Assembly: GCA_016207825.1 (NCBI GenBank)
Contig: JACQZI010000014.1
Span: 1-64,000 of the forward strand
Length of the DNA: 64,000 bases
Direction: 5' to 3'
DNA from: Planctomycetota bacterium
GTDB taxonomy: Bacteria; Planctomycetota; MHYJ01; JACQXL01; JACQZI01
Shown here: piece by piece, positions 1 to 64,000 of the stretch
Layout of the letters: the number at the start of each line of letters is the position of its first letter
Numbering within the stretch: position 1 is the stretch's first letter
Notes under the pieces: model-generated
Told to the model about the DNA's origin: nothing
Database searches by the model: none
What the model saw: the letters and a program-made list of their open reading frames with translations, nothing else
Program-made: the position numbers and the translations under genes

Positions 1-176
1 ACCCCACATCTTTACGAGGAGTACCCCGCGCGAGGGGGACTACCTACCCCCCCACCTTGTATTTCCTGAAAAGTTATAACTCTTTATTAAATAAGAGGAT
101 AAGACTAAAATGACGCCGAAAAAAGTGTACATCAAAATCCTGCTCTTGAAGCAAATGAGAAAAAGAGGAGATAATT

Positions 177-1868
177 ATGAAAACATTTACACGTTTTAGC
201 TTATCATGCATTTTCATGCTTTGCACTCTGGCAACAACTTACGTTTACGCCGATGGCACCGGTGCGGATGGAGCGTTGAATATCACCTCCGTGGATTTTA
301 ACATTAATACCGATACTCAACAATCCGGTCGGGCTGGCTTAGCCGACGCCGTTAATTTCGTGGTAACCAATACGGTTAATGCGGGCGTTAATACTGTTAC
401 ATTAACCACCGCTCCTACCGGTCTGGCTGTTGGTAACGAAATTCTAATTATTAATTTAAAGGGTATTTCTTCTGATTACAGCAATGTCGGTAATTATGAA
501 ACAAAAATTATTGCATCTATTAACGATACGGATATTACTTTTACTTCACCGCTTTCTAATACCTATGGAAACGCCTTTACCGGCCAAAGAATAATGTTAC
601 AACGTGTCCCGAATTATACGGATGTTACAATTGCATCCGGTCGAGCCTTAACCGTCAATCCTTGGAATGGAAGTAAATCAGGCGTTCTTTTCTTCCGCGC
701 AACAGGAACGGTTCAAGTAGACGGAACGATTAATCTAACCGGCAAAGGATTTAACGGCGGTTCAGAAATAAGCTATGGGACGGCAACTGGCGGCGAGACT
801 TATAATGGCGCGGCTGGAACAGGTTCTTCTGGAACTGGACAAGGCGGTGGTGGTGGCGGGAATGGAACTACTGGTGGCGGTGCCGGAGGAATTGGTGCTG
901 CTGGCGGTGGTGGTGGAATTGCAGATAATGGCAGCTCCGCTGGCGGTGGTGGTGGCGGTGGATATGGAACAAGCGGCACTGGGGGTACAGGTTACTATGG
1001 AGTTGCTTCTTCAGGCGGTACAGGACAATATGCAACAGGTGGTAATGGTGGCGCTGGTTATAAAAGCGGATTAACTCCTTATGGCGGCGGGGGCGGTGGT
1101 GGCGGTACCGTAGGCGTCCAAGAAATCACCAAACTGTATTTAGGAAGTGGAGGTGGTTCTGGTAACCGAAGAGGAACCATTGGCGGCGCCGGAGCTGGCG
1201 GTAAAGGCGGCGGGATTATTTATATTATTGCTAACATTATCAAGGTTAATGGCTTAATTCAGAACAATGGTAATAATGGTGCCTCGGTTAGCGCCGGCGG
1301 TGGTGGCGGTGGAAGCGGCGGTTCTATATATTTAAAAGCAATATCTCATTACCTTGGAATATCATTAGTTACCGCAACCGGCGGTTCCGGCGGAACTGGT
1401 AATTATGCTGGAGGGGCAGGAGGGGTTGGTCGCATTAGATTAGATTACGTCGATTCTATTGCTGGAACGACTAATCCGGTTGCTTATGCCTATCAGGATT
1501 TTTATTTAATCTCCGGCAATGTGGTTACGACTACCGAATGGACTGATTTAATTAATGGGAAATCAATTCAAATGGGGCAATCTATTGCACATGTCAAGTT
1601 TAATATGCAAGCAAGCAATGATACGGTTAAATGGAAAAAGTTTCGCATTGATAAAGGAGTTAAATCATTCTCTAATATCGCCTGCCCTGATTCTAAAATA
1701 GAAGTCCAGATCTGGTGTGAAAATAACAATAACGGTTTCTGGGATTCAAGCGATACGTTTATCTCTAAAGGGAATTTTACCAATGGCACCTGCTGGCTTA
1801 ATATGAAGCGGTGGCAAGTGACAACTCAATCACGAACGTATTATATTGTATGGGCAAACTTTAGTTGA
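177..1868 (+). CDS. Secreted glycine-rich protein with shared C-terminal module
   Basis: A 563-residue exported protein of unknown function. Residues 1-25 form a signal peptide ending VYA before DGTG. Residues about 30-185 look like a beta-rich domain that is also present in the protein at 5004-6878. Residues about 195-430 are extremely glycine-rich with runs such as GGGGGG. From about residue 445 comes a module shared with the next two secreted proteins, with hallmarks FRIDKGVK, CPDSKIEVQ, CWLNMKRWQVTT and RTYYIV. The start follows an AGAGGAG Shine-Dalgarno. The end is abnormal: it stops in the middle of the shared module, whereas its relatives continue for about 35 residues. A frameshift near 1846-1852 is likely, with the lost part in the next entry. 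The gene is clearly coding; its function is unknown. Confidence 0.85.
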   Translation: MKTFTRFSLSCIFMLCTLATTYVYADGTGADGALNITSVDFNINTDTQQSGRAGLADAVNFVVTNTVNAGVNTVTLTTAPTGLAVGNEILIINLKGISSDYSNVGNYETKIIASINDTDITFTSPLSNTYGNAFTGQRIMLQRVPNYTDVTIASGRALTVNPWNGSKSGVLFFRATGTVQVDGTINLTGKGFNGGSEISYGTATGGETYNGAAGTGSSGTGQGGGGGGNGTTGGGAGGIGAAGGGGGIADNGSSAGGGGGGGYGTSGTGGTGYYGVASSGGTGQYATGGNGGAGYKSGLTPYGGGGGGGGTVGVQEITKLYLGSGGGSGNRRGTIGGAGAGGKGGGIIYIIANIIKVNGLIQNNGNNGASVSAGGGGGGSGGSIYLKAISHYLGISLVTATGGSGGTGNYAGGAGGVGRIRLDYVDSIAGTTNPVAYAYQDFYLISGNVVTTTEWTDLINGKSIQMGQSIAHVKFNMQASNDTVKWKKFRIDKGVKSFSNIACPDSKIEVQIWCENNNNGFWDSSDTFISKGNFTNGTCWLNMKRWQVTTQSRTYYIVWANFS

Positions 1869-2283
1869 GCATACAGATGGCAGATATGGATCTGATACCG
1901 GAAGTGGAAGTAGCGGAGGAGGCAGCGGCAGGGGTAGTAATGGTCAGGTTAGTGAATCTCCGAGTAAGGCTGTAAATCCTGAACCGGCTATAGGAGCAAC
2001 TAATATTGGCGTCTTTCTTGATCAAACTAACGGAGAATTAAGATTTTCCCCTGCGCCTGGTGCCGAAGAATATTTCATTTATTTTGGCACAAATAATCCT
2101 CCAACTGAAAGCGATTTGTTAACAGTAGGGTTTGAAGAAGACGAAAATGGTAAAATAATAATTGATATGTCGATTTTATTGTCAAGTTCATTATCGCCAA
2201 ACACAACCTACTATTGGCGTATTGACCCGTTTAATGACGCCGGAACAACTGAAGGTGATGTTTGGTGGTTTACGACACAATAA
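1846..2283 (+). pseudogene. FN3-like C-terminal part, out of frame with the upstream gene
   Basis: This frame overlaps the end of the preceding gene by 23 bases and has no Shine-Dalgarno; its only start here is a TTG. It encodes a Ser/Gly linker followed by about 95 residues resembling a fibronectin type III domain (motifs FSPAPGAEEYFIYFG and TTYYWRIDPFND). The upstream protein reads RTYYIVWANFS-stop, while its paralogues read RTYYIVYKL. Restoring two bases near 1850 would give IVYGQTLVE and run straight into this frame. I therefore read it as the detached C-terminus of one roughly 700-residue protein, or a sequencing indel. A separate short gene is possible but less likely. Confidence 0.55.
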
Positions 2284-2445
2284 TATAGTTATAATAAAAT
2301 AATGCCCTTTGGGCCCGGCTTTTGCAATAGGTGTCGACAATGGAACGAAATTTAAATTACGATTTGCGGTTAGAGCAAAAAGATCAAATCCAGCATAGGT
2401 TACTGCGAGGATGGTAAAGAAACTGAACAGAAGGAGAGTAAATGT

Positions 2446-4275
2446 ATGAATAAAAGCATGACCAAATGGGTTACCGTTTTTTGGTCATTGCTCCTTGTGA
2501 TGTGCACCATGATTATGGCCAATCCAGCTTACGCGGACAGCTGGTCTGAAGTTACTTTTACTAACGGGACATTTGTCAACACTGTTACAACAACAAATGC
2601 GGCCGAAACGGTATTGAACAAAGGCAATTACAATTGGGTCAGGATATTTTGTGCCGCAACCCCCACCGCACGTGCCGGGCATGTAATTGCTTATGATTCT
2701 GCTAGGCAAAAAGTAGTCCTTTTTGCCGGATATACCAACAATTATAATAACGAAACATGGGAATATGATGGAATAAACTGGAGCCAAAAATCGCCCGCCA
2801 CCATCCCTGTTGCCCGGTATTTACACGCTATGGCATACGACCCAACGCTTCAGGTAACCGTTCTTTTTGGCGGACAGGATAATACAGGTGCCAACCTTTA
2901 TGACTGTTATGAATGGGATGGAAATAATTGGGTATCAAAAACAGGTCTTACTTCTTCATACCAAAGGCATCATCTCTCACTTGCTTATGATATTGCACAA
3001 AGTAAGCTTGTTATGTTCGGCGGATACTATAATTTTTCCAGAAACTGGACTCACGAGCGTAATTCAAGCAGAACATGGTCTCTTCCAAGCCAAACCACAA
3101 TTCCGGGCAGCCGTGAAGGTTACGGTTTATCATACAGTTCAAACAATAAAGTAGTTATGTTCGGCGGTTATAATGATAATGGGACTACCATTACTTACTT
3201 ACAGGATACATGGGAACACACCAGTGGTGCGTCTCAAACCTGGACCAATAAGAATCCGGCAAATAAGCCAAGCGCGCGCGTTGACCTTTGCATGGTTTAT
3301 GATTCTGACCGCCAGAAAGTAGTTCTTTTAGGAGGAGAGGATGAAACTTATACCACAAAAAATGATACCTGGGAATGGAACGGGACAAACTGGTCTCAAC
3401 TTACACCTGCGACCAACCCTCCGACTCGGATGAGGCATAGTATGGCATATGATTCCGTTCGCAAAAGAATTGTATTATTTGGAGGGGAAACGAGTCAGTC
3501 CGGCAGTAAACTTAATGATACTTGGGAATACTTTACCCCATATTTAGCGTCAGGTAATTATACATCAATTGCTATTCAACCAAGTGAGGTTTCTTACTGG
3601 GGAATTTTGACATATACGATTGCTTCTTCCACGAATACTACCGTAACCATAGATGTTTTGAAATCATCTGATGACTCTCTTTTAGCTGTTAATATCCAGC
3701 CGGGAACCGACCTTTCATCCGCTTATCCAGCCATATTTAACGGAATTACAGGAATCAAACTCAGGGCAAATTTTTCCACATCAAATCCTTCTCAAACCCC
3801 GACCTTATACGAATGGGGAGTAACTTATTATAAGGGTCCCGTAGTCACTACCACAAACTGGGTTGATTTAGTTAACGGCAATGCCGTCAAGATGGGCCAA
3901 TCTGTTGCCTATGTCAAGTTTGACATGAAAACTAACTCCGGCATAGCTAAATGGAAACGATTCAGGATTGATAAAGGAGTAAAAACATATTCTAATATCG
4001 CTTGCCCGGATAATAAAATAGAAATTCAAGTCTGGATGGAAAATAATAACAATGGGTTATGGGATATAGGAGATGCATTTATCAGCAAAGGCATCTTCGG
4101 CAACGGCATCTGCTGGCTTAACATGAAACGATGGCAGGTAACAACCACATCCCGGACATATTATATTGTATATAAGTTATCAGGAGATATCGGCGGTGGG
4201 CAGCGGGCGGGAGTAAAGATAGTGGATTCAAGCTATTTAGAGTTTGAAGACGCAACTTGCATCGGAGTCCCATAG
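2446..4275 (+). CDS. Secreted Kelch-repeat beta-propeller protein
   Basis: A 609-residue exported protein. Residues 1-31 are a signal peptide ending NPAYA. Residues about 60-365 contain at least five Kelch/galactose-oxidase-type repeats, each with a pattern such as MAYDSVRKRIVLFGG followed by DTWEY or NTWEW, so a beta-propeller is expected. After a beta-rich linker, residues about 465-609 carry the same C-terminal module as its two neighbours, here complete to LEFEDATCIGVP. The start is fixed by AAGGAGAG six bases upstream. Kelch propellers mediate binding or carry oxidase activity; no catalytic residues for an oxidase could be confirmed. It is probably expressed with its neighbours as an extracellular or cell-surface set. 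Confidence 0.85.
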   Translation: MNKSMTKWVTVFWSLLLVMCTMIMANPAYADSWSEVTFTNGTFVNTVTTTNAAETVLNKGNYNWVRIFCAATPTARAGHVIAYDSARQKVVLFAGYTNNYNNETWEYDGINWSQKSPATIPVARYLHAMAYDPTLQVTVLFGGQDNTGANLYDCYEWDGNNWVSKTGLTSSYQRHHLSLAYDIAQSKLVMFGGYYNFSRNWTHERNSSRTWSLPSQTTIPGSREGYGLSYSSNNKVVMFGGYNDNGTTITYLQDTWEHTSGASQTWTNKNPANKPSARVDLCMVYDSDRQKVVLLGGEDETYTTKNDTWEWNGTNWSQLTPATNPPTRMRHSMAYDSVRKRIVLFGGETSQSGSKLNDTWEYFTPYLASGNYTSIAIQPSEVSYWGILTYTIASSTNTTVTIDVLKSSDDSLLAVNIQPGTDLSSAYPAIFNGITGIKLRANFSTSNPSQTPTLYEWGVTYYKGPVVTTTNWVDLVNGNAVKMGQSVAYVKFDMKTNSGIAKWKRFRIDKGVKTYSNIACPDNKIEIQVWMENNNNGLWDIGDAFISKGIFGNGICWLNMKRWQVTTTSRTYYIVYKLSGDIGGGQRAGVKIVDSSYLEFEDATCIGVP

Positions 4276-4409
4276 ATGGGTAACCCATCCCCACTCTGCA
4301 TACCCCTTAATAAGGGGTAAATAAGGGGGGGGCAGCGAGGTAGATATAATTTAGGAGGATGTCCTTTTAACCCGAATAATGCAATATAAAATGAGAGGAG
4401 AAATGTTTT

Positions 4410-4820
4410 ATGCCAAAAAGAGCGGATTGGATACCAACCCATAGCGACGATTTCTTCAACAAACAAAGGGCTTATTTAGACTTGGTCATAGCCAATAAAG
4501 TCGTTTGGGGCATACTGGATACGGCCATTAATCCCCTGCTTGCTCTCCAGGCTAAGTACGAGCCGTTATACTGGAAGTTTCGGAATAAAAAGAGCCGGAC
4601 CGGAGGCGACGTCGCGGCCCATCGCGATTGCCGCAACCGTTATCAAACTTCATGGCGCGCTTTCCACAATGAATGGGTCATCGCGAATCCCCGTGTTTCT
4701 AAGCAAGACTTGGTCATTCTGGTCGGCCCGGAACGTGACACCAAACCTAACCCGAATCCGGTTGATTATGAATATCCCGGTTGTGGTTTTAAGGGCAATC
4801 GGTGTGCCGCCGTAAGGTAA
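4410..4820 (+). CDS. Conserved hypothetical protein with MPKRADWIP N-terminus
   Basis: A 136-residue protein with no signal peptide or membrane segment. The N-terminus (MPKRADWIPTHSDDFF) and the later segments WRAFHNEWVIANPRVS and DTKPNPNPV resemble a family of small conserved proteins from various bacteria that I know only as hypothetical. Relatives, as I remember them, continue past the DTKP-type motif. Here the protein ends soon after it in an unrelated-looking cysteine-containing tail, so the 3' end may be truncated or frameshifted. A good AGAGGAG site lies about ten bases before the ATG. It sits between two secreted-protein genes. Function unknown. Confidence 0.65.
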   Translation: MPKRADWIPTHSDDFFNKQRAYLDLVIANKVVWGILDTAINPLLALQAKYEPLYWKFRNKKSRTGGDVAAHRDCRNRYQTSWRAFHNEWVIANPRVSKQDLVILVGPERDTKPNPNPVDYEYPGCGFKGNRCAAVR

Positions 4821-4915
4821 TATCAGACTATCAAAGAAAGCCTGCCGGCTAAACCGGCTACGTTAGATAATAAAATGGCAAAATATATTAAATTAAAGAT
4901 TTCGAAAAAACGCTA

Positions 4916-4944
4916 TTGACAAACTTCGTTTTAGATGTTATATA
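4916..4944 (+). promoter_or_regulatory. Sigma-70-type promoter for the gene at 5004
   Basis: TTGACA at 4916-4921 and TATATA at 4939-4944 are separated by 17 bases, 59 bases before the start codon at 5004. Confidence 0.6.
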
Positions 4945-5003
4945 ACATGCTTCCATTTTATCCCTATAAGTATCTGAAAATAAAAAAGTAGAAGGGATTT
5001 CTC

Positions 5004-6878
5004 ATGAAAAAGTGGCTATTAGTGATTTATTTCCCATGCCTTTTGATTATTTTGTTTTTTAGTTCTTCCTTCGTTTTTGCAATAGACGTTGGTAACGGCG
5101 CGGATGGGCCGGGAACGGTTATAACAAGCAAAGATATCAATACCCAATCAATTTGCGGGCGTGGCTCGCCTGATGCTGTTACCTGGCAGGTTGATGGAAA
5201 TATCGCTTCCGGGCAAAACACTATATCATCAAGCATTGCCGTTCCTGCCGGGCTAGCTGTTAATGATGAAATTATCATTATTAACCTGAAAGGGACAGCC
5301 GGTGATTACAATAATGTCGGCTTATATGAGTTCAGGAGGATTTCCGTGAAAGGTGCTAATTCAATCACGGTTGATTCTAATTTAACCAATAATTATAATG
5401 GGACTACTCAAAAGGTAATGGTTCAACGCGTCCCTAATTACACGAATGTCACCGTCGATTCCGGCGGCTCACTTTCCATCAGCGCTTGGAATGGTGTTAC
5501 TGGTGGAGTCCTGGCTTTCAGGGCTAATGGCACCGTGACGGTCGGTTCCGCGGCAACCAATGGTTATATCACGGTTAACGGCAAAGGATATCGCGGAGGT
5601 GCTGGCGCTGTTTATACGGCCAATTCTCAATCTGGCGAGAGTTATTTTGGGGGATTATATTCTTCAGGTGGCCCTTATAATGGAGTAGCCCCAGCGACAC
5701 CAAATCCAGGCGGCGGCGGTGGCGGCGGTGGTGATAACATTAGTACGGGGTATGGTGGTAGTAGTGGCACCACTGGACCATCTGGGGGAGGAAGTGGAGG
5801 CGCTTATACAAATAATATACGTGCCTATAGTGGCGGTGGAGGAGGCGGTGGATATGGCTCAGTCGGAACAGGCGGATCCGGTCATAACAGCGGCTCTAAT
5901 GCTACAGGTAATGTAGGTGGAGCAGGAGGTTCCGTTTCTACAAGTGAAGTTTATGCCTACTCAGGTGGCGGAGGAGGTGGTGGAACCTATGGTAACTCTA
6001 GCCAATTAAATATAAGGGCATATCTTGGAACAGGTGGTGGAGGCTCAGGGGGTGCTTCAAGTTGGGCAACCCTTATAGGTGTTTCTGGGGGTGGCGGAGG
6101 AGGTTTCCTATTTATTGGAGCAAATAGCATAACTATCTTTGCTAATTATGGTTATATTACGGCTAACGGGAATCAGGGAACAACTGGAACATTTGGAGGT
6201 GGTGGTGCTCCTCAAGTTACTGCAACAGGTGGAGGCGGAGGAGGAGCCGGTGGTTCAATTGTCCTTATAGCTACTACAATTTCTAATGGCTGGGCAAACG
6301 GAATTACAGCAAATGGCGGGGCTGGTGGTACTTGTGCTGATCCTTCTTATTATATCGGTGGTGCAGGAGGTGGTGGGCGAACTTTTGCAATGTATGAAAC
6401 TTTAAATGGAAATTTGCCCTCGCCTAATTTTGCAAGATGGGGAAGGGTTGCTACGATAAACTGGGTGGATTTGGTCAACGGCAATACCGTAAGAGAGGGT
6501 CAATCAACAGCACACGTCAAATTTGATATGAAAACCGACTCCGGCACGGCAAACTGGAAAAAATTTCGTATTGATAAAGGGGTAAAATTATTCTCTGATA
6601 TCGCATGCCCTGATTGCAAAATAGAAGTGCAAGTATGGTGTGAAAGCAGCGGCAATGGATTCTGGGATGCCAGCGATACTTACATCAGCAAAGGCACCTT
6701 CAGCAACGGTACCTGCTGGCTAAACATGAATCGTTGGCAGGTTACAACAACACAACGAACGTATTATATCGTATATAAATTGGCAAAAGATATAGGCGGC
6801 GGCCTATGCGCTGGGGTTAAGGTTCTTGATTCTACCTATCTTGAATTTGAGGACGCAAATTGCATGGGAGTGCCGTAG
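5004..6878 (+). CDS. Secreted glycine-rich protein, paralogue of the 177-1868 gene
   Basis: A 624-residue exported protein. Residues 1-28 form a signal peptide ending SFVFA. The N-terminal domain (residues about 35-190) is clearly related to that at 177-1868: both contain the series GLAV..EI.IINLKG, VQRVPNYT and a WNG motif. Residues about 200-480 are glycine-rich with repeated YSGGGGGGG blocks. The C-terminal module from about residue 490 is complete and ends LEFEDANCMGVP, as in the Kelch protein. It has its own promoter, and GAAGGGA precedes the ATG. Glycine-rich secreted proteins of this kind may form surface fibres or matrix; that role is inference. The shared C-terminus could be a sorting or anchoring domain. 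Confidence 0.85.
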   Translation: MKKWLLVIYFPCLLIILFFSSSFVFAIDVGNGADGPGTVITSKDINTQSICGRGSPDAVTWQVDGNIASGQNTISSSIAVPAGLAVNDEIIIINLKGTAGDYNNVGLYEFRRISVKGANSITVDSNLTNNYNGTTQKVMVQRVPNYTNVTVDSGGSLSISAWNGVTGGVLAFRANGTVTVGSAATNGYITVNGKGYRGGAGAVYTANSQSGESYFGGLYSSGGPYNGVAPATPNPGGGGGGGGDNISTGYGGSSGTTGPSGGGSGGAYTNNIRAYSGGGGGGGYGSVGTGGSGHNSGSNATGNVGGAGGSVSTSEVYAYSGGGGGGGTYGNSSQLNIRAYLGTGGGGSGGASSWATLIGVSGGGGGGFLFIGANSITIFANYGYITANGNQGTTGTFGGGGAPQVTATGGGGGGAGGSIVLIATTISNGWANGITANGGAGGTCADPSYYIGGAGGGGRTFAMYETLNGNLPSPNFARWGRVATINWVDLVNGNTVREGQSTAHVKFDMKTDSGTANWKKFRIDKGVKLFSDIACPDCKIEVQVWCESSGNGFWDASDTYISKGTFSNGTCWLNMNRWQVTTTQRTYYIVYKLAKDIGGGLCAGVKVLDSTYLEFEDANCMGVP

Positions 6879-7231
6879 TAATGAAACGCCTCATGTATTG
6901 GCTCAAGCAAAAAAGAATACGGTTGATTATATTCACTATGAATCGCGTTATATTGGTTTTAAACCCCGAAAATCCTTAAAGATTATTACTCTCACTCCAA
7001 AGTTCATAGCATAGCCCTTTACTTTCCGTAAAGAAACTTCACTCTCCACTACCGCCTGAAATATAATTACTACCGAACATGCAGTCTGCCCATGAAACAC
7101 CTAATTTATTTTCTTACATTCCTTCCAGTTTAATACACCTTTTTATTGACTGTCAAATATCAAGTTAGTATTTTCATCTTTGCGGGAATAATTTCCACAG
7201 TTCGGTTGTTTATATATAGTGAGATGCGGTT
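6879..7231. other. Intergenic region without a convincing gene
   Basis: An AT-rich spacer. A short open frame at the start overlaps the preceding gene and has no coding character. Nothing else was recognised apart from the promoter at 7146-7174. Confidence 0.6.
7146..7174 (+). promoter_or_regulatory. Putative promoter of the ECF sigma gene
   Basis: TTGACT at 7146-7151 and TATTTT at 7169-7174 are spaced by 17 bases, 57 bases before the GTG start at 7232. The -10 box is weak. Confidence 0.4.
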
Positions 7232-7753
7232 GTGCAACAAATAAATTTTGACGAAGCCCTTACTCATTTAGAAAGTATTTACCGTATGGCTTTTTACCTG
7301 ACTTATAACCAGACAGAAGCCGAAGATCTCGCCCAGGAAACTTACCTTAAGGCTTATAGCAACTGGGATAAATACGAGCCCGGGACTAATTGCCGGGCGT
7401 GGCTTGCCGCCATACTGCGTAATACTCATATTAACCGCGTGAAAAAGGAAGCCCACGAACCAATAACTATCCCGGCAGAGAAACTGGAATCCATGCCCGT
7501 AGAGCTGAAAGAATCGCCGACCGACCTTAAAAAAATTATTAACGAACTGGTCAGTGATGAAATAAAAAAAGCTATCCAAAAACTGCCCGAGGAATACATC
7601 CAAACCCTGACCCTGGCATGGCTGAGCGAACTTTCTTATGAGGAAATAGCCAAAGTGATGGAGTGCCCCATCGGAACGGTGATGTCACGCCTTGCACGTG
7701 CGCGCTTGTTCCTCAGGAAAAATCTGGAAGAATATTGCAATAAGAAACAATAA
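7232..7753 (+). CDS. ECF-family RNA polymerase sigma factor
   Basis: A 173-residue group 4 (ECF) sigma factor. Residues about 15-72 form region 2, with the typical EDLAQETYLKAY and CRAWLAAILRN segments for core and -10 recognition. Residues about 108-165 form region 4, with LPEEYIQTLTLAWLSELSYE followed by the helix-turn-helix core IAKVMECPIGTVMSRLARAR for -35 recognition. The start is a GTG at 7232 with only a weak ribosome site; no in-frame ATG lies upstream. The downstream gene begins 69 bases later with a zinc-finger anti-sigma-like N-terminus, the usual arrangement for an ECF sigma and its regulator. The target promoters cannot be deduced here. Confidence 0.93.
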   Translation: MQQINFDEALTHLESIYRMAFYLTYNQTEAEDLAQETYLKAYSNWDKYEPGTNCRAWLAAILRNTHINRVKKEAHEPITIPAEKLESMPVELKESPTDLKKIINELVSDEIKKAIQKLPEEYIQTLTLAWLSELSYEEIAKVMECPIGTVMSRLARARLFLRKNLEEYCNKKQ

Positions 7754-7822
7754 ATCCTGGTAAATTGATTAAGCTGATAAAACGGAGCGGGCTTGAATCC
7801 GCTTACCATATGAGGTAAAATT

Positions 7823-10800
7823 ATGAATTGCGAAGAAATCACCAAACACATCTTCGATTTTCTCAGCAAATCGCTCCCGGCGCTGGAGGAAGCTGAATTC
7901 AAAACTCATATCCAAACCTGTCTGAAATGCGCGGAAAGAGTAATTGCGGAAAAGGAACTGGAAGAATCCATTAAAGAAAAAATTACCGCCGACATCACTC
8001 TCCCATCTCGTCTTAAAGAACAAATCGTTGAAAAGATAAGCTCCGGATCATCCTTAAAAATCATCCGTAAAGACGGTAAGGAGGAAGCAATTAAGATAAA
8101 AGAGGATATCATCACTTTCGGGAGGAAATCAAAATGCACGGTCTGCCTGCAGGAAGACAGCAAGATTTCGCGCAATCATTGCCGGATTGAGCGTAAAGGG
8201 AATACATTCGAAATAACCGATCTCGATAGCAGGAACGGCATGTATATCAACGGGGAAAAAACAATCCACAAAACCCTTTCACCCGGTGATGAAATTAAAA
8301 TAGGCGACACCATAGTTATCTTTACCCCTCCTGTAACTGTCCCTGAAACAAACGCCGGGCAAAAACCGGCCGAATCAGCGCCTGCTGTCATGACGACTGC
8401 GAAAGTTGAACCCTCGCAACCTGCACCGGTTGGACCGGCAATATCGCCGGAACATGAAATCCACCATAAACATAAAAAACACCGGGTAATTAATCCACGT
8501 GAGGAATCATTAACGCCTTACCTGGCTGCCGCAGCCGGCATATTAATAGCCATCGGAATCATTGCATTCATAAACTCCGGTGGTGGCGGTAAAGCCTATA
8601 ATACCGGAACTCCCAATGAAAGAAAATCATCCCCTTCCGCCAAAACAGATGCACAGATAACGGAAACGCAATCCAGACTGGACAAGGCATATTACGAAGT
8701 AAACAACCTAGCCAAAGATTACCTTTATAAAGAGGCTTTAAGTAAAGCTGAAGGATTTTTACAGGAGTACGGACGAGAGCTAACCGATTCGCAAAAGGAA
8801 TATTTAAAGATAAAAATAGAGTATCTGGAACAGTGCCTGGCAAGGGAAAAGGAAACGAAAGAATCATTGGAAATGCTGGAAAAGGAAATCGTTTGGGTAA
8901 CCGATCCTGCATTAATCAAGGGAAAATATGAGGAGCTTTCCAGAATCGCCTGGAGCACGGTTTTTACCGCCCGGATAAACGCCAAAATCGCCGAGCTCAA
9001 CCAAACCATCCTGGAAAAAGAGGAATCGGAAAAATCCTTTGCGGGCTTTAAATCCGATATCACCGAAGATCTTGCCAAAGGAAATTATTCCGATGCGGTT
9101 AAACGCTGTGAGTTTTTCAAGACCCTGAACGACAACGATTATGCCGAAACACTGATAAAACAGGAAATGGAAACCATCAACGCCGAGGCTAAAAAAGGCT
9201 TTGAGCCGGTCGCCCTGGAAGGCAACGAAATTCTGGCAAGAAACGACCTGGAAAAAGCCAGGGGGTTTTACCAGAACCAGGCAGCCCGTTTCCGCGGAAC
9301 TAATTACGCCGGGCAGCTGGAAGCACGACTCGAAGAGATTAACAAACTGATTGCCAAAGAAGATAACCAAAAATCACTGGCAAGAAAATCGTCCTTAAAA
9401 TTGCTGGATGAGGGAGACATTCTGGCAAAGAAATATGATTATAAAAATGCCTCCGCCAAATATTCCGAAGCGCTCAAAACTATAGCCACAGAATACCCCT
9501 CATTAAAAGAGCGGGCTTCAACGATGCATGACTGCCTTAAAAAAGAAAGCGCCCTTTTTGAAAGCTTAATCCAGAAGATAAAAGATAAAACGGTCTCCTT
9601 ACCCAGGCTTTCCGGCAACGGAACCGTCATCCAAGCAAATCACGAAGGATTTTCCCTTTCGAACAACTCCACAATTAAATGGGCTTCAATCAACCCGACT
9701 GAAATGTATTCCTTATTCAAGAAAACAGGCTTGGTTTCAGCCGACCCTGAACCAATAGCAATATTCTGCCTGGAAAATAAATTGCTGAACGAGGCATTTG
9801 ACGCTTTTAATAGCATCGTAAAAAGGGATAAGGCGTTGAAGCCCAACTTGGAAGAACTGCTGGAGTTATATACCGGGAAAAAAACGCCCGAAGGCGGCTA
9901 CCTGATTTACAAAAATAAGTGGCTGACCCCGGCAGAGAAAAACGATATGGTTGCACAGGAAACCTTAACTGCCCTGGCTTCATCCCTTAAATCCACCCGG
10001 ACCGCGGCTGACATGGGAAAAATATGCCTGGATATTACGAAATTAATAGAGGCCAACCCCTCCCAGAAAACCGAACTTAACAGGATTATCCTTAAAGACT
10101 TGCAGGAAACCTACAACGCCCTCAAGAAAACGACCGAAAAAAGTTTCGGTAAACTCGACATAGAAAAACTGAGGAAAATAAAAGGTGAGCTTAACCAAAA
10201 AAGGCAGGAAGCGCTAAAGGAAATCAGGGAAGGACCGACTGATCCTCCGGCATCTCACCCTAAAACGTCCCAGAAAATGAATGAGAAAGTCGAAGCGGTC
10301 CGCGCGATATGGGAAAAGCCGACAGACCGGGTAATCCAACTGGATAAATCGCTTACTGGTACGGTAGATAAGCTGAAAATCCTGGCAAACGAGATAAAAA
10401 AATACTCTCCGCCTTCCGTTGAAAATATGGAAGAGCTTGATATTTTATCCGCCCTGACATTAAACTCCAAAGTGGATATTAAAAATTTCCCCTTAAATGC
10501 CGTTGAAGCCAAACTTATCCAATACAACAAAAAGGTAATGGAAGAAAACGAGAAAAACATGGAAGCGACCACCCCTGAAACAGAAACAGTCAGACTGATA
10601 AATGAATACCGCATCATGATGGGATTGCAGGCGCTTAAAATCCATGATCTATTAACAAAAGCCGCCCGCAAGCACAGTAACCACATGCAAAGCGTCAGGC
10701 AGCTTGCACACGAGGGAATCGGCGACGGAACCCCGGCAAGCCGTACAAAGACGGAAGGATTTAACGGCAGCGGGGTAGGCGAAAATTGCTATATGAGCAC

Positions 10801-10933
10801 ATCAGCCAGCCCGAAGGAAAGCGTTGACGGCTGGTACTGGAGCCATGGGCATCACATTAATATGATAGGCAACTGGATATTTATCGGTCCAGGCTGCGCA
10901 TCGAATTATTACACCACTAATTTCGGCAGATAA
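7823..10933 (+). CDS. Zinc-finger/FHA/transmembrane/CAP-domain fusion, putative anti-sigma regulator
   Basis: A 1036-residue protein with an unusual domain order. Residues 1-50 resemble a ZAS-type anti-sigma zinc finger (H-x3-C-x2-C in HIQTCLKC). Residues about 75-170 are an FHA phosphothreonine-binding domain (ITFGRKSKC, SRNHCRIE, DLDSRNGMYING). A Pro/Ala and His/Lys linker leads to one membrane helix at about residues 233-252. A long Lys/Glu-rich helical region (about 270-880) has TPR-like or coiled-coil character. The last 125 residues are a CAP/SCP domain (AARKHSNHM, LAHEG, GENCYM, VDGWYWSHGHHINM, GPGCA). With a cytoplasmic N-terminus the CAP domain would be outside the inner membrane. 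It may link an extracytoplasmic signal to the ECF sigma upstream; this is inference. AGGT precedes the ATG. Confidence 0.88.
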   Translation: MNCEEITKHIFDFLSKSLPALEEAEFKTHIQTCLKCAERVIAEKELEESIKEKITADITLPSRLKEQIVEKISSGSSLKIIRKDGKEEAIKIKEDIITFGRKSKCTVCLQEDSKISRNHCRIERKGNTFEITDLDSRNGMYINGEKTIHKTLSPGDEIKIGDTIVIFTPPVTVPETNAGQKPAESAPAVMTTAKVEPSQPAPVGPAISPEHEIHHKHKKHRVINPREESLTPYLAAAAGILIAIGIIAFINSGGGGKAYNTGTPNERKSSPSAKTDAQITETQSRLDKAYYEVNNLAKDYLYKEALSKAEGFLQEYGRELTDSQKEYLKIKIEYLEQCLAREKETKESLEMLEKEIVWVTDPALIKGKYEELSRIAWSTVFTARINAKIAELNQTILEKEESEKSFAGFKSDITEDLAKGNYSDAVKRCEFFKTLNDNDYAETLIKQEMETINAEAKKGFEPVALEGNEILARNDLEKARGFYQNQAARFRGTNYAGQLEARLEEINKLIAKEDNQKSLARKSSLKLLDEGDILAKKYDYKNASAKYSEALKTIATEYPSLKERASTMHDCLKKESALFESLIQKIKDKTVSLPRLSGNGTVIQANHEGFSLSNNSTIKWASINPTEMYSLFKKTGLVSADPEPIAIFCLENKLLNEAFDAFNSIVKRDKALKPNLEELLELYTGKKTPEGGYLIYKNKWLTPAEKNDMVAQETLTALASSLKSTRTAADMGKICLDITKLIEANPSQKTELNRIILKDLQETYNALKKTTEKSFGKLDIEKLRKIKGELNQKRQEALKEIREGPTDPPASHPKTSQKMNEKVEAVRAIWEKPTDRVIQLDKSLTGTVDKLKILANEIKKYSPPSVENMEELDILSALTLNSKVDIKNFPLNAVEAKLIQYNKKVMEENEKNMEATTPETETVRLINEYRIMMGLQALKIHDLLTKAARKHSNHMQSVRQLAHEGIGDGTPASRTKTEGFNGSGVGENCYMSTSASPKESVDGWYWSHGHHINMIGNWIFIGPGCASNYYTTNFGR

Positions 10934-11009
10934 TCGCACTTAAGCATACCTTATCCCCAATCTCTCATATGATACGCGGGAAATATCCCAAAAAAGCCCG
11001 GTATTTTTC

Positions 11010-11038
11010 TTGATAGGAACAGTTTTTTTCTCTATAGT
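11010..11038 (+). promoter_or_regulatory. Promoter of the MFS transporter gene
   Basis: TTGATA at 11010-11015 and TATAGT at 11033-11038 are spaced by 17 bases. Confidence 0.6.
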
Positions 11039-11100
11039 AACTGTTTGAAAATAATAAAGACAGGGCCTATCAGAGTTGCCTCTTGAGAGAGCCTTTCCAA

Positions 11101-12519
11101 ATGAATAATGAACCTGACGAGCTTCAAGAAAATCCAGGCGGCGAAACGGATAATCCCAGCTATCTATCTTATGCCATGCGGGCCCGCCTGAAAATCAGAG
11201 ACCGCTATCGAGAGGTAAAATCTTATTATTCAAGGAAAAATGTTATTGCCGGGGTAATCGGAAACGTCCTGGAGTGGTATGACTTTGCCGTTTTTGGATA
11301 TTTTGCCCCGATTATCGGAGCTCATTTTTTTCCGTCAAATAATCGGTTAACTTCGCTATTAAGCGCGTTCGGCGTTTTTGCCATAGGCTACTTCGCCAGG
11401 CCCATCGGCGGCATAATCTTCGGCCGCATGGGCGATAAAGCCGGCCGTAAAGTCGCTCTCCAGATTTCCGTGATGCTGATGGCAATCCCGACGTTCCTGA
11501 TAAGCGTCCTGCCGACTTATGCCCAAATCGGCATGCTCGCTCCGATTTTACTCATAATATTGCGCCTATTGCAGGGAATATCTGTTGGCGGAGAGTTTAT
11601 CGGCTCAATATGTTTTACCACCGAGACCGCCCCCGCAAATGAACGCGGTTTTTGGGGAAGCTGGACGCAAGGCAGCCTTATCGGAGGAATCCTATTAGGG
11701 TCTCTGGTCGCAGCAATAATCCAGGCAGTTATGCCGCCAGAGTCATTAGCCAGTTGGGGCTGGAGATTGCCGTTTTTAGCCGGCTTGGGAATAGGAATAT
11801 TCGGCTTATGGATGAGGACCGGATTATCCGAATCTTCAGATTTTACCAATACAAAAGAAACCACTGATGCCAGCCGAAATCCTATTATGGACGCTATCAG
11901 GGAATTTCCATTGCGTATTTTTCATATTGCTATGTTGGTAATACTCTCCGGCGGCGGTTTTTATTTATTGTTTGTCTGGTGGCCGACTTTTTTGGAGGAT
12001 GAGATGTCCCCGCCGATTAATTATGCCTTTGCGACTAATGTCATTTCCATGCTTATATTAATGCTCATGCTTCCCGTAACCGGATGGCTTTCCGATAAAT
12101 GCGGGCGTAAAGCATTGCTCATACTCGGCTCACTCAGCATGATTATTGCCGCTTATCCGCTTTTTATGCTGATAAAACAACCGACCTTTGGTTCGGTCTT
12201 AGCTGCTCAATTAACATTCGCCGTATTGCTCAGCCTTTTTATGGGTCCGGTATCGACGACATTAGCGGAAATGTTTCCTTCCCGGGTGCGTTATAGCGGC
12301 ATTGCCTTAGGCTACAATATATCTTTATCTTTGTTTGGAGGAACGGCACCGCTTATTGCCACCTGGCTCGTATTCCATTTTAATGATATGACTGTCGCCG
12401 CTTATTACCTGATGGTGATGGCGTTTATCAGCCTAATGGCCGCATTAACCCTGAATAAAGGAAACAGCTCTGAAATGGACAAAACCATTGCGGATAAAGA
12501 AGAAATAACCTTTAAATAA
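11101..12519 (+). CDS. MFS transporter, metabolite:H+ symporter (MHS/ProP-like) family
   Basis: A 472-residue major facilitator with about 12 membrane helices. The signature GNVLEWYDFAVFGYFAPIIG after a basic cytoplasmic N-terminus, then GDKAGRKVAL in the loop between helices 2 and 3 and LQGISVGGEFIGS in helix 4, is typical of the metabolite:H+ symporter subfamily (ProP, ShiA, KgtP, citrate carriers). The substrate could be an osmolyte or an organic acid; the sequence does not decide. I prefer the ATG at 11101, preceded by GAGAG, over an in-frame TTG 18 bases upstream. It is a single gene with its own promoter. Confidence 0.9.
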   Translation: MNNEPDELQENPGGETDNPSYLSYAMRARLKIRDRYREVKSYYSRKNVIAGVIGNVLEWYDFAVFGYFAPIIGAHFFPSNNRLTSLLSAFGVFAIGYFARPIGGIIFGRMGDKAGRKVALQISVMLMAIPTFLISVLPTYAQIGMLAPILLIILRLLQGISVGGEFIGSICFTTETAPANERGFWGSWTQGSLIGGILLGSLVAAIIQAVMPPESLASWGWRLPFLAGLGIGIFGLWMRTGLSESSDFTNTKETTDASRNPIMDAIREFPLRIFHIAMLVILSGGGFYLLFVWWPTFLEDEMSPPINYAFATNVISMLILMLMLPVTGWLSDKCGRKALLILGSLSMIIAAYPLFMLIKQPTFGSVLAAQLTFAVLLSLFMGPVSTTLAEMFPSRVRYSGIALGYNISLSLFGGTAPLIATWLVFHFNDMTVAAYYLMVMAFISLMAALTLNKGNSSEMDKTIADKEEITFK

Positions 12520-12576
12520 TACTTTATGCCCCAACCCGCATATTAATCCGTATCCAGAGCGCATTATCGGTTTATA

Positions 12577-12604
12577 TTGACGGAGCGCCTTTTATTATTA
12601 TAAT
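12577..12604 (+). promoter_or_regulatory. Promoter of ileS
   Basis: TTGACG at 12577-12582 and TATAAT at 12599-12604 are spaced by 16 bases; the leader to the ATG at 12644 is about 33 bases. Confidence 0.6.
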
Positions 12605-12643
12605 ATGTTAATTTTACTAATCCTACTCTAAATAAATATCCTT

Positions 12644-15475
12644 ATGAAAGAAAACATCATGAACTACAAAGATACCATCAACCTCCCCAAAACCAATTTC
12701 TCCATGAAAGCCGACCTGGTAAAGAAGGAGCCGCTTATCAGGGAAAAATGGGTGCAGTCAAAACTCTATGAAAAAATCCGCGAACTGCGCAAAGGCAAGC
12801 CCAAATACATCCTGCACGACGGGCCGCCCTATGCCAACGGAGATGTCCATGTCGGCACGGCTTTGAATAAAATACTCAAGGATATCGTGGTCAAATTCAA
12901 GACCATGCAGGGCTTCGATTCCCCCTATGTCCCGGGCTGGGATTGCCACGGGCTTCCTATCGAGCACCGTGTCATGACCAAACTCGGCGAGAAAGCCAAA
13001 ACCATGCCCAAAGCCGATATCCGCAAAGAATGCGAGAAATACGCCCGCGGCTTTATCGATATCCAAAGGAAACAATTCCTCACCCTCGGCGTCCTGGGCG
13101 AATGGGATAATCCTTACCTCACCCTCAACCCTTCATATGAAGCGGCTATTATAGAAGTCTTCGGCGACCTGGTCCAAAAAGGATTCGTCTACCGTAAGCT
13201 TAAACCCATCCACTGGTGCATGAGCTGCGAAACCGCCCTGGCCGAAGCGGAACTGGAATACGCCGATGAAAAAAGCCCCTCTATCTACGTTAAGTTTTTA
13301 ATGAACACTGAACAATTAAAAAGTAAAATCCCTGAATGTTCATTGTCCACCGTTCCCTGCTCATTCTTTATTTGGACGACCACACCCTGGACGCTCCCGG
13401 CAAACGTGGCAGTGGCGTTAAATCCGGCATTTGAATATGCAATCGTTGAATACACGGACAAAAAATCCGATAAGGCGGAAATATTAATCTTTGCCGAGTC
13501 GCTAGTTAGTAAGGTAATGGAAACAATCGGCATCAAGGATTATAAGATAAAAGGCAAATTCAAGGGAAGCTCTTTCGAAGGGCTCACTTACCAGCACCCG
13601 TTTATCAAAAGGGAATGCCGGGCGATATTGGCGGATTACGTCACACTGGAAGACGGCACCGGAATCGTCCACATCGCCCCGGGCCACGGGCAGGAAGACT
13701 ATGAAAGCGGCTTAAGCTACAAACTCCCCGTTTTAAGCCCGGTTGATAAAAGCGGGCGGCTGACCGAAGAGGCCGGCATCTTCCCGGGAGAAAAGGTCTT
13801 TGACGCCGACCCGAAAATCTGCGCCATGCTGGAAGAAAAGGGCAATCTCCTCATGAAAAAGGACGTCGTCCATTCATACCCGCACTGCTGGCGCTGCAAG
13901 AAACCGGTCATCTTCCGCGCCACCGAACAGTGGTTTATTTCCGTTGACCATAATGATACGCGCCAAAAAGCGCTTGACCAAACCCGGAAAGTCAAGTGGG
14001 TGCCTGCCTGGGGAGAAACGCGCATCTCCAGCATGCTTGAACAGCGGCCGGATTGGTGCATCTCCCGCCAGCGCAACTGGGGCGTCCCCATCCCGGTTTT
14101 CTACTGCGCCAAGTGCCATGAGCCGCTTCTGGATAAAAAGATAATCGATATCGTCCGGGAAACATTCCGCAAGGAAGGCGCGATGAGCTGGTTTGTGAAA
14201 CAGCCGGTTGATTTCCTCCCTAAAGAAACTAAATGCGCCAAGTGCGGCCATACTGAATTCATTAAAGAAAACGATATTTTCGATGTCTGGTTTGAATCCG
14301 GCTCCAGTTTCCGCGGAGCAGTGATAGAAAATAAACAGCTCCACTTCCCGGCGGATTTATATTTGGAAGGCACAGACCAGCACAGGGGCTGGTTCCAGCT
14401 TTCGCTCCTGCCTTCTGTCATGACGCGCGGCGTGGCGCCGTTTAAAACCGTCCTGACGCACGGATTTGTCATCACGCCCGAAGGCGAGAAAGTCTCCAAA
14501 TCCAAGGGCGGGCTTTTGCTGGCGGACGAAATGGTCGGGAAAGTCGGTGCGGATATCATCCGCTTGTGGATTTCTTCCATCAACTTCACGGAAGATATCC
14601 CGGTTTCCATGAATATCCTGCAGGAAAAAGGCGACCCATACAGGAAGATTCGCAATACCTTCCGCTACCTCTTAGGCAATATCAATGACTTTAACCCCAA
14701 AGCCAACATGGTGAAATACGAATCCATGACAGAAATCGATAAATGGGCATTGAGCAAGCTCCATAACCTTATCAAAGTCATCACCGCGGCTTATGATTCT
14801 TTCGAATTCCACAAGGCATACCGCGAGATTTACGAATTCTGCGTGGTGGAGATGAGCTCGTTTTATATAGATGTCCTTAAAGACCGGCTCTATACATTTG
14901 CCGTGGATAGCGTTGAGCGGCGTTCGGCACAGACCGTGATGCACGAAATTGCCACGGGCCTGACCAAGCTGGTCGCGCCGATTCTCGCCCACACGGCCGA
15001 GGAAATCTGGACGGAAATCAACCTGGATGGAAAACAGGAAAGCGTCCATCTGGCCGACTGGCCCAAGGCGAATGACAAATACATCAATGCGGAGCTGGAA
15101 GCCAACTGGGCGAAGCTCTTAAAGATTAAGACCGAGGTAAGCAGGAAGCTCGACACACTAAGAAAAGACGGGACGCTGGGGAGCTCGCTTGAAGCCGAGG
15201 TAACGCTTTACACGGAAAACGCGGAGTGGTCAAAGCTCCTGAAACAGTATGAGAAATCCCTGCCTGCAATATTGATAATTTCCCAGGCGCACCTTGCGGA
15301 GAAAAAGCCGGAAAACGCCGGCGCTGGAACCGATATCCCGGAAATCTTTATCGCGGCAAAGAAATGCAGTTACCAGAAATGCGAGCGGTGCTGGAACTAT
15401 CGGGAAGCTGTGGGCAAGGATAATAACTATCCGACCCTCTGCGACCGTTGCATCCCGGTAATCAGCGGGAAATAG
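12644..15475 (+). CDS. ileS: Isoleucyl-tRNA synthetase
   Basis: A 943-residue class I aminoacyl-tRNA synthetase that charges tRNA-Ile. The N-terminus MNYKDTINLPKTNFSMKA is typical of IleRS. The HIGH-type motif is HVGT within PPYANGDVHVGTALNKILKD, and the KMSKS motif appears as KVSKS in GEKVSKSKGG. The CP1 editing domain is about residues 200-400 (TTPWTLPANVAVAL). A C-terminal zinc site is present (CERCWNYR and CDRC). Length and motifs fit the common bacterial type. Two nearby start codons exist (12644 and 12659); the second gives the more usual N-terminus, and neither has a clear Shine-Dalgarno. Confidence 0.97.
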   Translation: MKENIMNYKDTINLPKTNFSMKADLVKKEPLIREKWVQSKLYEKIRELRKGKPKYILHDGPPYANGDVHVGTALNKILKDIVVKFKTMQGFDSPYVPGWDCHGLPIEHRVMTKLGEKAKTMPKADIRKECEKYARGFIDIQRKQFLTLGVLGEWDNPYLTLNPSYEAAIIEVFGDLVQKGFVYRKLKPIHWCMSCETALAEAELEYADEKSPSIYVKFLMNTEQLKSKIPECSLSTVPCSFFIWTTTPWTLPANVAVALNPAFEYAIVEYTDKKSDKAEILIFAESLVSKVMETIGIKDYKIKGKFKGSSFEGLTYQHPFIKRECRAILADYVTLEDGTGIVHIAPGHGQEDYESGLSYKLPVLSPVDKSGRLTEEAGIFPGEKVFDADPKICAMLEEKGNLLMKKDVVHSYPHCWRCKKPVIFRATEQWFISVDHNDTRQKALDQTRKVKWVPAWGETRISSMLEQRPDWCISRQRNWGVPIPVFYCAKCHEPLLDKKIIDIVRETFRKEGAMSWFVKQPVDFLPKETKCAKCGHTEFIKENDIFDVWFESGSSFRGAVIENKQLHFPADLYLEGTDQHRGWFQLSLLPSVMTRGVAPFKTVLTHGFVITPEGEKVSKSKGGLLLADEMVGKVGADIIRLWISSINFTEDIPVSMNILQEKGDPYRKIRNTFRYLLGNINDFNPKANMVKYESMTEIDKWALSKLHNLIKVITAAYDSFEFHKAYREIYEFCVVEMSSFYIDVLKDRLYTFAVDSVERRSAQTVMHEIATGLTKLVAPILAHTAEEIWTEINLDGKQESVHLADWPKANDKYINAELEANWAKLLKIKTEVSRKLDTLRKDGTLGSSLEAEVTLYTENAEWSKLLKQYEKSLPAILIISQAHLAEKKPENAGAGTDIPEIFIAAKKCSYQKCERCWNYREAVGKDNNYPTLCDRCIPVISGK

Positions 15476-15553
15476 CTTAGCAGGCGTTTTGGAAAAAGGC
15501 GGGGCTTCGCCCGATGGCATTCCCGGAACAGAAAATATAAAAACATTAATCAT

Positions 15554-15611
15554 TTGACAGAAACTTTCCTTTGATATAATATAGTTCACGTTGTGAACGT
15601 TTTACGTTCAC
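15554..15611 (+). promoter_or_regulatory. Promoter with an adjoining operator-like palindrome
   Basis: TTGACA at 15554-15559 and TATAAT at 15575-15580 (spacer 15) lie ahead of the ATPase gene. Directly downstream is a perfect inverted repeat, GTTCAC-GTT-GTGAAC (15584-15598), then a third half-site ACGTTCAC (15604-15611). Because these cover the expected transcription start, a repressor site is likely. Confidence 0.55.
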
Positions 15612-15623
15612 GGCAATGCAAAT

Positions 15624-16850
15624 ATGAAAACCGCGTCCTACAGGAAAAGATGGCTGACCGGCCTGATATCAGATTCGATTAAAACATTTAAAGTGGTTGT
15701 CTTAACCGGCGCCCGCCAGACCGGTAAAACCACTCTGCTGCGCGAGGAATCGCTCTTTAACGTCTGGCATTATATTTCACTTGATGATTTTGAGTTATTA
15801 GCGCGCGCCCAGAAAGACCCTTCTAACCTCTGGTTTGGCCGGAAACGGGTGATTATTGACGAAGCGCAGAAATCAACTAGGCTTCTTTCCGCCATAAAAC
15901 ACGCGGTGGATTCCGACCCCAAACAGCGGTTTGTCCTTTCCGGGTCGGCTAACCTGCTTTTAATGAAAAGGATCTCTGAAAGTTTAGCCGGCCGGGCGGT
16001 ATATTTCGTGTTATATCCGATGAGCCTGGGCGAGATACATAAAAAGGCGGCGGATAACCCGCTTATCCCGCTTTTCGCGGGGAAATCACCCAAAGCATCA
16101 GTAAAAAGCAATACGGATATTATCGATTGCCTCTTAAAAGGATTAATGCCTCCGCTTTTGGCCATTAAAGGGCGTAAGCCGGTTTTGGAATGGTGGGAAG
16201 GCTATATTGCCACATACTTAGAGCGTGATTTAAGGGATTTATCGCAAATAGATTCCCTGCCGGATTTCCGGCGCCTGATGGGCGTCTTAGCCGCGCGGAC
16301 TGGAAATATATTGAACCGGGCGGATGCCGCGCGTGATGCCGGATTATCCCGCCCGACCGCTACCCGTTATATCAACCTACTGGAAGTCTCCCATATTATT
16401 GAATTAGTGTCCGGCTATTTTAAGAACCGGACCAAGCGGGTGGTAAAAGCCCCCAAAATATACTGGCTTGACCCGGCATTGGCAGTTTTCCTGATGGGCA
16501 TTTATGATGCCAAAGCATTAAAGCAGGCGCGGGAGCTCGGCGCGCTTTTTGAAGGGCTGGTTTATCACCACCTCAGGATATGGAATAATCTTTTGACCCC
16601 CCGCGGAAGGATATACTATTGGCGCACCGAAAACGGGACCGAAGTGGATTTTATCCTGGAATACGGCAGGAAACTCCTAGCATTGGAAATAAAGAAAAGC
16701 GATAAAATCAGCTATGCGGATACGGCTAACCTGAGGGCGTTTATCGAACAACATCCGCAAACGGAACAGGGTATAGTAATTTACACAGGGAAAGAGGTAA
16801 AACGGATTACTGAAAAAATAACCGCAATCCCGTGGACTTATTTTACCTAA
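15624..16850 (+). CDS. AAA-type ATPase with C-terminal DUF4143-like nuclease-fold domain
   Basis: A 408-residue protein of the widespread AAA_14/DUF4143 group. Walker A is GARQTGKTTLL (residues about 29-39) and Walker B is KRVIIDEAQK; FVLSGSANLLL gives sensor 1. A winged-helix-like segment (about 225-265, LSRPTATRYINLLEVSHII) is followed by a C-terminal domain with YYWRTENGTEVDFILEY and ALEIKKSD. That pattern recalls the D-ExK core of PD-(D/E)XK nucleases. The biological role of the family is poorly known; toxin-like or transposition-like behaviour has been suggested. It is monocistronic, with a promoter and palindrome just upstream and no Shine-Dalgarno. Confidence 0.88.
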   Translation: MKTASYRKRWLTGLISDSIKTFKVVVLTGARQTGKTTLLREESLFNVWHYISLDDFELLARAQKDPSNLWFGRKRVIIDEAQKSTRLLSAIKHAVDSDPKQRFVLSGSANLLLMKRISESLAGRAVYFVLYPMSLGEIHKKAADNPLIPLFAGKSPKASVKSNTDIIDCLLKGLMPPLLAIKGRKPVLEWWEGYIATYLERDLRDLSQIDSLPDFRRLMGVLAARTGNILNRADAARDAGLSRPTATRYINLLEVSHIIELVSGYFKNRTKRVVKAPKIYWLDPALAVFLMGIYDAKALKQARELGALFEGLVYHHLRIWNNLLTPRGRIYYWRTENGTEVDFILEYGRKLLALEIKKSDKISYADTANLRAFIEQHPQTEQGIVIYTGKEVKRITEKITAIPWTYFT

Positions 16851-17018
16851 TCAGCGGGAAATAACTAATTAGACGGGGATTTAGAATGTAGTTGTCCCGC
16901 TTCATCCCGCCCTAAAGGACTTCCCCCTAAAGGGGACTATAGCCTTTGGTCGCAAGGCGGGACTACGGGGACGTCGCTGGGCTCCGTTAGTTATATTATA
17001 TAAATAAGGAGATGAAAT

Positions 17019-18077
17019 ATGACGCTACAAAACACTAAGAAATGGATGATTGCACTGATGCTTATCGCCGCGGCGGCGCTTATAATGCAGTGCTCAAATA
17101 CCGGAAGCACCGTTGAAGCCAAGAAACCTGTCTTCCTAAAAGCAACCCCGGAAAACCTGAAAGCCATCCCGATAGACCAACTCTATAAAACATTCGTCGA
17201 TGTGGAAAAGAATGAAATCATAGATTTCCCGGAGTTCATCAATCGGATGAAAGGCGTCCAGGTGCTCTTATTCGGGGAAAGCCATAACAACGAACCCCAG
17301 CACGCCCTCCAGCTGGAGGTCTTAAAGGCTTTTAATGAAGACAAAGGCCATAAAACAGTCCTGGCAATGGAATTCCTTTACCGCCCCATCCAAAAAGAGC
17401 TTGATGCCTATACCGCCGGGAAGATGACCGAGGCGGAATTAGTCCCTCTTATCCTGCAGGGATTGAATAAAGACTGGTATGATAAATATTATCGGAGGTT
17501 CATCCTTTACGCCGGGGAAAACAAACTGCCCCTGCTCGGGCTTAATGTCTATAACCCGCTCAAGGCAAAATATTCACAGGTCGGCTGGGACGGACTGACC
17601 GACGAGGAAAAGCAATACGTCGCCAAAGATATAGATTTGACCAACAAGGCGCACAAGGAATACATACATAAGCAATCCGAGGCGATGATTCAAATGGGCG
17701 TCTTTACCGAGGAGCAATTCGACCGGATGTATTGGGGGCAATGCGTCTGGGATGAAACCATGGGGGAAACCATTGCCAATTATTTTAAGGCGTATTTTCA
17801 TTATGCAGATGCGCCTAGGATACCGGTCCGGATAATGGCGATTGAGGGGCGGGCGCATATTGAATACAAGTTTAACACACCCAGCCGGGCGGCCAAGCGG
17901 TATCAGATGAACTATAAGACCCTGATTCCGGTGGAGACAAACGCGCAGGGCAAGGTGGATTACGGGCAATTATTGAGTTCCGGGATAGCGGATTTTATCA
18001 CCTTTTCCCCAGAATCGCCGGAAGCGGACATGTCTAAATTCCCCAAGAAGATGTTCCAGAAAATCGTTCCACGATAA
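17019..18077 (+). CDS. ChaN-family lipoprotein (haem-binding uptake related)
   Basis: A 352-residue lipoprotein: an N-terminal hydrophobic stretch leads to the lipobox LIMQC (Cys about residue 25). The mature part belongs to the ChaN/DUF399 family, with VLLFGESHNNEPQHALQLEV near residue 80 and the conserved VLAMEFLYRPIQ. Characterised ChaN binds haem and has been proposed to act in iron uptake. It has a strong AAGGAGATG site and no obvious operon partners. Confidence 0.85.
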   Translation: MTLQNTKKWMIALMLIAAAALIMQCSNTGSTVEAKKPVFLKATPENLKAIPIDQLYKTFVDVEKNEIIDFPEFINRMKGVQVLLFGESHNNEPQHALQLEVLKAFNEDKGHKTVLAMEFLYRPIQKELDAYTAGKMTEAELVPLILQGLNKDWYDKYYRRFILYAGENKLPLLGLNVYNPLKAKYSQVGWDGLTDEEKQYVAKDIDLTNKAHKEYIHKQSEAMIQMGVFTEEQFDRMYWGQCVWDETMGETIANYFKAYFHYADAPRIPVRIMAIEGRAHIEYKFNTPSRAAKRYQMNYKTLIPVETNAQGKVDYGQLLSSGIADFITFSPESPEADMSKFPKKMFQKIVPR

Positions 18078-18160
18078 CTTTAATCAGATTTTCAGTGGTT
18101 AGGACTATAGTCCTACACCATAAGGAAGAGGGGAAATAGGGTTCGGGGTTAGATACAATA

Positions 18161-18188
18161 AAAAAAGGGGCGTTCCGAAGAATGCCCC
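18161..18188 (-). terminator. Rho-independent terminator on the minus strand
   Basis: A 9-bp stem (18167-18175 with 18180-18188, loop CGAA, one G-T pair) is followed on the minus strand by six T residues. It lies 26 bases after the stop codon of the fragment at 18214-18315. Confidence 0.65.
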
Positions 18189-18213
18189 CGATTTATCATT
18201 GGTTTGACAAAAG

Positions 18214-18315
18214 TTAGACCTGGGAAACTTTCACCTCCAAGAACAGTTGCCCGTTCTCTTTGATGAAATTAAGGTGGCTTGCGCCGTCCGGAGTAAAGCG
18301 ATTTAGCTCTAACCC
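18214..18315 (-). pseudogene. C-terminal fragment of the 52285-53082 gene family
   Basis: Read on the minus strand, 33 codons end in a stop at 18214-18216 and contain GASHLNFIKENGQLFLEVKV followed by SQV. The protein at 52285-53082 ends GASHLDFVKDNGQLFLSVKV then SQV; 21 of the last 27 residues are identical. An in-frame stop lies a few codons further upstream, so only the 3' end of the gene survives here, along with its terminator. The fragment shows that this family exists elsewhere in the same chromosome and has been lost at this place. Confidence 0.7.
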
Positions 18316-19023
18316 CTTATTTATTAATACCAATCATTCTAATTATCCGAAGTATTTACTGCGGAAAGAACCATATCAATCTGAGCCCTATAAACTTTGG
18401 AACAGCTAAAGATTTCGCACCCCACCGGACAGATAAACACACCCCCCTCTACCCATCCCCCCTATACCCCCTCCCCACCCCCTTTATATCTTCTACCCTA
18501 CCCCTATCTGGAGTATGCCGAGATTCTATTTAAGGGGAACAAAATAGCCTATTCATCCCGAAGCCGGGATGGCTACCCCCTCTACCCACCTCCCCTATAC
18601 TCCCCTCCCTACCCCCATTCGGGGGGAGTAGAAAAACTGGAATAGGGGGTGCGACGGGAAAACGGATTTAAAGTTAGAATCTGCTAATCTGTGAAATTTA
18701 TAGATTAGACTTTTCCCAATGTTTCAGAGTGTTTCATCCCCCATGCCCGCCCTATCTGACTATTATTAATGGGCTTAGGGAAGGCGGGGAAACGGTTTTA
18801 GGCGTTTTGGAAATCCGAATTACCGCTCACCTCGTTAGCCAGGATGCGGGCTAAAAACCGACTCCTTAAACCACCGATCATGGATAGATGACTCCGGCAA
18901 GATACTTTTATGAAGTCTGTTCTCCAGTCTTATGTATCCCCTTGTTCCCGTTTATGAGAAGTGTGATATGGACTTGTGTAGAATGTTAACAGGTAGTTTA
19001 AACCACTCCATTCAAACTTAAAC

Positions 19024-19052
19024 TTGACTTTTCGGGAAATGGCTGATATTAT
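19024..19052 (+). promoter_or_regulatory. Promoter giving a leaderless transcript of the 19062 gene
   Basis: TTGACT at 19024-19029 and TATTAT at 19047-19052 (spacer 17). The -10 box ends nine bases before the ATG, and no Shine-Dalgarno is present. Confidence 0.65.
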
Positions 19053-19061
19053 TTCATCCTT

Positions 19062-20072
19062 ATGGTAAAAGCAATCGGGCTTCTTTCAGGCGGGCTGGAC
19101 AGCCTCCTTGCCGTGGAACTCATCCATAAACAGGGAATCGATATCACCGCGCTCCACTTCACCACCCCATTCTGCCAGTGCGACAACCATAAAGACGGAT
19201 GCAAGTCGAGCATCACGGTAATCTCCGAGAAACTCGGCATAAAGGTCAAGACCGTCAATAACACCGCGGAATTCCTTAAAATAATCCAGCGCCCCAGGCA
19301 CGGTTACGGCAAGAATATGAATCCGTGCATAGATTGCCGCATCCTCATGCTCAAAACCGCCGGTGAATATATGAAAGAAAACGGCGCCTCCTTCCTTTTT
19401 ACGGGAGAAGTCCTGGGACAGCGCCCGATGTCCCAGCATAAGCAGTCGCTCGACCTAATCGAAAAGAAAAGCGGCTTGACCGGGCTTATCCTGCGCCCGC
19501 TTTCCGCGAAGTTCCTGGAGCCGACCATCCCGGAAAAGGAAGGCTGGGTAGACCGCGCCAAGCTCATGGGACTCTCCGGACGCGGCAGGCGCGACCAGAT
19601 GAACCTGGCGAAACTCTTCGAGATAAAAGATTATCCATGCCCGGCAGGCGGATGCTTACTCACCGACCCGGAATTCTGCGCGCGGTTAAAAGACCTGATT
19701 AAATACGGCTCGTTAGCCGTAAGCGAAATAATAATCTTGAGGCTCGGCCGCCATTTCCGGATAGATAAAAAGACCAAACTAATCGTCGGGCGGAACGAGC
19801 AGGAAAACGACCGATTGGTTGCCATGGAAAAGGAAGGCGACACCGTGATTGACATGACCGATTGCCCCGGCCCGGCGGGAATCCTGCGCGGGGAAACAAA
19901 CGAGGCGAATATCATGCTGGCGGCACAAATCACCGCGCGCTACGCGGACCATTCGGAAACGGCCGATACCATTCTTACGGCTGTTTTAAAGGCTAAGGGG
20001 CAGGTGTTAAGGGAGATGGCAGTACAACCGCTATCACAGGACAAGATTAAAAATTATATTATAACTAAATAA
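19062..20072 (+). CDS. PP-loop tRNA sulfurtransferase-like protein (MnmA/ThiI-like)
   Basis: A 336-residue ATP-pyrophosphatase. The PP-loop SGGLDSLLAV is at residues 8-17. Cysteines in NPCIDC (about residues 87-90) and PCPAGGCLLTD (about 192-202) are placed as in tRNA thiolating enzymes, and LFTGEVLGQRPMSQH is also typical. The C-terminal third (ILRLGRHFRI, IVGRNEQEN) resembles the small RNA-binding NFACT-R/DUF814-type region found in such proteins. The expected role is ATP-dependent sulfur transfer to a tRNA uridine, but the exact position (s4U8 or s2U34) is not decided. Transcription probably starts at or next to the ATG. Confidence 0.8.
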   Translation: MVKAIGLLSGGLDSLLAVELIHKQGIDITALHFTTPFCQCDNHKDGCKSSITVISEKLGIKVKTVNNTAEFLKIIQRPRHGYGKNMNPCIDCRILMLKTAGEYMKENGASFLFTGEVLGQRPMSQHKQSLDLIEKKSGLTGLILRPLSAKFLEPTIPEKEGWVDRAKLMGLSGRGRRDQMNLAKLFEIKDYPCPAGGCLLTDPEFCARLKDLIKYGSLAVSEIIILRLGRHFRIDKKTKLIVGRNEQENDRLVAMEKEGDTVIDMTDCPGPAGILRGETNEANIMLAAQITARYADHSETADTILTAVLKAKGQVLREMAVQPLSQDKIKNYIITK

Positions 20073-20121
20073 ATCTCTGTCCCTAAAGGGAGGCAGTAGC
20101 TCTGTCCTCTGTGGTGAATAA

Positions 20122-21192
20122 ATGAAACGTCTGAAAATAAACGGGGAGACCTGTAATATCTACCAGGCGGGATTGCCGGGATTCCCGCGCAACTTCACCC
20201 GGGACGGAATCATTTCCGCCATCCTTGCCGGCAATGCCGAGATGCTCAAGGGACAAATCGAGTTTTCCTCCATACACCAAGGCGTAAAGAAGGATTCCAA
20301 GACAGGAGAGGAATCCGGTAAAATCTTCCACGAATATCCAGGCATCATGATAAGAGAACTTTCAACCGAATTCAATGCCTGCGATACGACCGCCCTTTAT
20401 ATAATCGGACACTGGCATTACCGCAAGCTCACCGATGATGACGCGCTCTTAAACCGCTACCGGAACAACCTCACCAGGGGAGTTAATTATATCCTAAACC
20501 ACTTGGACAAGCGTGATTTATTCATAGAAGACCCGTTATTCTGTAACGCGAACAGGTTTTCGCTTAAAGTGACTTACTGGAAAGATTCCTCGATTATCGG
20601 GAGATCTGAAGGCGAGCCGGCGTATCCGGTGGTTTATCCATTGGCGCATATCCAGAACATGAACGCGTTAAGATGCGCTTCCGATATGCTGGAGATGGGG
20701 AAGCTAAAGGCCATTGCCGAAAAGATGCGCCGCGTGTTGGATATGCTTTATGATGAAAAGTCGGGCGCGTTTTATTTGGCGCTGGATAAAAAAGGGGCAA
20801 TCAGCGGCGTAAGCTCGGATTCGCTCCATGCCCTCTTTTACCTGGAGCCGGGGGATTTATCGCCTGATAAAATCAAGGCGATTGCGGAATCCGCGAAAGC
20901 GCTGGAAACCCCCATCGGCTACCGCACCTTAAGCCCTGAATTGGCCGGGGAATTAAAGAGCTCGTATCACACCAGGACGGTCTGGCCTTTTGAGCAGGCG
21001 ATAATCCACGCCGGGGCAAAGAAGTTCGGCTTGAAGCATGTCATGGAAGTGAGTGAGCGGATTCTCCCTGTTTTAGATACTGACCCGGAGATATTCGTGC
21101 TTGAAGACAATGAATGTAAAAAAGGCGGATGCGACCCGCAACTGTGGACGCTTGCCGCGAAGGAATACTTCAAATCCAAAAAAGCGCTTTAA
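20122..21192 (+). CDS. Six-hairpin glycosidase, amylo-alpha-1,6-glucosidase-like
   Basis: A 356-residue soluble protein without a signal peptide. Motifs FPRNFTRDGIISAIL, EYPGIMIRELSTEFNACDTT and YRTLSPE..........HTRTVWPFEQAII are those of (alpha/alpha)6-barrel glycosidases related to the C-terminal domain of glycogen-debranching enzymes and to GH63-like glucosidases. The likely role is hydrolysis of an alpha-glucosidic bond in a storage or compatible-solute sugar; the substrate is inferred only by family. The gene follows the sulfurtransferase by 49 bases on the same strand and converges with the radical SAM gene, with only two bases between them. Confidence 0.75.
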   Translation: MKRLKINGETCNIYQAGLPGFPRNFTRDGIISAILAGNAEMLKGQIEFSSIHQGVKKDSKTGEESGKIFHEYPGIMIRELSTEFNACDTTALYIIGHWHYRKLTDDDALLNRYRNNLTRGVNYILNHLDKRDLFIEDPLFCNANRFSLKVTYWKDSSIIGRSEGEPAYPVVYPLAHIQNMNALRCASDMLEMGKLKAIAEKMRRVLDMLYDEKSGAFYLALDKKGAISGVSSDSLHALFYLEPGDLSPDKIKAIAESAKALETPIGYRTLSPELAGELKSSYHTRTVWPFEQAIIHAGAKKFGLKHVMEVSERILPVLDTDPEIFVLEDNECKKGGCDPQLWTLAAKEYFKSKKAL

Positions 21193-21194
21193 CC

Positions 21195-22289
21195 TTAACG
21201 GTGCAAATGACGGGAACGCGGTTTCCGGCCGGCCTTCGTGATTATGCTTTTCAGCTTTTGCGGCGACATCTCGGTTCCGCTCCTGGTATTTATATTTTTG
21301 CAGACGCTTTCGTCAAAGACCGTTTCGCCGATATCATTGGCGCCGGTATGCAGGCACTTGACGGCATTATCCATGCCCAGCCTAAACCAGCTTGCCTGGA
21401 TATTCGGGAGCGACGAGCCGAAGAACAGGCGGCTGACCGCAAGAAGCCGGAAGGTGGCATCGGTCTCATTTAAATATCCGACCCGCTCGCGCCATTTGGA
21501 AGCCAGCTTTTTCAGGTTCGTAAACTCGGTAGTATGGTACGAGAAAGGAATGGGTATGAATTCGATAAACCCGTTGGTTTCCCTCTGAATGTTTCTTATA
21601 ATTTCCATATGTTCGGCGATATGGATTTCATCCTCCAGATGGCCGAAGAGGATAGTCGCGGTTGTTTTAATACCTATCCTGTGGGCGTTTTTAATGATGT
21701 CAACCCAATCATGAGTCCTGATTTTATCAGGGCAGATTTTTTTTCTCAATTTATCGTTGAGTATCTCCGCGTCAAAGCCACCCATAGAGTCCAGGCCGGA
21801 TTCCTTAAACTTTTTTAATACTTCTATGGTCGGGTTTTTGGAGCGCTTGGCGATAAAAGATATCTCTAAAGGAGAAAATCCCTGGATATGAGTCGAAGGA
21901 AAAACCTTCTTTATCTCCTTCAACAGGTTACAATAGTAATTAAAATTCAGCTCGGGATTACATGCCCCGTAAATACAAAGCTGTTCGACATCCTTGTCTT
22001 CCTTCAGCTTATTAATGACATTGCTTATTTTCAGGGTAAAACTGCCTTTCTCGTTTTTCCTTTTGAAATAGGAGCAGAAGCGGCAGCGGTAACGGCAGAC
22101 ATTCGTATAAGCAATGTGTTTGCTGTGGAGATAAGTAACCACTCCACGATGAAGCCGTTTGTTGAGCATATCCGCGGTGCGGTTTATTTCCTCGGTCATG
22201 ACTGGATAGCTCTGCATCAGGACGATTGCCTCGGTCGCGGTGACCTCTCCCCCGCCTAAAGCTGTTTTAAGAATAATTCTCGGATCCAT
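21195..22289 (-). CDS. CofH/MqnC-type radical SAM enzyme
   Basis: A 364-residue radical SAM protein. The iron-sulfur motif is C-x3-C-x2-C in TNVCRYRCRFCSYF (residues about 63-76). IYGACNPELNFNYYCNLLKEIK and IHIQGFSPLEI-like segments, TTATILFGHLED and the C-terminal SWFRLGMDNA are characteristic of the CofH/MqnC/MqnE group. These enzymes build the deazaflavin of F420 or act in futalosine menaquinone synthesis. No partner gene lies nearby, so the pathway stays open. The start has a strong AAAGGAGAAAA site. It forms an operon with the PHP gene 13 bases upstream. Confidence 0.85.
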   Translation of the reverse strand: MDPRIILKTALGGGEVTATEAIVLMQSYPVMTEEINRTADMLNKRLHRGVVTYLHSKHIAYTNVCRYRCRFCSYFKRKNEKGSFTLKISNVINKLKEDKDVEQLCIYGACNPELNFNYYCNLLKEIKKVFPSTHIQGFSPLEISFIAKRSKNPTIEVLKKFKESGLDSMGGFDAEILNDKLRKKICPDKIRTHDWVDIIKNAHRIGIKTTATILFGHLEDEIHIAEHMEIIRNIQRETNGFIEFIPIPFSYHTTEFTNLKKLASKWRERVGYLNETDATFRLLAVSRLFFGSSLPNIQASWFRLGMDNAVKCLHTGANDIGETVFDESVCKNINTRSGTEMSPQKLKSIITKAGRKPRSRHLHR

Positions 22290-22302
22290 TATTTTTCTCC
22301 TT

Positions 22303-23109
22303 TTATAATATTTTTTCCATGAATTTATCGAGCGTCTGAGCGGGATAAATCTTCTCGCTCATGAATTCCTCTTCAGGAAAGCCGTGCCAATCCGACCCGG
22401 CGGTTATCAACAAATCGAGTTTTTCAGCAACCGTATGGTAATAAAACGAATTATTATTCGATTTCCTGCGGTTATAGGCTTCTACGCCGTCCATTCCCAT
22501 GGAAACAAAAACCGCAATATATTTATCAAAAAACTTCATCGGGGGATGCGCCCAGATGCACACGCCTCCGGAGTTTTTAACCAGCCCGATGACATCGGCA
22601 ATTTTAGTGGTCGTTTGGGGAACGATATTAAGGTCGTATTTAAGATAACTCTGGAACGCGTCGACGGGAGAATCCGCATAGCCCTTTTCCACCAGCAACT
22701 GCGCCAGGTGGTTACGCCCAATGCTTTCCCCGTGATAAAAACGACCCAGTTCCACCCGGGTGAGATTTATTCCTTTCTTTTCAAGATTAGCCAAACCCTT
22801 GGAAATCCTGGATTCTCTATCAGCCTGCGCAGTGGCAACAAAGCTCTTCAATTCTTCAGAAAGGCCATCCCGGAAATAACCGAGAACGTGGATTTCCGTA
22901 CCTTCATAAGAAGAGCTTATCTCTATACCCTGGATTACCTTAATACCGTCATTTGCATTCTGCTGCTTTAACCTTTCACCTCCGGAATAGCTATCATGAT
23001 CGGTCAATGCGATTATCTTTAGACCGGCGTTTCTTACTTTGTTAAAAACCTCATCAGGCGGGTATAATCCGTCTGATATATTGCTGTGCAAATGCAAATC
23101 AACAGACAT
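22303..23109 (-). CDS. PHP-domain phosphoesterase (TrpH/YciV-like)
   Basis: A 268-residue metal-dependent phosphoesterase. DLHLHSNISDG (residues 4-14) and IALTDHDSYSG (about 34-44) are PHP motifs 1 and 2; IWAHPPMKF and ITAGSDWHGF supply later metal ligands. Relatives include the 3',5'-nucleotide phosphatase/5'-exonuclease YciV (RNase AM). It is the first gene of a two-gene operon with the radical SAM gene. TATAAT ends six bases before the ATG, so the message is probably leaderless. Confidence 0.88.
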   Translation of the reverse strand: MSVDLHLHSNISDGLYPPDEVFNKVRNAGLKIIALTDHDSYSGGERLKQQNANDGIKVIQGIEISSSYEGTEIHVLGYFRDGLSEELKSFVATAQADRESRISKGLANLEKKGINLTRVELGRFYHGESIGRNHLAQLLVEKGYADSPVDAFQSYLKYDLNIVPQTTTKIADVIGLVKNSGGVCIWAHPPMKFFDKYIAVFVSMGMDGVEAYNRRKSNNNSFYYHTVAEKLDLLITAGSDWHGFPEEEFMSEKIYPAQTLDKFMEKIL

Positions 23110-23115
23110 TTTTTT

Positions 23116-23143
23116 ATTATAGCATTTTCCTAATAAAATGCAA
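23116..23143 (-). promoter_or_regulatory. Leaderless promoter of the PHP gene
   Basis: On the minus strand, TTGCAT (23143-23138) and TATAAT (23121-23116) have a 16-base spacer. Six bases separate the -10 box from the ATG. Confidence 0.65.
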
Positions 23144-23163
23144 GAGTAATTTTTTTGACACCT

Positions 23164-23189
23164 TGGTTTAATATCTGCTATGCTATAAT
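23164..23189 (+). promoter_or_regulatory. Extended -10 promoter of polA
   Basis: TG-C-TATAAT at 23181-23189 is a full extended -10 element. The -35 match is poor (TTGGTT at 23164, spacer 14). It diverges from the PHP promoter. Confidence 0.5.
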
Positions 23190-23261
23190 CCAGCGGGCTA
23201 GAAGTCGCGAAAAAACTACGATACAGGGCGTCATCTTTTGCCTTATTTCCAGTAAAAAAAT

Positions 23262-25946
23262 ATGAGTAAATTAGAAAAATTATTTTTAATAGACGGTAAT
23301 TCTTACATTTACCGGGCTTTTTATGCCATCAGGCATTTATCAAACTCAAGCGGCCTTCCCACCAACGCGATATACGGATTCACCACCATGATACTGAAAG
23401 TAATCAACGATTATAAACCAGCTTACCTGGCAATCGCCTTTGACGCTAAAGGACCGACTTTCCGCACTAAAATATACAGCGATTATAAAGCCAACCGGCC
23501 GAAAATGGCGGATGAACTGGTAATGCAAATACCCTATATAAAAAATATCGTGGAAGCTTTTAACATACCACAGCTGGAAAAGCCCGGATTTGAGGCGGAC
23601 GACATCATCGGGACCATCTCCCGCCTTGCCGAACAGCAGGGAATCGCCACGGTTATCATCACGGGCGACAAGGATATGACCCAGCTCGTCTCGGAAAAGA
23701 TTACCCTGCTGGACACCATGAAAGATAAAACAACCGGTGTGGAGGAAATCAAAGAAAGATTCGGGGTTGCACCGGATAAAGTGGTCGATATCTTCGCATT
23801 GGCAGGGGATAAAACCGATAATATCCCCGGTATTTCCGGAATCGGCGAAAAAACCGCTATAGAACTGATTAAAGAGTTTGGGGACATAGAAACTCTTATA
23901 AAAGAAGCGGATAAAATTAAAAAGGAAAAACTCAGGGAAAAAATTATCGCCAATCCGGATGACGCCAGATTAAGCAAGGAATTATTCACCATCAAAACCG
24001 ATGTCCCATTGCCGGTGAAAATAAACGAGCTTAAACAAGGGACACCGGATATCGAACGATTAAGGAATATTTTTACCGAATTGGAATTCAGCAAATTCCT
24101 TAAGGAATTAACCCCGGCAAAGAATATCTCCTATGACGAATACCGGCTTGTTCTTGATGAGAATAGCTTTAATAATTTAATCAATGACCTGCAAAAAGCG
24201 GACAGTTTTGCCGTGGACCTGGAAACCACCTCTAAAGACCCGGTCCAGGCGGAGATTGTCGGCATTTCTTTATGCCATCATCCCAAGAAATCTTTTTATA
24301 TACCGGTCGGGCACACTTATCCGGATGTCCCAAAGCAACTGAATAAGGGGAAAGTATTGAAAGCGCTTAAAGGGCTCCTGGAAAAGCCGGATAGCAGAAA
24401 AATCGGGCAAAATATCAAGTTCGATATGATTATACTCAAGCGGCACGGCCTCGAAATAAAAGGAGAAATCAGCGACACCATGATTGCCTCCTACCTATTG
24501 AATCCTGCCAAGCATAACCACAATCTGGAAGAAATCAGCCGTGAATATCTCCAGCACCAGATTATTACTTATAAAGACGTGGCCGGAACAGGCAAAAAGG
24601 AAATAACCTTTGACAAGGTCCCGCTGGAGATTGCCAAGGACTATTCAGCGGAGGACGCCAACGCCGCGTATCTTTTGGACCGGATTCTTATCCCTAAGCT
24701 GGAAGAGGCCAATCTCTACAAACTTTATAATGAGATAGAACTGCCGCTGGTAAAAGTGCTTGCGCAGATGGAACTGGACGGAATTAAGGTAAACAAAAAA
24801 TTCCTTTCCGCATTAGCCGATGATTTTAATAAACGCCTTGATAAGCTGAAGAAAGAAATATACCGGATGGCCGAGGAAGAATTCAACATTGATTCGCCCA
24901 AGCAACTCCAGCATATCCTTTATGAAAAGCTCGGACTGCAGAGGGGTAAAAAGATAAAGACCGGCTTTTCCACGGACAGCGATACCCTATCGCGACTGGC
25001 AAACGAGCATCCCCTGCCTGCCCAGATACTGGAATACAGAACTATTGCCAAGCTGAAAAGCACTTATATCGAAGGGATGGATGCCATGATTAACCCCCAA
25101 ACCGGGCGTTTGCACACATCCTATAACCAGACCGTAACGGCGACGGGACGGCTTTCCAGCAGCGAACCGAACCTGCAAAATATTCCGGTCCGGACCGAGG
25201 AAGGCAGGAAAATCCGGCAGGCTTTTGTCCCGGAAAAAGGCTGTATCTTCATCTCCGCCGATTATTCGCAGATTGAATTGCGCCTATTGGCCCATTTCTC
25301 AAAGGATGAAAAACTAATCAAGGCTTTTGAGAATGACGAGGATATCCATACATTCACCGCCACGGAAATATTTAATGTCACAAGCGACATGGTAAACAAC
25401 GAAATGCGCCGGGCAGCCAAAACCATAAATTTCGGAATCATCTACGGGATGAGCGCTTACGGGCTGGCGCAGCAGCTTTCCATCAGCAATGAAATGGCAC
25501 AGCAATATATCGAAAGTTACTTCGCCCGTTACCCGGAAATAAAAGATTACCTGGAAGAAACCGTAATTTCAGCACGGGAAAAAGGTTATGTGGAAACACT
25601 TTTCGGAAGGAAGCGATACCTGCCGGAAATAGCCAGTTATAACACAACCGTCCGCAATTTCGCCGAGAGAGCCGCGGTTAATGCCCCGCTCCAGGGAACA
25701 GCCGCGGATATCATGAAAAAAGCCATGATTAACCTCTATAACCGCCTCTCCGGGACAAAGCTTAAAACAAAAATGGTACTGCAGGTCCATGATGAATTAA
25801 TATTCGAAGTTCCGACCGATGAGGAAAAGAAAATCGTTCCTATAATCCAAGCCGAAATGCAAAACACCTGCAAGCTTTCCGTTTTCCTCAAAGTGGATTT
25901 AAAAAAAGGCGATAACTGGTCGGAAATGGAACCGGTTAAGTCATGA
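23262..25946 (+). CDS. polA: DNA polymerase I
   Basis: An 894-residue three-domain family A polymerase for repair and Okazaki fragment processing. Residues 1-290 are the 5'-3' flap exonuclease (FLIDGNSYIYRAFYAI, PGFEADDIIGT, ITGDKDMTQLV, GDKTDNIPGI). Residues about 310-490 are the 3'-5' proofreading domain, and its catalytic motifs look intact (VDLETT, IGQNIKFDM, DYSAEDANA). Residues about 500-894 are the polymerase (TGRLSSSEPNLQNIPVR, SADYSQIELRLLAH, RRAAKTINFGIIYGMSAYG, QVHDELIFEV). The gene is convergent with the following membrane protein gene; the two ends overlap by six bases. Confidence 0.98.
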   Translation: MSKLEKLFLIDGNSYIYRAFYAIRHLSNSSGLPTNAIYGFTTMILKVINDYKPAYLAIAFDAKGPTFRTKIYSDYKANRPKMADELVMQIPYIKNIVEAFNIPQLEKPGFEADDIIGTISRLAEQQGIATVIITGDKDMTQLVSEKITLLDTMKDKTTGVEEIKERFGVAPDKVVDIFALAGDKTDNIPGISGIGEKTAIELIKEFGDIETLIKEADKIKKEKLREKIIANPDDARLSKELFTIKTDVPLPVKINELKQGTPDIERLRNIFTELEFSKFLKELTPAKNISYDEYRLVLDENSFNNLINDLQKADSFAVDLETTSKDPVQAEIVGISLCHHPKKSFYIPVGHTYPDVPKQLNKGKVLKALKGLLEKPDSRKIGQNIKFDMIILKRHGLEIKGEISDTMIASYLLNPAKHNHNLEEISREYLQHQIITYKDVAGTGKKEITFDKVPLEIAKDYSAEDANAAYLLDRILIPKLEEANLYKLYNEIELPLVKVLAQMELDGIKVNKKFLSALADDFNKRLDKLKKEIYRMAEEEFNIDSPKQLQHILYEKLGLQRGKKIKTGFSTDSDTLSRLANEHPLPAQILEYRTIAKLKSTYIEGMDAMINPQTGRLHTSYNQTVTATGRLSSSEPNLQNIPVRTEEGRKIRQAFVPEKGCIFISADYSQIELRLLAHFSKDEKLIKAFENDEDIHTFTATEIFNVTSDMVNNEMRRAAKTINFGIIYGMSAYGLAQQLSISNEMAQQYIESYFARYPEIKDYLEETVISAREKGYVETLFGRKRYLPEIASYNTTVRNFAERAAVNAPLQGTAADIMKKAMINLYNRLSGTKLKTKMVLQVHDELIFEVPTDEEKKIVPIIQAEMQNTCKLSVFLKVDLKKGDNWSEMEPVKS

Positions 25947-26888
25947 TGTTATCAAAGTACTGCTATCAATAAGATAAAACGTGGAAAGGATGAAAACCAG
26001 CATCATCACGGCGGTTAAAACACGAACCGGCATAGTCGGTTTCGAATAATCAGAGGGAGAAGATTCCCAATCCATTCCATACCCGCTAATGACGATAAAT
26101 TTATACATCAAATAACACTCCAAGGCAAACGGCAGGAAGCCGAGATATCCCACAACCGGCATTGCAAATATCTTACAGCAATTTAAATAAGGCAGGCTAT
26201 AAACCCAGCTTGCCTGCGCCTTCCCGTTCCAGGCCTCCCATAAAAAACCGCAGATAAACCCGGCAAGCGCCAACCTGACAATCCTTGGGTATTCCTTTTG
26301 CAAGAATAAAGAAGCTTTAGCTAACCGGTAATTTACAGGTTCCAACAAGAATATAAAAGCTATCCAGATAAGCGGGAAAAAGTATTGCGGGAAAAAGAGC
26401 GGCAACAGAATAAAAATTATCCCTAATCCTGATACCGGGTTAAAATATTTCCTGTCGATAAGCGTTGGTTCGCCTTCATTCTTCCCTTTAAGGTAAAACA
26501 TCCCTAATGCTCCAAGAAGCTCATCGGTTTCAAATATGGCCGGTAAAACCGTGGCAAATGATATAAAATACCCCAGCCATCTCTGCCAGATGACAGAAGG
26601 AAGGTATTCATAAAACCAGTTTTGCAGGCGTAGATTGAAAAGCTCAAAAACCAGCCAGATAATCACCGACCAGGGTAACATTAGAAAGAATGATTTGGTC
26701 CGGCTAACTATCAAAGAATTGCCTTTAAGGCGGTAAATCACGCCGTCAATAATAAACAAATAACTCCACCAAATAATCGGGTAAAACCAGCGCAGGATAA
26801 ACTCACAATCAAAAAACCATATTACGCCATAACATAATAACTGCCCGATAATCCCAAGCCAGATTAAATTACGCTTTAAGGAATCCAT
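25941..26888 (-). CDS. Polytopic membrane protein of unknown function
   Basis: A protein of 315 residues with about eight to nine hydrophobic helices rich in Trp and Phe (for example WFYPIIWWSYLFIIDGVIY and FFLMLPWSVIIWLVF). I recognise no family. The frame could begin 36 bases further upstream, but a good promoter ends seven bases before the ATG at 26888, which makes the internal methionine (MDSLKRN) the real start. It stands alone between polA and the EF-hand gene. Confidence 0.75.
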   Translation of the reverse strand: MDSLKRNLIWLGIIGQLLCYGVIWFFDCEFILRWFYPIIWWSYLFIIDGVIYRLKGNSLIVSRTKSFFLMLPWSVIIWLVFELFNLRLQNWFYEYLPSVIWQRWLGYFISFATVLPAIFETDELLGALGMFYLKGKNEGEPTLIDRKYFNPVSGLGIIFILLPLFFPQYFFPLIWIAFIFLLEPVNYRLAKASLFLQKEYPRIVRLALAGFICGFLWEAWNGKAQASWVYSLPYLNCCKIFAMPVVGYLGFLPFALECYLMYKFIVISGYGMDWESSPSDYSKPTMPVRVLTAVMMLVFILSTFYLIDSSTLITS

Positions 26889-26895
26889 ATTATTG

Positions 26896-26924
26896 ATTTT
26901 AACACGCCGCCAGAAATGAATCAA
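26896..26924 (-). promoter_or_regulatory. Leaderless promoter of the membrane protein gene
   Basis: TTGATT (26924-26919) and TAAAAT (26901-26896) are spaced by 17 bases on the minus strand. The ATG follows seven bases later, and no Shine-Dalgarno is seen. Confidence 0.6.
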
Positions 26925-26942
26925 ACATTATGAAAGCAAAAT

Positions 26943-26976
26943 AAAAAGGGCGTCCCGACGTTACATCGGGGCGCCC
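26943..26976 (-). terminator. Rho-independent terminator of the EF-hand gene
   Basis: An 11-bp stem with one wobble pair (26948-26958 with 26966-26976, 7-base loop) is followed on the minus strand by TTTTTAT. It lies about 25 bases after the stop codon. Confidence 0.8.
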
Positions 26977-27000
26977 TTGATGTATCCAAGAGTGTATTAT

Positions 27001-28038
27001 TTATTTGCCTTTTTCTTTGGGTGGCCTTTGAGGCTTCGGGCCCGGACCTTTTCCCTGTCCTTTACCTTGTCCCTTGCCGTCTCTTCCTTCTCCCTGGCCG
27101 TGATCACGGACGCCGTTATTTTCCTTGTGTTCTTTCCTCTTCTGCTGTAATTTTTCCCCGGCTTTGCCGCGTTCATCATCGCTGATTTTGCCATCGCCGT
27201 CCGTATCTATCTTTTTCCTCAACTCCTGCCTTCTGGCCTTGAACTCATTACGGGCATGAGCTTTTTCATCATTACTCAACTGGCCGTCGCCATCTTTATC
27301 AAACCTTTTAACTAATTCCGCCCGGCGGCTTTGGATATCCTGCTTAGCGGTGGCTCTTTCATCATCGCTCAGCTTGCCGTCGCCGTCCTTGTCAAATCTC
27401 TTGACAAATACCGTCTGAAAACGTTCCCTGACAAAATGGAATTCTTTAAGTTCATTACCTTCAAGTTTGCCGTTACCGTTTTTGTCAAACCTTTTCAGGA
27501 CTCCGGCTTTGAATGTTTCACGGTCTTTTTCAAACTTTGCTTTTTCCTCATCGCTTAATTGGCCGTCGTTATCAGAATCGTATTTCTTAAGAATCTTCTT
27601 TTCGTTATTTCCCTTCCGCTGTTGTTCGACAAACTTCCTGGCTTCTTTCTTTTCATCTTCACTAAGCTTGCCATCACCATCCGCATCAAATTTCTTAACG
27701 AATTCGCCCCTGCGATTTTCGAGCTCCTGCTTAGCGGCGGCTTTTTCGTCATCGTTCAATTTGCCATCGCCATCCTTATCAAATGCTTTTTTAATCTTTT
27801 CCCTTTGGGCAGGAGGAATCGGCCTGCGCTTCGGCTTGGGGCCGTTAGGGTTTTTCTCCCCCGGCGCAAACTCTTCGTCATTTCCCTGGCCGCTATCACC
27901 ATCGCCTATCTGGTCAACCTTACCGCTTTTTTCATCATCTTTGTTATCGCCTTTGCCATTATCCTTTGCCATTACCTGCGTGGAGACTAATCCGAGAACA
28001 AGGATTAGCGCTATTGCTATCAATATGTTCTTTTTCAT
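27001..28038 (-). CDS. Exported EF-hand repeat protein
   Basis: A 345-residue protein with a signal peptide (residues 1-24, ending QVMA) and an acidic Gly/Asp/Asn linker. Seven EF-hand-like calcium loops follow, spaced about 25-35 residues, such as FDKDGDGKLNDDE, FDADGDGKLSEDE, YDSDNDGQLSDEE, FDKNGNGKLEGNE and IDTDGDGKISDDE. The last 50 residues are Lys/Gly/Pro-rich and very basic. Calcium binding in the envelope is expected. The AAAGGAGAAAA site places the start at 28038; an upstream in-frame ATG at 28071 lies before it and is rejected. Single-gene unit with a strong terminator. Confidence 0.88.
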   Translation of the reverse strand: MKKNILIAIALILVLGLVSTQVMAKDNGKGDNKDDEKSGKVDQIGDGDSGQGNDEEFAPGEKNPNGPKPKRRPIPPAQREKIKKAFDKDGDGKLNDDEKAAAKQELENRRGEFVKKFDADGDGKLSEDEKKEARKFVEQQRKGNNEKKILKKYDSDNDGQLSDEEKAKFEKDRETFKAGVLKRFDKNGNGKLEGNELKEFHFVRERFQTVFVKRFDKDGDGKLSDDERATAKQDIQSRRAELVKRFDKDGDGQLSNDEKAHARNEFKARRQELRKKIDTDGDGKISDDERGKAGEKLQQKRKEHKENNGVRDHGQGEGRDGKGQGKGQGKGPGPKPQRPPKEKGK

Positions 28039-28126
28039 ATTTCTTTTCTCCTTTCTGTAATATATAAACACCGCTCTTGTTAAAAAGTTTCGCTAAAAAG
28101 CGATAAATTATAAAAAATACTATATA

Positions 28127-28155
28127 TTGACTTCTCTCCGGTAACTTAATAAAAT
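28127..28155 (+). promoter_or_regulatory. Leaderless promoter of the pilT-like gene
   Basis: TTGACT at 28127-28132 and TAAAAT at 28150-28155 (spacer 17). Seven bases separate the -10 box from the ATG. Confidence 0.65.
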
Positions 28156-28162
28156 CAACCAT

Positions 28163-29305
28163 ATGCCAGCTGAAAAAGAAGCCGTTGAACAAGGAACGCC
28201 TCAAAACCTCAAGGATATAGAAAAGCTTTTTATCGCCTTGAGCAAGAACAAGGGCTCGGATTTGCATCTCAAGGCTAATTTAAAGCCGATTTTCCGTATT
28301 GCCACGGTGCCGCACGAAGCGGGACCTCGCGTTCTGGGCGATGCGGACGTCCAGCGCCTGATTTACGAAATTCTCTCGGAAAAGCAGAAAAAAGAATACG
28401 AACAGGAAGGCGATATCGACTTCGCTTATAATATCGAAGGCTGGGGCAGGTACAGGATAAACGTCTTCCGCGACAGGGGAAGCGTGGCGGTGGCGGTGCG
28501 CCGGGTGAATACGGAAATCCCCTCTTTCGAACAATTACACCTGCCACCGATACTAAAAAAAATAGCCCTGTTACAGGATGGGCTGATTATCGTTGCAGGC
28601 CCGACCGGTTCGGGCAAATCAACAACCCTTGCGTCTATTCTTCAATACATCAATAACAACCGCCGATGCCATATCATCACTATCGAAGACCCGATAGAAT
28701 ACCTGTTTAAGGATGTAAAATCATTCATTAACCAGCGCGAGGTCGGGCTGGATGTAAAAACATTCGCCTCGGCTTTAAAATACGTGGTCAGGCAAGACCC
28801 GGATGTAATAATGCTGGGAGAGATGCGCGACCCGGAAAGCCTGGAAGCAGGACTCATGGCCGCGGAAACCGGACACCTCGTTTTGGGAACGGTCCACGCC
28901 TCAAGCGCTTACCAGACTATTTCACGCATTCTGGACTTATTCCCGACTGAACGGCAGGAACAAATCCGCCAGGCACTTTCTTTTAACCTTAAATCAATCA
29001 TCTGCCAGAAATTGCTGCCCGGAGCAAAACCGGATGTCGCTCGGATGGTGCCCACGGTTGAAATATTGCTCAATAACCCCTCGACACAAAAACTCATCCA
29101 AGAAAAAGAGGACAAAAAGATACAGGAAGTCATCCGCGGCGCAGAAGAAGAAGGTATGCAGGATTTCAACCGTTCGCTCTTTAATCTTATCAACGAAGGG
29201 CTGATAAACAAGGAAGTGGCTTTCAAATATTCACCCAATGCCGAACAGTTAAAAATGTATCTGCAAGGCATCTTCCTTGATGACGAGCGTAAGATAATCG
29301 GCTAA
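28163..29305 (+). CDS. PilT/PilU-type twitching motility ATPase
   Basis: A 380-residue secretion-type ATPase that powers type IV pilus retraction. The N-domain has SKNKGSDLHLKANLKPIFRI; Walker A is GPTGSGKSTT (residues about 147-156), the Asp box IITIEDPIEY, Walker B DVIMLGEMRD and the His box GHLVLGTVHASS. Length fits PilT/PilU (about 345-380 residues). The prepilin peptidase gene at 61380-62288 supports a type IV pilus or related system. It has no Shine-Dalgarno and is probably leaderless. Confidence 0.92.
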   Translation: MPAEKEAVEQGTPQNLKDIEKLFIALSKNKGSDLHLKANLKPIFRIATVPHEAGPRVLGDADVQRLIYEILSEKQKKEYEQEGDIDFAYNIEGWGRYRINVFRDRGSVAVAVRRVNTEIPSFEQLHLPPILKKIALLQDGLIIVAGPTGSGKSTTLASILQYINNNRRCHIITIEDPIEYLFKDVKSFINQREVGLDVKTFASALKYVVRQDPDVIMLGEMRDPESLEAGLMAAETGHLVLGTVHASSAYQTISRILDLFPTERQEQIRQALSFNLKSIICQKLLPGAKPDVARMVPTVEILLNNPSTQKLIQEKEDKKIQEVIRGAEEEGMQDFNRSLFNLINEGLINKEVAFKYSPNAEQLKMYLQGIFLDDERKIIG

Positions 29306-29337
29306 ATAAATTACTTTCCGCTGGATTGCAATAATTC

Positions 29338-29366
29338 TTGAGCAAAGCGTTAAAATAGATTATCCT
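29338..29366 (+). promoter_or_regulatory. Putative promoter of lpxH
   Basis: TTGAGC at 29338-29343 and TATCCT at 29361-29366 (spacer 17). The ATG is 16 bases after the -10 box, so the leader is short and has no Shine-Dalgarno. Confidence 0.4.
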
Positions 29367-29382
29367 ACCATACATACAATAT

Positions 29383-30099
29383 ATGGATAAACATATTATC
29401 TTTTTGAGCGACGCGCATCTTTCCGTCGGCTATCCGCAGCGGACGGCAAAGATGCTGGATTTCATGCTTTCCCCGGAATTCCGCTCGGCTGCAAGAATCT
29501 ATATCCTGGGCGACCTTTTCGATTTCTGGATAGGGCCCAAACATATAGAACTGGTTGATTATCAGGATATACTTTCCGCCTTACGAAAACGCACCAAAGA
29601 TGGGCAACAGATTAATTTCATCTACGGCAACCGCGATTTCCTGGTAGATAAGTCTTTTGCCAAGGCTACCGGGGTAAAGATATTAGGCGACAGCGCTGAT
29701 TCACAACTGGATGGCAAAAAAGCATGGCTAACGCACGGAGACCTGTTATGCACCCTTGATAAAGGTTATAAGAGTTATCGCCGGCTGGCGAGGAGCAAAC
29801 TCATTAAAGCCGCTTATAAAAGTATCCCTCAAAAAGCAAGTTACGGAATAGGCAAATCCTTGCGCGGGCTTTCCACCCATCTGGTAAAACAAAAGCCCGA
29901 CCCGGAAAGAAATATCACGCCAAAAGCAGTCGAGGCAACTTTTAAAAAAGGATATGATATTATCATCTGCGGACACGTCCACCGCAACGGCGAGGAAAGC
30001 TATCCGGGCGGCAAAACGCTTTATACATTAGGTTCATTCGGTGAAGGCGGGCATTACCTGGTTTACAAAAACGGCTTTTTAAAGCCATCGGTATTCTGA
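29383..30099 (+). CDS. lpxH: UDP-2,3-diacylglucosamine diphosphatase (LpxH-like)
   Basis: A 238-residue calcineurin-type metallophosphoesterase. Metal ligands are in FLSDAHL (residues 5-11), LGDLFDFW (about 41-48), GNRDFL (about 82-87), LTHGDLLC and CGHVHRNG. The spacing and the basic helical insertion of about 45 residues match LpxH, which cleaves UDP-diacylglucosamine to lipid X in lipid A synthesis at the inner membrane. This implies lipopolysaccharide and therefore a diderm cell. A related LpxH2-like phosphatase cannot be excluded. Confidence 0.85.
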   Translation: MDKHIIFLSDAHLSVGYPQRTAKMLDFMLSPEFRSAARIYILGDLFDFWIGPKHIELVDYQDILSALRKRTKDGQQINFIYGNRDFLVDKSFAKATGVKILGDSADSQLDGKKAWLTHGDLLCTLDKGYKSYRRLARSKLIKAAYKSIPQKASYGIGKSLRGLSTHLVKQKPDPERNITPKAVEATFKKGYDIIICGHVHRNGEESYPGGKTLYTLGSFGEGGHYLVYKNGFLKPSVF

Positions 30100-30128
30100 A
30101 GCTTCCATCCCGAAAAGCCAAGAGAATA

Positions 30129-30157
30129 TTTACAAAGCATATCTAAAATGATATGAT
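30129..30157 (+). promoter_or_regulatory. Leaderless promoter of rimO
   Basis: TTTACA at 30129-30134 and TATGAT at 30152-30157 (spacer 17). The -10 box covers an in-frame ATG at 30153 and ends seven bases before the ATG at 30165. Confidence 0.6.
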
Positions 30158-30164
30158 TCCCCCC

Positions 30165-31505
30165 ATGAAAACGGTCGGATTTATCAGCCTGGGATGCCCC
30201 AAAAACCTGGTGGATTCAGAAGTAATGTTGGGTGCTTTAGAAAAAGCCGATTACAAAATAGTATCTGATGGCCAACCGGCTGATATTTTCATCATTAATA
30301 CATGCTGTTTTATCAAGGATGCCACCGAAGAATCGGAAAGCATTATAAGGCAGGCGCTAGCGCTCAAAAATGAAGGCAAATATAAAAAGGTGGTAGTTGC
30401 CGGATGTTTGCCACAACGCGTGGGCGATACGCTTAAGGATAAATATAAAGCAGATGCATGGCTGGGCTCTTTCGGAAGAGACGAAATTGTTAACCTTTTA
30501 CGCAAACTTTCCGTTGCGGAAAAACCGGTCAATGCCGTTCCTCACGTTCCTGAAGCGGCTAGGATTGATAACCAGCGATGGCGTTTCACCCCAAAACATT
30601 TCGCTTATTTAAGGATTGCTGAGGGATGCGATAACCGATGCACTTATTGCGTGATTCCGCGCTTCCACGGGCGTTACCGCAGCAAACCCATGCCGGAAAT
30701 AATCAAGGAAGCCGAAAAGCTGGCAAAAGACGGCGTTAAAGAAATCAATCTTATCGCCCAGGATACCACTTATTACGGAAAGGATTTATATGGAAAATCC
30801 AAATTAGCCGAATTACTGAGGAAACTAGCGGGTGTTAAAGGGGTAGAATGGATACGGGTTCTTTATACCAATCCGCGCTATTTTACAGATGATTTAATAA
30901 ACGAAATAGCCGTGAATAAGAAGGTGGTTAAATATATTGATATTCCGATACAGCATATCAGCGATAACATACTTCGTAAAATGGGCAGGGGGATAAAAGG
31001 CAAAGATATAATCGAACTCATAACCAAATTGCGTAAAAAGATAAAAGGACTGTTCTTAAGAACGTCAATAATCGTCGGATTCCCCGGCGAGACAGAAAAA
31101 GATTTTAACGAACTTATGGATTTCCTGAACAAAGCCAAATTCGAGCGTCTGGGGGCTTTTATATATTCTCCGGAAGAAGGCACGCCGGCTTTCGGCTTTG
31201 AGAAACAAATCACGGAACAGCTTAAGGCAAAACGACTTGACACTCTCATGCGCACCCAGCAAAAAATCGCCTTTGGTTTTAACTGGAAACTAAAAGGAAA
31301 GATTATCCCCGCCATTATCGACAGCCGGGAAGGCGGATATTTTATCGGGCGGATTTACGGAGACGCCCCGGAAGTGGACGGGAATATCTTTATAAAGCCG
31401 GCAAAACAAGGCGGGAAAAGCTTGAGGACAGGCGCCATATATAATATACTGGTCACGGGTTCCAAGGGATATGATTTGACAGGAGCACTTTATGAATCTT
31501 GCTAA
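30165..31505 (+). CDS. rimO: Ribosomal protein S12 methylthiotransferase
   Basis: A 446-residue radical SAM methylthiotransferase that modifies an aspartate of ribosomal protein S12. The UPF0004 domain begins VGFISLGCPKNLVDSE, with further cysteines in NTCCF and VVAGCLPQR. The radical SAM motif C-x3-C-x2-C is CDNRCTYCVIPRFHG (about residues 156-170). A TRAM domain occupies the last 65 residues. RimO is favoured over MiaB by GCPKNLVDSE. The start at 30165 is chosen because the in-frame ATG at 30153 lies inside the promoter. It overlaps pgsA by 14 bases. Confidence 0.95.
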   Translation: MKTVGFISLGCPKNLVDSEVMLGALEKADYKIVSDGQPADIFIINTCCFIKDATEESESIIRQALALKNEGKYKKVVVAGCLPQRVGDTLKDKYKADAWLGSFGRDEIVNLLRKLSVAEKPVNAVPHVPEAARIDNQRWRFTPKHFAYLRIAEGCDNRCTYCVIPRFHGRYRSKPMPEIIKEAEKLAKDGVKEINLIAQDTTYYGKDLYGKSKLAELLRKLAGVKGVEWIRVLYTNPRYFTDDLINEIAVNKKVVKYIDIPIQHISDNILRKMGRGIKGKDIIELITKLRKKIKGLFLRTSIIVGFPGETEKDFNELMDFLNKAKFERLGAFIYSPEEGTPAFGFEKQITEQLKAKRLDTLMRTQQKIAFGFNWKLKGKIIPAIIDSREGGYFIGRIYGDAPEVDGNIFIKPAKQGGKSLRTGAIYNILVTGSKGYDLTGALYESC

Positions 31506-32088
31506 CCGTTTGACACTAAGCCGCTTGTTTATTTCAATCATTTATTTTGTGATAATATTCTTTGCTTATAAAGACGGCGTTTTCCATACGGCATTGATAA
31601 ATTGCGCCCTGGGCCTTTTTGCTATAGCGCTCCTGACCGATGTATTAGACGGCTATATTGCCCGGCGGTATAAAATGGTAACCAATTTCGGCAGGATTGC
31701 CGACCCGTTCATAGATAAAGTACTGGTCTGCGGGACTTTCGTATTTTTTGTCAGCTGGGCTCCCATGCAATATTTCATGCCGGCCTGGATGTTGGTAATA
31801 ATTTTAGGGCGTGAATTCCTGGTCAGCGCGTTAAGGGCTTTTGCCGAGTCAAAAGGCATCGCTTTCGGCAGCTCTTTGTGGGGCCAGCATAAAATGACAA
31901 CTCAAAGCCTGACGATAATCTGGGCCCTGATTTATTGGGGACACCTGGCAAGAAGACCCGACCTGCTTCCGGCATCGGCGGTCATATTAAAAGCTTTCAT
32001 CTGGCTTACCCTAATCACAACCATTATTTCCGGCCTTTCATATATACTAGCTTTCTATAAATTATCACGTCAGGTTAAACAGGATTAA
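31492..32088 (+). CDS. pgsA: CDP-diacylglycerol-glycerol-3-phosphate 3-phosphatidyltransferase
   Basis: A 198-residue integral membrane enzyme for the first committed step of phosphatidylglycerol synthesis. The CDP-alcohol phosphotransferase motif (D-x2-D-G-x2-A-R-x8-G-x3-D-x3-D) is complete in DVLDGYIARRYKMVTNFG followed by RIADPFIDK. Four to five membrane helices are visible. A GGAG site lies inside the end of rimO. It is followed after eight bases by pgpA, which encodes the next enzyme of the pathway. Confidence 0.93.
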   Translation: MNLANRLTLSRLFISIIYFVIIFFAYKDGVFHTALINCALGLFAIALLTDVLDGYIARRYKMVTNFGRIADPFIDKVLVCGTFVFFVSWAPMQYFMPAWMLVIILGREFLVSALRAFAESKGIAFGSSLWGQHKMTTQSLTIIWALIYWGHLARRPDLLPASAVILKAFIWLTLITTIISGLSYILAFYKLSRQVKQD

Positions 32089-32096
32089 CCGAATCA

Positions 32097-32609
32097 ATGA
32101 AGAATTTCATTTTAAAAGGACTGGTCAGCGCCGCTTACACAGGTTATTTCCCATGGATCGGCGGGACAATCGGAACGATTTTTGCGGTCGATATTTACCT
32201 TATCTGTTACGGATTCATAAATATGCCTTATAAAGAATATCTTATAAGCGGCGCCGGCGTATTGTTTTTTTCCATCATCTGCCTTTTAACCGGGAAATGG
32301 GCGGAAAAATATTACGGCAAAAAGGATCCCAAGCCATTCGTGCTGGATGAATTTGCCGGTTATTTCCTATCGGTATTCATGATAAACCTTTCGGATATGC
32401 CGGCTTTGTCAGTTATCACCTCCTTTATACTTTTCAGGTTTTTTGATGTGCTTAAGCCTTTCCCGGCAAAACAAGCGGAAAGACTAAACGGCGGAATAGG
32501 TATTGTCACGGATGATTTAATCGCGGGTTTTTATGCCAATATTTTAACCAGAATACTGCTGTCTATGCCGTGGTTTATAAAACTTGACCCCTCTTCATAT
32601 ATTTTGTAA
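32097..32609 (+). CDS. pgpA: Phosphatidylglycerophosphatase A
   Basis: A 170-residue membrane protein of the PgpA family, which dephosphorylates phosphatidylglycerophosphate to phosphatidylglycerol. The N-terminal TGYFPWIGGTIGT and the acidic LDEFAGYF (about residues 82-89) are family motifs; three to four helices are present. Position directly after pgsA supports the assignment, since the two act in sequence. Confidence 0.9.
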   Translation: MKNFILKGLVSAAYTGYFPWIGGTIGTIFAVDIYLICYGFINMPYKEYLISGAGVLFFSIICLLTGKWAEKYYGKKDPKPFVLDEFAGYFLSVFMINLSDMPALSVITSFILFRFFDVLKPFPAKQAERLNGGIGIVTDDLIAGFYANILTRILLSMPWFIKLDPSSYIL

Positions 32610-32621
32610 TGTTTAAATATT

Positions 32622-34265
32622 ATGCCAACAGGTGAATCGCGTAAATTTAAAAGCGGTATTTATAAAAATCCTGCAAAATCAACCATACGCCGCACTAAAA
32701 CAGTGGTTTTACCGCGGGCAAGCGAAGACGGGACCGAACAACCAAAGTATGTTTCATTAAAACCTAGAGGTTTGCCGTTAGGCTTAAAATACGCCCTCTT
32801 AACCGCGTTGGCAATCACCATCGCCATAATCATCGTGGTAATTATTTCCTATGTCTCAATCCGGAACGAAGTGGAAGACCAGATAAACGAATCAGGTATC
32901 ATGCTAACCAATGTATTATCAGGTTTTGATGTGGAATTCTGGAAAGATGCCCAAAAGAACAATAAAATGGAGCAGATTAAAGCAGCTAATGTCATCAATT
33001 TTCTTGTCACGGAAGAAAAAGGGGCAGACGTATTTTTAGTCGCCTCATTAAAACCACCGCAACAATATAAACTTGAAAACGACCGGTCATTAAAAATCAC
33101 ACCGGATGATATAGAAATCAGGGAACTGGATTATTCGGAGCAAACCGGTGAAACCGACCGTATAAGAACCCGAGCTTACCGCAAAGAGCTTTTGGACAAA
33201 AGCGGAAAAGGAACAGACCATTATATCACATTGTTCATTTCAGCTCGTAAAATCGACGAGGTTTTAAACAGCCTGTTTATAATATTTTTATTGCCGGCAT
33301 TCCTGGCAATCGCCATCGGCGCCGGACTCGGATTATGGATGGCATCCCAGGTAACCAAACCTATCAAAAACCTCATTGATGACATGGAAGAAGTCAGCGG
33401 CGGCAACCTGGAACACCAGTCGACCGTATCTTCACAGGATGAAATCGGCGTATTAACCAAGGTTTTTAACCGGATGACCAACAGCCTGAAAGCGGCGCAT
33501 GACAAGGAATTGGAGGCAAAAGCACTTGAACATGAACTAAACATTGCCCATGAAATACAGGCAAATCTTTTGCCTAAGAAAATACCGGAAATACCGGGTT
33601 ATGATATCGCGACATATTACAGAGCAAGCAAGGAAGTGGGCGGCGATTATTACGATATCATCAATATCGACGAATCCAACATCGGAATCATCGTAGCTGA
33701 TGTTTCCGGCAAAGGGATTCCCGGCTCGATGGTCATGACCATGGCACGCAGCCTGGTGCGCATGGAAGCCGGGCGTAATCCTTCCGCCGCGGATACCCTG
33801 ATAAAAGTAAACCGTATCATGGCGACCGATATACGGCGCGGGATGTTCGTCACAGCCCTTTACATCGTGTTAAATATCAAAAACCATACCGCCCTGGTAA
33901 GCAGCGCCGGCCATAACCCGCTTGTCATCTGGCGCAAAAAATTAAATAAACATGAATTGGTTAACCCTAACGGGATAGCTCTGGGCTTTGACCGCGGCCC
34001 TGTTTTTGAGCGAACTATTAAAGAAGTCACGATTAACCTGAGCTGGGGCGACCGCCTGGTCGGCTATACCGACGGCGTGGTGGAATCAATGAACCAGCAT
34101 GATGAGGAATTCGGCTCAGAACGATTCTACAACCTGGTTAACCGGCTGGGCGAAATAGAATCCCGGTTGTTCATAAACAAAGTAATGGAAGAAATTGATG
34201 CGCATCAGGGCAATGCGCCCCAACATGACGATATAACACTTATCTCTTGTAAATTCAGCGGATGA
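32622..34265 (+). CDS. RsbU-like membrane PP2C phosphatase with HAMP domain
   Basis: A 547-residue sensor phosphatase. Membrane helices lie at about residues 52-74 and 214-240 and enclose an extracytoplasmic sensor region. A HAMP domain (KPIKNLIDDMEEVSGGNL) and a coiled-coil follow. The catalytic SpoIIE/PP2C domain spans about 325-547 (ASKEVGGDYYDI, IIVADVSGKGIPGSMVMTMA, SSAGHNPLVIW, YTDGVVESM, HDDITLISCKF). It should dephosphorylate the STAS antagonist encoded two genes downstream, releasing a sigma factor from the kinase. Same operon and order (phosphatase, kinase, antagonist). Confidence 0.93.
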   Translation: MPTGESRKFKSGIYKNPAKSTIRRTKTVVLPRASEDGTEQPKYVSLKPRGLPLGLKYALLTALAITIAIIIVVIISYVSIRNEVEDQINESGIMLTNVLSGFDVEFWKDAQKNNKMEQIKAANVINFLVTEEKGADVFLVASLKPPQQYKLENDRSLKITPDDIEIRELDYSEQTGETDRIRTRAYRKELLDKSGKGTDHYITLFISARKIDEVLNSLFIIFLLPAFLAIAIGAGLGLWMASQVTKPIKNLIDDMEEVSGGNLEHQSTVSSQDEIGVLTKVFNRMTNSLKAAHDKELEAKALEHELNIAHEIQANLLPKKIPEIPGYDIATYYRASKEVGGDYYDIINIDESNIGIIVADVSGKGIPGSMVMTMARSLVRMEAGRNPSAADTLIKVNRIMATDIRRGMFVTALYIVLNIKNHTALVSSAGHNPLVIWRKKLNKHELVNPNGIALGFDRGPVFERTIKEVTINLSWGDRLVGYTDGVVESMNQHDEEFGSERFYNLVNRLGEIESRLFINKVMEEIDAHQGNAPQHDDITLISCKFSG

Positions 34266-34288
34266 ACTTAAAAAGGAGAACTTGAATT

Positions 34289-34771
34289 ATGAGCGATGAA
34301 GCAAGAGGAAATACGTTAAGGAAACAGTTACCGGATAAGGATAAATACCAAGACAGGCTGATAATCACCAGCGATTTGAAGCTGCTTTACCTGGTCAGGC
34401 AGTTTGTCGTCAATTTTATGCGCCAGATTCCCCTGCCAGCCGATTATGAAAACCGGCTCGTCTTGGCGGTTGATGAAGCCGTCAGCAATATCATAGAACA
34501 CGCTTACGAATCAAAAACCGATGGTTATATCGACATACAAATAGCCAGGAACGAAAAAGAAATTTCTTTCAGTATTACGGACTGGGGGAAGCCTTTTAAC
34601 CCCAATAGAGTCAAAAAACCTGATATAGCAAAATCTATCAAAGCCGGAGCCAAAGGCGGCTTGGGCATCTTCCTGATGAAGCAAATAATGGATGAAGTAA
34701 AATATACTTTTAAAAGTGGACAAAATCATTTGTATTTAGTAAAGTATCTGGCTTTGCAAAAGGAGGCATAA
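34289..34771 (+). CDS. RsbW-like anti-sigma serine/threonine kinase
   Basis: A 160-residue GHKL ATPase. The N box is VDEAVSNIIEHAY (about residues 55-67), G1 is DWGKPF and G2 is GAKGGLGIFLMKQ. Small stand-alone kinases of this type bind and inhibit a sigma factor and phosphorylate a STAS antagonist. AAAAGGAG precedes the start. No sigma gene lies in this operon, so the target is elsewhere or the module controls something other than transcription. Confidence 0.9.
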   Translation: MSDEARGNTLRKQLPDKDKYQDRLIITSDLKLLYLVRQFVVNFMRQIPLPADYENRLVLAVDEAVSNIIEHAYESKTDGYIDIQIARNEKEISFSITDWGKPFNPNRVKKPDIAKSIKAGAKGGLGIFLMKQIMDEVKYTFKSGQNHLYLVKYLALQKEA

Positions 34772-34772
34772 T

Positions 34773-35126
34773 ATGGGCGACTTTCAAATCAATACGCAAA
34801 AATTATCAGATGGAATAACATCTATTTCGGTAAAAGGATTCCTGGATGCCTATACCTACAGCGAATTCGAGCAAACTATTAATAATCTTTTTAACCAGAA
34901 ACAGTATAAATTAGTCGTTGACCTGTCAAACGTGGATTATATCTCGAGCGCCGGAGCGGGTGTTTTTATCGGCGCCATCGGCCTGGCGCAGGAAAACAAC
35001 GGTAATATTATCATCATCCGCCCCAAACCGGGCGTAAAGGAAGTCTTCGACCTTCTGGGCCTTTCCCAGATTTTTACCATTACCAATAACCTGGAAGCCG
35101 CCATAAAGACTTTAACGGGAAAATAA
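34773..35126 (+). CDS. STAS-domain anti-sigma factor antagonist (RsbV/SpoIIAA-like)
   Basis: A 117-residue STAS protein. The phosphorylatable serine is in VDYISSAGAGVFIGA (about residues 52-66). It starts one base after the kinase gene, with AAAGGAGG just upstream, so the two are translationally linked. Expected to cycle between phosphorylated and free forms under the kinase and the PP2C phosphatase. Confidence 0.92.
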   Translation: MGDFQINTQKLSDGITSISVKGFLDAYTYSEFEQTINNLFNQKQYKLVVDLSNVDYISSAGAGVFIGAIGLAQENNGNIIIIRPKPGVKEVFDLLGLSQIFTITNNLEAAIKTLTGK

Positions 35127-35136
35127 ACTCAGCATA

Positions 35137-35610
35137 ATGCGCCCTCGTTATTACTTGGTAAGCGCCTGCCTGGCAGGAATAAATTCCCGCTATGATGGTT
35201 CTTCCGTATTAAATCGATTCCTTTATCGCCGACTTAAAGACAAGCCCTTGCTGATTGTCTGCCCCGAATTATCCGGAGGGTTACCCGTTCCCAGGCCGCC
35301 GGTTCAGATTACCGGCAAAAACAGCGCCAACACTTACAGCGGAAAATCTGTCTGGGAAAACAAAGCGCGATTAACCTCCGTAAAAGGAAAAGATTTTACC
35401 AAAGCTTTCCTTAAAGGCTGTAAAAGAATCAATAAGCTGTTGAAAGTGGTCAAAATAAAATCGGCTTTCATTAAAGCGCGCAGCCCATCCTGCGGAAACG
35501 GATTTGTCTATAACCGAAACCTAAAAACAGGCAAAGTAGAATTAGTCAAAGGGGACGGTGTTTTTACCCATATGCTAAAAAAGCGGAAAATTCCGGTTAA
35601 GGCTTTTTAG
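35137..35610 (+). CDS. DUF523 family protein
   Basis: A 157-residue protein of the DUF523 family, with YLVSACLAGINSRYDGSS at the N-terminus, CPELSGGLPVPRPP and ARSPSCGNGFVYN. Conserved cysteines suggest a metal or cluster site; no function is established to my knowledge. It follows the STAS gene by ten bases. Its 3' end overlaps the convergent thymidylate-synthase-like gene by 14 bases. Confidence 0.88.
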   Translation: MRPRYYLVSACLAGINSRYDGSSVLNRFLYRRLKDKPLLIVCPELSGGLPVPRPPVQITGKNSANTYSGKSVWENKARLTSVKGKDFTKAFLKGCKRINKLLKVVKIKSAFIKARSPSCGNGFVYNRNLKTGKVELVKGDGVFTHMLKKRKIPVKAF

Positions 35611-36430
35611 CCGGCTGGGATTGGATGCTTTTGCCTTCCTTCTTGGTCCTTTGCTTCGCGTATTCCCAGGTATATTCATAAAGGTGCAGGCCCTTGCTGG
35701 CGGCGAATATCTCTCCGTCTTCCACGCCGATTTCGGAAGCCATGTATTCTTTCAGAAGCTGCAATCCGGCCAGGTTGGAAGGCGTTCCCGCCCATAAATC
35801 CCATGAGCGGAAATACAGCATGAAATGCAGCTTGCCGTAGCGAATCCTTGTATCAATAATGCGCAGGCACGGCGGGTCAACCAGTTTGATATCAGAAGGC
35901 ATGCCTATTTCCATGGTCGCCTGGTTCGTCCCGTAGCCGTGTGTCTTGTAGATTTTTATCACCTCTTCTATCTGGTTGACGTTAAGCGGCATCTCTTTGA
36001 ACATCTTACCCCGCTCCACTTCCCCGAAAGCTTTCGGGGGGACGATAGGGAGTCCCTGCCTTTCAGGCAGGGCGCCTGCCTCCGGCACCTTGACGCGCGG
36101 GTCGACCAGCCGCTCCCCGTAGGTATAATCCTCACCCTCTTGCTTCACTCCGGTCAAGAGGTAATTCATGTATTGCTCGACATATTCCATGGAACTGGGC
36201 GCGGGAATGGATGAGCCTTCCGGCATTAAAGGTATTATCGGGCGGTGACCGGGCTTTTTGACCTGTATAACCACATAATCAAATTCAAGCCTTCTCTGGC
36301 CGGTAAAACTGCCCCGATCAATGGTGTAAACATGGCCGTAATCGAGTATTTTATCCACGCACTGGAACCAGGCATCATCAAGGTTAAAAGCTTCGATAAA
36401 AACAGGCTTCATCTGGCTTGACGGCGTCAT
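35597..36430 (-). CDS. Thymidylate synthase-like protein (archaeal type)
   Basis: A 277-residue protein related to the ThyA fold. FNLDDAWFQCVDKIL, GSFTGQRRLEFDYVV, DPPCLRIIDTRI (presumed catalytic cysteine), YFRSWDLWAGTPSNLAGLQL and SKGLHLYEY match the archaeal-type thymidylate synthase group. The reaction would be methylation of dUMP, but nucleotide specificity is unproven. Residues about 113-145 (PERQGLPIVPPKAFGE and flanks) look like an insertion and are encoded by a perfect DNA palindrome plus a hairpin at 36022-36072. CGGAGAA precedes the ATG. Confidence 0.8.
   Translation of the reverse strand: MTPSSQMKPVFIEAFNLDDAWFQCVDKILDYGHVYTIDRGSFTGQRRLEFDYVVIQVKKPGHRPIIPLMPEGSSIPAPSSMEYVEQYMNYLLTGVKQEGEDYTYGERLVDPRVKVPEAGALPERQGLPIVPPKAFGEVERGKMFKEMPLNVNQIEEVIKIYKTHGYGTNQATMEIGMPSDIKLVDPPCLRIIDTRIRYGKLHFMLYFRSWDLWAGTPSNLAGLQLLKEYMASEIGVEDGEIFAASKGLHLYEYTWEYAKQRTKKEGKSIQSQPAKKP
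36022..36072. repeat. Composite palindromic element inside the thymidylate-synthase-like gene
   Basis: An 18-bp perfect palindrome, CCCCGAAAGCTTTCGGGG (36022-36039), is followed by an 8-bp hairpin, CCCTGCCT-TTC-AGGCAGGG (36054-36072). The reading frame stays open through both. Confidence 0.7.
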
Positions 36431-36448
36431 AAATATTCTCCGTATTAA

Positions 36449-36844
36449 TCAGCGCAGTTCTTCGTTTAAGTACGCTTTCAATTCTTCCCCGTGCTTCAAG
36501 ATTTCATCGACATCAATCTCTTTTTTAGGGGAAAGTATATACGAAAAAACATAATGATTCTCAATTGGATAAGGGATAAGGAACATAAAAAGGTCAAAAG
36601 GGAAAATATGGATGAAGGGCGGGCTTACCGGCGCCAGGTTTGTCTGCGTTTCGTAGCCGTCTTTTTGCAGGATTACCTGCCTGGTCCCGTAATAGGTAAA
36701 AGGGAACGTATGGGGCGTCACACCTATTTCCTGCGAATCGACAATCAACTTCGCCCCCTCGGGCTGCGAACGGATGGTTATCTGGCGGTTCGCGCACCCG
36801 GCAAAGATAACCAGCACACTTAAGATTATAATAATACGCTTCAT
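36449..36844 (-). CDS. PEGA-domain lipoprotein
   Basis: A 131-residue lipoprotein with a lipobox VIFAGC near residue 16. A PEGA-type repeat (ITIRSQPEGAKLIVDSQEIG then TPHTFPFTYYGTRQVIL) follows; such domains are thought to bind cell-envelope components. The ATG at 36844 comes one base after the rluB stop, giving coupled translation; an upstream in-frame start at 36889 would overlap rluB and is rejected. Last gene of the ruvB-rluB unit. Confidence 0.82.
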   Translation of the reverse strand: MKRIIIILSVLVIFAGCANRQITIRSQPEGAKLIVDSQEIGVTPHTFPFTYYGTRQVILQKDGYETQTNLAPVSPPFIHIFPFDLFMFLIPYPIENHYVFSYILSPKKEIDVDEILKHGEELKAYLNEELR

Positions 36845-36845
36845 A

Positions 36846-37583
36846 TTATTTCTGTTTATTATTATACAATCCTTCCGGTTTAATTCCACTAATTATAAAC
36901 TCTTTGCTGACCGGTTTTACCGCGCCTGAATGCAGCCCCCTCAATTGCAGTTTGCCGATGCTTATCCTCGTGAGCGATTTTACCGGATAGCCGAACTTGG
37001 CAAAAACCCTGCGTATCTCCCGTTTCTTGCCTTCCGTTATGGTCATTTCCAAAACCGTCAAGTTGGGCATCTTCTTTATTATTTTCATCTTGGCCGGAGC
37101 GGTTTTGCCTTCGGAAAGCCAGACGCCTTTCTGTATCTTTTCCGCCACATCAAGCGGTAACGCTCCCCTGACCACGATGTGATAGGTCTTGGGGACCTCG
37201 TAGCGCGGATGTATCATCATGTTGCAGAGGTCCCCGTCATTGGTCACTATTACGAGGCCTTCGGAATCAGAATCCAATCTCCCGACCGTGTAAAGGCGGT
37301 AAGGGATATTCTTAAAAAGATTCATAATCGTCCGCCGTCCGCGTTCGTCTTTATTGGAACAGATATAGCCCTTGGGCTTGTGGACCAGGAAATAGCACTT
37401 CGACTCGGTCTTTATGGGACGGCCTTGGTAGTAAATAGTGTCCCGGCTTGGGTCGACCTTGACGCCCACTTCCCGGACGATGGTGTTATTGACCTTGACC
37501 AGCCCCTGCCTGATTAAATCCTCGCACTTGCGCCGGGAGGCGATTCCGGCATGCGCCATCACTTTATGAAGCCGCTCTTCCAT
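36846..37583 (-). CDS. 23S rRNA pseudouridine synthase (RluB/RsuA family)
   Basis: A 245-residue protein. An S4 RNA-binding domain (RLHKVMAHAGIASRRKCEDL) is at the N-terminus, and the catalytic pseudouridine synthase domain carries the RLDSDSEGL motif with the catalytic aspartate. PKTYHIVVRG and EGKKREIRR are typical of the RsuA/RluB/E/F group. The start is the ATG that shares one base with the ruvB stop (TGATG at 37585-37581); a longer reading from 37691 would run far into ruvB and is unlikely. Confidence 0.9.
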   Translation of the reverse strand: MEERLHKVMAHAGIASRRKCEDLIRQGLVKVNNTIVREVGVKVDPSRDTIYYQGRPIKTESKCYFLVHKPKGYICSNKDERGRRTIMNLFKNIPYRLYTVGRLDSDSEGLVIVTNDGDLCNMMIHPRYEVPKTYHIVVRGALPLDVAEKIQKGVWLSEGKTAPAKMKIIKKMPNLTVLEMTITEGKKREIRRVFAKFGYPVKSLTRISIGKLQLRGLHSGAVKPVSKEFIISGIKPEGLYNNKQK

Positions 37584-38626
37584 CAGAAAATATCCTTCTG
37601 GATGAGGTTGATCGGTATTTTCTCCTTGAGGTGTTCGCAGGCGGATTTGGTGATTTTCCTCCCGCGCGGGGTTTTTTCCAGGAAACAGCACTGTATCAAA
37701 AACGGTTCGTAAACCTCTTCTATCGTATCCTCTTCCTCGCCCACGGAAACGGCGATGGTCTTTAATCCTATCGGCCCCCCGCCGTGGTTGATGAGCGTTT
37801 TTAGAATCTTTCTATCCGTTTCTTCCAGCCCCGCGTTATCTATCCCGAGCATCTCCAGCCCTTCGAGCGCGATTTTCAGGGTGATGACGTTATTGGATTT
37901 CACCTGCGCTAAATCCCGGATTCTCTTAAGGAGCCGGTTGGCAACGCGCGGAGTGCCCCGGGCGCGCTGGCTGATGAGCTTTCCGGCGTCATCCTCCAGT
38001 TTAACGTTCAGGAGTTTGGCAGAGCGTTCGGTAATCTTTAATAAATCCTCTACCGGGTATAATTCCAGCTTTTCGAGTATCCCAAAGCGCGCGCGGAACG
38101 GGTCGCTCAAGAGCCCCTCGCGCGTGGTCGCGCCGATAAGTGTGAATTTCGGGACATCGATATTGACGCTCCGGGCGTGCGGGCCCTGGTCTATCATGAT
38201 ATTGATGGTGTAATCCTCCATCGCGGAATAAAGGTATTCTTCAACCGTCTTGGGCAGCCGGTGGATTTCGTCTATAAAGAGGATATCCTTGGGCTGGAGA
38301 TTGGTGAGTATCCCGACCAGGTCCGCGGGACGCTCCATGGCCGGGCCGGAGGTCACTTTGATTTCCGCCTGGCAGCGCTTGGCAACCAGGTGCGCAAGCG
38401 TGGTCTTGCCTAATCCGGGCAGGCCGGTAAAAAGGATGTGGTCGAGCGCCTCTGACCGCTTCTGCGCGGCGGTGATGTATATCTTGACGTTGTTGACTAT
38501 CTTGGATTGGCCGACGAACTCGTCGAAACTCTGGGGACGTAATGTTTGGTCAAGGCTTAAATCGTCAGCGCTCTTGACGCTGGAAATTATCTTGGGCTTA
38601 AAACTCTGGGGTTTATTAATAGCCAT
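37583..38626 (-). CDS. ruvB: Holliday junction branch migration helicase RuvB
   Basis: A 347-residue AAA+ motor that works with RuvA at Holliday junctions. LRPQSFDEFVGQ, Walker A GLPGLGKTTLAH, Walker B LFIDEIHRL, GATTREGLLSDPFRARFG and the C-terminal winged helix (RTPRGRKIT-like) are all present. No Shine-Dalgarno lies before the ATG. First gene of the ruvB-rluB-lipoprotein unit; ruvA and ruvC are not in this window. Confidence 0.97.
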   Translation of the reverse strand: MAINKPQSFKPKIISSVKSADDLSLDQTLRPQSFDEFVGQSKIVNNVKIYITAAQKRSEALDHILFTGLPGLGKTTLAHLVAKRCQAEIKVTSGPAMERPADLVGILTNLQPKDILFIDEIHRLPKTVEEYLYSAMEDYTINIMIDQGPHARSVNIDVPKFTLIGATTREGLLSDPFRARFGILEKLELYPVEDLLKITERSAKLLNVKLEDDAGKLISQRARGTPRVANRLLKRIRDLAQVKSNNVITLKIALEGLEMLGIDNAGLEETDRKILKTLINHGGGPIGLKTIAVSVGEEEDTIEEVYEPFLIQCCFLEKTPRGRKITKSACEHLKEKIPINLIQKDIF

Positions 38627-38900
38627 ATATTAACAACAGGATTAAACGCCCCATTCTGGGTTCCCAATAATCGGGAGTCCCGTGGAACGGGAGGATTAGC
38701 CAGATTATATGGAGAGTTTAATATATAATGCTTTCCCGCTCAAGTATTTTGCTAAAGAAATTAAAGATGAGCAGTTTATAGCCAATGACCCGTGAATAAC
38801 TCCATCCTGTGTAATCCGCCCCGCTCCACAATATAATATGAATCAGCTGCTCTACCAAAGTTATTGATATGAGCGTCCCTTACGATAGTTAAGGGATGGC
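38627..38900. other. Intergenic region without a recognised gene
   Basis: It contains a small hairpin, CCCGTGGAACGGG-like, around 38680-38692, a member of the palindromic sequences seen elsewhere in the window. No gene is visible. Confidence 0.5.
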
Positions 38901-39410
38901 CTATTTTTTAGCTTCAGCAGGAGTTTCTTTCTTGGCTTCTTTGGCTTCCGCTTTCGGCTCGTGCTTTGCTTCCGGCTTAGCCTCTGCCTTACTCTCCGCT
39001 TTCGCTTCGGCCTTCTCCTCCGGCTTCTCCTTCATTTCTTCCGGCACTTCCTCTTCGGCTCCGGGCACGATGGTGTCCTTGAGCTTGGCGGCCTTGCCGA
39101 CCCTATCCCTCAGATAATAGAGCTTGGCGCGGCGGGTGCTTTCTCCGCTTCTCTTAATTGCGATTTTAGTGACATTGGGTGAATGGACCGGGAAAATACG
39201 CTCCACGCCTTCGCCCTGGACGATGCGCCGGACGATGAAGGTCTCGTTCACGCCGCCGCCTTTACGGGCGATGACGATTCCGTTAAATATCTGGATTCTT
39301 TCCTTGTCGCCTTCCATTACCTTGACGTGGACATCGACCGTATCGCCGATATCGAACTTGAATTCCTTTTTCCTGAGATAATCTTTTGAAATCTCTTCCA
39401 TGATGTTCAT
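38901..39410 (-). CDS. rplS: Ribosomal protein L19 with charged C-terminal tail
   Basis: A 169-residue L19; the family is usually about 115 residues. Residues 1-115 carry the normal fold (FDIGDTVDVHVKVMEGDKER, GVERIFPVHSPNV, RAKLYYLRDRVGKAAKLKD). The last 50 residues are a low-complexity tail of Ala, Lys and Glu (EAKAESKAEAKPEAK). L19 sits at the 30S-50S interface, so a flexible charged tail is notable. GAAAGGAT lies before the start. It follows trmD on the same strand, a common pair. Confidence 0.95.
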   Translation of the reverse strand: MNIMEEISKDYLRKKEFKFDIGDTVDVHVKVMEGDKERIQIFNGIVIARKGGGVNETFIVRRIVQGEGVERIFPVHSPNVTKIAIKRSGESTRRAKLYYLRDRVGKAAKLKDTIVPGAEEEVPEEMKEKPEEKAEAKAESKAEAKPEAKHEPKAEAKEAKKETPAEAKK

Positions 39411-39459
39411 ACTTATATCCTTTCTCTATTTCTATTGCCTAAAGCAGTCAAGGCCTTTT

Positions 39460-39489
39460 CCCGATTAATCGGGATCCGCCTCTGGCGGA
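39460..39489. repeat. Composite palindromic element between trmD and rplS
   Basis: Two adjacent hairpins: CCCGAT-TA-ATCGGG (39460-39473) and TCCGCC-TCT-GGCGGA (39475-39489). Confidence 0.7.
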
Positions 39490-39491
39490 CT

Positions 39492-40163
39492 CTACCTATT
39501 AGCCCTCAAACTGCGCCATTTATTAATCTCATCGTGATTGCCGGAAAGAAGCACCTCCGGAACCGCGATTCCCTTATAAACCCGGGGCCGGGTATAATTG
39601 GGGAAATCCAGCTTATCGCCCTTGCTGAACGATTCCTCCACGGCCGAGTTCGGATTACCCAGGACATTCGGAACCAGCCGGATTACGGAATCTATCACCA
39701 CTGCCGCCGGTATTTCTCCACCTGAAAGAACGTATTTGCCGATAGAGAGCTCTTCGAACTCGATGAGCTCTTTTATCCGCTCGTCAAACCCTTCATAATG
39801 CCCGCAGAGCAGAATCAGGTTTTCCCTTTTGGCAAGGGCTTTCGCCCGTGCCTGGGAAAAAACCCTGCCGGCAGGCGAGAACAAAATCTTATGCGCCCTG
39901 CCCCCGCCTGCGCTACGGCGGGCAGGCTTGATGGTTTTCTCTATCGCCTCGATAGCGCGCACTATTGGTTCAACCATCAGGACCATTCCGGGCCCGCCGC
40001 CGAAGGGGCGGTCATCGACCTTGCGATGCTTATCCAGGGTATAATCCCGGAGGTTATGCAGTTTAATCGTTACCAGCCGTTTGGTTTGCGCCCGTTTAAC
40101 GATGCTTTCCTTAAGAAAGCCCTTGAACATATTCGGGAACAAAGTAACGACATCTATCCGCAT
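39492..40163 (-). CDS. trmD: tRNA (guanine37-N1)-methyltransferase
   Basis: A 223-residue SPOUT methyltransferase that makes m1G37. MRIDVVTLFPNMF, DDRPFGGGPGMVLM, LCGHYEGFDERI and IGKYVLSGGEIPA are diagnostic trefoil-knot motifs. Residues about 88-100 (KPARRSAGGGRA) form an insertion in a variable loop, encoded by a palindromic element at 39897-39926. The ATG at 40163 gives the standard N-terminus; a TTG four codons upstream is possible. No Shine-Dalgarno, short leader. Confidence 0.95.
   Translation of the reverse strand: MRIDVVTLFPNMFKGFLKESIVKRAQTKRLVTIKLHNLRDYTLDKHRKVDDRPFGGGPGMVLMVEPIVRAIEAIEKTIKPARRSAGGGRAHKILFSPAGRVFSQARAKALAKRENLILLCGHYEGFDERIKELIEFEELSIGKYVLSGGEIPAAVVIDSVIRLVPNVLGNPNSAVEESFSKGDKLDFPNYTRPRVYKGIAVPEVLLSGNHDEINKWRSLRANR
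39897..39926. repeat. Palindromic element within trmD
   Basis: Arms equivalent to CCTGCCCGCC and GGCGGGCAGG, with a two-base bulge, enclose the loop TGCGCTAC. The element at 56499-56522 has the same loop and right arm with few changes. Confidence 0.65.
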
Positions 40164-40186
40164 AAGGCAGTCCAAACAAACGGCCT

Positions 40187-40216
40187 ATTATAATAAAAGA
40201 CAGGCCGTTTTGTCAA
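40187..40216 (-). promoter_or_regulatory. Promoter of trmD-rplS
   Basis: On the minus strand, TTGACA (40216-40211) and TATAAT (40192-40187) are spaced by 18 bases. An inverted repeat CGGCCT...AGGCCG (40181-40186 and 40202-40207) encloses the -10 box. Confidence 0.6.
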
Positions 40217-40291
40217 TAAAAACCTGATAGCCCGGAGCGGCAGCGAGTGCGTCCCCGGAATTACACGAACTAATGAACTTACATTAATTTA

Positions 40292-40320
40292 TTGCCAAAC
40301 TTCCCATTAAAACGTAAAAT
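40292..40320 (+). promoter_or_regulatory. Promoter-like element upstream of the SIR2 gene
   Basis: TTGCCA at 40292-40297 and TAAAAT at 40315-40320 (spacer 17). The first half of the spacer, AACTTCCC, is identical to that of the element at 42674-42702. Confidence 0.5.
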
Positions 40321-40397
40321 CCGAATAATTAAGAAAGCGACCAAAGAGAGCCCCGACCCAACATGGCCCTCGTATCCCGAAGGGAGAAGGGGGTGGC

Positions 40398-40416
40398 TTC
40401 GGGGGCGTCCCCCGAA
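40398..40416. repeat. Hairpin upstream of the SIR2 gene
   Basis: A perfect 8-bp inverted repeat, TTCGGGGG-CGT-CCCCCGAA. It lies in the leader between the promoter-like element and the SIR2 gene; it is not followed by a T run. Confidence 0.5.
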
Positions 40417-40519
40417 ATGTAAGAGTAGAATCGGGAATTGAGTAAGATTCATCCTGCCGCCTTTAGCGAGCCTCGCCTATGGCGGGAGCGGAGTCGAAGG
40501 GGTGTCACCGGAATTAAGA

Positions 40520-42457
40520 ATGAATTCATCATTTCATACAATCTGTATAGGTGAAGATATACAATCATATGATAGTTTGGTTAAGGAAACTTCCGCTGAG
40601 TTTCAAAAACGTAATGTGCTTCTTTTTACCGGTGCTGGCATTTCCACAGGAGAACCTTCGTCTCTTCCACTAGCAGTTGAACTTATTAAACCATTGGTTT
40701 CAGAATTTAAGAAAGCAACTCAATTATTTCCCGAATTAAATAAAATCGACTCAAAAGATAAAAATCTGGCGTTCGCCACGCTTGAAGAAGCCAGATTGGA
40801 ACGTCTTCTTGACGCACTCTACCGTGTTTATAAAGAACCGGCTTTAGATTACATTTCTGTTCTAAATGGCGACGAATGCAATACCAATCATAATGCAATT
40901 GCCGCATTGGCAAAAAATAATTTCCTACCCGTTTGCATAACCCTTAATTTTGATTTGCTAATTGAAAAAGCAGTGGGGTCTTGTGAAATTGAATGTCCAT
41001 TATCGACCCCCTCAAAAATTCCTTTTGGCACATCGAACCCTATTCTTAGAGTAATAAAACCGCATGGCACTTTTACTGAAGGCGATGACCCATATAAATA
41101 TCTTGCGGCAACATTGTCGGATATCGGTTCCGAACCGGCATATAATACCATTAGGGTAATTTCGGATGCAATCGATAAATCCAGTGTCTTGCTGGTAGCC
41201 GGTTATAGCGATGATGATTGGGATATTTTCCCTATTCTCGTAAAAAAAACTAGTTCTGCTAAGAGACTAAAGAAAATAATATGGGTTCAATATATCAGTC
41301 CTAAAACTATTGAACGACGAAAAGCAGGACTAGATGAAATTTCAGAGAGAGTTTATAATTGGCTTAGTAATTCAAATATAGAAGCTGTTATTCTTATTGG
41401 AGACATTAGGCAATTTCTTATTGATACACTTGAATCTTTATCTATTACGATATCACAGCCTAAGGGTGGAGTGAAAAAACACCCAGATATCGCACCATTC
41501 AAAGCCGATAATGATCCGAATAATGCTCAATCAATAAAAACCGCATTAGCACTGGCTTATATTATTCATCAAACAGGAGAATATAGTGAAAAACTTCTTT
41601 GGTTGTTGCATAATAACTCAATAATAAAAAACACACCTCATTTATTATGGCAGGTTGAAGATTTGCTTGGGCATATGTACCATACTTATGGCAAGTTAGA
41701 GAGAGCTATTCGTCATACAAAACAAACTATATCAGCCAAACAACACCCAGAAGTTGAATTATCTGTTGCTAAAGATATTGTTTGGCTTGGGTATGAATAT
41801 TTATGCCTTTCGAAAAGGCCCAATCCGCTCCGACCGCTTCGACTTATTAAAATCCCATATTGTATTTTCAAGGGTATGTATTTACTTAAGAAAGGAATTT
41901 CCTTAGCCAAAACAAATGAAGAAAGGAAAAGCCTTAAGGGACTGGCCGCATATTATCGAGTGGATCTATTGCATAGCTGGGGAAATATTTTAATGCTTTT
42001 TGGGTGTTATACCGTACGTATTTTTGCTTTTTATTTCCGTTGGATTGAATCGTTATATAGCGATATCGATAAGAATTTTGATGTAATGAAAACGGCCTAC
42101 TATTGGTTGCGTCATTTAGAGACAAAATTGCTTGGTAGAAAATTTATTGATAAAAAAGAGCTTAAAGAAATAAAGGATAGGCTTGATGAATTACAAATTC
42201 AGAACGACTTAGTGCAAAACAATCCTCAATCCGGGAATACGCGTGCTTATCGAGCTTTGCTTTATTATCTGATTGATCATAATATGGGTAAGGCTAAAGA
42301 GGAAATAAACGGGTCTGACAAAGAATGGAGAAAAAAGTGTAAAGGAATAGCATCTGGTTGGAGACGCACTGTGCTTTTTAAACGATTTATTGGTTTGAAA
42401 AAACCGACTTTTCTTGATGCATTATGGTTGTTCCTAAAAGAAGCTGATGCTACCTGA
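40520..42457 (+). CDS. SIR2-like domain protein with helical C-terminal region
   Basis: A 645-residue protein. Residues about 30-310 form a SIR2-type NAD-binding domain: LLFTGAGISTGEPSS, TLNFDLLIEKA and VIKPHGTF (catalytic-type histidine), then VLLVAGYSDDDWDI. The remaining 330 residues are alpha-helical with TPR-like pieces (MYHTYGKLERAIRHTKQTI). SIR2 domains joined to helical sensors are frequent in antiphage NADases, and the neighbourhood (methyltransferase, GHKL ATPase) fits that; activity against phage is inference. Codon use is AT-rich compared with the flanking genes. The ATG at 40520 is preferred to a GTG six codons upstream. Confidence 0.82.
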   Translation: MNSSFHTICIGEDIQSYDSLVKETSAEFQKRNVLLFTGAGISTGEPSSLPLAVELIKPLVSEFKKATQLFPELNKIDSKDKNLAFATLEEARLERLLDALYRVYKEPALDYISVLNGDECNTNHNAIAALAKNNFLPVCITLNFDLLIEKAVGSCEIECPLSTPSKIPFGTSNPILRVIKPHGTFTEGDDPYKYLAATLSDIGSEPAYNTIRVISDAIDKSSVLLVAGYSDDDWDIFPILVKKTSSAKRLKKIIWVQYISPKTIERRKAGLDEISERVYNWLSNSNIEAVILIGDIRQFLIDTLESLSITISQPKGGVKKHPDIAPFKADNDPNNAQSIKTALALAYIIHQTGEYSEKLLWLLHNNSIIKNTPHLLWQVEDLLGHMYHTYGKLERAIRHTKQTISAKQHPEVELSVAKDIVWLGYEYLCLSKRPNPLRPLRLIKIPYCIFKGMYLLKKGISLAKTNEERKSLKGLAAYYRVDLLHSWGNILMLFGCYTVRIFAFYFRWIESLYSDIDKNFDVMKTAYYWLRHLETKLLGRKFIDKKELKEIKDRLDELQIQNDLVQNNPQSGNTRAYRALLYYLIDHNMGKAKEEINGSDKEWRKKCKGIASGWRRTVLFKRFIGLKKPTFLDALWLFLKEADAT

Positions 42458-42751
42458 ATGTTGATAGTCACCACGCTTTGGAGCACACTTTTCCAAAAAC
42501 AGCCTTGTTCTCTTGAAACAGGCACCTATCCCTGAAATCCTTGATTTTCTCTATCCACAAAGCTCTTTTTCTCAATTCCGGAGCGAAGCGACTTCCCCGC
42601 GGAACATAGTGACGTCCCTTTAGGGAAAGCGTAGCCAGGTGGGATTAATCAATCAACTAATTAACTAATATTATTGCCAAACTTCCCTTCGAATAGTAAA
42701 ATTCTTGGTAATTAAGTAAAACGTCCCCCAAAAGCACGGAATTATAACGAA
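42458..42751. other. Intergenic region within the accessory island
   Basis: No gene is seen. The region carries the second copy of the TTGCCA promoter-like element (42674-42702). Confidence 0.5.
42674..42702 (+). promoter_or_regulatory. Promoter-like element upstream of the 42752 gene
   Basis: TTGCCA at 42674-42679 and TAAAAT at 42697-42702 (spacer 17). The match with 40292-40320 starts two bases before TTGCCA and continues through AACTTCCC. Confidence 0.55.
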
Positions 42752-43330
42752 ATGTCTAACAAATTAAAGAATTTAGCCAGGATTGTTGAGTGGTATAAGA
42801 AGAGAGCTCGTTTCAATCCTGACGATTATTCTAACGGTTCACTTGAAGAACGTATTAGAAAGATTTATACATTTCCCCACCAGCGGAGGGTTAAAAAATC
42901 AGTTAAAGACAGAGTAAAGAAAAAGCTATTGCGCAATGCAAAAGCAATCAATAAATGTAAAGACTTTAATTCTCTTTATAACATAGTTGAGGAAAACAGT
43001 GTAAAGGGGTTTGGGGACTTATCTATTTACGATACCACTATGATGATTGGCTTCCGCAAAGGAATCCTTCCTGATAAAGTCTACTTACATCGTGGGACGC
43101 GTAGGGGGGCGGAAATATTACTAGGAAGGCAGCTAAGTAAAACTTCCTGTCTTTTAACAGATGAATTAGATATCTTATTACGGAAACTAAAACCATACCA
43201 AATAGAAGACCTTTTGTGTATCTGTAAAGACGATTTTAAACTCAGGAAAGTTACAAGCGCTATATTGAACAAACGCCACGGCGAAAGAACATGTGTTGTA
43301 AAAAAGAAAACTAAGCGAAACTCTTGCTAA
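42752..43330 (+). CDS. Small HhH-like protein of unknown function
   Basis: A 192-residue basic protein. The central part, VKGFGDLSIYDTTMMIGFRK then GILPDKVYLHRGTRRGAEIL, resembles a helix-hairpin-helix-like family I know only as hypothetical; LKPYQIEDLLCICKDDF is its usual C-terminal motif. The N-terminal 80 residues and the last 20 are rich in Lys and Arg, so nucleic acid binding is plausible. It lies between the SIR2 gene and the GHKL operon and has its own promoter-like element. A direct role in a defence system is only a guess from position. Confidence 0.65.
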   Translation: MSNKLKNLARIVEWYKKRARFNPDDYSNGSLEERIRKIYTFPHQRRVKKSVKDRVKKKLLRNAKAINKCKDFNSLYNIVEENSVKGFGDLSIYDTTMMIGFRKGILPDKVYLHRGTRRGAEILLGRQLSKTSCLLTDELDILLRKLKPYQIEDLLCICKDDFKLRKVTSAILNKRHGERTCVVKKKTKRNSC

Positions 43331-43407
43331 AAACATAAAATCAAAGTAGAATTTAGGCGTTGATGAAAATCCGAGATTTGTTAGAATAACCGATTTAAAA
43401 TACGCAT

Positions 43408-45687
43408 ATGGAGAAATTTAAGTTTACAGTTGATAGTGCTTTGCTCAGTGAATTGGGGGAAAAATTAGTCGAATTTCCTCACATTGCTTTGGTTGAATTA
43501 GTTAAAAATGCTTATGACGCCGATGCAACACGGGTAGATATAAAGTTTATTGAGCAAAAAACAGGTGCCCCAGAAATCCATATTATCGATAATGGACATG
43601 GCATGACATTAGATGATGTTAAAAATTATTGGATGAGGATTGCCACAACAAATAAAATCAAGAATAATTATTCTCCATTATATGGTCGTCCTAAGACAGG
43701 AGAGAAAGGTATTGGACGATTTGCTTGTCGACGGTTAGGATTGCATTTAAAGCTTATTACAATTGCAAAATCAACTGGGAATAACTATGAAAGGACAGAG
43801 GTTGAATTTCTGTGGGACCATTTTAAAGCCGGGAAAGAAGTTACAGAGATAGAATGCCCGGGGAAAAATGAAAAAATAAAAGATGCGCAAACAGGAACCA
43901 CTTTAATTATCAGTAAGGGGCAAAAAAATGAGTGGCAAAAAAGAGGTTATGACTTTGCAAAAAGACAATTCTGTTTGCTTGCTATTAATAGAGGCGAAAA
44001 AAGGAAAGGGTTTGCAGAAGACCCAGGCTTTAATATTTTTATGACTTTTCCACAAATGGAAGGTACAACAGAAGCGATTGATATGCGTCAACAAGTTATT
44101 TCAGGTGGTTGGGGGGTGCTTAAAGGACATGTTGATAGTAAAGGTAACGCAACTTATACCCTAGATGCATTAGATATTGGGGAAAGAACTTTTAAGAGCT
44201 CTGAGGAATACACAAACCTAAAAGACGTCACAATGGAAATAGGAATAATTCCCGGTAGTAGAAAAGACCAATATAAAGACCCAAAACTATTAAAAGAAGA
44301 ATACAAAAATTCAAATTTGCTAAAAGATTGGGTAGTTAAAAACTTCTTAGATGATTGGGGTGGTGTTCAGGTTCGTTTCAAAGGATTTAGGGTTTATCCC
44401 TATGGAGATGATGATTGGCTGGATATTGATAGGGATAGAGCACTAAGCAAAGGAGCGTCAGAATCCAAGGAGCTTGAAAAGGTTGTATACACCTTCAATA
44501 ATGTAGTACTTCCTAGCCGTTATTTACTTAGTTTGCTTTCGATGCGTAGTTATGTTGGTTCGGTTAATATTGGTGAAGGTGCGACCGGATTTGAGATGAA
44601 AGCCAGCCGAGAAAAATTTGTAGATTCAAAAGCAACTGAAGAATTAAAGAATTTCGTACGGTATGGTATTGATTGGGCAACTATTCTCAGGGATTATTAC
44701 AAAAGATTAAAAGAAACGAGTAGTTCAGAAAAAGCTGCTGAAAAACTAGGTGAAGTAATCGGCAAAAAAGTAGGCCCGGAAAAAGTTGTTGAGGCCGCTA
44801 CCGCCTATCTAAAACAACAAGTTGATAGCATATCCAATCTATTACCAAAGAATAAGAGAGAAGAATTAGAAAAATCCATTCCAGCGATAACGAATTCTAT
44901 TTTAAAATATGACAAATTGAAAACTGGTGAATTACATCACTTAAGATTAGTGGCCTCAACTTCTACACTGCTAAATATTTTTGCTCATGATGTAAAATTA
45001 TTCACTGGTTCATTAAGTTCCAGTCGCGTAAAATTAAAAGATCTCGAAGATAGAGTTTCTGCCAAGGACAAAGAATTCATTAAAGAAATACGTAATGGTT
45101 TAAATGATTCTAAAAAAAGATTTAATGATCTTTTAGAAATGACAGCTCTTATTGGCACGGAAAATATATCCACACCGCCTCAGCAATTAGCACTGTTTGA
45201 TAGAATCGAATCAGCCGAAAGATGCTTTAAACCAATATTAGATGAATATCATATTAAAATTAATTATGATCAAGTCCCCAAAAATTTATTGGTCGGTCCA
45301 ATGTTGGAAGGGGAATTATATGCGATTCTTCTTAATACTCTTTCTAATTCAATTAAGGCTGTGATAGCTGAGGGACAAAACAAAATAATTGAAATTGCGG
45401 CTACAATGGTCGAGAAAAAAGCTAAACTAAATATTCGTGACAGTGGAATTGGATTAGATGAAAATCATTTTGATGATGTTTTTATTCCTTTTATTGCTGA
45501 TCCTACAAATAAGCTATACAAGGAATTAGAGAAAAAAATTAATCCCAGGGATAAATATATTGTGGGGATGGGAAGTGGTTTAGGATTAAGTATCGTTAAA
45601 GATATCGTAAAATTACGTAAGGGGGAAATCAGATTTGTGAAACCAACAGGTAACTGGAAAACCGATTTGGAGGTTATTTTACCATGA
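43408..45687 (+). CDS. Double GHKL protein: MutL/MORC-like ATPase plus histidine-kinase-like ATPase
   Basis: A 759-residue cytoplasmic protein with two ATP-binding Bergerat folds. The N-terminal one has the N box ALVELVKNAYDADATRV, G1 IIDNGHGMT and G2 GEKGIGRFACRRLG, as in MutL, Hsp90 and MORC ATPases. The C-terminal one (about residues 635-759) has NTLSNSIKAV, RDSGIGL and GMGSGLGLSIVKDIVKLR, as in histidine kinases. Between them HLRLVASTSTLLNIFAHDVK (about residues 512-531) resembles a dimerisation/phosphoacceptor helix. The stop overlaps the receiver gene by four bases (ATGA), so phosphotransfer to it is plausible. TAAAAT ends six bases before the ATG. Confidence 0.85.
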   Translation: MEKFKFTVDSALLSELGEKLVEFPHIALVELVKNAYDADATRVDIKFIEQKTGAPEIHIIDNGHGMTLDDVKNYWMRIATTNKIKNNYSPLYGRPKTGEKGIGRFACRRLGLHLKLITIAKSTGNNYERTEVEFLWDHFKAGKEVTEIECPGKNEKIKDAQTGTTLIISKGQKNEWQKRGYDFAKRQFCLLAINRGEKRKGFAEDPGFNIFMTFPQMEGTTEAIDMRQQVISGGWGVLKGHVDSKGNATYTLDALDIGERTFKSSEEYTNLKDVTMEIGIIPGSRKDQYKDPKLLKEEYKNSNLLKDWVVKNFLDDWGGVQVRFKGFRVYPYGDDDWLDIDRDRALSKGASESKELEKVVYTFNNVVLPSRYLLSLLSMRSYVGSVNIGEGATGFEMKASREKFVDSKATEELKNFVRYGIDWATILRDYYKRLKETSSSEKAAEKLGEVIGKKVGPEKVVEAATAYLKQQVDSISNLLPKNKREELEKSIPAITNSILKYDKLKTGELHHLRLVASTSTLLNIFAHDVKLFTGSLSSSRVKLKDLEDRVSAKDKEFIKEIRNGLNDSKKRFNDLLEMTALIGTENISTPPQQLALFDRIESAERCFKPILDEYHIKINYDQVPKNLLVGPMLEGELYAILLNTLSNSIKAVIAEGQNKIIEIAATMVEKKAKLNIRDSGIGLDENHFDDVFIPFIADPTNKLYKELEKKINPRDKYIVGMGSGLGLSIVKDIVKLRKGEIRFVKPTGNWKTDLEVILP

Positions 45688-46196
45688 AGAAAAAAATGAT
45701 ATTTTTATGGATAGAAGACAATCAAAAACGTCAAGCTGATTATGCAAGGACTTTGGAAAATAAATCTTTTAGAGGTATCCCAAAGGCCGAAATTGATTTT
45801 AAATTAGTTAGAGGGATGGATATAAAAGAAGTATTAGATGGAATAACCAAAGCATATAGAAGAATACCCCCCAATCTTATTATTATAGACCATTTTTTGG
45901 ATAATATTAAAGGCGGTTTTATAGAAGACAACAAGACTAATGGTACCTCTATAGCTTTGCTTCTAAGAGAAAAAGGATTAAATTGCCCCATTGTTGGAAT
46001 AACAACCGCTGCAAATATACGCAGGATCCCTATTTCTAATAATACTAAAGATATATATGATGATTTTATAGATGCCGATGACTTTGAGGAATATTTCGAG
46101 GATATTTTTGTTCTGGCAAATGCATTTAGAGTTTCGAAAAAAGTCCCCTCCGATAAGTCTAGGTTTTTAGGCTTATTAAAAACCCAAAACAATTAA
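45684..46196 (+). CDS. Receiver-domain (response regulator-like) protein
   Basis: A 170-residue protein with an atypical receiver domain. The acidic pocket is IFLWIEDNQ (residues 6-14), the presumed phosphoacceptor aspartate is in NLIIIDHFLDN (about 62-72) and the threonine switch is in CPIVGITTAA (about 103-112). An extra acidic loop follows. It starts within the stop of the GHKL gene. The end is suspect: a minus-one shift near the run of five A residues at 46178-46182 continues into another long open frame, so the natural protein probably has a further 170 residues. Confidence 0.8.
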   Translation: MKKKMIFLWIEDNQKRQADYARTLENKSFRGIPKAEIDFKLVRGMDIKEVLDGITKAYRRIPPNLIIIDHFLDNIKGGFIEDNKTNGTSIALLLREKGLNCPIVGITTAANIRRIPISNNTKDIYDDFIDADDFEEYFEDIFVLANAFRVSKKVPSDKSRFLGLLKTQNN

Positions 46197-46699
46197 GAGA
46201 ACAATTAATACAAGTACTGCCTACTGATTTAAGTTCAAGCTGGCTATCAACTCTATACAAATGGGTCAGAAATAGTTTTTTTGGTAAACCAGGATTCCTA
46301 TATAATAAATTGTGGGCTGCAACCTATCTCGGTTTAAATGAAAAAGGTTTTGAGAAAGTAGAAAATATTTTTAAGGATGCAAAATATGAAGGGATCTTTG
46401 CAAACACGTCAAAACCTCGTTGGTGGCCAATGAAAATCAAGGATTTATTGTATCAAAAGATTCACGAAAAGCATAGCGGTCTAACATGGGAACTTGGGCA
46501 TTTTTTAACCCCGCCAATCACTAAGAATGATTTTTCTAAATGTTATGTTTGTGAAAAAGATTATCCAGAAATCGTGGGATATACAGATGAATCATTAAAA
46601 AAACAATATCCCATGCATATTAGATGCTCAGAACCGATTGTTAATCTCGAAAAAGATATGTTCTTTGAAGAGAAACGAAAGCAAAAAAGGAAAAAATGA
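46163..46699 (+). pseudogene. Zinc-binding C-terminal extension of the receiver protein, in the minus-one frame
   Basis: This frame is open from 46163, but no ATG, GTG or TTG occurs before 46310. The region before that is clearly coding (QLREQLIQVLPTDLSSSWLS and WVRNSFFGKPGFLYNKLWAA). It ends in a putative zinc site, CYVC and HIRC about 21 residues apart. Without a start codon ahead of the coding part, it is best read as the C-terminal half of the receiver protein, separated by an indel or joined by ribosomal frameshifting. Its stop overlaps the next start (ATGA at 46696), which suggests it is translated. A short product from the TTG at 46310 (129 residues) is the alternative. Confidence 0.65.
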
Positions 46700-47409
46700 G
46701 CATAAATACCACATTTCCTACGCCGGTTAAATTAATCCAAGAAGAAATAAAAACACTGAAGTTCTTGATGAATCAAACAAGAATATCACAGTTTTGTGGC
46801 GATGCCGGAAGGGCATACAGTGTATACAATAAATACCCTCAATTGATCCGAAAAAATCAACTAAAAAACTTTAACTTTTATTTTAATACATTTTTCGATG
46901 TTCCTTGCGCTGATATTGGTTTAACTCTACGAATATTTGTAAATGCAGATGTTAAAATACAAAATAACAGTTATGAAAAAGTGTGTTATCATTTAATAGT
47001 TACGAAAAAAGCCAGAAGGAGCCAGGAAGAACTACGTTACACATTATTTAGAAATTTTCATTTTGACTATAATCCTAAAGCTAATGAAAGTGGACATCCA
47101 TTTTTTCATTTACAGTACGGAGGAGGAACGGGTCGCTCGTTCGGGGCCGAATATGCAATTAACATCACTTTTCCAAGTATAGATTTGCCTCGTATCTCTT
47201 ATAAGCCCATGTCATTAGCATTATTAATGCAAATAGTTTTTATGCATTTTTATGATGAAAATGTTGTAAAACTACGTGAAGACAATGATTGGAAAAGCAT
47301 TCTATGGAATAATGAACAGCTATGCTGGAAAGACTACTATGCTGAATGTTCTGCTTATTTAAATTCAGAGGAAAAACATATACTTTGTAATCATTTCTGC
47401 GGGAAATAA
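46696..47409 (+). CDS. Unknown protein, last gene of the GHKL-receiver operon
   Basis: A 237-residue protein I do not recognise. It is soluble and mixed alpha/beta. A conserved-looking motif FHFDYNP....GHPFFHLQYGGG (about residues 131-155) contains histidines that could bind metal or act in catalysis. The C-terminus holds several cysteines (LCWKDYYAEC, ILCNHFC). The ATG overlaps the preceding stop by four bases, so it belongs to the operon. It may be the effector of the system; this is inference only. Confidence 0.75.
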   Translation: MSINTTFPTPVKLIQEEIKTLKFLMNQTRISQFCGDAGRAYSVYNKYPQLIRKNQLKNFNFYFNTFFDVPCADIGLTLRIFVNADVKIQNNSYEKVCYHLIVTKKARRSQEELRYTLFRNFHFDYNPKANESGHPFFHLQYGGGTGRSFGAEYAINITFPSIDLPRISYKPMSLALLMQIVFMHFYDENVVKLREDNDWKSILWNNEQLCWKDYYAECSAYLNSEEKHILCNHFCGK

Positions 47410-47430
47410 ACTTACTTTAACTAAAACTGC

Positions 47431-48747
47431 TTAGTATTTATAATAACCATTCCAAAGCGGTAATTCTTTCAATGCAGTAACTGTAAGATGTCGACACCTT
47501 ATTCTTTTATCTAACCATTTTGTGGTTTTATCGCATTTTAGACTGTTAGTTAACTTCTTACACTCACTAAGTAATTTATTATATGGAGTCAGTACTATTA
47601 AATGATTCTCAGCCGCAACCTTCTTTTTACCGGCAATTATTGTTGATATAATGCGCTTTTTTTCGTCCGGTCTAGATGTTCTGCGAATAACAACAAATGG
47701 AGGAGAGAAAAGTTTTCCGGAGAATTTACGATAGTTTTTAAATCTTTTAACAATTCCGTCTTTAGGTAATTCGCGAGCAAAAATATATCTGCATTTTAAA
47801 CCCTTTTTAATGTCTCTATGTGGGACAACAGCTCCGACATTAACATCAAATAAATCCTTAACCCGTTTTTTAGATTTAATTCTCGGCAAAGCCCAAAAAC
47901 CTTTTCTTTTATTTCCTTTATCTTTCTTCACAGTTAAATGCAATATAAAGACATCAATATCGGTCAATTTATCGAATTGCCCCACAACTTCTATCTTAGT
48001 TATTTTTGCCAGCGAAGAAATTAGTTTTCTCCATTTTTCATATCGTGAGCCAGTCCTTAAAACATCTGGTAATATTGCAGAAATATGACTTCCTGAAGGG
48101 TTAGAAGTGAGACATTTTTCAATAAAAACCGCTGCAGTTGAAACCTTTCCGCATGCCCAAGTACATCCATTTGGTGCCTTCATCATTGTAAAGGGAGGAT
48201 TAATTAAGATATGCTTCTTTTCTTTGGGTTCATTAGTTATTGAAAGAAAATTACCAGTTTGAATAAAAGGAAATGTATTAGATAACAAACAAGGATTTTC
48301 TTTATTTACAGGAAGCCCGCGCAAAATTGCCAATAATGCAAGTCGAATCTTTGTTAGATGGACAAGTTCAGGGTAAATATCATAGCCTCTAATCTGTTTC
48401 CCCCAATTTGTTAAAGTAGTTTTAAGGTCGTTGCCCAAGGGTAATCTTGCCGCATATGCTACAAGTAAATCTCCGGCACCGCATGCGGGGTCAAGTATCG
48501 TCAATTTATTAGAATAATTATTGAAAGGGATTTTACATGTTTGTTTTGCTAGTTCCTTACCGGTAAAAAATATGCCTGATGATTTTTGAGTATTTAAATT
48601 AACTAAACGACGTAACTCTCTACTGGGTTCCCCATTTAGAGCGGCAAAAACTTGTTTGTTATGTGTTTTATTTAGATTACGAAAGGAATCAAGAAGTAAT
48701 GTTTCTGTGTTTCTAACATAACTTTTAAATTGATTAAGGTGATTCAT
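47431..48747 (-). CDS. N6-adenine DNA methyltransferase
   Basis: A 438-residue methyltransferase. Motif I (SAM binding) is LTILDPACGAGDLLVAYAAR (about residues 65-84) and motif IV is ILINPPFTM (about 182-190). KSSGIFFTGKELAKQ before motif I is typical of the N6_Mtase group (type I HsdM, type IIG, BREX PglX). The C-terminal 200 residues are probably the target recognition part. No restriction or specificity subunit is recognised nearby. It converges with the GHKL-receiver operon, 21 bases apart. The ATG at 48747 or a GTG at 48768 may be used. Confidence 0.85.
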   Translation of the reverse strand: MNHLNQFKSYVRNTETLLLDSFRNLNKTHNKQVFAALNGEPSRELRRLVNLNTQKSSGIFFTGKELAKQTCKIPFNNYSNKLTILDPACGAGDLLVAYAARLPLGNDLKTTLTNWGKQIRGYDIYPELVHLTKIRLALLAILRGLPVNKENPCLLSNTFPFIQTGNFLSITNEPKEKKHILINPPFTMMKAPNGCTWACGKVSTAAVFIEKCLTSNPSGSHISAILPDVLRTGSRYEKWRKLISSLAKITKIEVVGQFDKLTDIDVFILHLTVKKDKGNKRKGFWALPRIKSKKRVKDLFDVNVGAVVPHRDIKKGLKCRYIFARELPKDGIVKRFKNYRKFSGKLFSPPFVVIRRTSRPDEKKRIISTIIAGKKKVAAENHLIVLTPYNKLLSECKKLTNSLKCDKTTKWLDKRIRCRHLTVTALKELPLWNGYYKY

Positions 48748-48806
48748 AACAGACCGCCTGACAAACACATGGTCTTTCTAAGAATAAGGAATAAATGTTT
48801 ATCGGA

Positions 48807-48835
48807 ATTATACGATGGTTAGAATATAAAAACAA
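48807..48835 (-). promoter_or_regulatory. Promoter of the methyltransferase gene
   Basis: TTGTTT (48835-48830) and TATAAT (48812-48807) on the minus strand, spacer 17; the leader is about 55 bases. Confidence 0.55.
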
Positions 48836-48866
48836 TATAATCACTATATAAACCATCTAGATATTT

Positions 48867-48896
48867 AGCTAATCCGGGGACAGCTAATCCGGGGAC
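48867..48896. repeat. Perfect 15-bp tandem duplication
   Basis: AGCTAATCCGGGGAC occurs twice without a gap (48867-48881, 48882-48896), followed by ACGTAC. It separates the methyltransferase promoter from the 22-bp array. Confidence 0.85.
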
Positions 48897-48989
48897 ACGT
48901 ACTAATTTCCGTTTAATTCGTTGCTTGAATTTCCCCGTCTTCTACTTCCCGTTTTTCCGCAAAGGTAGTATCAATACGCCAAAGAGGTA

Positions 48990-49319
48990 GTACTCCACTC
49001 GTCTAGGGCTAATACTCCATTCGTCTAGTGTCAGTATAGCATTCGTCAAGGGGCGGTATACGATTCGTATATAACCGGTACTGCATTCGTCTAGTGTCAG
49101 TAGACCATTCGTCAAGGGTTAGTAGACGATTCGTCAAGGGTCGGTACAACATTCGTATATGACCGGTACCCGATTCGTCAAGGGTTGGTACACGATTCGT
49201 CTAGGGTCACTATAGCATTCGTATATGACCGGTACCCGATTCGTCAAGGACCGGTACGGCATTCGTCTAGGGCCGGTATTCGATTCGTATATAACCGGTA
49301 CACCATTCGTTTAGGGGGT
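48990..49319. repeat. Array of fifteen contiguous 22-bp repeats
   Basis: The core ATTCGT (ACTCGT in the first) starts at 48997, 49019, 49041, 49063, 49085, 49107, 49129, 49151, 49173, 49195, 49217, 49239, 49261, 49283 and 49305: exactly 22 bp each time with no indel. Each unit reads GTA, three variable bases, C or G, ATTCGT, then one of two endings. Eleven units have a C(A/T)AGGG-like ending; units 4, 8, 11 and 14 have ATATRACCG. A degenerate sixteenth unit may lie at 48968-48989. It is not coding (22 is not a multiple of 3) and not a CRISPR (no spacers). Confidence 0.95.
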
Positions 49320-49330
49320 GAGATACCGAT

Positions 49331-49681
49331 TCAGGCGTGATATATATAAACCAGAGGGGGGGAGTAGATACCCCCTCCATCCCGCCTTGCGACTAGAGGA
49401 AGGGCGGGATTCCGGGGACTGTAGCCCCCTCCGTCCCTTGAGGGACTTCGGGGACGCCAAATCAATTGTATTATAGCAGGGACAGCCCCCTCTCTATTCC
49501 TTCGGGGACTATAGACAGCAGTCATCCCGTGAGGGATAGCCCCCTATGCTATCCCCCATAATTTTTAAAATGTAAAATTTCTTTATAATTTTGTAAACTA
49601 TTTTTACACTAATTTGGCTAAAAAACAAGCTATAAAGGCAAACAGTCGGATAAAAACGTTTTAAACGGCCTTTCGGGCGGG
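49331..49681. other. Intergenic region with C/G-rich palindromes, then an AT-rich stretch
   Basis: 49350-49560 is rich in short GGGGGCT/CCCCCT-type inverted pieces like those at 16.9, 18.5 and 50.4 kb. 49555-49640 is AT-rich. No gene is seen; short minus-strand frames here have no coding character. Confidence 0.5.
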
Positions 49682-49698
49682 TTGGCATGGAAATTGCT
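49682..49698 (+). promoter_or_regulatory. Sigma-54 (RpoN) type promoter
   Basis: TTGGCATGGAAATTGCT matches the -24/-12 consensus, with GG and GC separated by exactly ten bases. It points towards the gene at 49858. Confidence 0.65.
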
Positions 49699-49722
49699 AT
49701 ATAAGTAGTATGCAGTGCCACC

Positions 49723-49802
49723 TTTACGGCTAATAGGCCGTAAAATGGAAAGTACCCGTATCCCGTACGGCGAGAATGGGAATTGCCCCGGCATTCGCCG
49801 GG
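49723..49802 (+). promoter_or_regulatory. Structured 5' leader with two hairpins
   Basis: TTTACGGC-taatag-GCCGTAAA (49723-49744) and CCCGGC-attc-GCCGGG (49787-49802) are perfect inverted repeats between the sigma-54 promoter and the ribosome site AGAAGGTG at 49841. Confidence 0.5.
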
Positions 49803-49857
49803 ACGCCCGATTGATACTACGTCGAATGGGCGGGACGGAAAGAAGGTGATTTTACGT

Positions 49858-50383
49858 ATGGTGTACGCACCGCTTTTATGACTCTAACGACTACGATGGG
49901 GACGACGAATACTCCTATCAGGACGAACTTGATAACAAGTTCTTCCACGGGAAACCTTCAAACCAAAAACACCGCTTTACATTAAAAGACATCGTATTTT
50001 TAATCGCCCGCCTTTCCAACCCTCGTGATGATAAACTGCCCCTTATCCAGGATTATTACATAATAGATTGCAAAGGAAGCACCCTTTGCCGAAAATACCG
50101 CATAAGGCGCAAACGACTCGCCGGATTCCTTAGAAAAGTAAAACGGGAGTATAACTGGCTGGTCCACCGCCATGAAGGCGAATTAATCCCCTTTTCCTTT
50201 AAGGAAATCATCTGCCTGGTCGGGCGCATCACCATTTCGTTATCCCCATGTGAAATACGCTGGTCTCAGGGTTATTATGATACGGACGGCGACTGGCGAA
50301 AGACCTGCGAGAAGTGCAGCATACCCAAAACCACCCTTTTCCGCTTTTTAAGGTGTAAAATACGCCAGGCATTCCTTAATTAG
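49858..50383 (+). pseudogene. Frameshifted gene for a 174-residue basic protein
   Basis: AGAAGGTG (49841-49848) precedes ATG 49858, which opens MVYAPL and then hits TGA. The frame one base further on is open for about 500 bases, from just after TGA at 49847-49849 to TAG at 50381-50383, and reads YDSNDYDGDDEYSYQDEL, then FTLKDIVFLIARLSNP and TLFRFLRCKIRQAFLN. Removing one T from the run at 49873-49876 joins the two. The product is basic, with CEKC near the end beside a helix-turn-helix-like segment. Function unknown. It is either recently inactivated or affected by an indel error. Confidence 0.65.
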
Positions 50384-50745
50384 CGGCTTTTTCTCTCTCC
50401 CCGCTACGTTGCCCCCTACCCCATGCTTCGGGGACTCCCCCCACCTACGCCATGGCTACGGGGGGACGACCAATATATCCTTGGGTAGGGTCAGCCTATT
50501 AATATTACGCAGAATGGGGCACTTAGGGGACGCTCATATTATATTTATTATTGTAGGAGCAGTCATTCCCACTTTGTCCCCACGCTAAAAACACCCTCTT
50601 TCCAACTCCTTTTATTTTAAGCCATTGGAAACAGGCTCTTTTTCTCCATTCCCAAATGCGGGAATAATTCCATAAGGATGGAGGGACAAACGAATGGCGA
50701 ATAGCGAATTCGGAATGTTGAAGTCCTCCAAAGGAGGGTAGAAAG
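50384..50745. other. Intergenic region with palindromes
   Basis: The first part has C/G-rich inverted pieces around 50405-50475. The last part contains a hairpin that includes the ribosome site of the next gene (50725-50737). No other gene was recognised. Confidence 0.5.
50725..50737 (+). promoter_or_regulatory. Hairpin that pairs the Shine-Dalgarno
   Basis: CCTCC (50725-50729), loop AAA, GGAGG (50733-50737). GGAGG is the ribosome site for the frame starting at 50746. Confidence 0.5.
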
Positions 50746-51141
50746 ATAAGAAAAATTGAAGCCATCCCGTTAGAACGGGACGTCACTGACGTTCCGAAAC
50801 ACCCTGATGAACTGACCACCTTTGAGTTCATCAACAGGCACCTTTACCAGAGGGCGCTAAAAGGCGCTTACCGGAATGAATTAGAGCTGGTTAAGGAACG
50901 GCTATCGCCTTCGCTGGATTCGTTCAAGGACGCGGAGGAGTTTATGAAGGCAATGCGGAAAGATCATGACCTTAAGGAAAAAACCGTCCGGGAACTGAAA
51001 CAACTCTGGAAAAAGGACTATGACCTCAGGCCCGCGACAGGCGTAATCCTGATGCTGGCATTGTGGATTAATGCCCCAGCTGCCAGTGAGAATTACTGGT
51101 ATAAATTGTTTGTCGGGCTGGAAGAAGGAGGTGAAGCATGA
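50746..51141 (+). CDS. Unknown 131-residue protein with an ATA start codon
   Basis: The frame is open from 50722 to the stop at 51139-51141, but the first ATG is at 50944. The part before that is convincingly coding (HPDELTTFEFINRHLYQRAL, ELELVKERLSPSLDSF), and AAGGAGGG ends eight bases before ATA at 50746. ATA, a rare start, would give a protein beginning M-R-K-I-E-A-I-P. A product from 50944 (65 residues) is possible but lacks its own site. The protein is helical and charged, with no recognised domain. Its stop overlaps the protease start (ATGA). Codons 50766-50833 include three palindromes. Confidence 0.6.
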   Translation: MRKIEAIPLERDVTDVPKHPDELTTFEFINRHLYQRALKGAYRNELELVKERLSPSLDSFKDAEEFMKAMRKDHDLKEKTVRELKQLWKKDYDLRPATGVILMLALWINAPAASENYWYKLFVGLEEGGEA

Positions 51142-51969
51142 AACGCGTAATGTTTATAATAATCTTAGGGATTTTGGGAATCGGGCTGACAGCATGGGCG
51201 ACTAAGCCGCCCGAACTCCCGCCGGATGTGATAATCATCCGCCCCTTATCTACTAAGGACAACCCATATCAATGGGAATATGATGAAATGCTTAGCCCGA
51301 CAGTAAGAATCACAACTGCCAATGGAATAGGGTCTGGCGTTGTGATTCAGAGTTCAATAGTTTCAAAGTTTAATAGTTCAAAAGAAACTCTTGAACAGTT
51401 GAACAATTCAACGGTTGAACTTTACGTTTTGACTGCTGCTCATGTGGTTGGGAATTACGCCAAGGTAGATGTGACATTCTACGATTATAGCCACGAAGGC
51501 ACTAAGACACTAAGCGCTTCTGTAGTTATTACGGATACGCTTAAAGATTTGGCATAGCTTAGTCTGAAAGCTGACAACTATAATCTAAAAACTGCTGCGT
51601 TAGCAGATAGGGATTATCAATATTATCTGTTTGCCCCTGTTTATGTCGTTGGTTGCTCGTTAGGTTTATCTCCAAGACCGTCTTCAGGAATCATCTCGGC
51701 TATTAACTTTGATTCGGTGGAAGTTTCCGCGCCTATCTTACCCGGTAATTCCGGTGGTCCGGTTTACACGGCAGATACGCACGAGTTAATCGGTATCGCA
51801 GTATGGGTTCGGTTATGCGGTAATCAACTTGTTACTACCATGGCGGGTATCGTGCCCATCTCGGAAATATACGATTTCCTGGATTCAGCCACCAAGACTC
51901 TAAGACACCAAGAAAAACTTAGTGACTTTGTGCCTTCGTGGCAAATAAACCACAGGAAGGAGTTAGACT

Positions 51970-52062
51970 ATGCTGAAAGTAATGTCGAGTTTCTGGCTGG
52001 GTGTGGTCAGGGCGGTTATCAAAATCGTTTTGGCTCTCATCCGGAAGAAAATAGAAAAATAA
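51970..52062 (+). CDS. Small 30-residue amphipathic/membrane peptide
   Basis: AAGGAG at 51957-51962 lies seven bases before this ATG. The product, MLKVMSSFWLGVVRAVIKIV then LALIRKKIEK, is one hydrophobic helix with a basic end. It overlaps the 3' part of the protease frame in another frame and could be the true next cistron. The small size makes coding potential uncertain; the ribosome site is the main support. Confidence 0.45.
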   Translation: MLKVMSSFWLGVVRAVIKIVLALIRKKIEK

Positions 52063-52229
52063 TCGCCACTCATAGGCAGTTACAGGCGTTAAGGGGTACT
52101 GTGAACTCTTTGGCGCAACTGCGTATAGAGAGCGTTAAAAATATAGCCACGCCCCTTACCTGTTGGAAGGGACTCCCTATTATTCGGGTGTCCCTGAAGT
52201 GCAACGGAGCGGGGGAAAAGCACAGAAGT

Positions 52230-52250
52230 CCCCCGATGTCATCTCGGGGG
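52230..52250. repeat. Hairpin before the 52285 gene
   Basis: CCCCCGA-tgtcatc-TCGGGGG, 7-bp perfect arms, located between the protease and the unknown 265-residue protein. Confidence 0.5.
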
Positions 52251-52284
52251 GCTCTGTGTCTCTGTGGCAAAAGGAGAATGTAAG

Positions 52285-53082
52285 ATGAGTATCACAAGAA
52301 TATGGATAAAACTGGCTATCAACCCGCTGACACAGGCAGTGCCTAAAATGGCAGAGCTCTGGTCAGAGGGCTTGACCGGTAACGCGGATAAGCTGATTGA
52401 ACGCCTTAAGGCGGTCATCCCTGACGAAATGTCCTATCTTTCCAAGATGGCGGAACCTGCCGAGCAGGCATACCAGAATGTGCTTGACCCGGCTTTTGTC
52501 AGCCGGAGAGGCAAGAACAAGTCCAAAATAAATGCCAGCCAGGCATATAAAATCAAACGGGCATGGGCAAAATACCTGCGGAACCTGGACCATGCGTTTG
52601 AGACCGTTGACGGCGTCACCGCCAAGCGGTTCAAGGATAATGTTATTGCCGCCAAGGAAGATTATGCCGAAAGGTTGAGCGAAAGCACGCTTGCCCTGAC
52701 AGGCATTAAGGCCCTGGAATCCGGTCCCGCAAGGATTGCGGTTTATTGGCTGTCCGGCGACTCCAAAGCCAAAGGGATGATGAGGGCGGCAGACCTCTAC
52801 ATGGCGCCGAGCGAACCCTTTAACGTCACCACGGCGGAAAAGAAGAATTCGCTCCGGGTGCTTTTGATTTCCCGGCTCATACAGGGCGGTATATCAATCA
52901 TCCAGGGTGGAATGGGCATGCCCCTAATAACGGAAGTCAATACCCTCTTGAACTCGCTGGTTCAGGGGATGGTTGACCCGGCATTGGGGCTGGAAAGCTT
53001 TGCTCCGGGCGGTGCTTCTCACTTGGACTTCGTCAAGGATAACGGACAGTTGTTTTTGTCTGTTAAGGTTTCTCAGGTATGA
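52285..53082 (+). CDS. Unknown 265-residue protein of a family also found as a fragment at 18.2 kb
   Basis: A soluble, mostly helical protein with basic character (RRGKNKSKINASQAYKIKRA) and a Gly-rich hydrophobic segment (LIQGGISIIQGGMGMPLITE). No family is recognised. The last 27 residues match the minus-strand fragment at 18214-18315 in 21 positions, so the family occurs more than once in this chromosome. AAAGGAGAA lies about eight bases before the ATG at 52285; a longer start at 52264 is less likely. It is the last gene of the cassette behind the sigma-54 promoter. Confidence 0.75.
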   Translation: MSITRIWIKLAINPLTQAVPKMAELWSEGLTGNADKLIERLKAVIPDEMSYLSKMAEPAEQAYQNVLDPAFVSRRGKNKSKINASQAYKIKRAWAKYLRNLDHAFETVDGVTAKRFKDNVIAAKEDYAERLSESTLALTGIKALESGPARIAVYWLSGDSKAKGMMRAADLYMAPSEPFNVTTAEKKNSLRVLLISRLIQGGISIIQGGMGMPLITEVNTLLNSLVQGMVDPALGLESFAPGGASHLDFVKDNGQLFLSVKVSQV

Positions 53083-53453
53083 ACTATACCCCTACGCTGC
53101 CCCTCACGGGATATCTGCTGATTACGCTACGGGTACGCCTGATTATGTAACTGTTGTAGAGCCGAGTGAGCCAGGTATAAGCTACCATGATGAGTTGGTC
53201 CCCGACCCTGCTTTGTGGGGTCGGGGAGGCTCATTCGCACGGACGTCTTTATATTATGTTGGGACACTCTCTTTCCTTATCGCGGAGGGATTTCCTTGCA
53301 TTTCTCAATGATTATGATAGATTAAGCCGCTAAATGAGTGACCCACACACCTAAAAACCATAAGTATATACAATTGATTGAATGGTTTTAGGTCTGGGGT
53401 TTCGCTCCATGAAATCTAATACTATAAAAAGGCACTAATGTAAATGGAGCTCA
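53083..53453. other. Region with a possible degenerate gene
   Basis: A frame overlapping the end of the previous gene continues to 53311 with plausible protein-like text (YELYPYAAPHGISADYATGT, PGISYHDELVPDPALWGRGG) but no start or ribosome site. It may be a remnant. A hairpin with 9-bp arms (53200-53208 with 53218-53226) lies inside it. Nothing else was recognised. Confidence 0.35.
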
Positions 53454-53729
53454 ATGTCAACAAATGATACTGATTTTACCTGCCCGCACTGCGGGACTAA
53501 TCTGCCCGCCAATGCCACCTCCTGCAAGGAATGCGGCTCGGATAAATCCACCGGCTGGGCTGAGGATGCCGCTGATTCCGGCACGGATATCCCCTCCCAA
53601 TTCACCGACGCGGATTACGACGACTTCGTCAAGAAAGAATTCGGACGGCCTTTCCTCCTCAACCCCTGGTTCATCATAACAACCTTTATAATACTATTAT
53701 TGATTTTCTTGATGATATTCTACCGATAA
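53454..53729 (+). CDS. Zinc-ribbon protein with one C-terminal membrane helix
   Basis: A 91-residue protein. Residues 10-29 form a zinc ribbon with two CxxC pairs (CPHCG and CKECG). An acidic linker and a conserved-looking segment (DDFVKKEFG) lead to a single hydrophobic helix, LNPWFIITTFIILLLIFLMI, at the C-terminus, so the ribbon faces the cytoplasm. TGGAG lies just before the ATG. Function unknown. It precedes galT by 15 bases, but galT has its own promoter. Confidence 0.75.
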   Translation: MSTNDTDFTCPHCGTNLPANATSCKECGSDKSTGWAEDAADSGTDIPSQFTDADYDDFVKKEFGRPFLLNPWFIITTFIILLLIFLMIFYR

Positions 53730-53736
53730 CTATAAT
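53709..53736 (+). promoter_or_regulatory. Leaderless promoter of galT
   Basis: TTGATG at 53709-53714 and TATAAT at 53731-53736 (spacer 16). Eight bases separate the -10 box from the ATG at 53745. Confidence 0.65.
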
Positions 53737-53744
53737 ATACGCCT

Positions 53745-54740
53745 ATGTCAGAACTGAGAAAAGACCCGATTTTAGGACGGTGGGTAATCATCGCCGCGGA
53801 ACGTGCGCAGAGGCCGGATGATTTCAAGCATCCGGAAGTGCAGGCTAATCCCACTAACTGCCCTTTGTGCGAAGGCAAGGAATCAACCACCCCGCCTGAA
53901 ATACTCGCTCTTCGTAATCCCAATTCCAAGCCCAACGGTCCGGGCTGGCACGTCCGGGTGGTCCCCAATAAATTTCCCGCATTGCGAATCGAAGGCAATC
54001 CGGATAAACGCGGTAAAGGAATATATGACCGGATGAATGGCATCGGCGCACATGAAGTAATTGTGGAAACGCCCCAACATATTACATCCATGGCGCCGCT
54101 TCCGGAAGAACATATCAGGGATATACTCCTGGTCTACAGGGAAAGATTACTCGATCTGAAAAAAGACCCTCGTTTTAATTACGGATTGATATTCAAAAAT
54201 GTCGGCAATGCGGCCGGGGCATCGCTGGAACACACGCATTCGCAATTGGTTGCCACTCCGATTGTCCCCATCAGGATTAACCAGGAAATGATCGGCAGCA
54301 AGAATTTCTATGATTACCGCGGCCGCTGCATTTTCTGTGACATCATCTCGCAGGAACTGGAAGAAAAAGAGCGGCTGGTCATAAATGACGAACACTTTGT
54401 CGCCATCAATCCTTTTGCCTCACGTTTTCCTTTTGAAACATGGATTATGCCCAAACAACACATGACGCACTTTGAGAATATCTCGCAGAGCATGATTCCC
54501 GGACTGGCGCGGATTTTGAAGAATATCTTCGTGCGACTGGAAAAAGTGCTGCATAACCCGCCTTATAATATGCTGATACACACCACGCCTTTTAACATGG
54601 ATTCCTCCGAACATTACCACTGGCACATAGAAATAATACCGCGCATCACGCGCGTTGCCGGATTTGAATGGGGAACCGGCTTTTATATTAATCCGATGTC
54701 TCCGGAAAGCGCTTCGGTCTTTTTACGCGAGATAACTTAA
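53745..54740 (+). CDS. galT: Galactose-1-phosphate uridylyltransferase
   Basis: A 331-residue HIT-superfamily enzyme of the Leloir pathway, transferring UMP between UDP-glucose and galactose 1-phosphate. The N-terminal zinc cysteines are in NCPLCEG. GAHEVIVETPQH and FKNVGNAAGASLEHTHSQLV hold the active site; the catalytic histidine is the second of HTHSQ (about residue 165), where most relatives have HPHSQ. A second histidine group is near HYHWHIEIIPR. The message is probably leaderless. No other galactose gene lies in the window, so an ADP-glucose or tetraose-type substrate is possible. Confidence 0.92.
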   Translation: MSELRKDPILGRWVIIAAERAQRPDDFKHPEVQANPTNCPLCEGKESTTPPEILALRNPNSKPNGPGWHVRVVPNKFPALRIEGNPDKRGKGIYDRMNGIGAHEVIVETPQHITSMAPLPEEHIRDILLVYRERLLDLKKDPRFNYGLIFKNVGNAAGASLEHTHSQLVATPIVPIRINQEMIGSKNFYDYRGRCIFCDIISQELEEKERLVINDEHFVAINPFASRFPFETWIMPKQHMTHFENISQSMIPGLARILKNIFVRLEKVLHNPPYNMLIHTTPFNMDSSEHYHWHIEIIPRITRVAGFEWGTGFYINPMSPESASVFLREIT

Positions 54741-54758
54741 TATAATTAGAACCATAAT

Positions 54759-55553
54759 ATGAAAGCTCTGCAAAATATCATGGGTGGCTTCTACGCCCAG
54801 GGAGAGCTTGCCGTAATCGGACTTGGCTATAATATCATGCTTTTATGGCAAACCTTCTTCCAGCTGCAATATCTTCCGCGGCGCATTAAAGACCTGGTGC
54901 ACCAGATAGAACTAAGCGCCTTCGGCGGATTCCCGGTGGCACTGATTGTAGGCACTTTTACCGGAATGGTGCTGGCACTGCAGGCGGGGATAGAACTCGC
55001 CCGATACGGGCAGGAAGAAAATATCGGGGCGCTGGTGGCTGCTTCCATGTGCCGTGAAATGGGACCGGTCATGACCGGATACATCCTGGCGGGCTTAATC
55101 GGCTCCACCATGGCGGCGGAACTGGGCACCATGAAGGTATCCGAAGAAATAGACGCCCTGGAAGTGATGTCCATTAACCCGGTAAATTTCCTGGTCCTGC
55201 CGCGCGTCGTGGCGATGGCTTTGGTTTGCCCCTTACTTACCATCTACACAAATTTAATCGGCATCCTGGGCGGCGCGGTAATCGGCAATATGATTCTCAA
55301 TGTCAACTTTAACCTGTATTTCCGCTACGCGCAGGAATCGTTGGATTTAAAAGATATTTACAGCGGGCTTTTCAAGTCGTTTGTATTCGGTATTACCATA
55401 GCTCTGGTCGGCTGTGCCCAAGGTTTGCGCGCCCAGAACGGGGCTGCCGGAGTCGGCCGGGCAACCATGCGTGCGGTCGTTATCTCTTTTATCGCCATAT
55501 TGATATTTGATTATTTGCTGACGTGGCTCTTCTACTGGACGTTGAGCAGTTAA
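54759..55553 (+). CDS. mlaE: MlaE-type ABC transporter permease
   Basis: A 264-residue membrane permease of the MlaE family, with five to six helices. GGFPVALIVGTFTGMVLALQ, MCREMGPVMTGYILAGLIGS and MKVSEEIDALEVMSINPVNF are diagnostic. With MlaF and the MCE protein downstream it should form a phospholipid transporter in the inner membrane that keeps outer-membrane lipid asymmetry. TATAAT at 54741-54746 ends twelve bases before the ATG; the -35 box is poor. Confidence 0.93.
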   Translation: MKALQNIMGGFYAQGELAVIGLGYNIMLLWQTFFQLQYLPRRIKDLVHQIELSAFGGFPVALIVGTFTGMVLALQAGIELARYGQEENIGALVAASMCREMGPVMTGYILAGLIGSTMAAELGTMKVSEEIDALEVMSINPVNFLVLPRVVAMALVCPLLTIYTNLIGILGGAVIGNMILNVNFNLYFRYAQESLDLKDIYSGLFKSFVFGITIALVGCAQGLRAQNGAAGVGRATMRAVVISFIAILIFDYLLTWLFYWTLSS

Positions 55554-55563
55554 ACTAATCGCC

Positions 55564-55583
55564 ATTCCCGCAAAAGCGGGAAT
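55564..55583. repeat. Palindrome between mlaE and mlaF
   Basis: ATTCCCGC-AAAA-GCGGGAAT, a perfect 8-bp inverted repeat; a second one, GGCGT-t-ACGCC, follows near 55603. Confidence 0.7.
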
Positions 55584-55639
55584 CCAGATAAGGGTTGGAT
55601 GCCACGGCGTTACGCCGGGACATGACAGTTTAAGAAGGT

Positions 55640-56416
55640 ATGATAGAATTCATTGACGTTCATAAATCATTCGGCAAACACGACGTCCTTGCCGGGATAA
55701 ATTTCCGCATCGAGCGGGGCGAGACCTTTGCCATTATCGGCCGGAGCGGTTGCGGCAAAAGCGTTACCTTAAAACACATGGTCGGCCTTTTGGCTCCGGA
55801 TAAAGGCACCGTGATTGTAGACGGGATAGATGTGCCAAGCGCGGATCCGGAAACCATGGATAAAATACGCCTGAAATTCGGATTTCTCTTCCAATCCGGG
55901 GCGCTTCTTAACTCTTTGAACGTGGCAGATAATATTGCCCTGCCTTTAAGGGAGCATAAGCTGATACCGGAGGCTGAGGTGCCGGCGAGGGTAAACGAGG
56001 CGCTCAGCATGCTGGGGCTGAAACAGCTGGAAAAGGTGATGCCGGCGGAGCTTTCCGGCGGTATGAAAAAAAGGGTCGCCCTGGCACGCGCCATTATCGC
56101 CAAACCGGAAATAATACTTTATGATGAGCCCACTACCGGGCTTGACCCGATTATGTCTAATATTATTAACGACCTGATTATCCAGATGAAAAAAGCCTTA
56201 AACGTCACCTCCATAGTGGTAACCCATGATATGAAAAGCACCTTTAAGGTTGCCGACCGGATAGCCCTTTTATACGAAGGCAAGATATTCCGTTCCGGCA
56301 CGCCGAAGGAATTCCAGGCAAGCACCGACCCCTATATTAAGCAGTTTGTGGATGGGGCGAGCGAAGGCCCCTTTAAGGATGAGGACGAAGAAAAGCTCAA
56401 GAAAATCGTTACATGA
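55640..56416 (+). CDS. mlaF: MlaF-type ABC transporter ATPase
   Basis: A 258-residue ABC ATPase. Walker A is IIGRSGCGKSVTLKH (residues about 32-46), the Q-loop FLFQSGALLNSL, the signature LSGGMKKRVALARAI, Walker B IILYDEPTTGLDP and the switch histidine is in VVTHDMKS. FQSGALLNSLNVADNIALPL is characteristic of the MlaF subgroup. AGAAGGT precedes the ATG. It powers the permease encoded just upstream. Confidence 0.94.
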   Translation: MIEFIDVHKSFGKHDVLAGINFRIERGETFAIIGRSGCGKSVTLKHMVGLLAPDKGTVIVDGIDVPSADPETMDKIRLKFGFLFQSGALLNSLNVADNIALPLREHKLIPEAEVPARVNEALSMLGLKQLEKVMPAELSGGMKKRVALARAIIAKPEIILYDEPTTGLDPIMSNIINDLIIQMKKALNVTSIVVTHDMKSTFKVADRIALLYEGKIFRSGTPKEFQASTDPYIKQFVDGASEGPFKDEDEEKLKKIVT

Positions 56417-56651
56417 CAATTTTAATGCGATTTTTTCCCTACTCCGCTTTGCGGGATATGGACTCACTATCCCCATACGAGGACTCCCGATAATCGGGCC
56501 TGCCTGTGCTACGGCAGACAGGTGCCCCCGAGACAAAGGAGCGGGGTTATGCGGGGCACCCCCGAGATAAAACGGAGACGGGCAGCGGGACAGAAAAAAG
56601 CCGTGGATAAATTATCTTGATATATCAGGGCTTATAAATTAAGATATATGT
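56417..56651. repeat. Intergenic region with a composite palindromic element
   Basis: CCCGAT-A-ATCGGG (56486-56498) is followed directly by a 9-bp imperfect hairpin (56499-56522, CCTGCCTG....CAGACAGG). The second part shares its loop and right arm with the element inside trmD (39897-39926). No gene is seen. Confidence 0.65.
56617..56645 (+). promoter_or_regulatory. Leaderless promoter of the MCE gene
   Basis: TTGATA at 56617-56622 and TAAGAT at 56640-56645 (spacer 17). The ATG at 56652 is six bases after the -10 box. Confidence 0.6.
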
Positions 56652-57926
56652 ATGCGTTATAAAAAAGAACTGCAAATCGGGTTCCTCTTTATTGTCGGAT
56701 TGGTTTTGCTATTCGTCTTTAGCATTACCATATCCAAATTAAAAATATTTAATCATGTCTATAATTACATGGTATTTTTTAAATCCATAGGCGGATTAAA
56801 AACAGGCGACCCGGTGCGCGTTTCCGGAATGGAAGTCGGGACGGTGGAATCCCTGAAACTTCTCCCCAATACCGAAATAAAGGTTGTCCTCAAGAGCAAT
56901 ATAGAAATACCCTTATACAAAGACTATAAAATAACCATCGAGGAGGCAAGCAGCCTGGGAGGCAATCTCGTGGCGATTAAACAAGGGACCCCAAGCTTGG
57001 GCAAAATCACCACGGAAGAATACAAAGGCCTGAGGGGAACCATCGCCGCTTCCGGCATCAATAAACTGGGTGAATTTGTCGAAAACAACCAGGATGACGT
57101 CAAAGACGCCTTACAGAAATTAAAAACCCTGATAAACGACTTGAGTGCCGGTAAGGGAACCATTGGCAAGCTGATAACCGATGACACGCTTTATAACAAC
57201 CTTACCGAGGCCTCGGAATCCATAAAAAAGGTGGCCAAGCAACTTGAAGAAGGTAAAGGCACTCTTGGAAAGCTACTCTTTGACGAAAAGCTTTCCGGAC
57301 AGCTTTCCAGTGCGGGCGATGCCGCGGAAAAGGTGATCGCGCCCGTCATGAAAACGCAGGTGTTCCTTAATACCGAGACTAAATATTTTGCCGAGTCCGA
57401 ATCAATCGTTTCCAAAATAAACCTGACCATCCACCCGCATGAAAAGAGGTATTTCCTGGCCGGGGGCGCCTTCATGGCACTGGATAAAGACGGCGTGGTG
57501 GATTTCGAAAACAAGCTTACCAAGGATAAAGACCAGACCTTTGTCAAAGCGGAGGTGCAACTGGCATATAAATATTCGTGGGCAGACCACAAAATCACCT
57601 TCCGCCCTGGTTTCATCGAAGGCAAGGCCGGAGCAGGAATCGATTGGGATATCCCGAGAGAGGCGACCGGAATCGTGCCCTTGCACATCACCTTTGAAGG
57701 CAGGGATGCCTACAACAGCGTGGAAGACGAAGATATAGACGAAAACGTCCGGGGCGGGATGTTCCGTATTTATGCCACGGCCAATATTTGGAAACACTTC
57801 AAACTGTATGCCGGCGCCAACCGCCTGTTTAATGATGACGTTGAATTCATGGGCGGGGCGTGCTTCTCCTATAATGACGCCGATATAAAGAATTTCATCG
57901 TCTTGATCGGCCTGTCCGCGCCATAG
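56652..57926 (+). CDS. mlaD: MCE/MlaD-domain protein with long C-terminal region
   Basis: A 424-residue periplasmic-facing lipid-binding protein. One membrane helix at about residues 8-28 is followed by the MCE domain (VFFKSIGGLKTGDPVRVSGM, GTVESLKLL) to about residue 115. Two copies of a GKGTIGKLITDD / GKGTLGKLLFDE motif lie in a helical stretch at about 160-220. The last 190 residues appear to be a beta-rich domain with aromatic/Asp-rich strands, possibly a small barrel. MlaD of Escherichia coli is much shorter (about 180 residues); the extended form is seen in other phyla. Confidence 0.9.
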   Translation: MRYKKELQIGFLFIVGLVLLFVFSITISKLKIFNHVYNYMVFFKSIGGLKTGDPVRVSGMEVGTVESLKLLPNTEIKVVLKSNIEIPLYKDYKITIEEASSLGGNLVAIKQGTPSLGKITTEEYKGLRGTIAASGINKLGEFVENNQDDVKDALQKLKTLINDLSAGKGTIGKLITDDTLYNNLTEASESIKKVAKQLEEGKGTLGKLLFDEKLSGQLSSAGDAAEKVIAPVMKTQVFLNTETKYFAESESIVSKINLTIHPHEKRYFLAGGAFMALDKDGVVDFENKLTKDKDQTFVKAEVQLAYKYSWADHKITFRPGFIEGKAGAGIDWDIPREATGIVPLHITFEGRDAYNSVEDEDIDENVRGGMFRIYATANIWKHFKLYAGANRLFNDDVEFMGGACFSYNDADIKNFIVLIGLSAP

Positions 57927-57948
57927 CCACAGATTACACGGATTTTAT

Positions 57949-58563
57949 ATGAAGATTTATCGCTTCCCAACTCTGTTTTTATTGATTCTCATTCTTGTCT
58001 CCATCATTCTACTACGATTAGACATAGGAAACATAAACTTTCTTGTATCTTTATTTGTCTATTCAATCGTCTGTTTAGGCGTTATCCTGCTAAAAGTCAT
58101 TATTTCTAAAATAACGCTTATCCCATGGCTAATAACTATGATTGCAGTAACAATATTTTACCTTTTCGTAAAGCATGAAATATTTTATGATGATGACTAT
58201 AAAATTATTGTATTAACATTTGCCTTTATTACGGGGACGGTTTTCCTCATAGTCATTAACGAGTATGTTATAGCATGGTTACGCAAATCTTCTAAAGTAT
58301 TTTTTAACGCTTTATATTTTATTCTTATTGTTATTTCTTTCTTTTTATTAGACCGCCTAATTCACCCTGATAAAGAGATAGAAAAAACGCATTATGAGTG
58401 TTCTGTTTGCCCCAGTGATTATACTGAAAAGAAAATATTATCTTATAGTTGGTTCAACTATTATGAAACGCATGATATTGACAGCACCATAACAGACCCG
58501 AATTGCAAACATGAATGGACCTCTGACCCGCGTATAATTGAAGGCGGTTTTATTGATCTATAA
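57949..58563 (+). CDS. Small polytopic membrane protein of unknown function
   Basis: A 204-residue protein with five hydrophobic helices in the first 145 residues and a soluble C-terminus containing YECSVCPSDY and a later cysteine (PNCKHEW). No family is recognised. No Shine-Dalgarno precedes the ATG. It follows the MCE gene by 22 bases, but its AT-richer codon use differs. Coding is likely on length and membrane pattern. Confidence 0.6.
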   Translation: MKIYRFPTLFLLILILVSIILLRLDIGNINFLVSLFVYSIVCLGVILLKVIISKITLIPWLITMIAVTIFYLFVKHEIFYDDDYKIIVLTFAFITGTVFLIVINEYVIAWLRKSSKVFFNALYFILIVISFFLLDRLIHPDKEIEKTHYECSVCPSDYTEKKILSYSWFNYYETHDIDSTITDPNCKHEWTSDPRIIEGGFIDL

Positions 58564-58616
58564 ATCGGCAAGAACCTAACCCAGAGACCTGGTTATTGTA
58601 ACAGTCCGGAAATGGT

Positions 58617-60644
58617 TTACTCTTCTTCTTCCGCGGCAATTTTAGCGTTGGCAATAATCATTTCCTGCGTTTTGCCCGGCACGATATCATAATGGGAGAA
58701 TTCCATGGTGTAATGACCTTCGCCTCCGGTTATGGAACGCAGTTCGGTTGAATACTTTGAAACCTCTGCCAGGGGAACGGTTGCTTTAATCACCTGCTGA
58801 CCGGCAATCGTATCCATTCCGGTAATCCTGCCCCGGCGCGAAGTGAGGTCGCCGGTAATATCGCCCATGAATTTGGAAGGTATGGTTATTTCAATATTGA
58901 CGACCGGTTCGATAAGGGTGGGTTTGGCGTTCTTAAAGGCAATCTGGAACGCCTTGGAACCGGCAATCTTAAAGGCGGCTTCGGATGAATCCACCACGTG
59001 GTAGGAGCCGTCATAAACCGTCACGCTGACATCGACGACCGGATAGCCGGCGATGACGCCCCGTTCCAATATCCCGCGCACGCCCTTTTCTATTGCCGGG
59101 ACGAACTGGTTGGGAATGGAACCGCCAAATATCTCATTATTAAACTTAAAGCCTTCTCCGCGCGGCAACGGTTCTATCCTCAGGTACACCTCGCCGTATT
59201 GCCCGCGGCCGCCGGTCTGTTTCTTATGCTTATACTGGCCTTCGGCTTTCAGGTTAATTGTTTCTTTATAAGGGATTTTAGGCTGTTTGGTGTTAACCTG
59301 CACGTCATAACGCTGTTTTAACCTGCCCATGACGACATCCAAGTGCAAGGTGGAAATACCGCTTATCACCAGCTCATTGGTCTGGCGGTCGCGCAGGATT
59401 TTAAAGGTCGGGTCGGAATCCGTCATCTTTGCCAAGGAAACGCTCAAACGCTGTTCATCGCCCTTGCTTTTCGGCTCGATTGCCAGAGAGACCATCGGGC
59501 TGGGAAACTCGATAGCCGGATATTTAATCGGGTTGGCGGGCAATGAAAATGTATCCGATATGGACATGTCTTCTATTTTGGTAACCGCCACGATATCACC
59601 GGAAACGGTTTTATCAACCGGCTTTAAATCCTTGCCGAACGGTTTAAAGAGCTTGGGCAGTTTCTGGGTTTTCTGGGTACGGCTATTAAAGAGCACCAAA
59701 TCCGGTGTCAATACTCCGGAAAAAATACGCATATAGACAATCTTCCCGACAAACGGGTCGCTGACGCATTTAAAGACAAAGGAACTAAAGGGCTCGTTGT
59801 CCCCAAACTTCCTTTCGAGCAACTCTTCCGGTTTCGCGGGATTAACGCCCGCCTTCGCCCCCAAATCATTGGGCGCGGGGAAATACTTGGCGGCGAATCC
59901 CAGGAATTCGTCAATGCCGATGCCTTTCTTGGCGGAAACGCAGAAGACAGGAACGACCTTCCCTTTTAGGAAAGCTTTCCTGACGGCGGAGGCCAATTCA
60001 TCCTTGGTAATTTCCTTGCCGTCAAGGTATTTATTAAGAAGCTGGTCATCGACTTCGACCGAGGCTTCTATCATTTTATCCCTATACTGTTTAGAATCCG
60101 CGCTCAGTTTATCCGGTTCGGCATCCATGACATTAATCGTTTCCTTCAACGCGGAGCCGGTGGCATTGGGGAGTATGACCGGGATGCAATTTTCCCCGAA
60201 CGTTTCCCTAACAGATGCAAACACATCCTGAAGTTTCAGGTTTTCCATGTCAATCTTGTTAATGACAATGGCGCAGGGAAGGTTATAGTGCTTTATTTTA
60301 TCCCACATCTTGCGGGTATTAATCATGATGCCGGAAGAGGCGTTGATAAAAAGGACGGCGCTATCCGCCGCGCACAGAGCCGAGATTGCCTCTGCCACGA
60401 AATCAGGATAACCGGGTGCATCAAAGATATTGAACAAACAATCTTTTGCCGAGGCATGAACGATGGCGCAATCTATGGAGTTTTTGCGTTCTTTTTCATC
60501 CGGTTCGGCATCGCAAACCGATGACCCGCTTTCAACTTCGCCTAAGCGGTTGGTGGCTCCGGTCTTAAATAGAATCTGTTCGGTAAAAGATGTTTTACCC
60601 GAATCTCCATGCCCGACAAACGCAATATTCCTGAAGTTAGCCAT
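58617..60644 (-). CDS. EF-G-like translational GTPase
   Basis: A 675-residue GTPase of the elongation factor G family. G1 is GHGDSGKTSF (residues about 11-20), G3 DAPGYPDF and G4 INKID. Domain II has FVFKCVSDPFVGKIVYMRIF; domains III-V include GISTLHLDVVMGRLK, QTGGRGQYGEVYLRI and SRRGRITGMD. The length and GDSGKT variant resemble the EF-G-like paralogues found beside a canonical EF-G; whether it acts in translocation, recycling or rescue cannot be told. It follows the OmpA-like gene by 14 bases on the same strand. Confidence 0.92.
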   Translation of the reverse strand: MANFRNIAFVGHGDSGKTSFTEQILFKTGATNRLGEVESGSSVCDAEPDEKERKNSIDCAIVHASAKDCLFNIFDAPGYPDFVAEAISALCAADSAVLFINASSGIMINTRKMWDKIKHYNLPCAIVINKIDMENLKLQDVFASVRETFGENCIPVILPNATGSALKETINVMDAEPDKLSADSKQYRDKMIEASVEVDDQLLNKYLDGKEITKDELASAVRKAFLKGKVVPVFCVSAKKGIGIDEFLGFAAKYFPAPNDLGAKAGVNPAKPEELLERKFGDNEPFSSFVFKCVSDPFVGKIVYMRIFSGVLTPDLVLFNSRTQKTQKLPKLFKPFGKDLKPVDKTVSGDIVAVTKIEDMSISDTFSLPANPIKYPAIEFPSPMVSLAIEPKSKGDEQRLSVSLAKMTDSDPTFKILRDRQTNELVISGISTLHLDVVMGRLKQRYDVQVNTKQPKIPYKETINLKAEGQYKHKKQTGGRGQYGEVYLRIEPLPRGEGFKFNNEIFGGSIPNQFVPAIEKGVRGILERGVIAGYPVVDVSVTVYDGSYHVVDSSEAAFKIAGSKAFQIAFKNAKPTLIEPVVNIEITIPSKFMGDITGDLTSRRGRITGMDTIAGQQVIKATVPLAEVSKYSTELRSITGGEGHYTMEFSHYDIVPGKTQEMIIANAKIAAEEEE

Positions 60645-60658
60645 CTCTCAAAGTTGCC

Positions 60659-61333
60659 TTACTTTATAAGAATTACCAATTCAACCCGGCGGTTTTTATC
60701 GCGACCGGCTGCGGTCTTGTTATCGGCAACCGGATTAGCCGCGCCCAGCCCGCGTGATTCGACGTTGTTCTTATCGAAACCGCATTCATTCACCAGGAAA
60801 TTAGCCACGTATTTGGCGCGGGCGGTTGAAAGCTCCTCGTTATTTTTATATTTATCCTTGTGCTTGACTATCGGCTCGTTATCGGTATATCCATCCACCC
60901 TTAAGGGGCAAATCGGAATTTCCGCGAGTATCGCCAGGGCGGTTTTCTTTACCAGGGCTTTGCCATCCTTGGAGAGCGTTTCCGCGCCCGGGTCAAACAC
61001 GTTTGAAACCACCACGGCGGGAGAACCATCGCGGATAACCACTTCCAAACCCTTTTCCTTGAGCTTGTTTGTCAAAGGAGTCAAATCCTTCTGGCTTGGA
61101 ATCAGGGATGAATAATCACTCTTGTCACGTATCTGCTGGTATAATTTCTCATTATGCTTGTGGAGAGTATCTACCTCTTGCATAAGGCCGTCATTTTCCC
61201 TCTTCAAGCGGTTGACTTCCATCTTCAACATTTCGTTTTCCTTCCGATACTGCATACCGGAAACGCAGCCAACCATAACCAGGCCGCATACAAAAACCAG
61301 GGCCAAACCAATTATCCTCAATTGGCTTTTCAT
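60659..61333 (-). CDS. OmpA-like peptidoglycan-binding lipoprotein
   Basis: A 224-residue lipoprotein with the lipobox VMVGC near residue 22. A coiled coil (about residues 30-75, MLKMEVNRLKRENDGLMQEV) is followed by an OmpA/MotB domain at about 90-224, with VDGYTDNEPI, NEELSTARAKYVANFLV and SRGLGAANPVADN. It should tie the outer membrane to peptidoglycan. AAGGAGG places the start at 61333; an in-frame ATG at 61360 lies in the promoter region and is rejected. Confidence 0.9.
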   Translation of the reverse strand: MKSQLRIIGLALVFVCGLVMVGCVSGMQYRKENEMLKMEVNRLKRENDGLMQEVDTLHKHNEKLYQQIRDKSDYSSLIPSQKDLTPLTNKLKEKGLEVVIRDGSPAVVVSNVFDPGAETLSKDGKALVKKTALAILAEIPICPLRVDGYTDNEPIVKHKDKYKNNEELSTARAKYVANFLVNECGFDKNNVESRGLGAANPVADNKTAAGRDKNRRVELVILIK

Positions 61334-61363
61334 ATTATTTCCTCCTTTTTTAAAAGTCATATT

Positions 61364-61391
61364 ATTATATTATTAGTTTTTAATGTGTCAA
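61364..61391 (-). promoter_or_regulatory. Promoter of the OmpA-like gene and EF-G-like gene
   Basis: TTGACA (61391-61386) and TATAAT (61369-61364) on the minus strand, spacer 16. The -35 box overlaps the last codons of the prepilin peptidase gene. Confidence 0.75.
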
Positions 61392-62288
61392 GAGGTTTCT
61401 GATAAATTCCGGATATGTTTGGGTGGCAAATATGATAATCTCGGATTTAAAGAAAATCATGGCCAAAGCGCCCAGGGCAAGATATGGCCCAAAGGCAAGG
61501 TAATGGTCCTTGGTCACTATCCAGGAAATAACGCCGACCACCGCACCGAAAAGGCACCCCAGGAAGAAAACATACAATACCGCCTCCCACCCCATGAAAC
61601 CACCCAGCATGGCCATCAGTTTTACGTCGCCCAAGCCCATGGCTTCCTTGCGGAATATTATCTTGCCGAATACCCCTACCAGATAAACCACCAATCCGCC
61701 CGCAACCACGCCAAAAAGCGAAGCTGAAAGAGCCATTAGAACAGTGTTTCCCTGGCTGAGCACCAGCGAAGTCCCCGGAGTGGCAACGGAGGTGGGGCTG
61801 AAGAACCAGAGCGGAGCCATTGTCGAAGGAAATACGGCGCTTACTATCAGGGCAATAACAATACCGGAAATGCTTATTTCATCCGGGATTATCCTGAACT
61901 CGAAATCTATGAAAGTAATGACAATCAAAGCGGCGACGAGGTAAATGCTTATCAGGAATCCGACTATCGTGTTGCGGGTTATGGTATCGACCCCGCTAAA
62001 ATGATGGGCAAAGGCAAAGGTGAAAAGGAGCGCCGTCAGAAGCTCAACCAGCGGGTAGCGCAAACTGATGGGGTTTTTGCAATGGCGGCACTTGCCCAGT
62101 AAAAATATGTAGCTGAATAAGGGAATATTATCAAACCAGCGGATAGGACGTTCGCATTTCGGGCAATGTGAAGAAGGCTTTATAAGCGACATGCCGGCGC
62201 GGGGCAAGCGGTAGATGCAAACATTGAGAAAACTGCCGAAGACCAGCCCGAAAACGAATACGACTGCCAGATAGAATTCACTTATCAC
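61380..62288 (-). CDS. pilD: Prepilin peptidase/N-methyltransferase
   Basis: A 302-residue bifunctional membrane enzyme for type IV prepilins. The N-terminal FGSFLNVCIYRLPR and the zinc site (CPKCERPIRW and CRHCKNPIS) belong to the methyltransferase part. The peptidase aspartates lie in TFIDFEFRIIPDE and MGLGDVKLM. Seven to eight helices are visible. The start is a GTG with GGAG upstream. It supports a working pilus or type II secretion system together with the PilT-like ATPase. A loop of about 40 residues around SSHCP...VATPGTSLVLSQ is longer than usual. Confidence 0.93.
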   Translation of the reverse strand: MISEFYLAVVFVFGLVFGSFLNVCIYRLPRAGMSLIKPSSHCPKCERPIRWFDNIPLFSYIFLLGKCRHCKNPISLRYPLVELLTALLFTFAFAHHFSGVDTITRNTIVGFLISIYLVAALIVITFIDFEFRIIPDEISISGIVIALIVSAVFPSTMAPLWFFSPTSVATPGTSLVLSQGNTVLMALSASLFGVVAGGLVVYLVGVFGKIIFRKEAMGLGDVKLMAMLGGFMGWEAVLYVFFLGCLFGAVVGVISWIVTKDHYLAFGPYLALGALAMIFFKSEIIIFATQTYPEFIRNLLTH

Positions 62289-62327
62289 GGAGAAATCTCC
62301 GGTTGCAGGGACAAACAGGCATGAATA

Positions 62328-63662
62328 TTATAAGGCGCCCTGCGCCAGGGAAAGCCCGAGAGCCGCCAACCGTTGTTTTATTTCCTTAACGGAAATCTGC
62401 CCGAGATTTTTGGTGTCCAAGAGTTCGCGCTCGCTCTTGCTGACCAGATCACGCAGGGTATATATTTTAAGCCGTCCGAAACACGAGCGGATACGGGCAG
62501 ACCATTCCATATCAAAGATTGATTTGTTGAGCATATCCGGCTTTTTATTGGGTTCTTCGATAATCGGCAATGCGACGGTGGCCGGCTGTCCGGGTACAAC
62601 TCCGGGCTGGGCAAAGGTCAGTCCCTTACGCGCCATGATTTCTCTCAATTCATTAAGAGAGGTCATCCCGAAATTATCGCATTTCAAAAGTTCATCTTCC
62701 GTCTTTACCGCCAGGTCGCCAAGTATCTTTATGCCGAGATCTTCCAGGCAGGCACGGCTACGGATAGACATCGGGAAATCGGTTATCGGAATAGACATGA
62801 TATTTTTCAGGTGTTGTTCCCGGCGTTTCAGCTCGTCATTATAATACATATTCTGAGCAGCTTTGGCGTCTTTCAAATAAAGAGATGCCTTGGGATGGAC
62901 CGGGCTATATTCCAAGACGCTTTCGTAACAAGAGATGGCTTTATCGAACTCGCTTTTATCCTCATACATTATCCCGAGGTTTATAAGCGCGTTAAAATAG
63001 GTCGGGCGCTGGTCGCACAGTTTCTCATACAATTTAATCGCCTGTTCGTCTTTCCCCTGCAAGTCCGCCCGGTAAGCCATCCGGAAAAGGGTTTCTGAAT
63101 GCTCCGGCTCCAGCCTTAAGGCATGCTGGTATTCAGCATCCGCCTTTTTATATTCGCCGAGATATTCGAAACACCATCCCGTATAGCAGTAAATATCGGC
63201 TTCGGAGCGGTGGTCTTTCTTGGCGTTTTCGAGGATTTTGAACGCCTCCTCAATTTCGCCGCGCCTTATCAATGCCGAAACCATGGGGCAAATAAAATAA
63301 AGTTTGTTCGGCTCGTCTTTGTATAACTTCTTCAAAAGCTCATAGGCTTTTTCCGGTTTATCCGTTTCCTGGTATGATAAACCCAGGAAATAATTGGTCA
63401 GGTGGCTCGAACGCGCCGCTTCCAATAGCGGGACGGCTTTATCATGGCGGTTGAGCATCCAATAAACAATCCCTATCCTGGTATTGTATGACTCGCTGTC
63501 TTTTTTATCCAGATATTCATTCAATACCTTTTCCATGTTGTGGCGTAATTTAATATGATGAACGATGTTTTCCTTAAGTTCCAGGATTTCCGGGATATCC
63601 AGTTCTGATTTGGAAAAAATGAACTTAACGTCGATATCCGGTTCTTTCACTGCTTTTGCCAT
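62328..63662 (-). CDS. TPR protein fused to two RNA polymerase alpha-CTD-like domains
   Basis: A 444-residue soluble protein. Residues about 60-290 hold TPR repeats (YCYTGWCFEYLGEYKKADAE, TYFNALINLGIMYEDKSEFD, AISCYESVL). Two helix-hairpin-helix domains like the alpha C-terminal domain follow: SIRSRACLEDLGIKILGDLA...CDNFGMTSLNELREIM (about 300-352) and ARIRSCFGRLKIYTLRDLVS...NLGQISVKEIKQRLAALG (about 388-438). The alpha-CTD binds DNA and regulators, so this may be a polymerase-associated or DNA-binding scaffold. AGGAGATATTAAA precedes the ATG. I recall similar fusions from planctomycetes. Confidence 0.85.
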   Translation of the reverse strand: MAKAVKEPDIDVKFIFSKSELDIPEILELKENIVHHIKLRHNMEKVLNEYLDKKDSESYNTRIGIVYWMLNRHDKAVPLLEAARSSHLTNYFLGLSYQETDKPEKAYELLKKLYKDEPNKLYFICPMVSALIRRGEIEEAFKILENAKKDHRSEADIYCYTGWCFEYLGEYKKADAEYQHALRLEPEHSETLFRMAYRADLQGKDEQAIKLYEKLCDQRPTYFNALINLGIMYEDKSEFDKAISCYESVLEYSPVHPKASLYLKDAKAAQNMYYNDELKRREQHLKNIMSIPITDFPMSIRSRACLEDLGIKILGDLAVKTEDELLKCDNFGMTSLNELREIMARKGLTFAQPGVVPGQPATVALPIIEEPNKKPDMLNKSIFDMEWSARIRSCFGRLKIYTLRDLVSKSERELLDTKNLGQISVKEIKQRLAALGLSLAQGAL

Positions 63663-63714
63663 TTTAATATCTCCTATGAACTAATAATTTATAATAGCAG
63701 GTGTGGTGATAAAA

Positions 63715-64000
63715 CTAATCCACCTTCAAAGTAACCACCGTGCCGACCTGCATCAAATCCCCCCAAGCCTGTGCCACGGCGCGCTTGGGATTCCCCGGAA
63801 CCTGGTGGCCGGTAGCTTCATGGCGCAACTGCCAGAAAAGGTCGCATATTTTCATGAGTCCCGCGGCGGCAATCGGGTTTCCCACACCAAGCAAACCGCC
63901 CGAAGGACAAACCGGCAAATCGCCGTTTATCTGGGTAACGCCGGAAGCGGTCATCTTGGCCGCCTCGCCTTTTTTGCATAATTGAAGTCCTTCTAAATGA
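63715..64000 (-). CDS. Thiolase/acetyl-CoA acetyltransferase-like protein (3' end only)
   Basis: The last 94 codons of a gene that begins beyond the window. GEAAKMTASGVTQINGDLPV and CPSGGLLGVGNPIAAAGLMK match the C-terminal half of the SCP-x/acetyl-CoA acetyltransferase-like thiolases. The usual GHP motif is GNP here, as in a known subgroup. The protein ends WGDLMQVGTVVTLKVD. These enzymes make or cleave acyl-CoA carbon-carbon bonds. A DUF35-type partner often adjoins them but cannot be seen here. Confidence 0.85.
   Translation of the reverse strand, partial: HLEGLQLCKKGEAAKMTASGVTQINGDLPVCPSGGLLGVGNPIAAAGLMKICDLFWQLRHEATGHQVPGNPKRAVAQAWGDLMQVGTVVTLKVD

Follow-up and report, generated by a model that had tools for sequence, protein, structure and literature searches.

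A gene for a tandem helix-turn-helix (HTH) protein is probably controlled by sigma-54, and its synthesis probably requires programmed +1 ribosomal frameshifting; we give this reading a probability of about 80%. The gene was studied in a window of 64,000 nucleotides (the whole stretch of DNA that was analysed). When the window's own genome was searched at the protein level, four paralogues turned up on other contigs (C7, C12, C2 and C23). The features at and around the start of the gene are the following.

49840 to 49849, plus strand: Shine-Dalgarno sequence AAGAAGGTGA, read from the sequence.
49858 to 49881, plus strand: zero-frame ORF, MVYAPLL and then UGA (ATG GTG TAC GCA CCG CTT TTA TGA).
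49870 to 49882, plus strand: invariant putative frameshift site CCG CUU UUA UGA C, with five genomic occurrences that form an invariant run.
49880 to 50383, plus strand: main (+1) frame of 167 aa (174 aa counted from ATG 49858), encoding a predicted tandem HTH protein.
49921 to 49946, plus strand: intragenic hairpin that starts 39 nt beyond the stop codon, from the five-copy alignment.

The ribosome-binding site and ATG 49858 are both present where the first-pass annotation had placed them. The zero frame that opens at this ATG is closed by UGA 49879-49881 after 7 codons, and 174 aa are obtained if one T is skipped. The 174-residue protein that had been predicted from a corrected frame was recovered as the +1 frame at 49880-50383. 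The T run that was to be shortened exists as well, but at 49874-49877, one base off from the 49873-49876 first given. The gene is a real one that ORF calling based on start codons overlooks, and homologues of it exist. In the window, the main frame contains zero ATG, GTG or TTG in 167 codons, which has a P of about 3e-4 when independence and the codon usage of the window are assumed. Since 3% of overlapping 167-codon stretches in ordinary genes likewise lack all three, the absence of start codons is supporting and not decisive. The first main-frame start codon in the C7 and C12 paralogues is at codon 147. In C12 and C23 a +1-frame stop lies six codons before the shift, so that no upstream start can serve these two copies. 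A change of genetic code that reassigns UGA was not supported: the genes of the window and the prfB shift site use UGA as an ordinary stop, and the zero frame reaches a TAA shortly after the UGA.

A search with the corrected protein returned homologues, and the set analysed here comprised seven sequences: the window copy, the four paralogues (33-39% identical to the window protein) and two divergent homologues in G007, a second genus from another family of the same order. Among 392 genomes of the phylum, homologues were found only in the window's own genome (G000) and in G007, and scans of the genome_contigs and viral_contigs collections with the regulator alignment gave no match. An ATG that opens a run of seven sense codons, followed by a stop, is common to 7/7 homologues. 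A single ancestral event may lie behind the five own-genome copies, and the two copies in G007, with near-identical 5' ends, are probably one data point. In the five own-genome copies the start consists of ATG, six codons and UGA, with the protein in +1. The 2.9-Mb genome contains the 13-mer CCGCTTTTATGAC exactly five times, each time at the frame break of these genes. When the five copies are aligned, no invariant run is longer than its 13 columns (the next has 9), and an invariant run of that length was reached in 0 of 20000 column shuffles. The start in G007 is AAGGAGGTGTTCTGT-ATG-TGG-TCG-CGC-CAC-CGA-CGC-TAA, and the protein is again in +1. These copies have a good Shine-Dalgarno sequence, a UAA stop and a site sequence different from that of the own-genome copies, and the stop context is UAA U, as compared with UGA C in the five own-genome copies. 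The homologues have a Shine-Dalgarno-like stretch ahead of their equivalent ATG, and it is weak in C7.

The dN/dS of the closest pair indicates that the family is under purifying selection. For C7 and C12 (80% protein identity), dN was 0.146 and dS 1.36, which gives a dN/dS of ~0.11; divergence is greater in the other pairs, and for several of them dS was saturated or had no defined value. All seven copies retain 167-180 open codons at 23-80% pairwise identity. In most pairs, third codon positions vary most within the first 38 codons past the stop, as is expected if translation enters at the shift. Invariant residues start right at the shift (RFYD, then Q..D..F.G.P..QK). Conservation of the site and coding selection downstream of it, by which programmed frameshifting in general is recognized, have both been found at this gene.

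The frame break in all seven copies looks like deliberate control and not like a sequencing error. The advice of the first-pass annotation to check the T run in raw reads implies a possible error or private indel, and this was rejected. A run of four T does lie at the site and could be misread or vary in phase. Such a run is short, however, and the identical 13-nt site stands at five paralogous loci on five contigs of one genome, with an analogous arrangement in a second genus. Phase variation is further opposed by the G007 site, which has no such T run. We regard an error or a phase-variable homopolymer as extremely improbable. It is also very unlikely that the break is the signature of a decayed gene in a broken family spread by duplication. 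The window operon does have a stop codon (TAG) in its protease gene and ATA for the start codon of the next gene, which would suit decay, but the open codons held by all seven copies and the low dN/dS of C7 and C12 would not. The two genera share the codon position of the break, and 0/7 copies have regained the frame.

Two further explanations accept the protein and alter how ribosomes reach its frame. In all five own-genome copies an ACG stands in the +1 frame five codons before the shared GAC, and the main frame might be read from such a non-canonical start just upstream of the site with no frameshift. This is unlikely: the Shine-Dalgarno sequence is spaced for the ATG and stands far upstream of the ACG, the G007 copies carry ACC at the position, and the ATG and the early stop are kept in all seven homologues. 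The product could also be made by a -2 slip of the UUA tRNA onto UUU, on which UUA can re-pair, or by termination and re-start at an overlapping AUG, as present in both genera (AUGA in the window, UAAUG in G007). We give either route a very small chance, as nothing at the G007 site corresponds to the -2 slip, and the overlapping AUG is in the third frame, from which the conserved protein would not result.

Programmed +1 frameshifting is the preferred reading, and the following course of events is proposed. RpoN polymerase would transcribe the operon, with an enhancer-binding protein probably acting at TGTAAA-N5-TTTACA. Ribosomes would initiate at ATG 49858, translate seven codons and reach the early stop, which would be read by release factor 2 (RF2; UGA in the window genome, UAA in G007). 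Most ribosomes are expected to terminate at this stop, and some would slip +1 at CUU-UUA-UGA-C and produce the ~174-aa protein. Like the gate of prfB, the frameshift would couple the yield of protein to how efficiently ribosomes terminate. Autoregulation of the operon by its HTH protein is probable and might involve the neighbouring 22-bp array. From the sequences we infer that frameshifting happens, which codon slips, that release factor is sensed and what the target is. The slip may take CUU to UUU with UUA in the A site, it may occur at UUA-UGA, or a -2 event may be involved; at the G007 site no P-site slip with good re-pairing is obvious. Two candidate elements were rejected. UUA is not rare in this genome (16.7 per 1000 codons) and was dismissed as a starvation-sensing rare codon. 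The hairpin within the coding sequence has 94% of cells paired in the five copies and two compensated pairs (a small sample), and as a frameshift stimulator it is probably too far past the stop for the classical role.

The best reading of the comparison with prfB is that the frameshift is prfB-like in logic and different in codon context and stimulator. In published prfB sites, CUU stands directly before the stop and a Shine-Dalgarno-like stimulator lies three bases further upstream (PMC12421855, PMC5009743). The frameshift pattern YTT_TRA_C has also been described (PMC3711429). In this genome, prfB (L067, around 773-890) has the canonical CTTTGAC frameshift preceded by GGGAG, and its leader hairpin resembles that of the window gene. 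The gene studied here shares with prfB a short zero-frame ORF, a stop readable by RF2 and a +1 protein beginning with GAC (PMC5009743, PMC12421855). The shift would likewise be obligatory, as 7/7 homologues need it and the main frame of the window copy is without start codons. Unlike in prfB, the stop is preceded by UUA (five copies) or CGC (G007), and CUU is found one codon further upstream. By inspection, no internal Shine-Dalgarno-like stimulator (AGGGGG in prfB) was present between the ATG and the site in any copy. The stop is at codon 8 as opposed to about codon 26, the product is a putative regulator, and the stop in G007 is UAA. Of prfB-type sites, the weak stop context UGA C is seen in the five own-genome copies, and UAA U takes its place in G007. 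The tail-shaft frameshift of Listeria phage PSA is likewise a +1 shift adjoining a stop codon (PMC5009743), whereas the PSA frameshifts use a proline codon site and belong to structural phage genes, unlike the case here.

Upstream of the gene, the following features were assigned.

49571 to 49608, plus strand: putative activator-binding region, conserved in the C7 and C23 operons.
49654 to 49669, plus strand: conserved AAAACGTTTTAAACGG block between the inverted repeat and the promoter, identical in three operons.
49682 to 49698, plus strand: predicted sigma-54 (-24/-12) promoter TTGGCATGGAAATTGCT, based on consensus fit, conservation and the rpoN-type genes and activators of the genome.
49723 to 49744, plus strand: leader hairpin 1 (TTTACGGC/GCCGTAAA), a perfect stem.
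49787 to 49832, plus strand: leader hairpins 2 and 3, in part a repeat-like element.

The RpoN-type promoter proposed by the first-pass annotation is well supported. TGGCAN6TTGCW has one match in the window as against 0.23 expected, which alone is mildly unusual. The promoter lies within a block of ~135 bp that is conserved in the window, C7 and C23 operons, and the promoters of the two paralogous operons read ATGGCACGATATTTGCT (C7) and TTGGCACGATATTTGCT (C23). Across the loci that were read, TTGGCACGATATTTGCT comes back in near-consensus form, and promoters almost identical to it stand at other loci of this genome. The C12 and C2 copies have other upstream sequences and no such promoter, which is thus found in 3/5 operons. 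When the genome was checked for rpoN and for enhancer-binding-protein genes, both were found, with two rpoN-type genes and 24 strong full-length matches to the sigma-54 activator domain. The putative activator-binding region contains TGTAAA at 49571-49576 and the inverted repeat TGTAAA-N5-TTTACA at 49592-49608, which precedes the -24 element by about 80 bp. The -24/-12 consensus, the spacing and the upstream inverted repeat are the same as in RpoN promoters served by enhancer-binding proteins, and nothing is unusual in this respect. The window's sigma-54 promoter also has an exact 23-nt match ahead of an unrelated gene in another family within the order (L003, G003).

The leader was described as structured, with two perfect hairpins, and these are present. 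Hairpin 1 is kept with one G-U pair in C7, hairpin 2 (49787-49802) is perfect, and a third stem lies at 49804-49832. The significance of the structure is weak: the C23 operon does not keep the hairpins, and a portion of the leader is similar to an element that is also found before prfB, elsewhere, and in a genome of the same genus. Rfam gave sub-gathering matches only.

The product of the +1 frame is predicted to have a disordered acidic N-terminus followed by two HTH-like helical units (AlphaFold model from the seven-sequence alignment, mean pLDDT 76). The window regulator could not be assigned with confidence to any family in Pfam, PHROGs, NCBIfam or PADLOC, and a fold search of the PDB with the model returned nothing at E <= 0.001. 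For the C7 paralogue only, there were weak matches to homeodomain-like HTH and sigma-70 region-4 profiles, below curated cut-offs. The likeness to such proteins consists of these profile matches and the helical, tandem-HTH-like model; against it, the window protein has no match and there is no confident fold match. Assignment as an ECF/sigma-70 factor, which calls for regions 2 and 4 over the cut-off, was rejected, and no sigma region 2 was found. Three other operons have, at the equivalent place, single-HTH relatives whose N-terminus is similarly acidic. Because these are in frame from their ATG, the frameshift marks the double-HTH subfamily.

The gene is followed by three others and preceded by a repeat array.

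48968 to 49332, no strand assigned: degenerate tandem array with an exact 22-bp period and the constant core ATTCGT, from unit recurrence analysis.
50746 to 51141, plus strand: second operon gene, ~130 aa, assigned by eye.
51138 to 52283, plus strand: trypsin-like (S1) protease gene, interrupted by TAG 51555-51557; Pfam Trypsin_2 was matched by the intact C7 copy.
52285 to 53082, plus strand: gene of the ~270-aa family, a family of unknown function that is expanded in the order.

The regulator gene heads the operon, and behind it stand the genes for the ~130-aa protein, the trypsin-like protease (order variable) and the ~270-aa protein. The window operon may be partly decayed: the TAG in its protease gene is in-frame where other copies have Leu, and 50746-50748 read ATA after AGGAGGG, a good Shine-Dalgarno sequence, where the C7 copy has ATG. 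The protease was considered as an HtrA/DegP protein and this was rejected; the C7 copy has a trypsin domain over the cut-off but no PDZ match. Some copies (L016 1583-3640, L100, L121, L129) encode the protease and the 270-aa protein as a fusion within a single reading frame. Genes for SIR2-like, GHKL-ATPase and methyltransferase proteins, resembling a defence island, flank the window copy (40502-48768) and the C23 copy (L016 5633-9064).

The 270-aa family is massively expanded in this genome, with 50 matches, some of them fragmentary. It also occurs in five more genomes of the order, and the rest of the 392 phylum genomes gave no match. No family in Pfam, PHROGs, NCBIfam or PADLOC could be assigned confidently to the 270-aa protein, and its structure model has a mean pLDDT of 42. 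In related genomes, the gene is often followed by one for a fibre-like protein with repeats such as TSDKIADKAVT (L055, L101-L105, L143-L155). Degenerate arrays with a 22-bp period were found at about half of the 270-aa-gene loci examined, almost always upstream. They comprise 8-21 units, and the unit sequences differ (L014, L016, L055, L056, L101, L141, L142, L154 and others). Control loci of about 134 kb contained one 22-bp array only, which itself adjoins a 270-aa gene. The unit of the window array recurs only at C22:42202-42361. This array (L017, around 4000-4440) carries the window's ATTCGT unit with no 270-aa gene nearby, and it is possibly a second target of the window's HTH protein. A putative link between HTH proteins and 22-bp arrays is attractive. 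The suggestion of one inducible cassette stands in part. This type of array and the downstream genes recur together at other loci; on the other side, the window copy looks partly decayed and two of the five copies are without the sigma-54 promoter.

More speculatively, and with a good deal of doubt, the loci could be multicopy, self-regulating cassettes in one Planctomycetota order. Each would combine its own 22-bp array, a diversified HTH protein that reads this array and is conserved in an N-terminal segment, and a termination-sensing gate based on a novel kind of +1 shift, and together they would act as parallel orthogonal switches for protease, 270-aa and fibre-like surface modules. Gene finders that demand an in-frame start codon miss or mis-start the first gene of this recurring operon. 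In the publications consulted, the known +1 frameshifts in chromosomal genes of bacteria are dominated by prfB. If real, the frameshift described here, conserved among regulators and different from prfB in codon context and in having no prfB-type stimulator, would provide a second natural system in which to study why ribosomes slip at early stop codons and whether termination efficiency serves cells as a signal for other genes.
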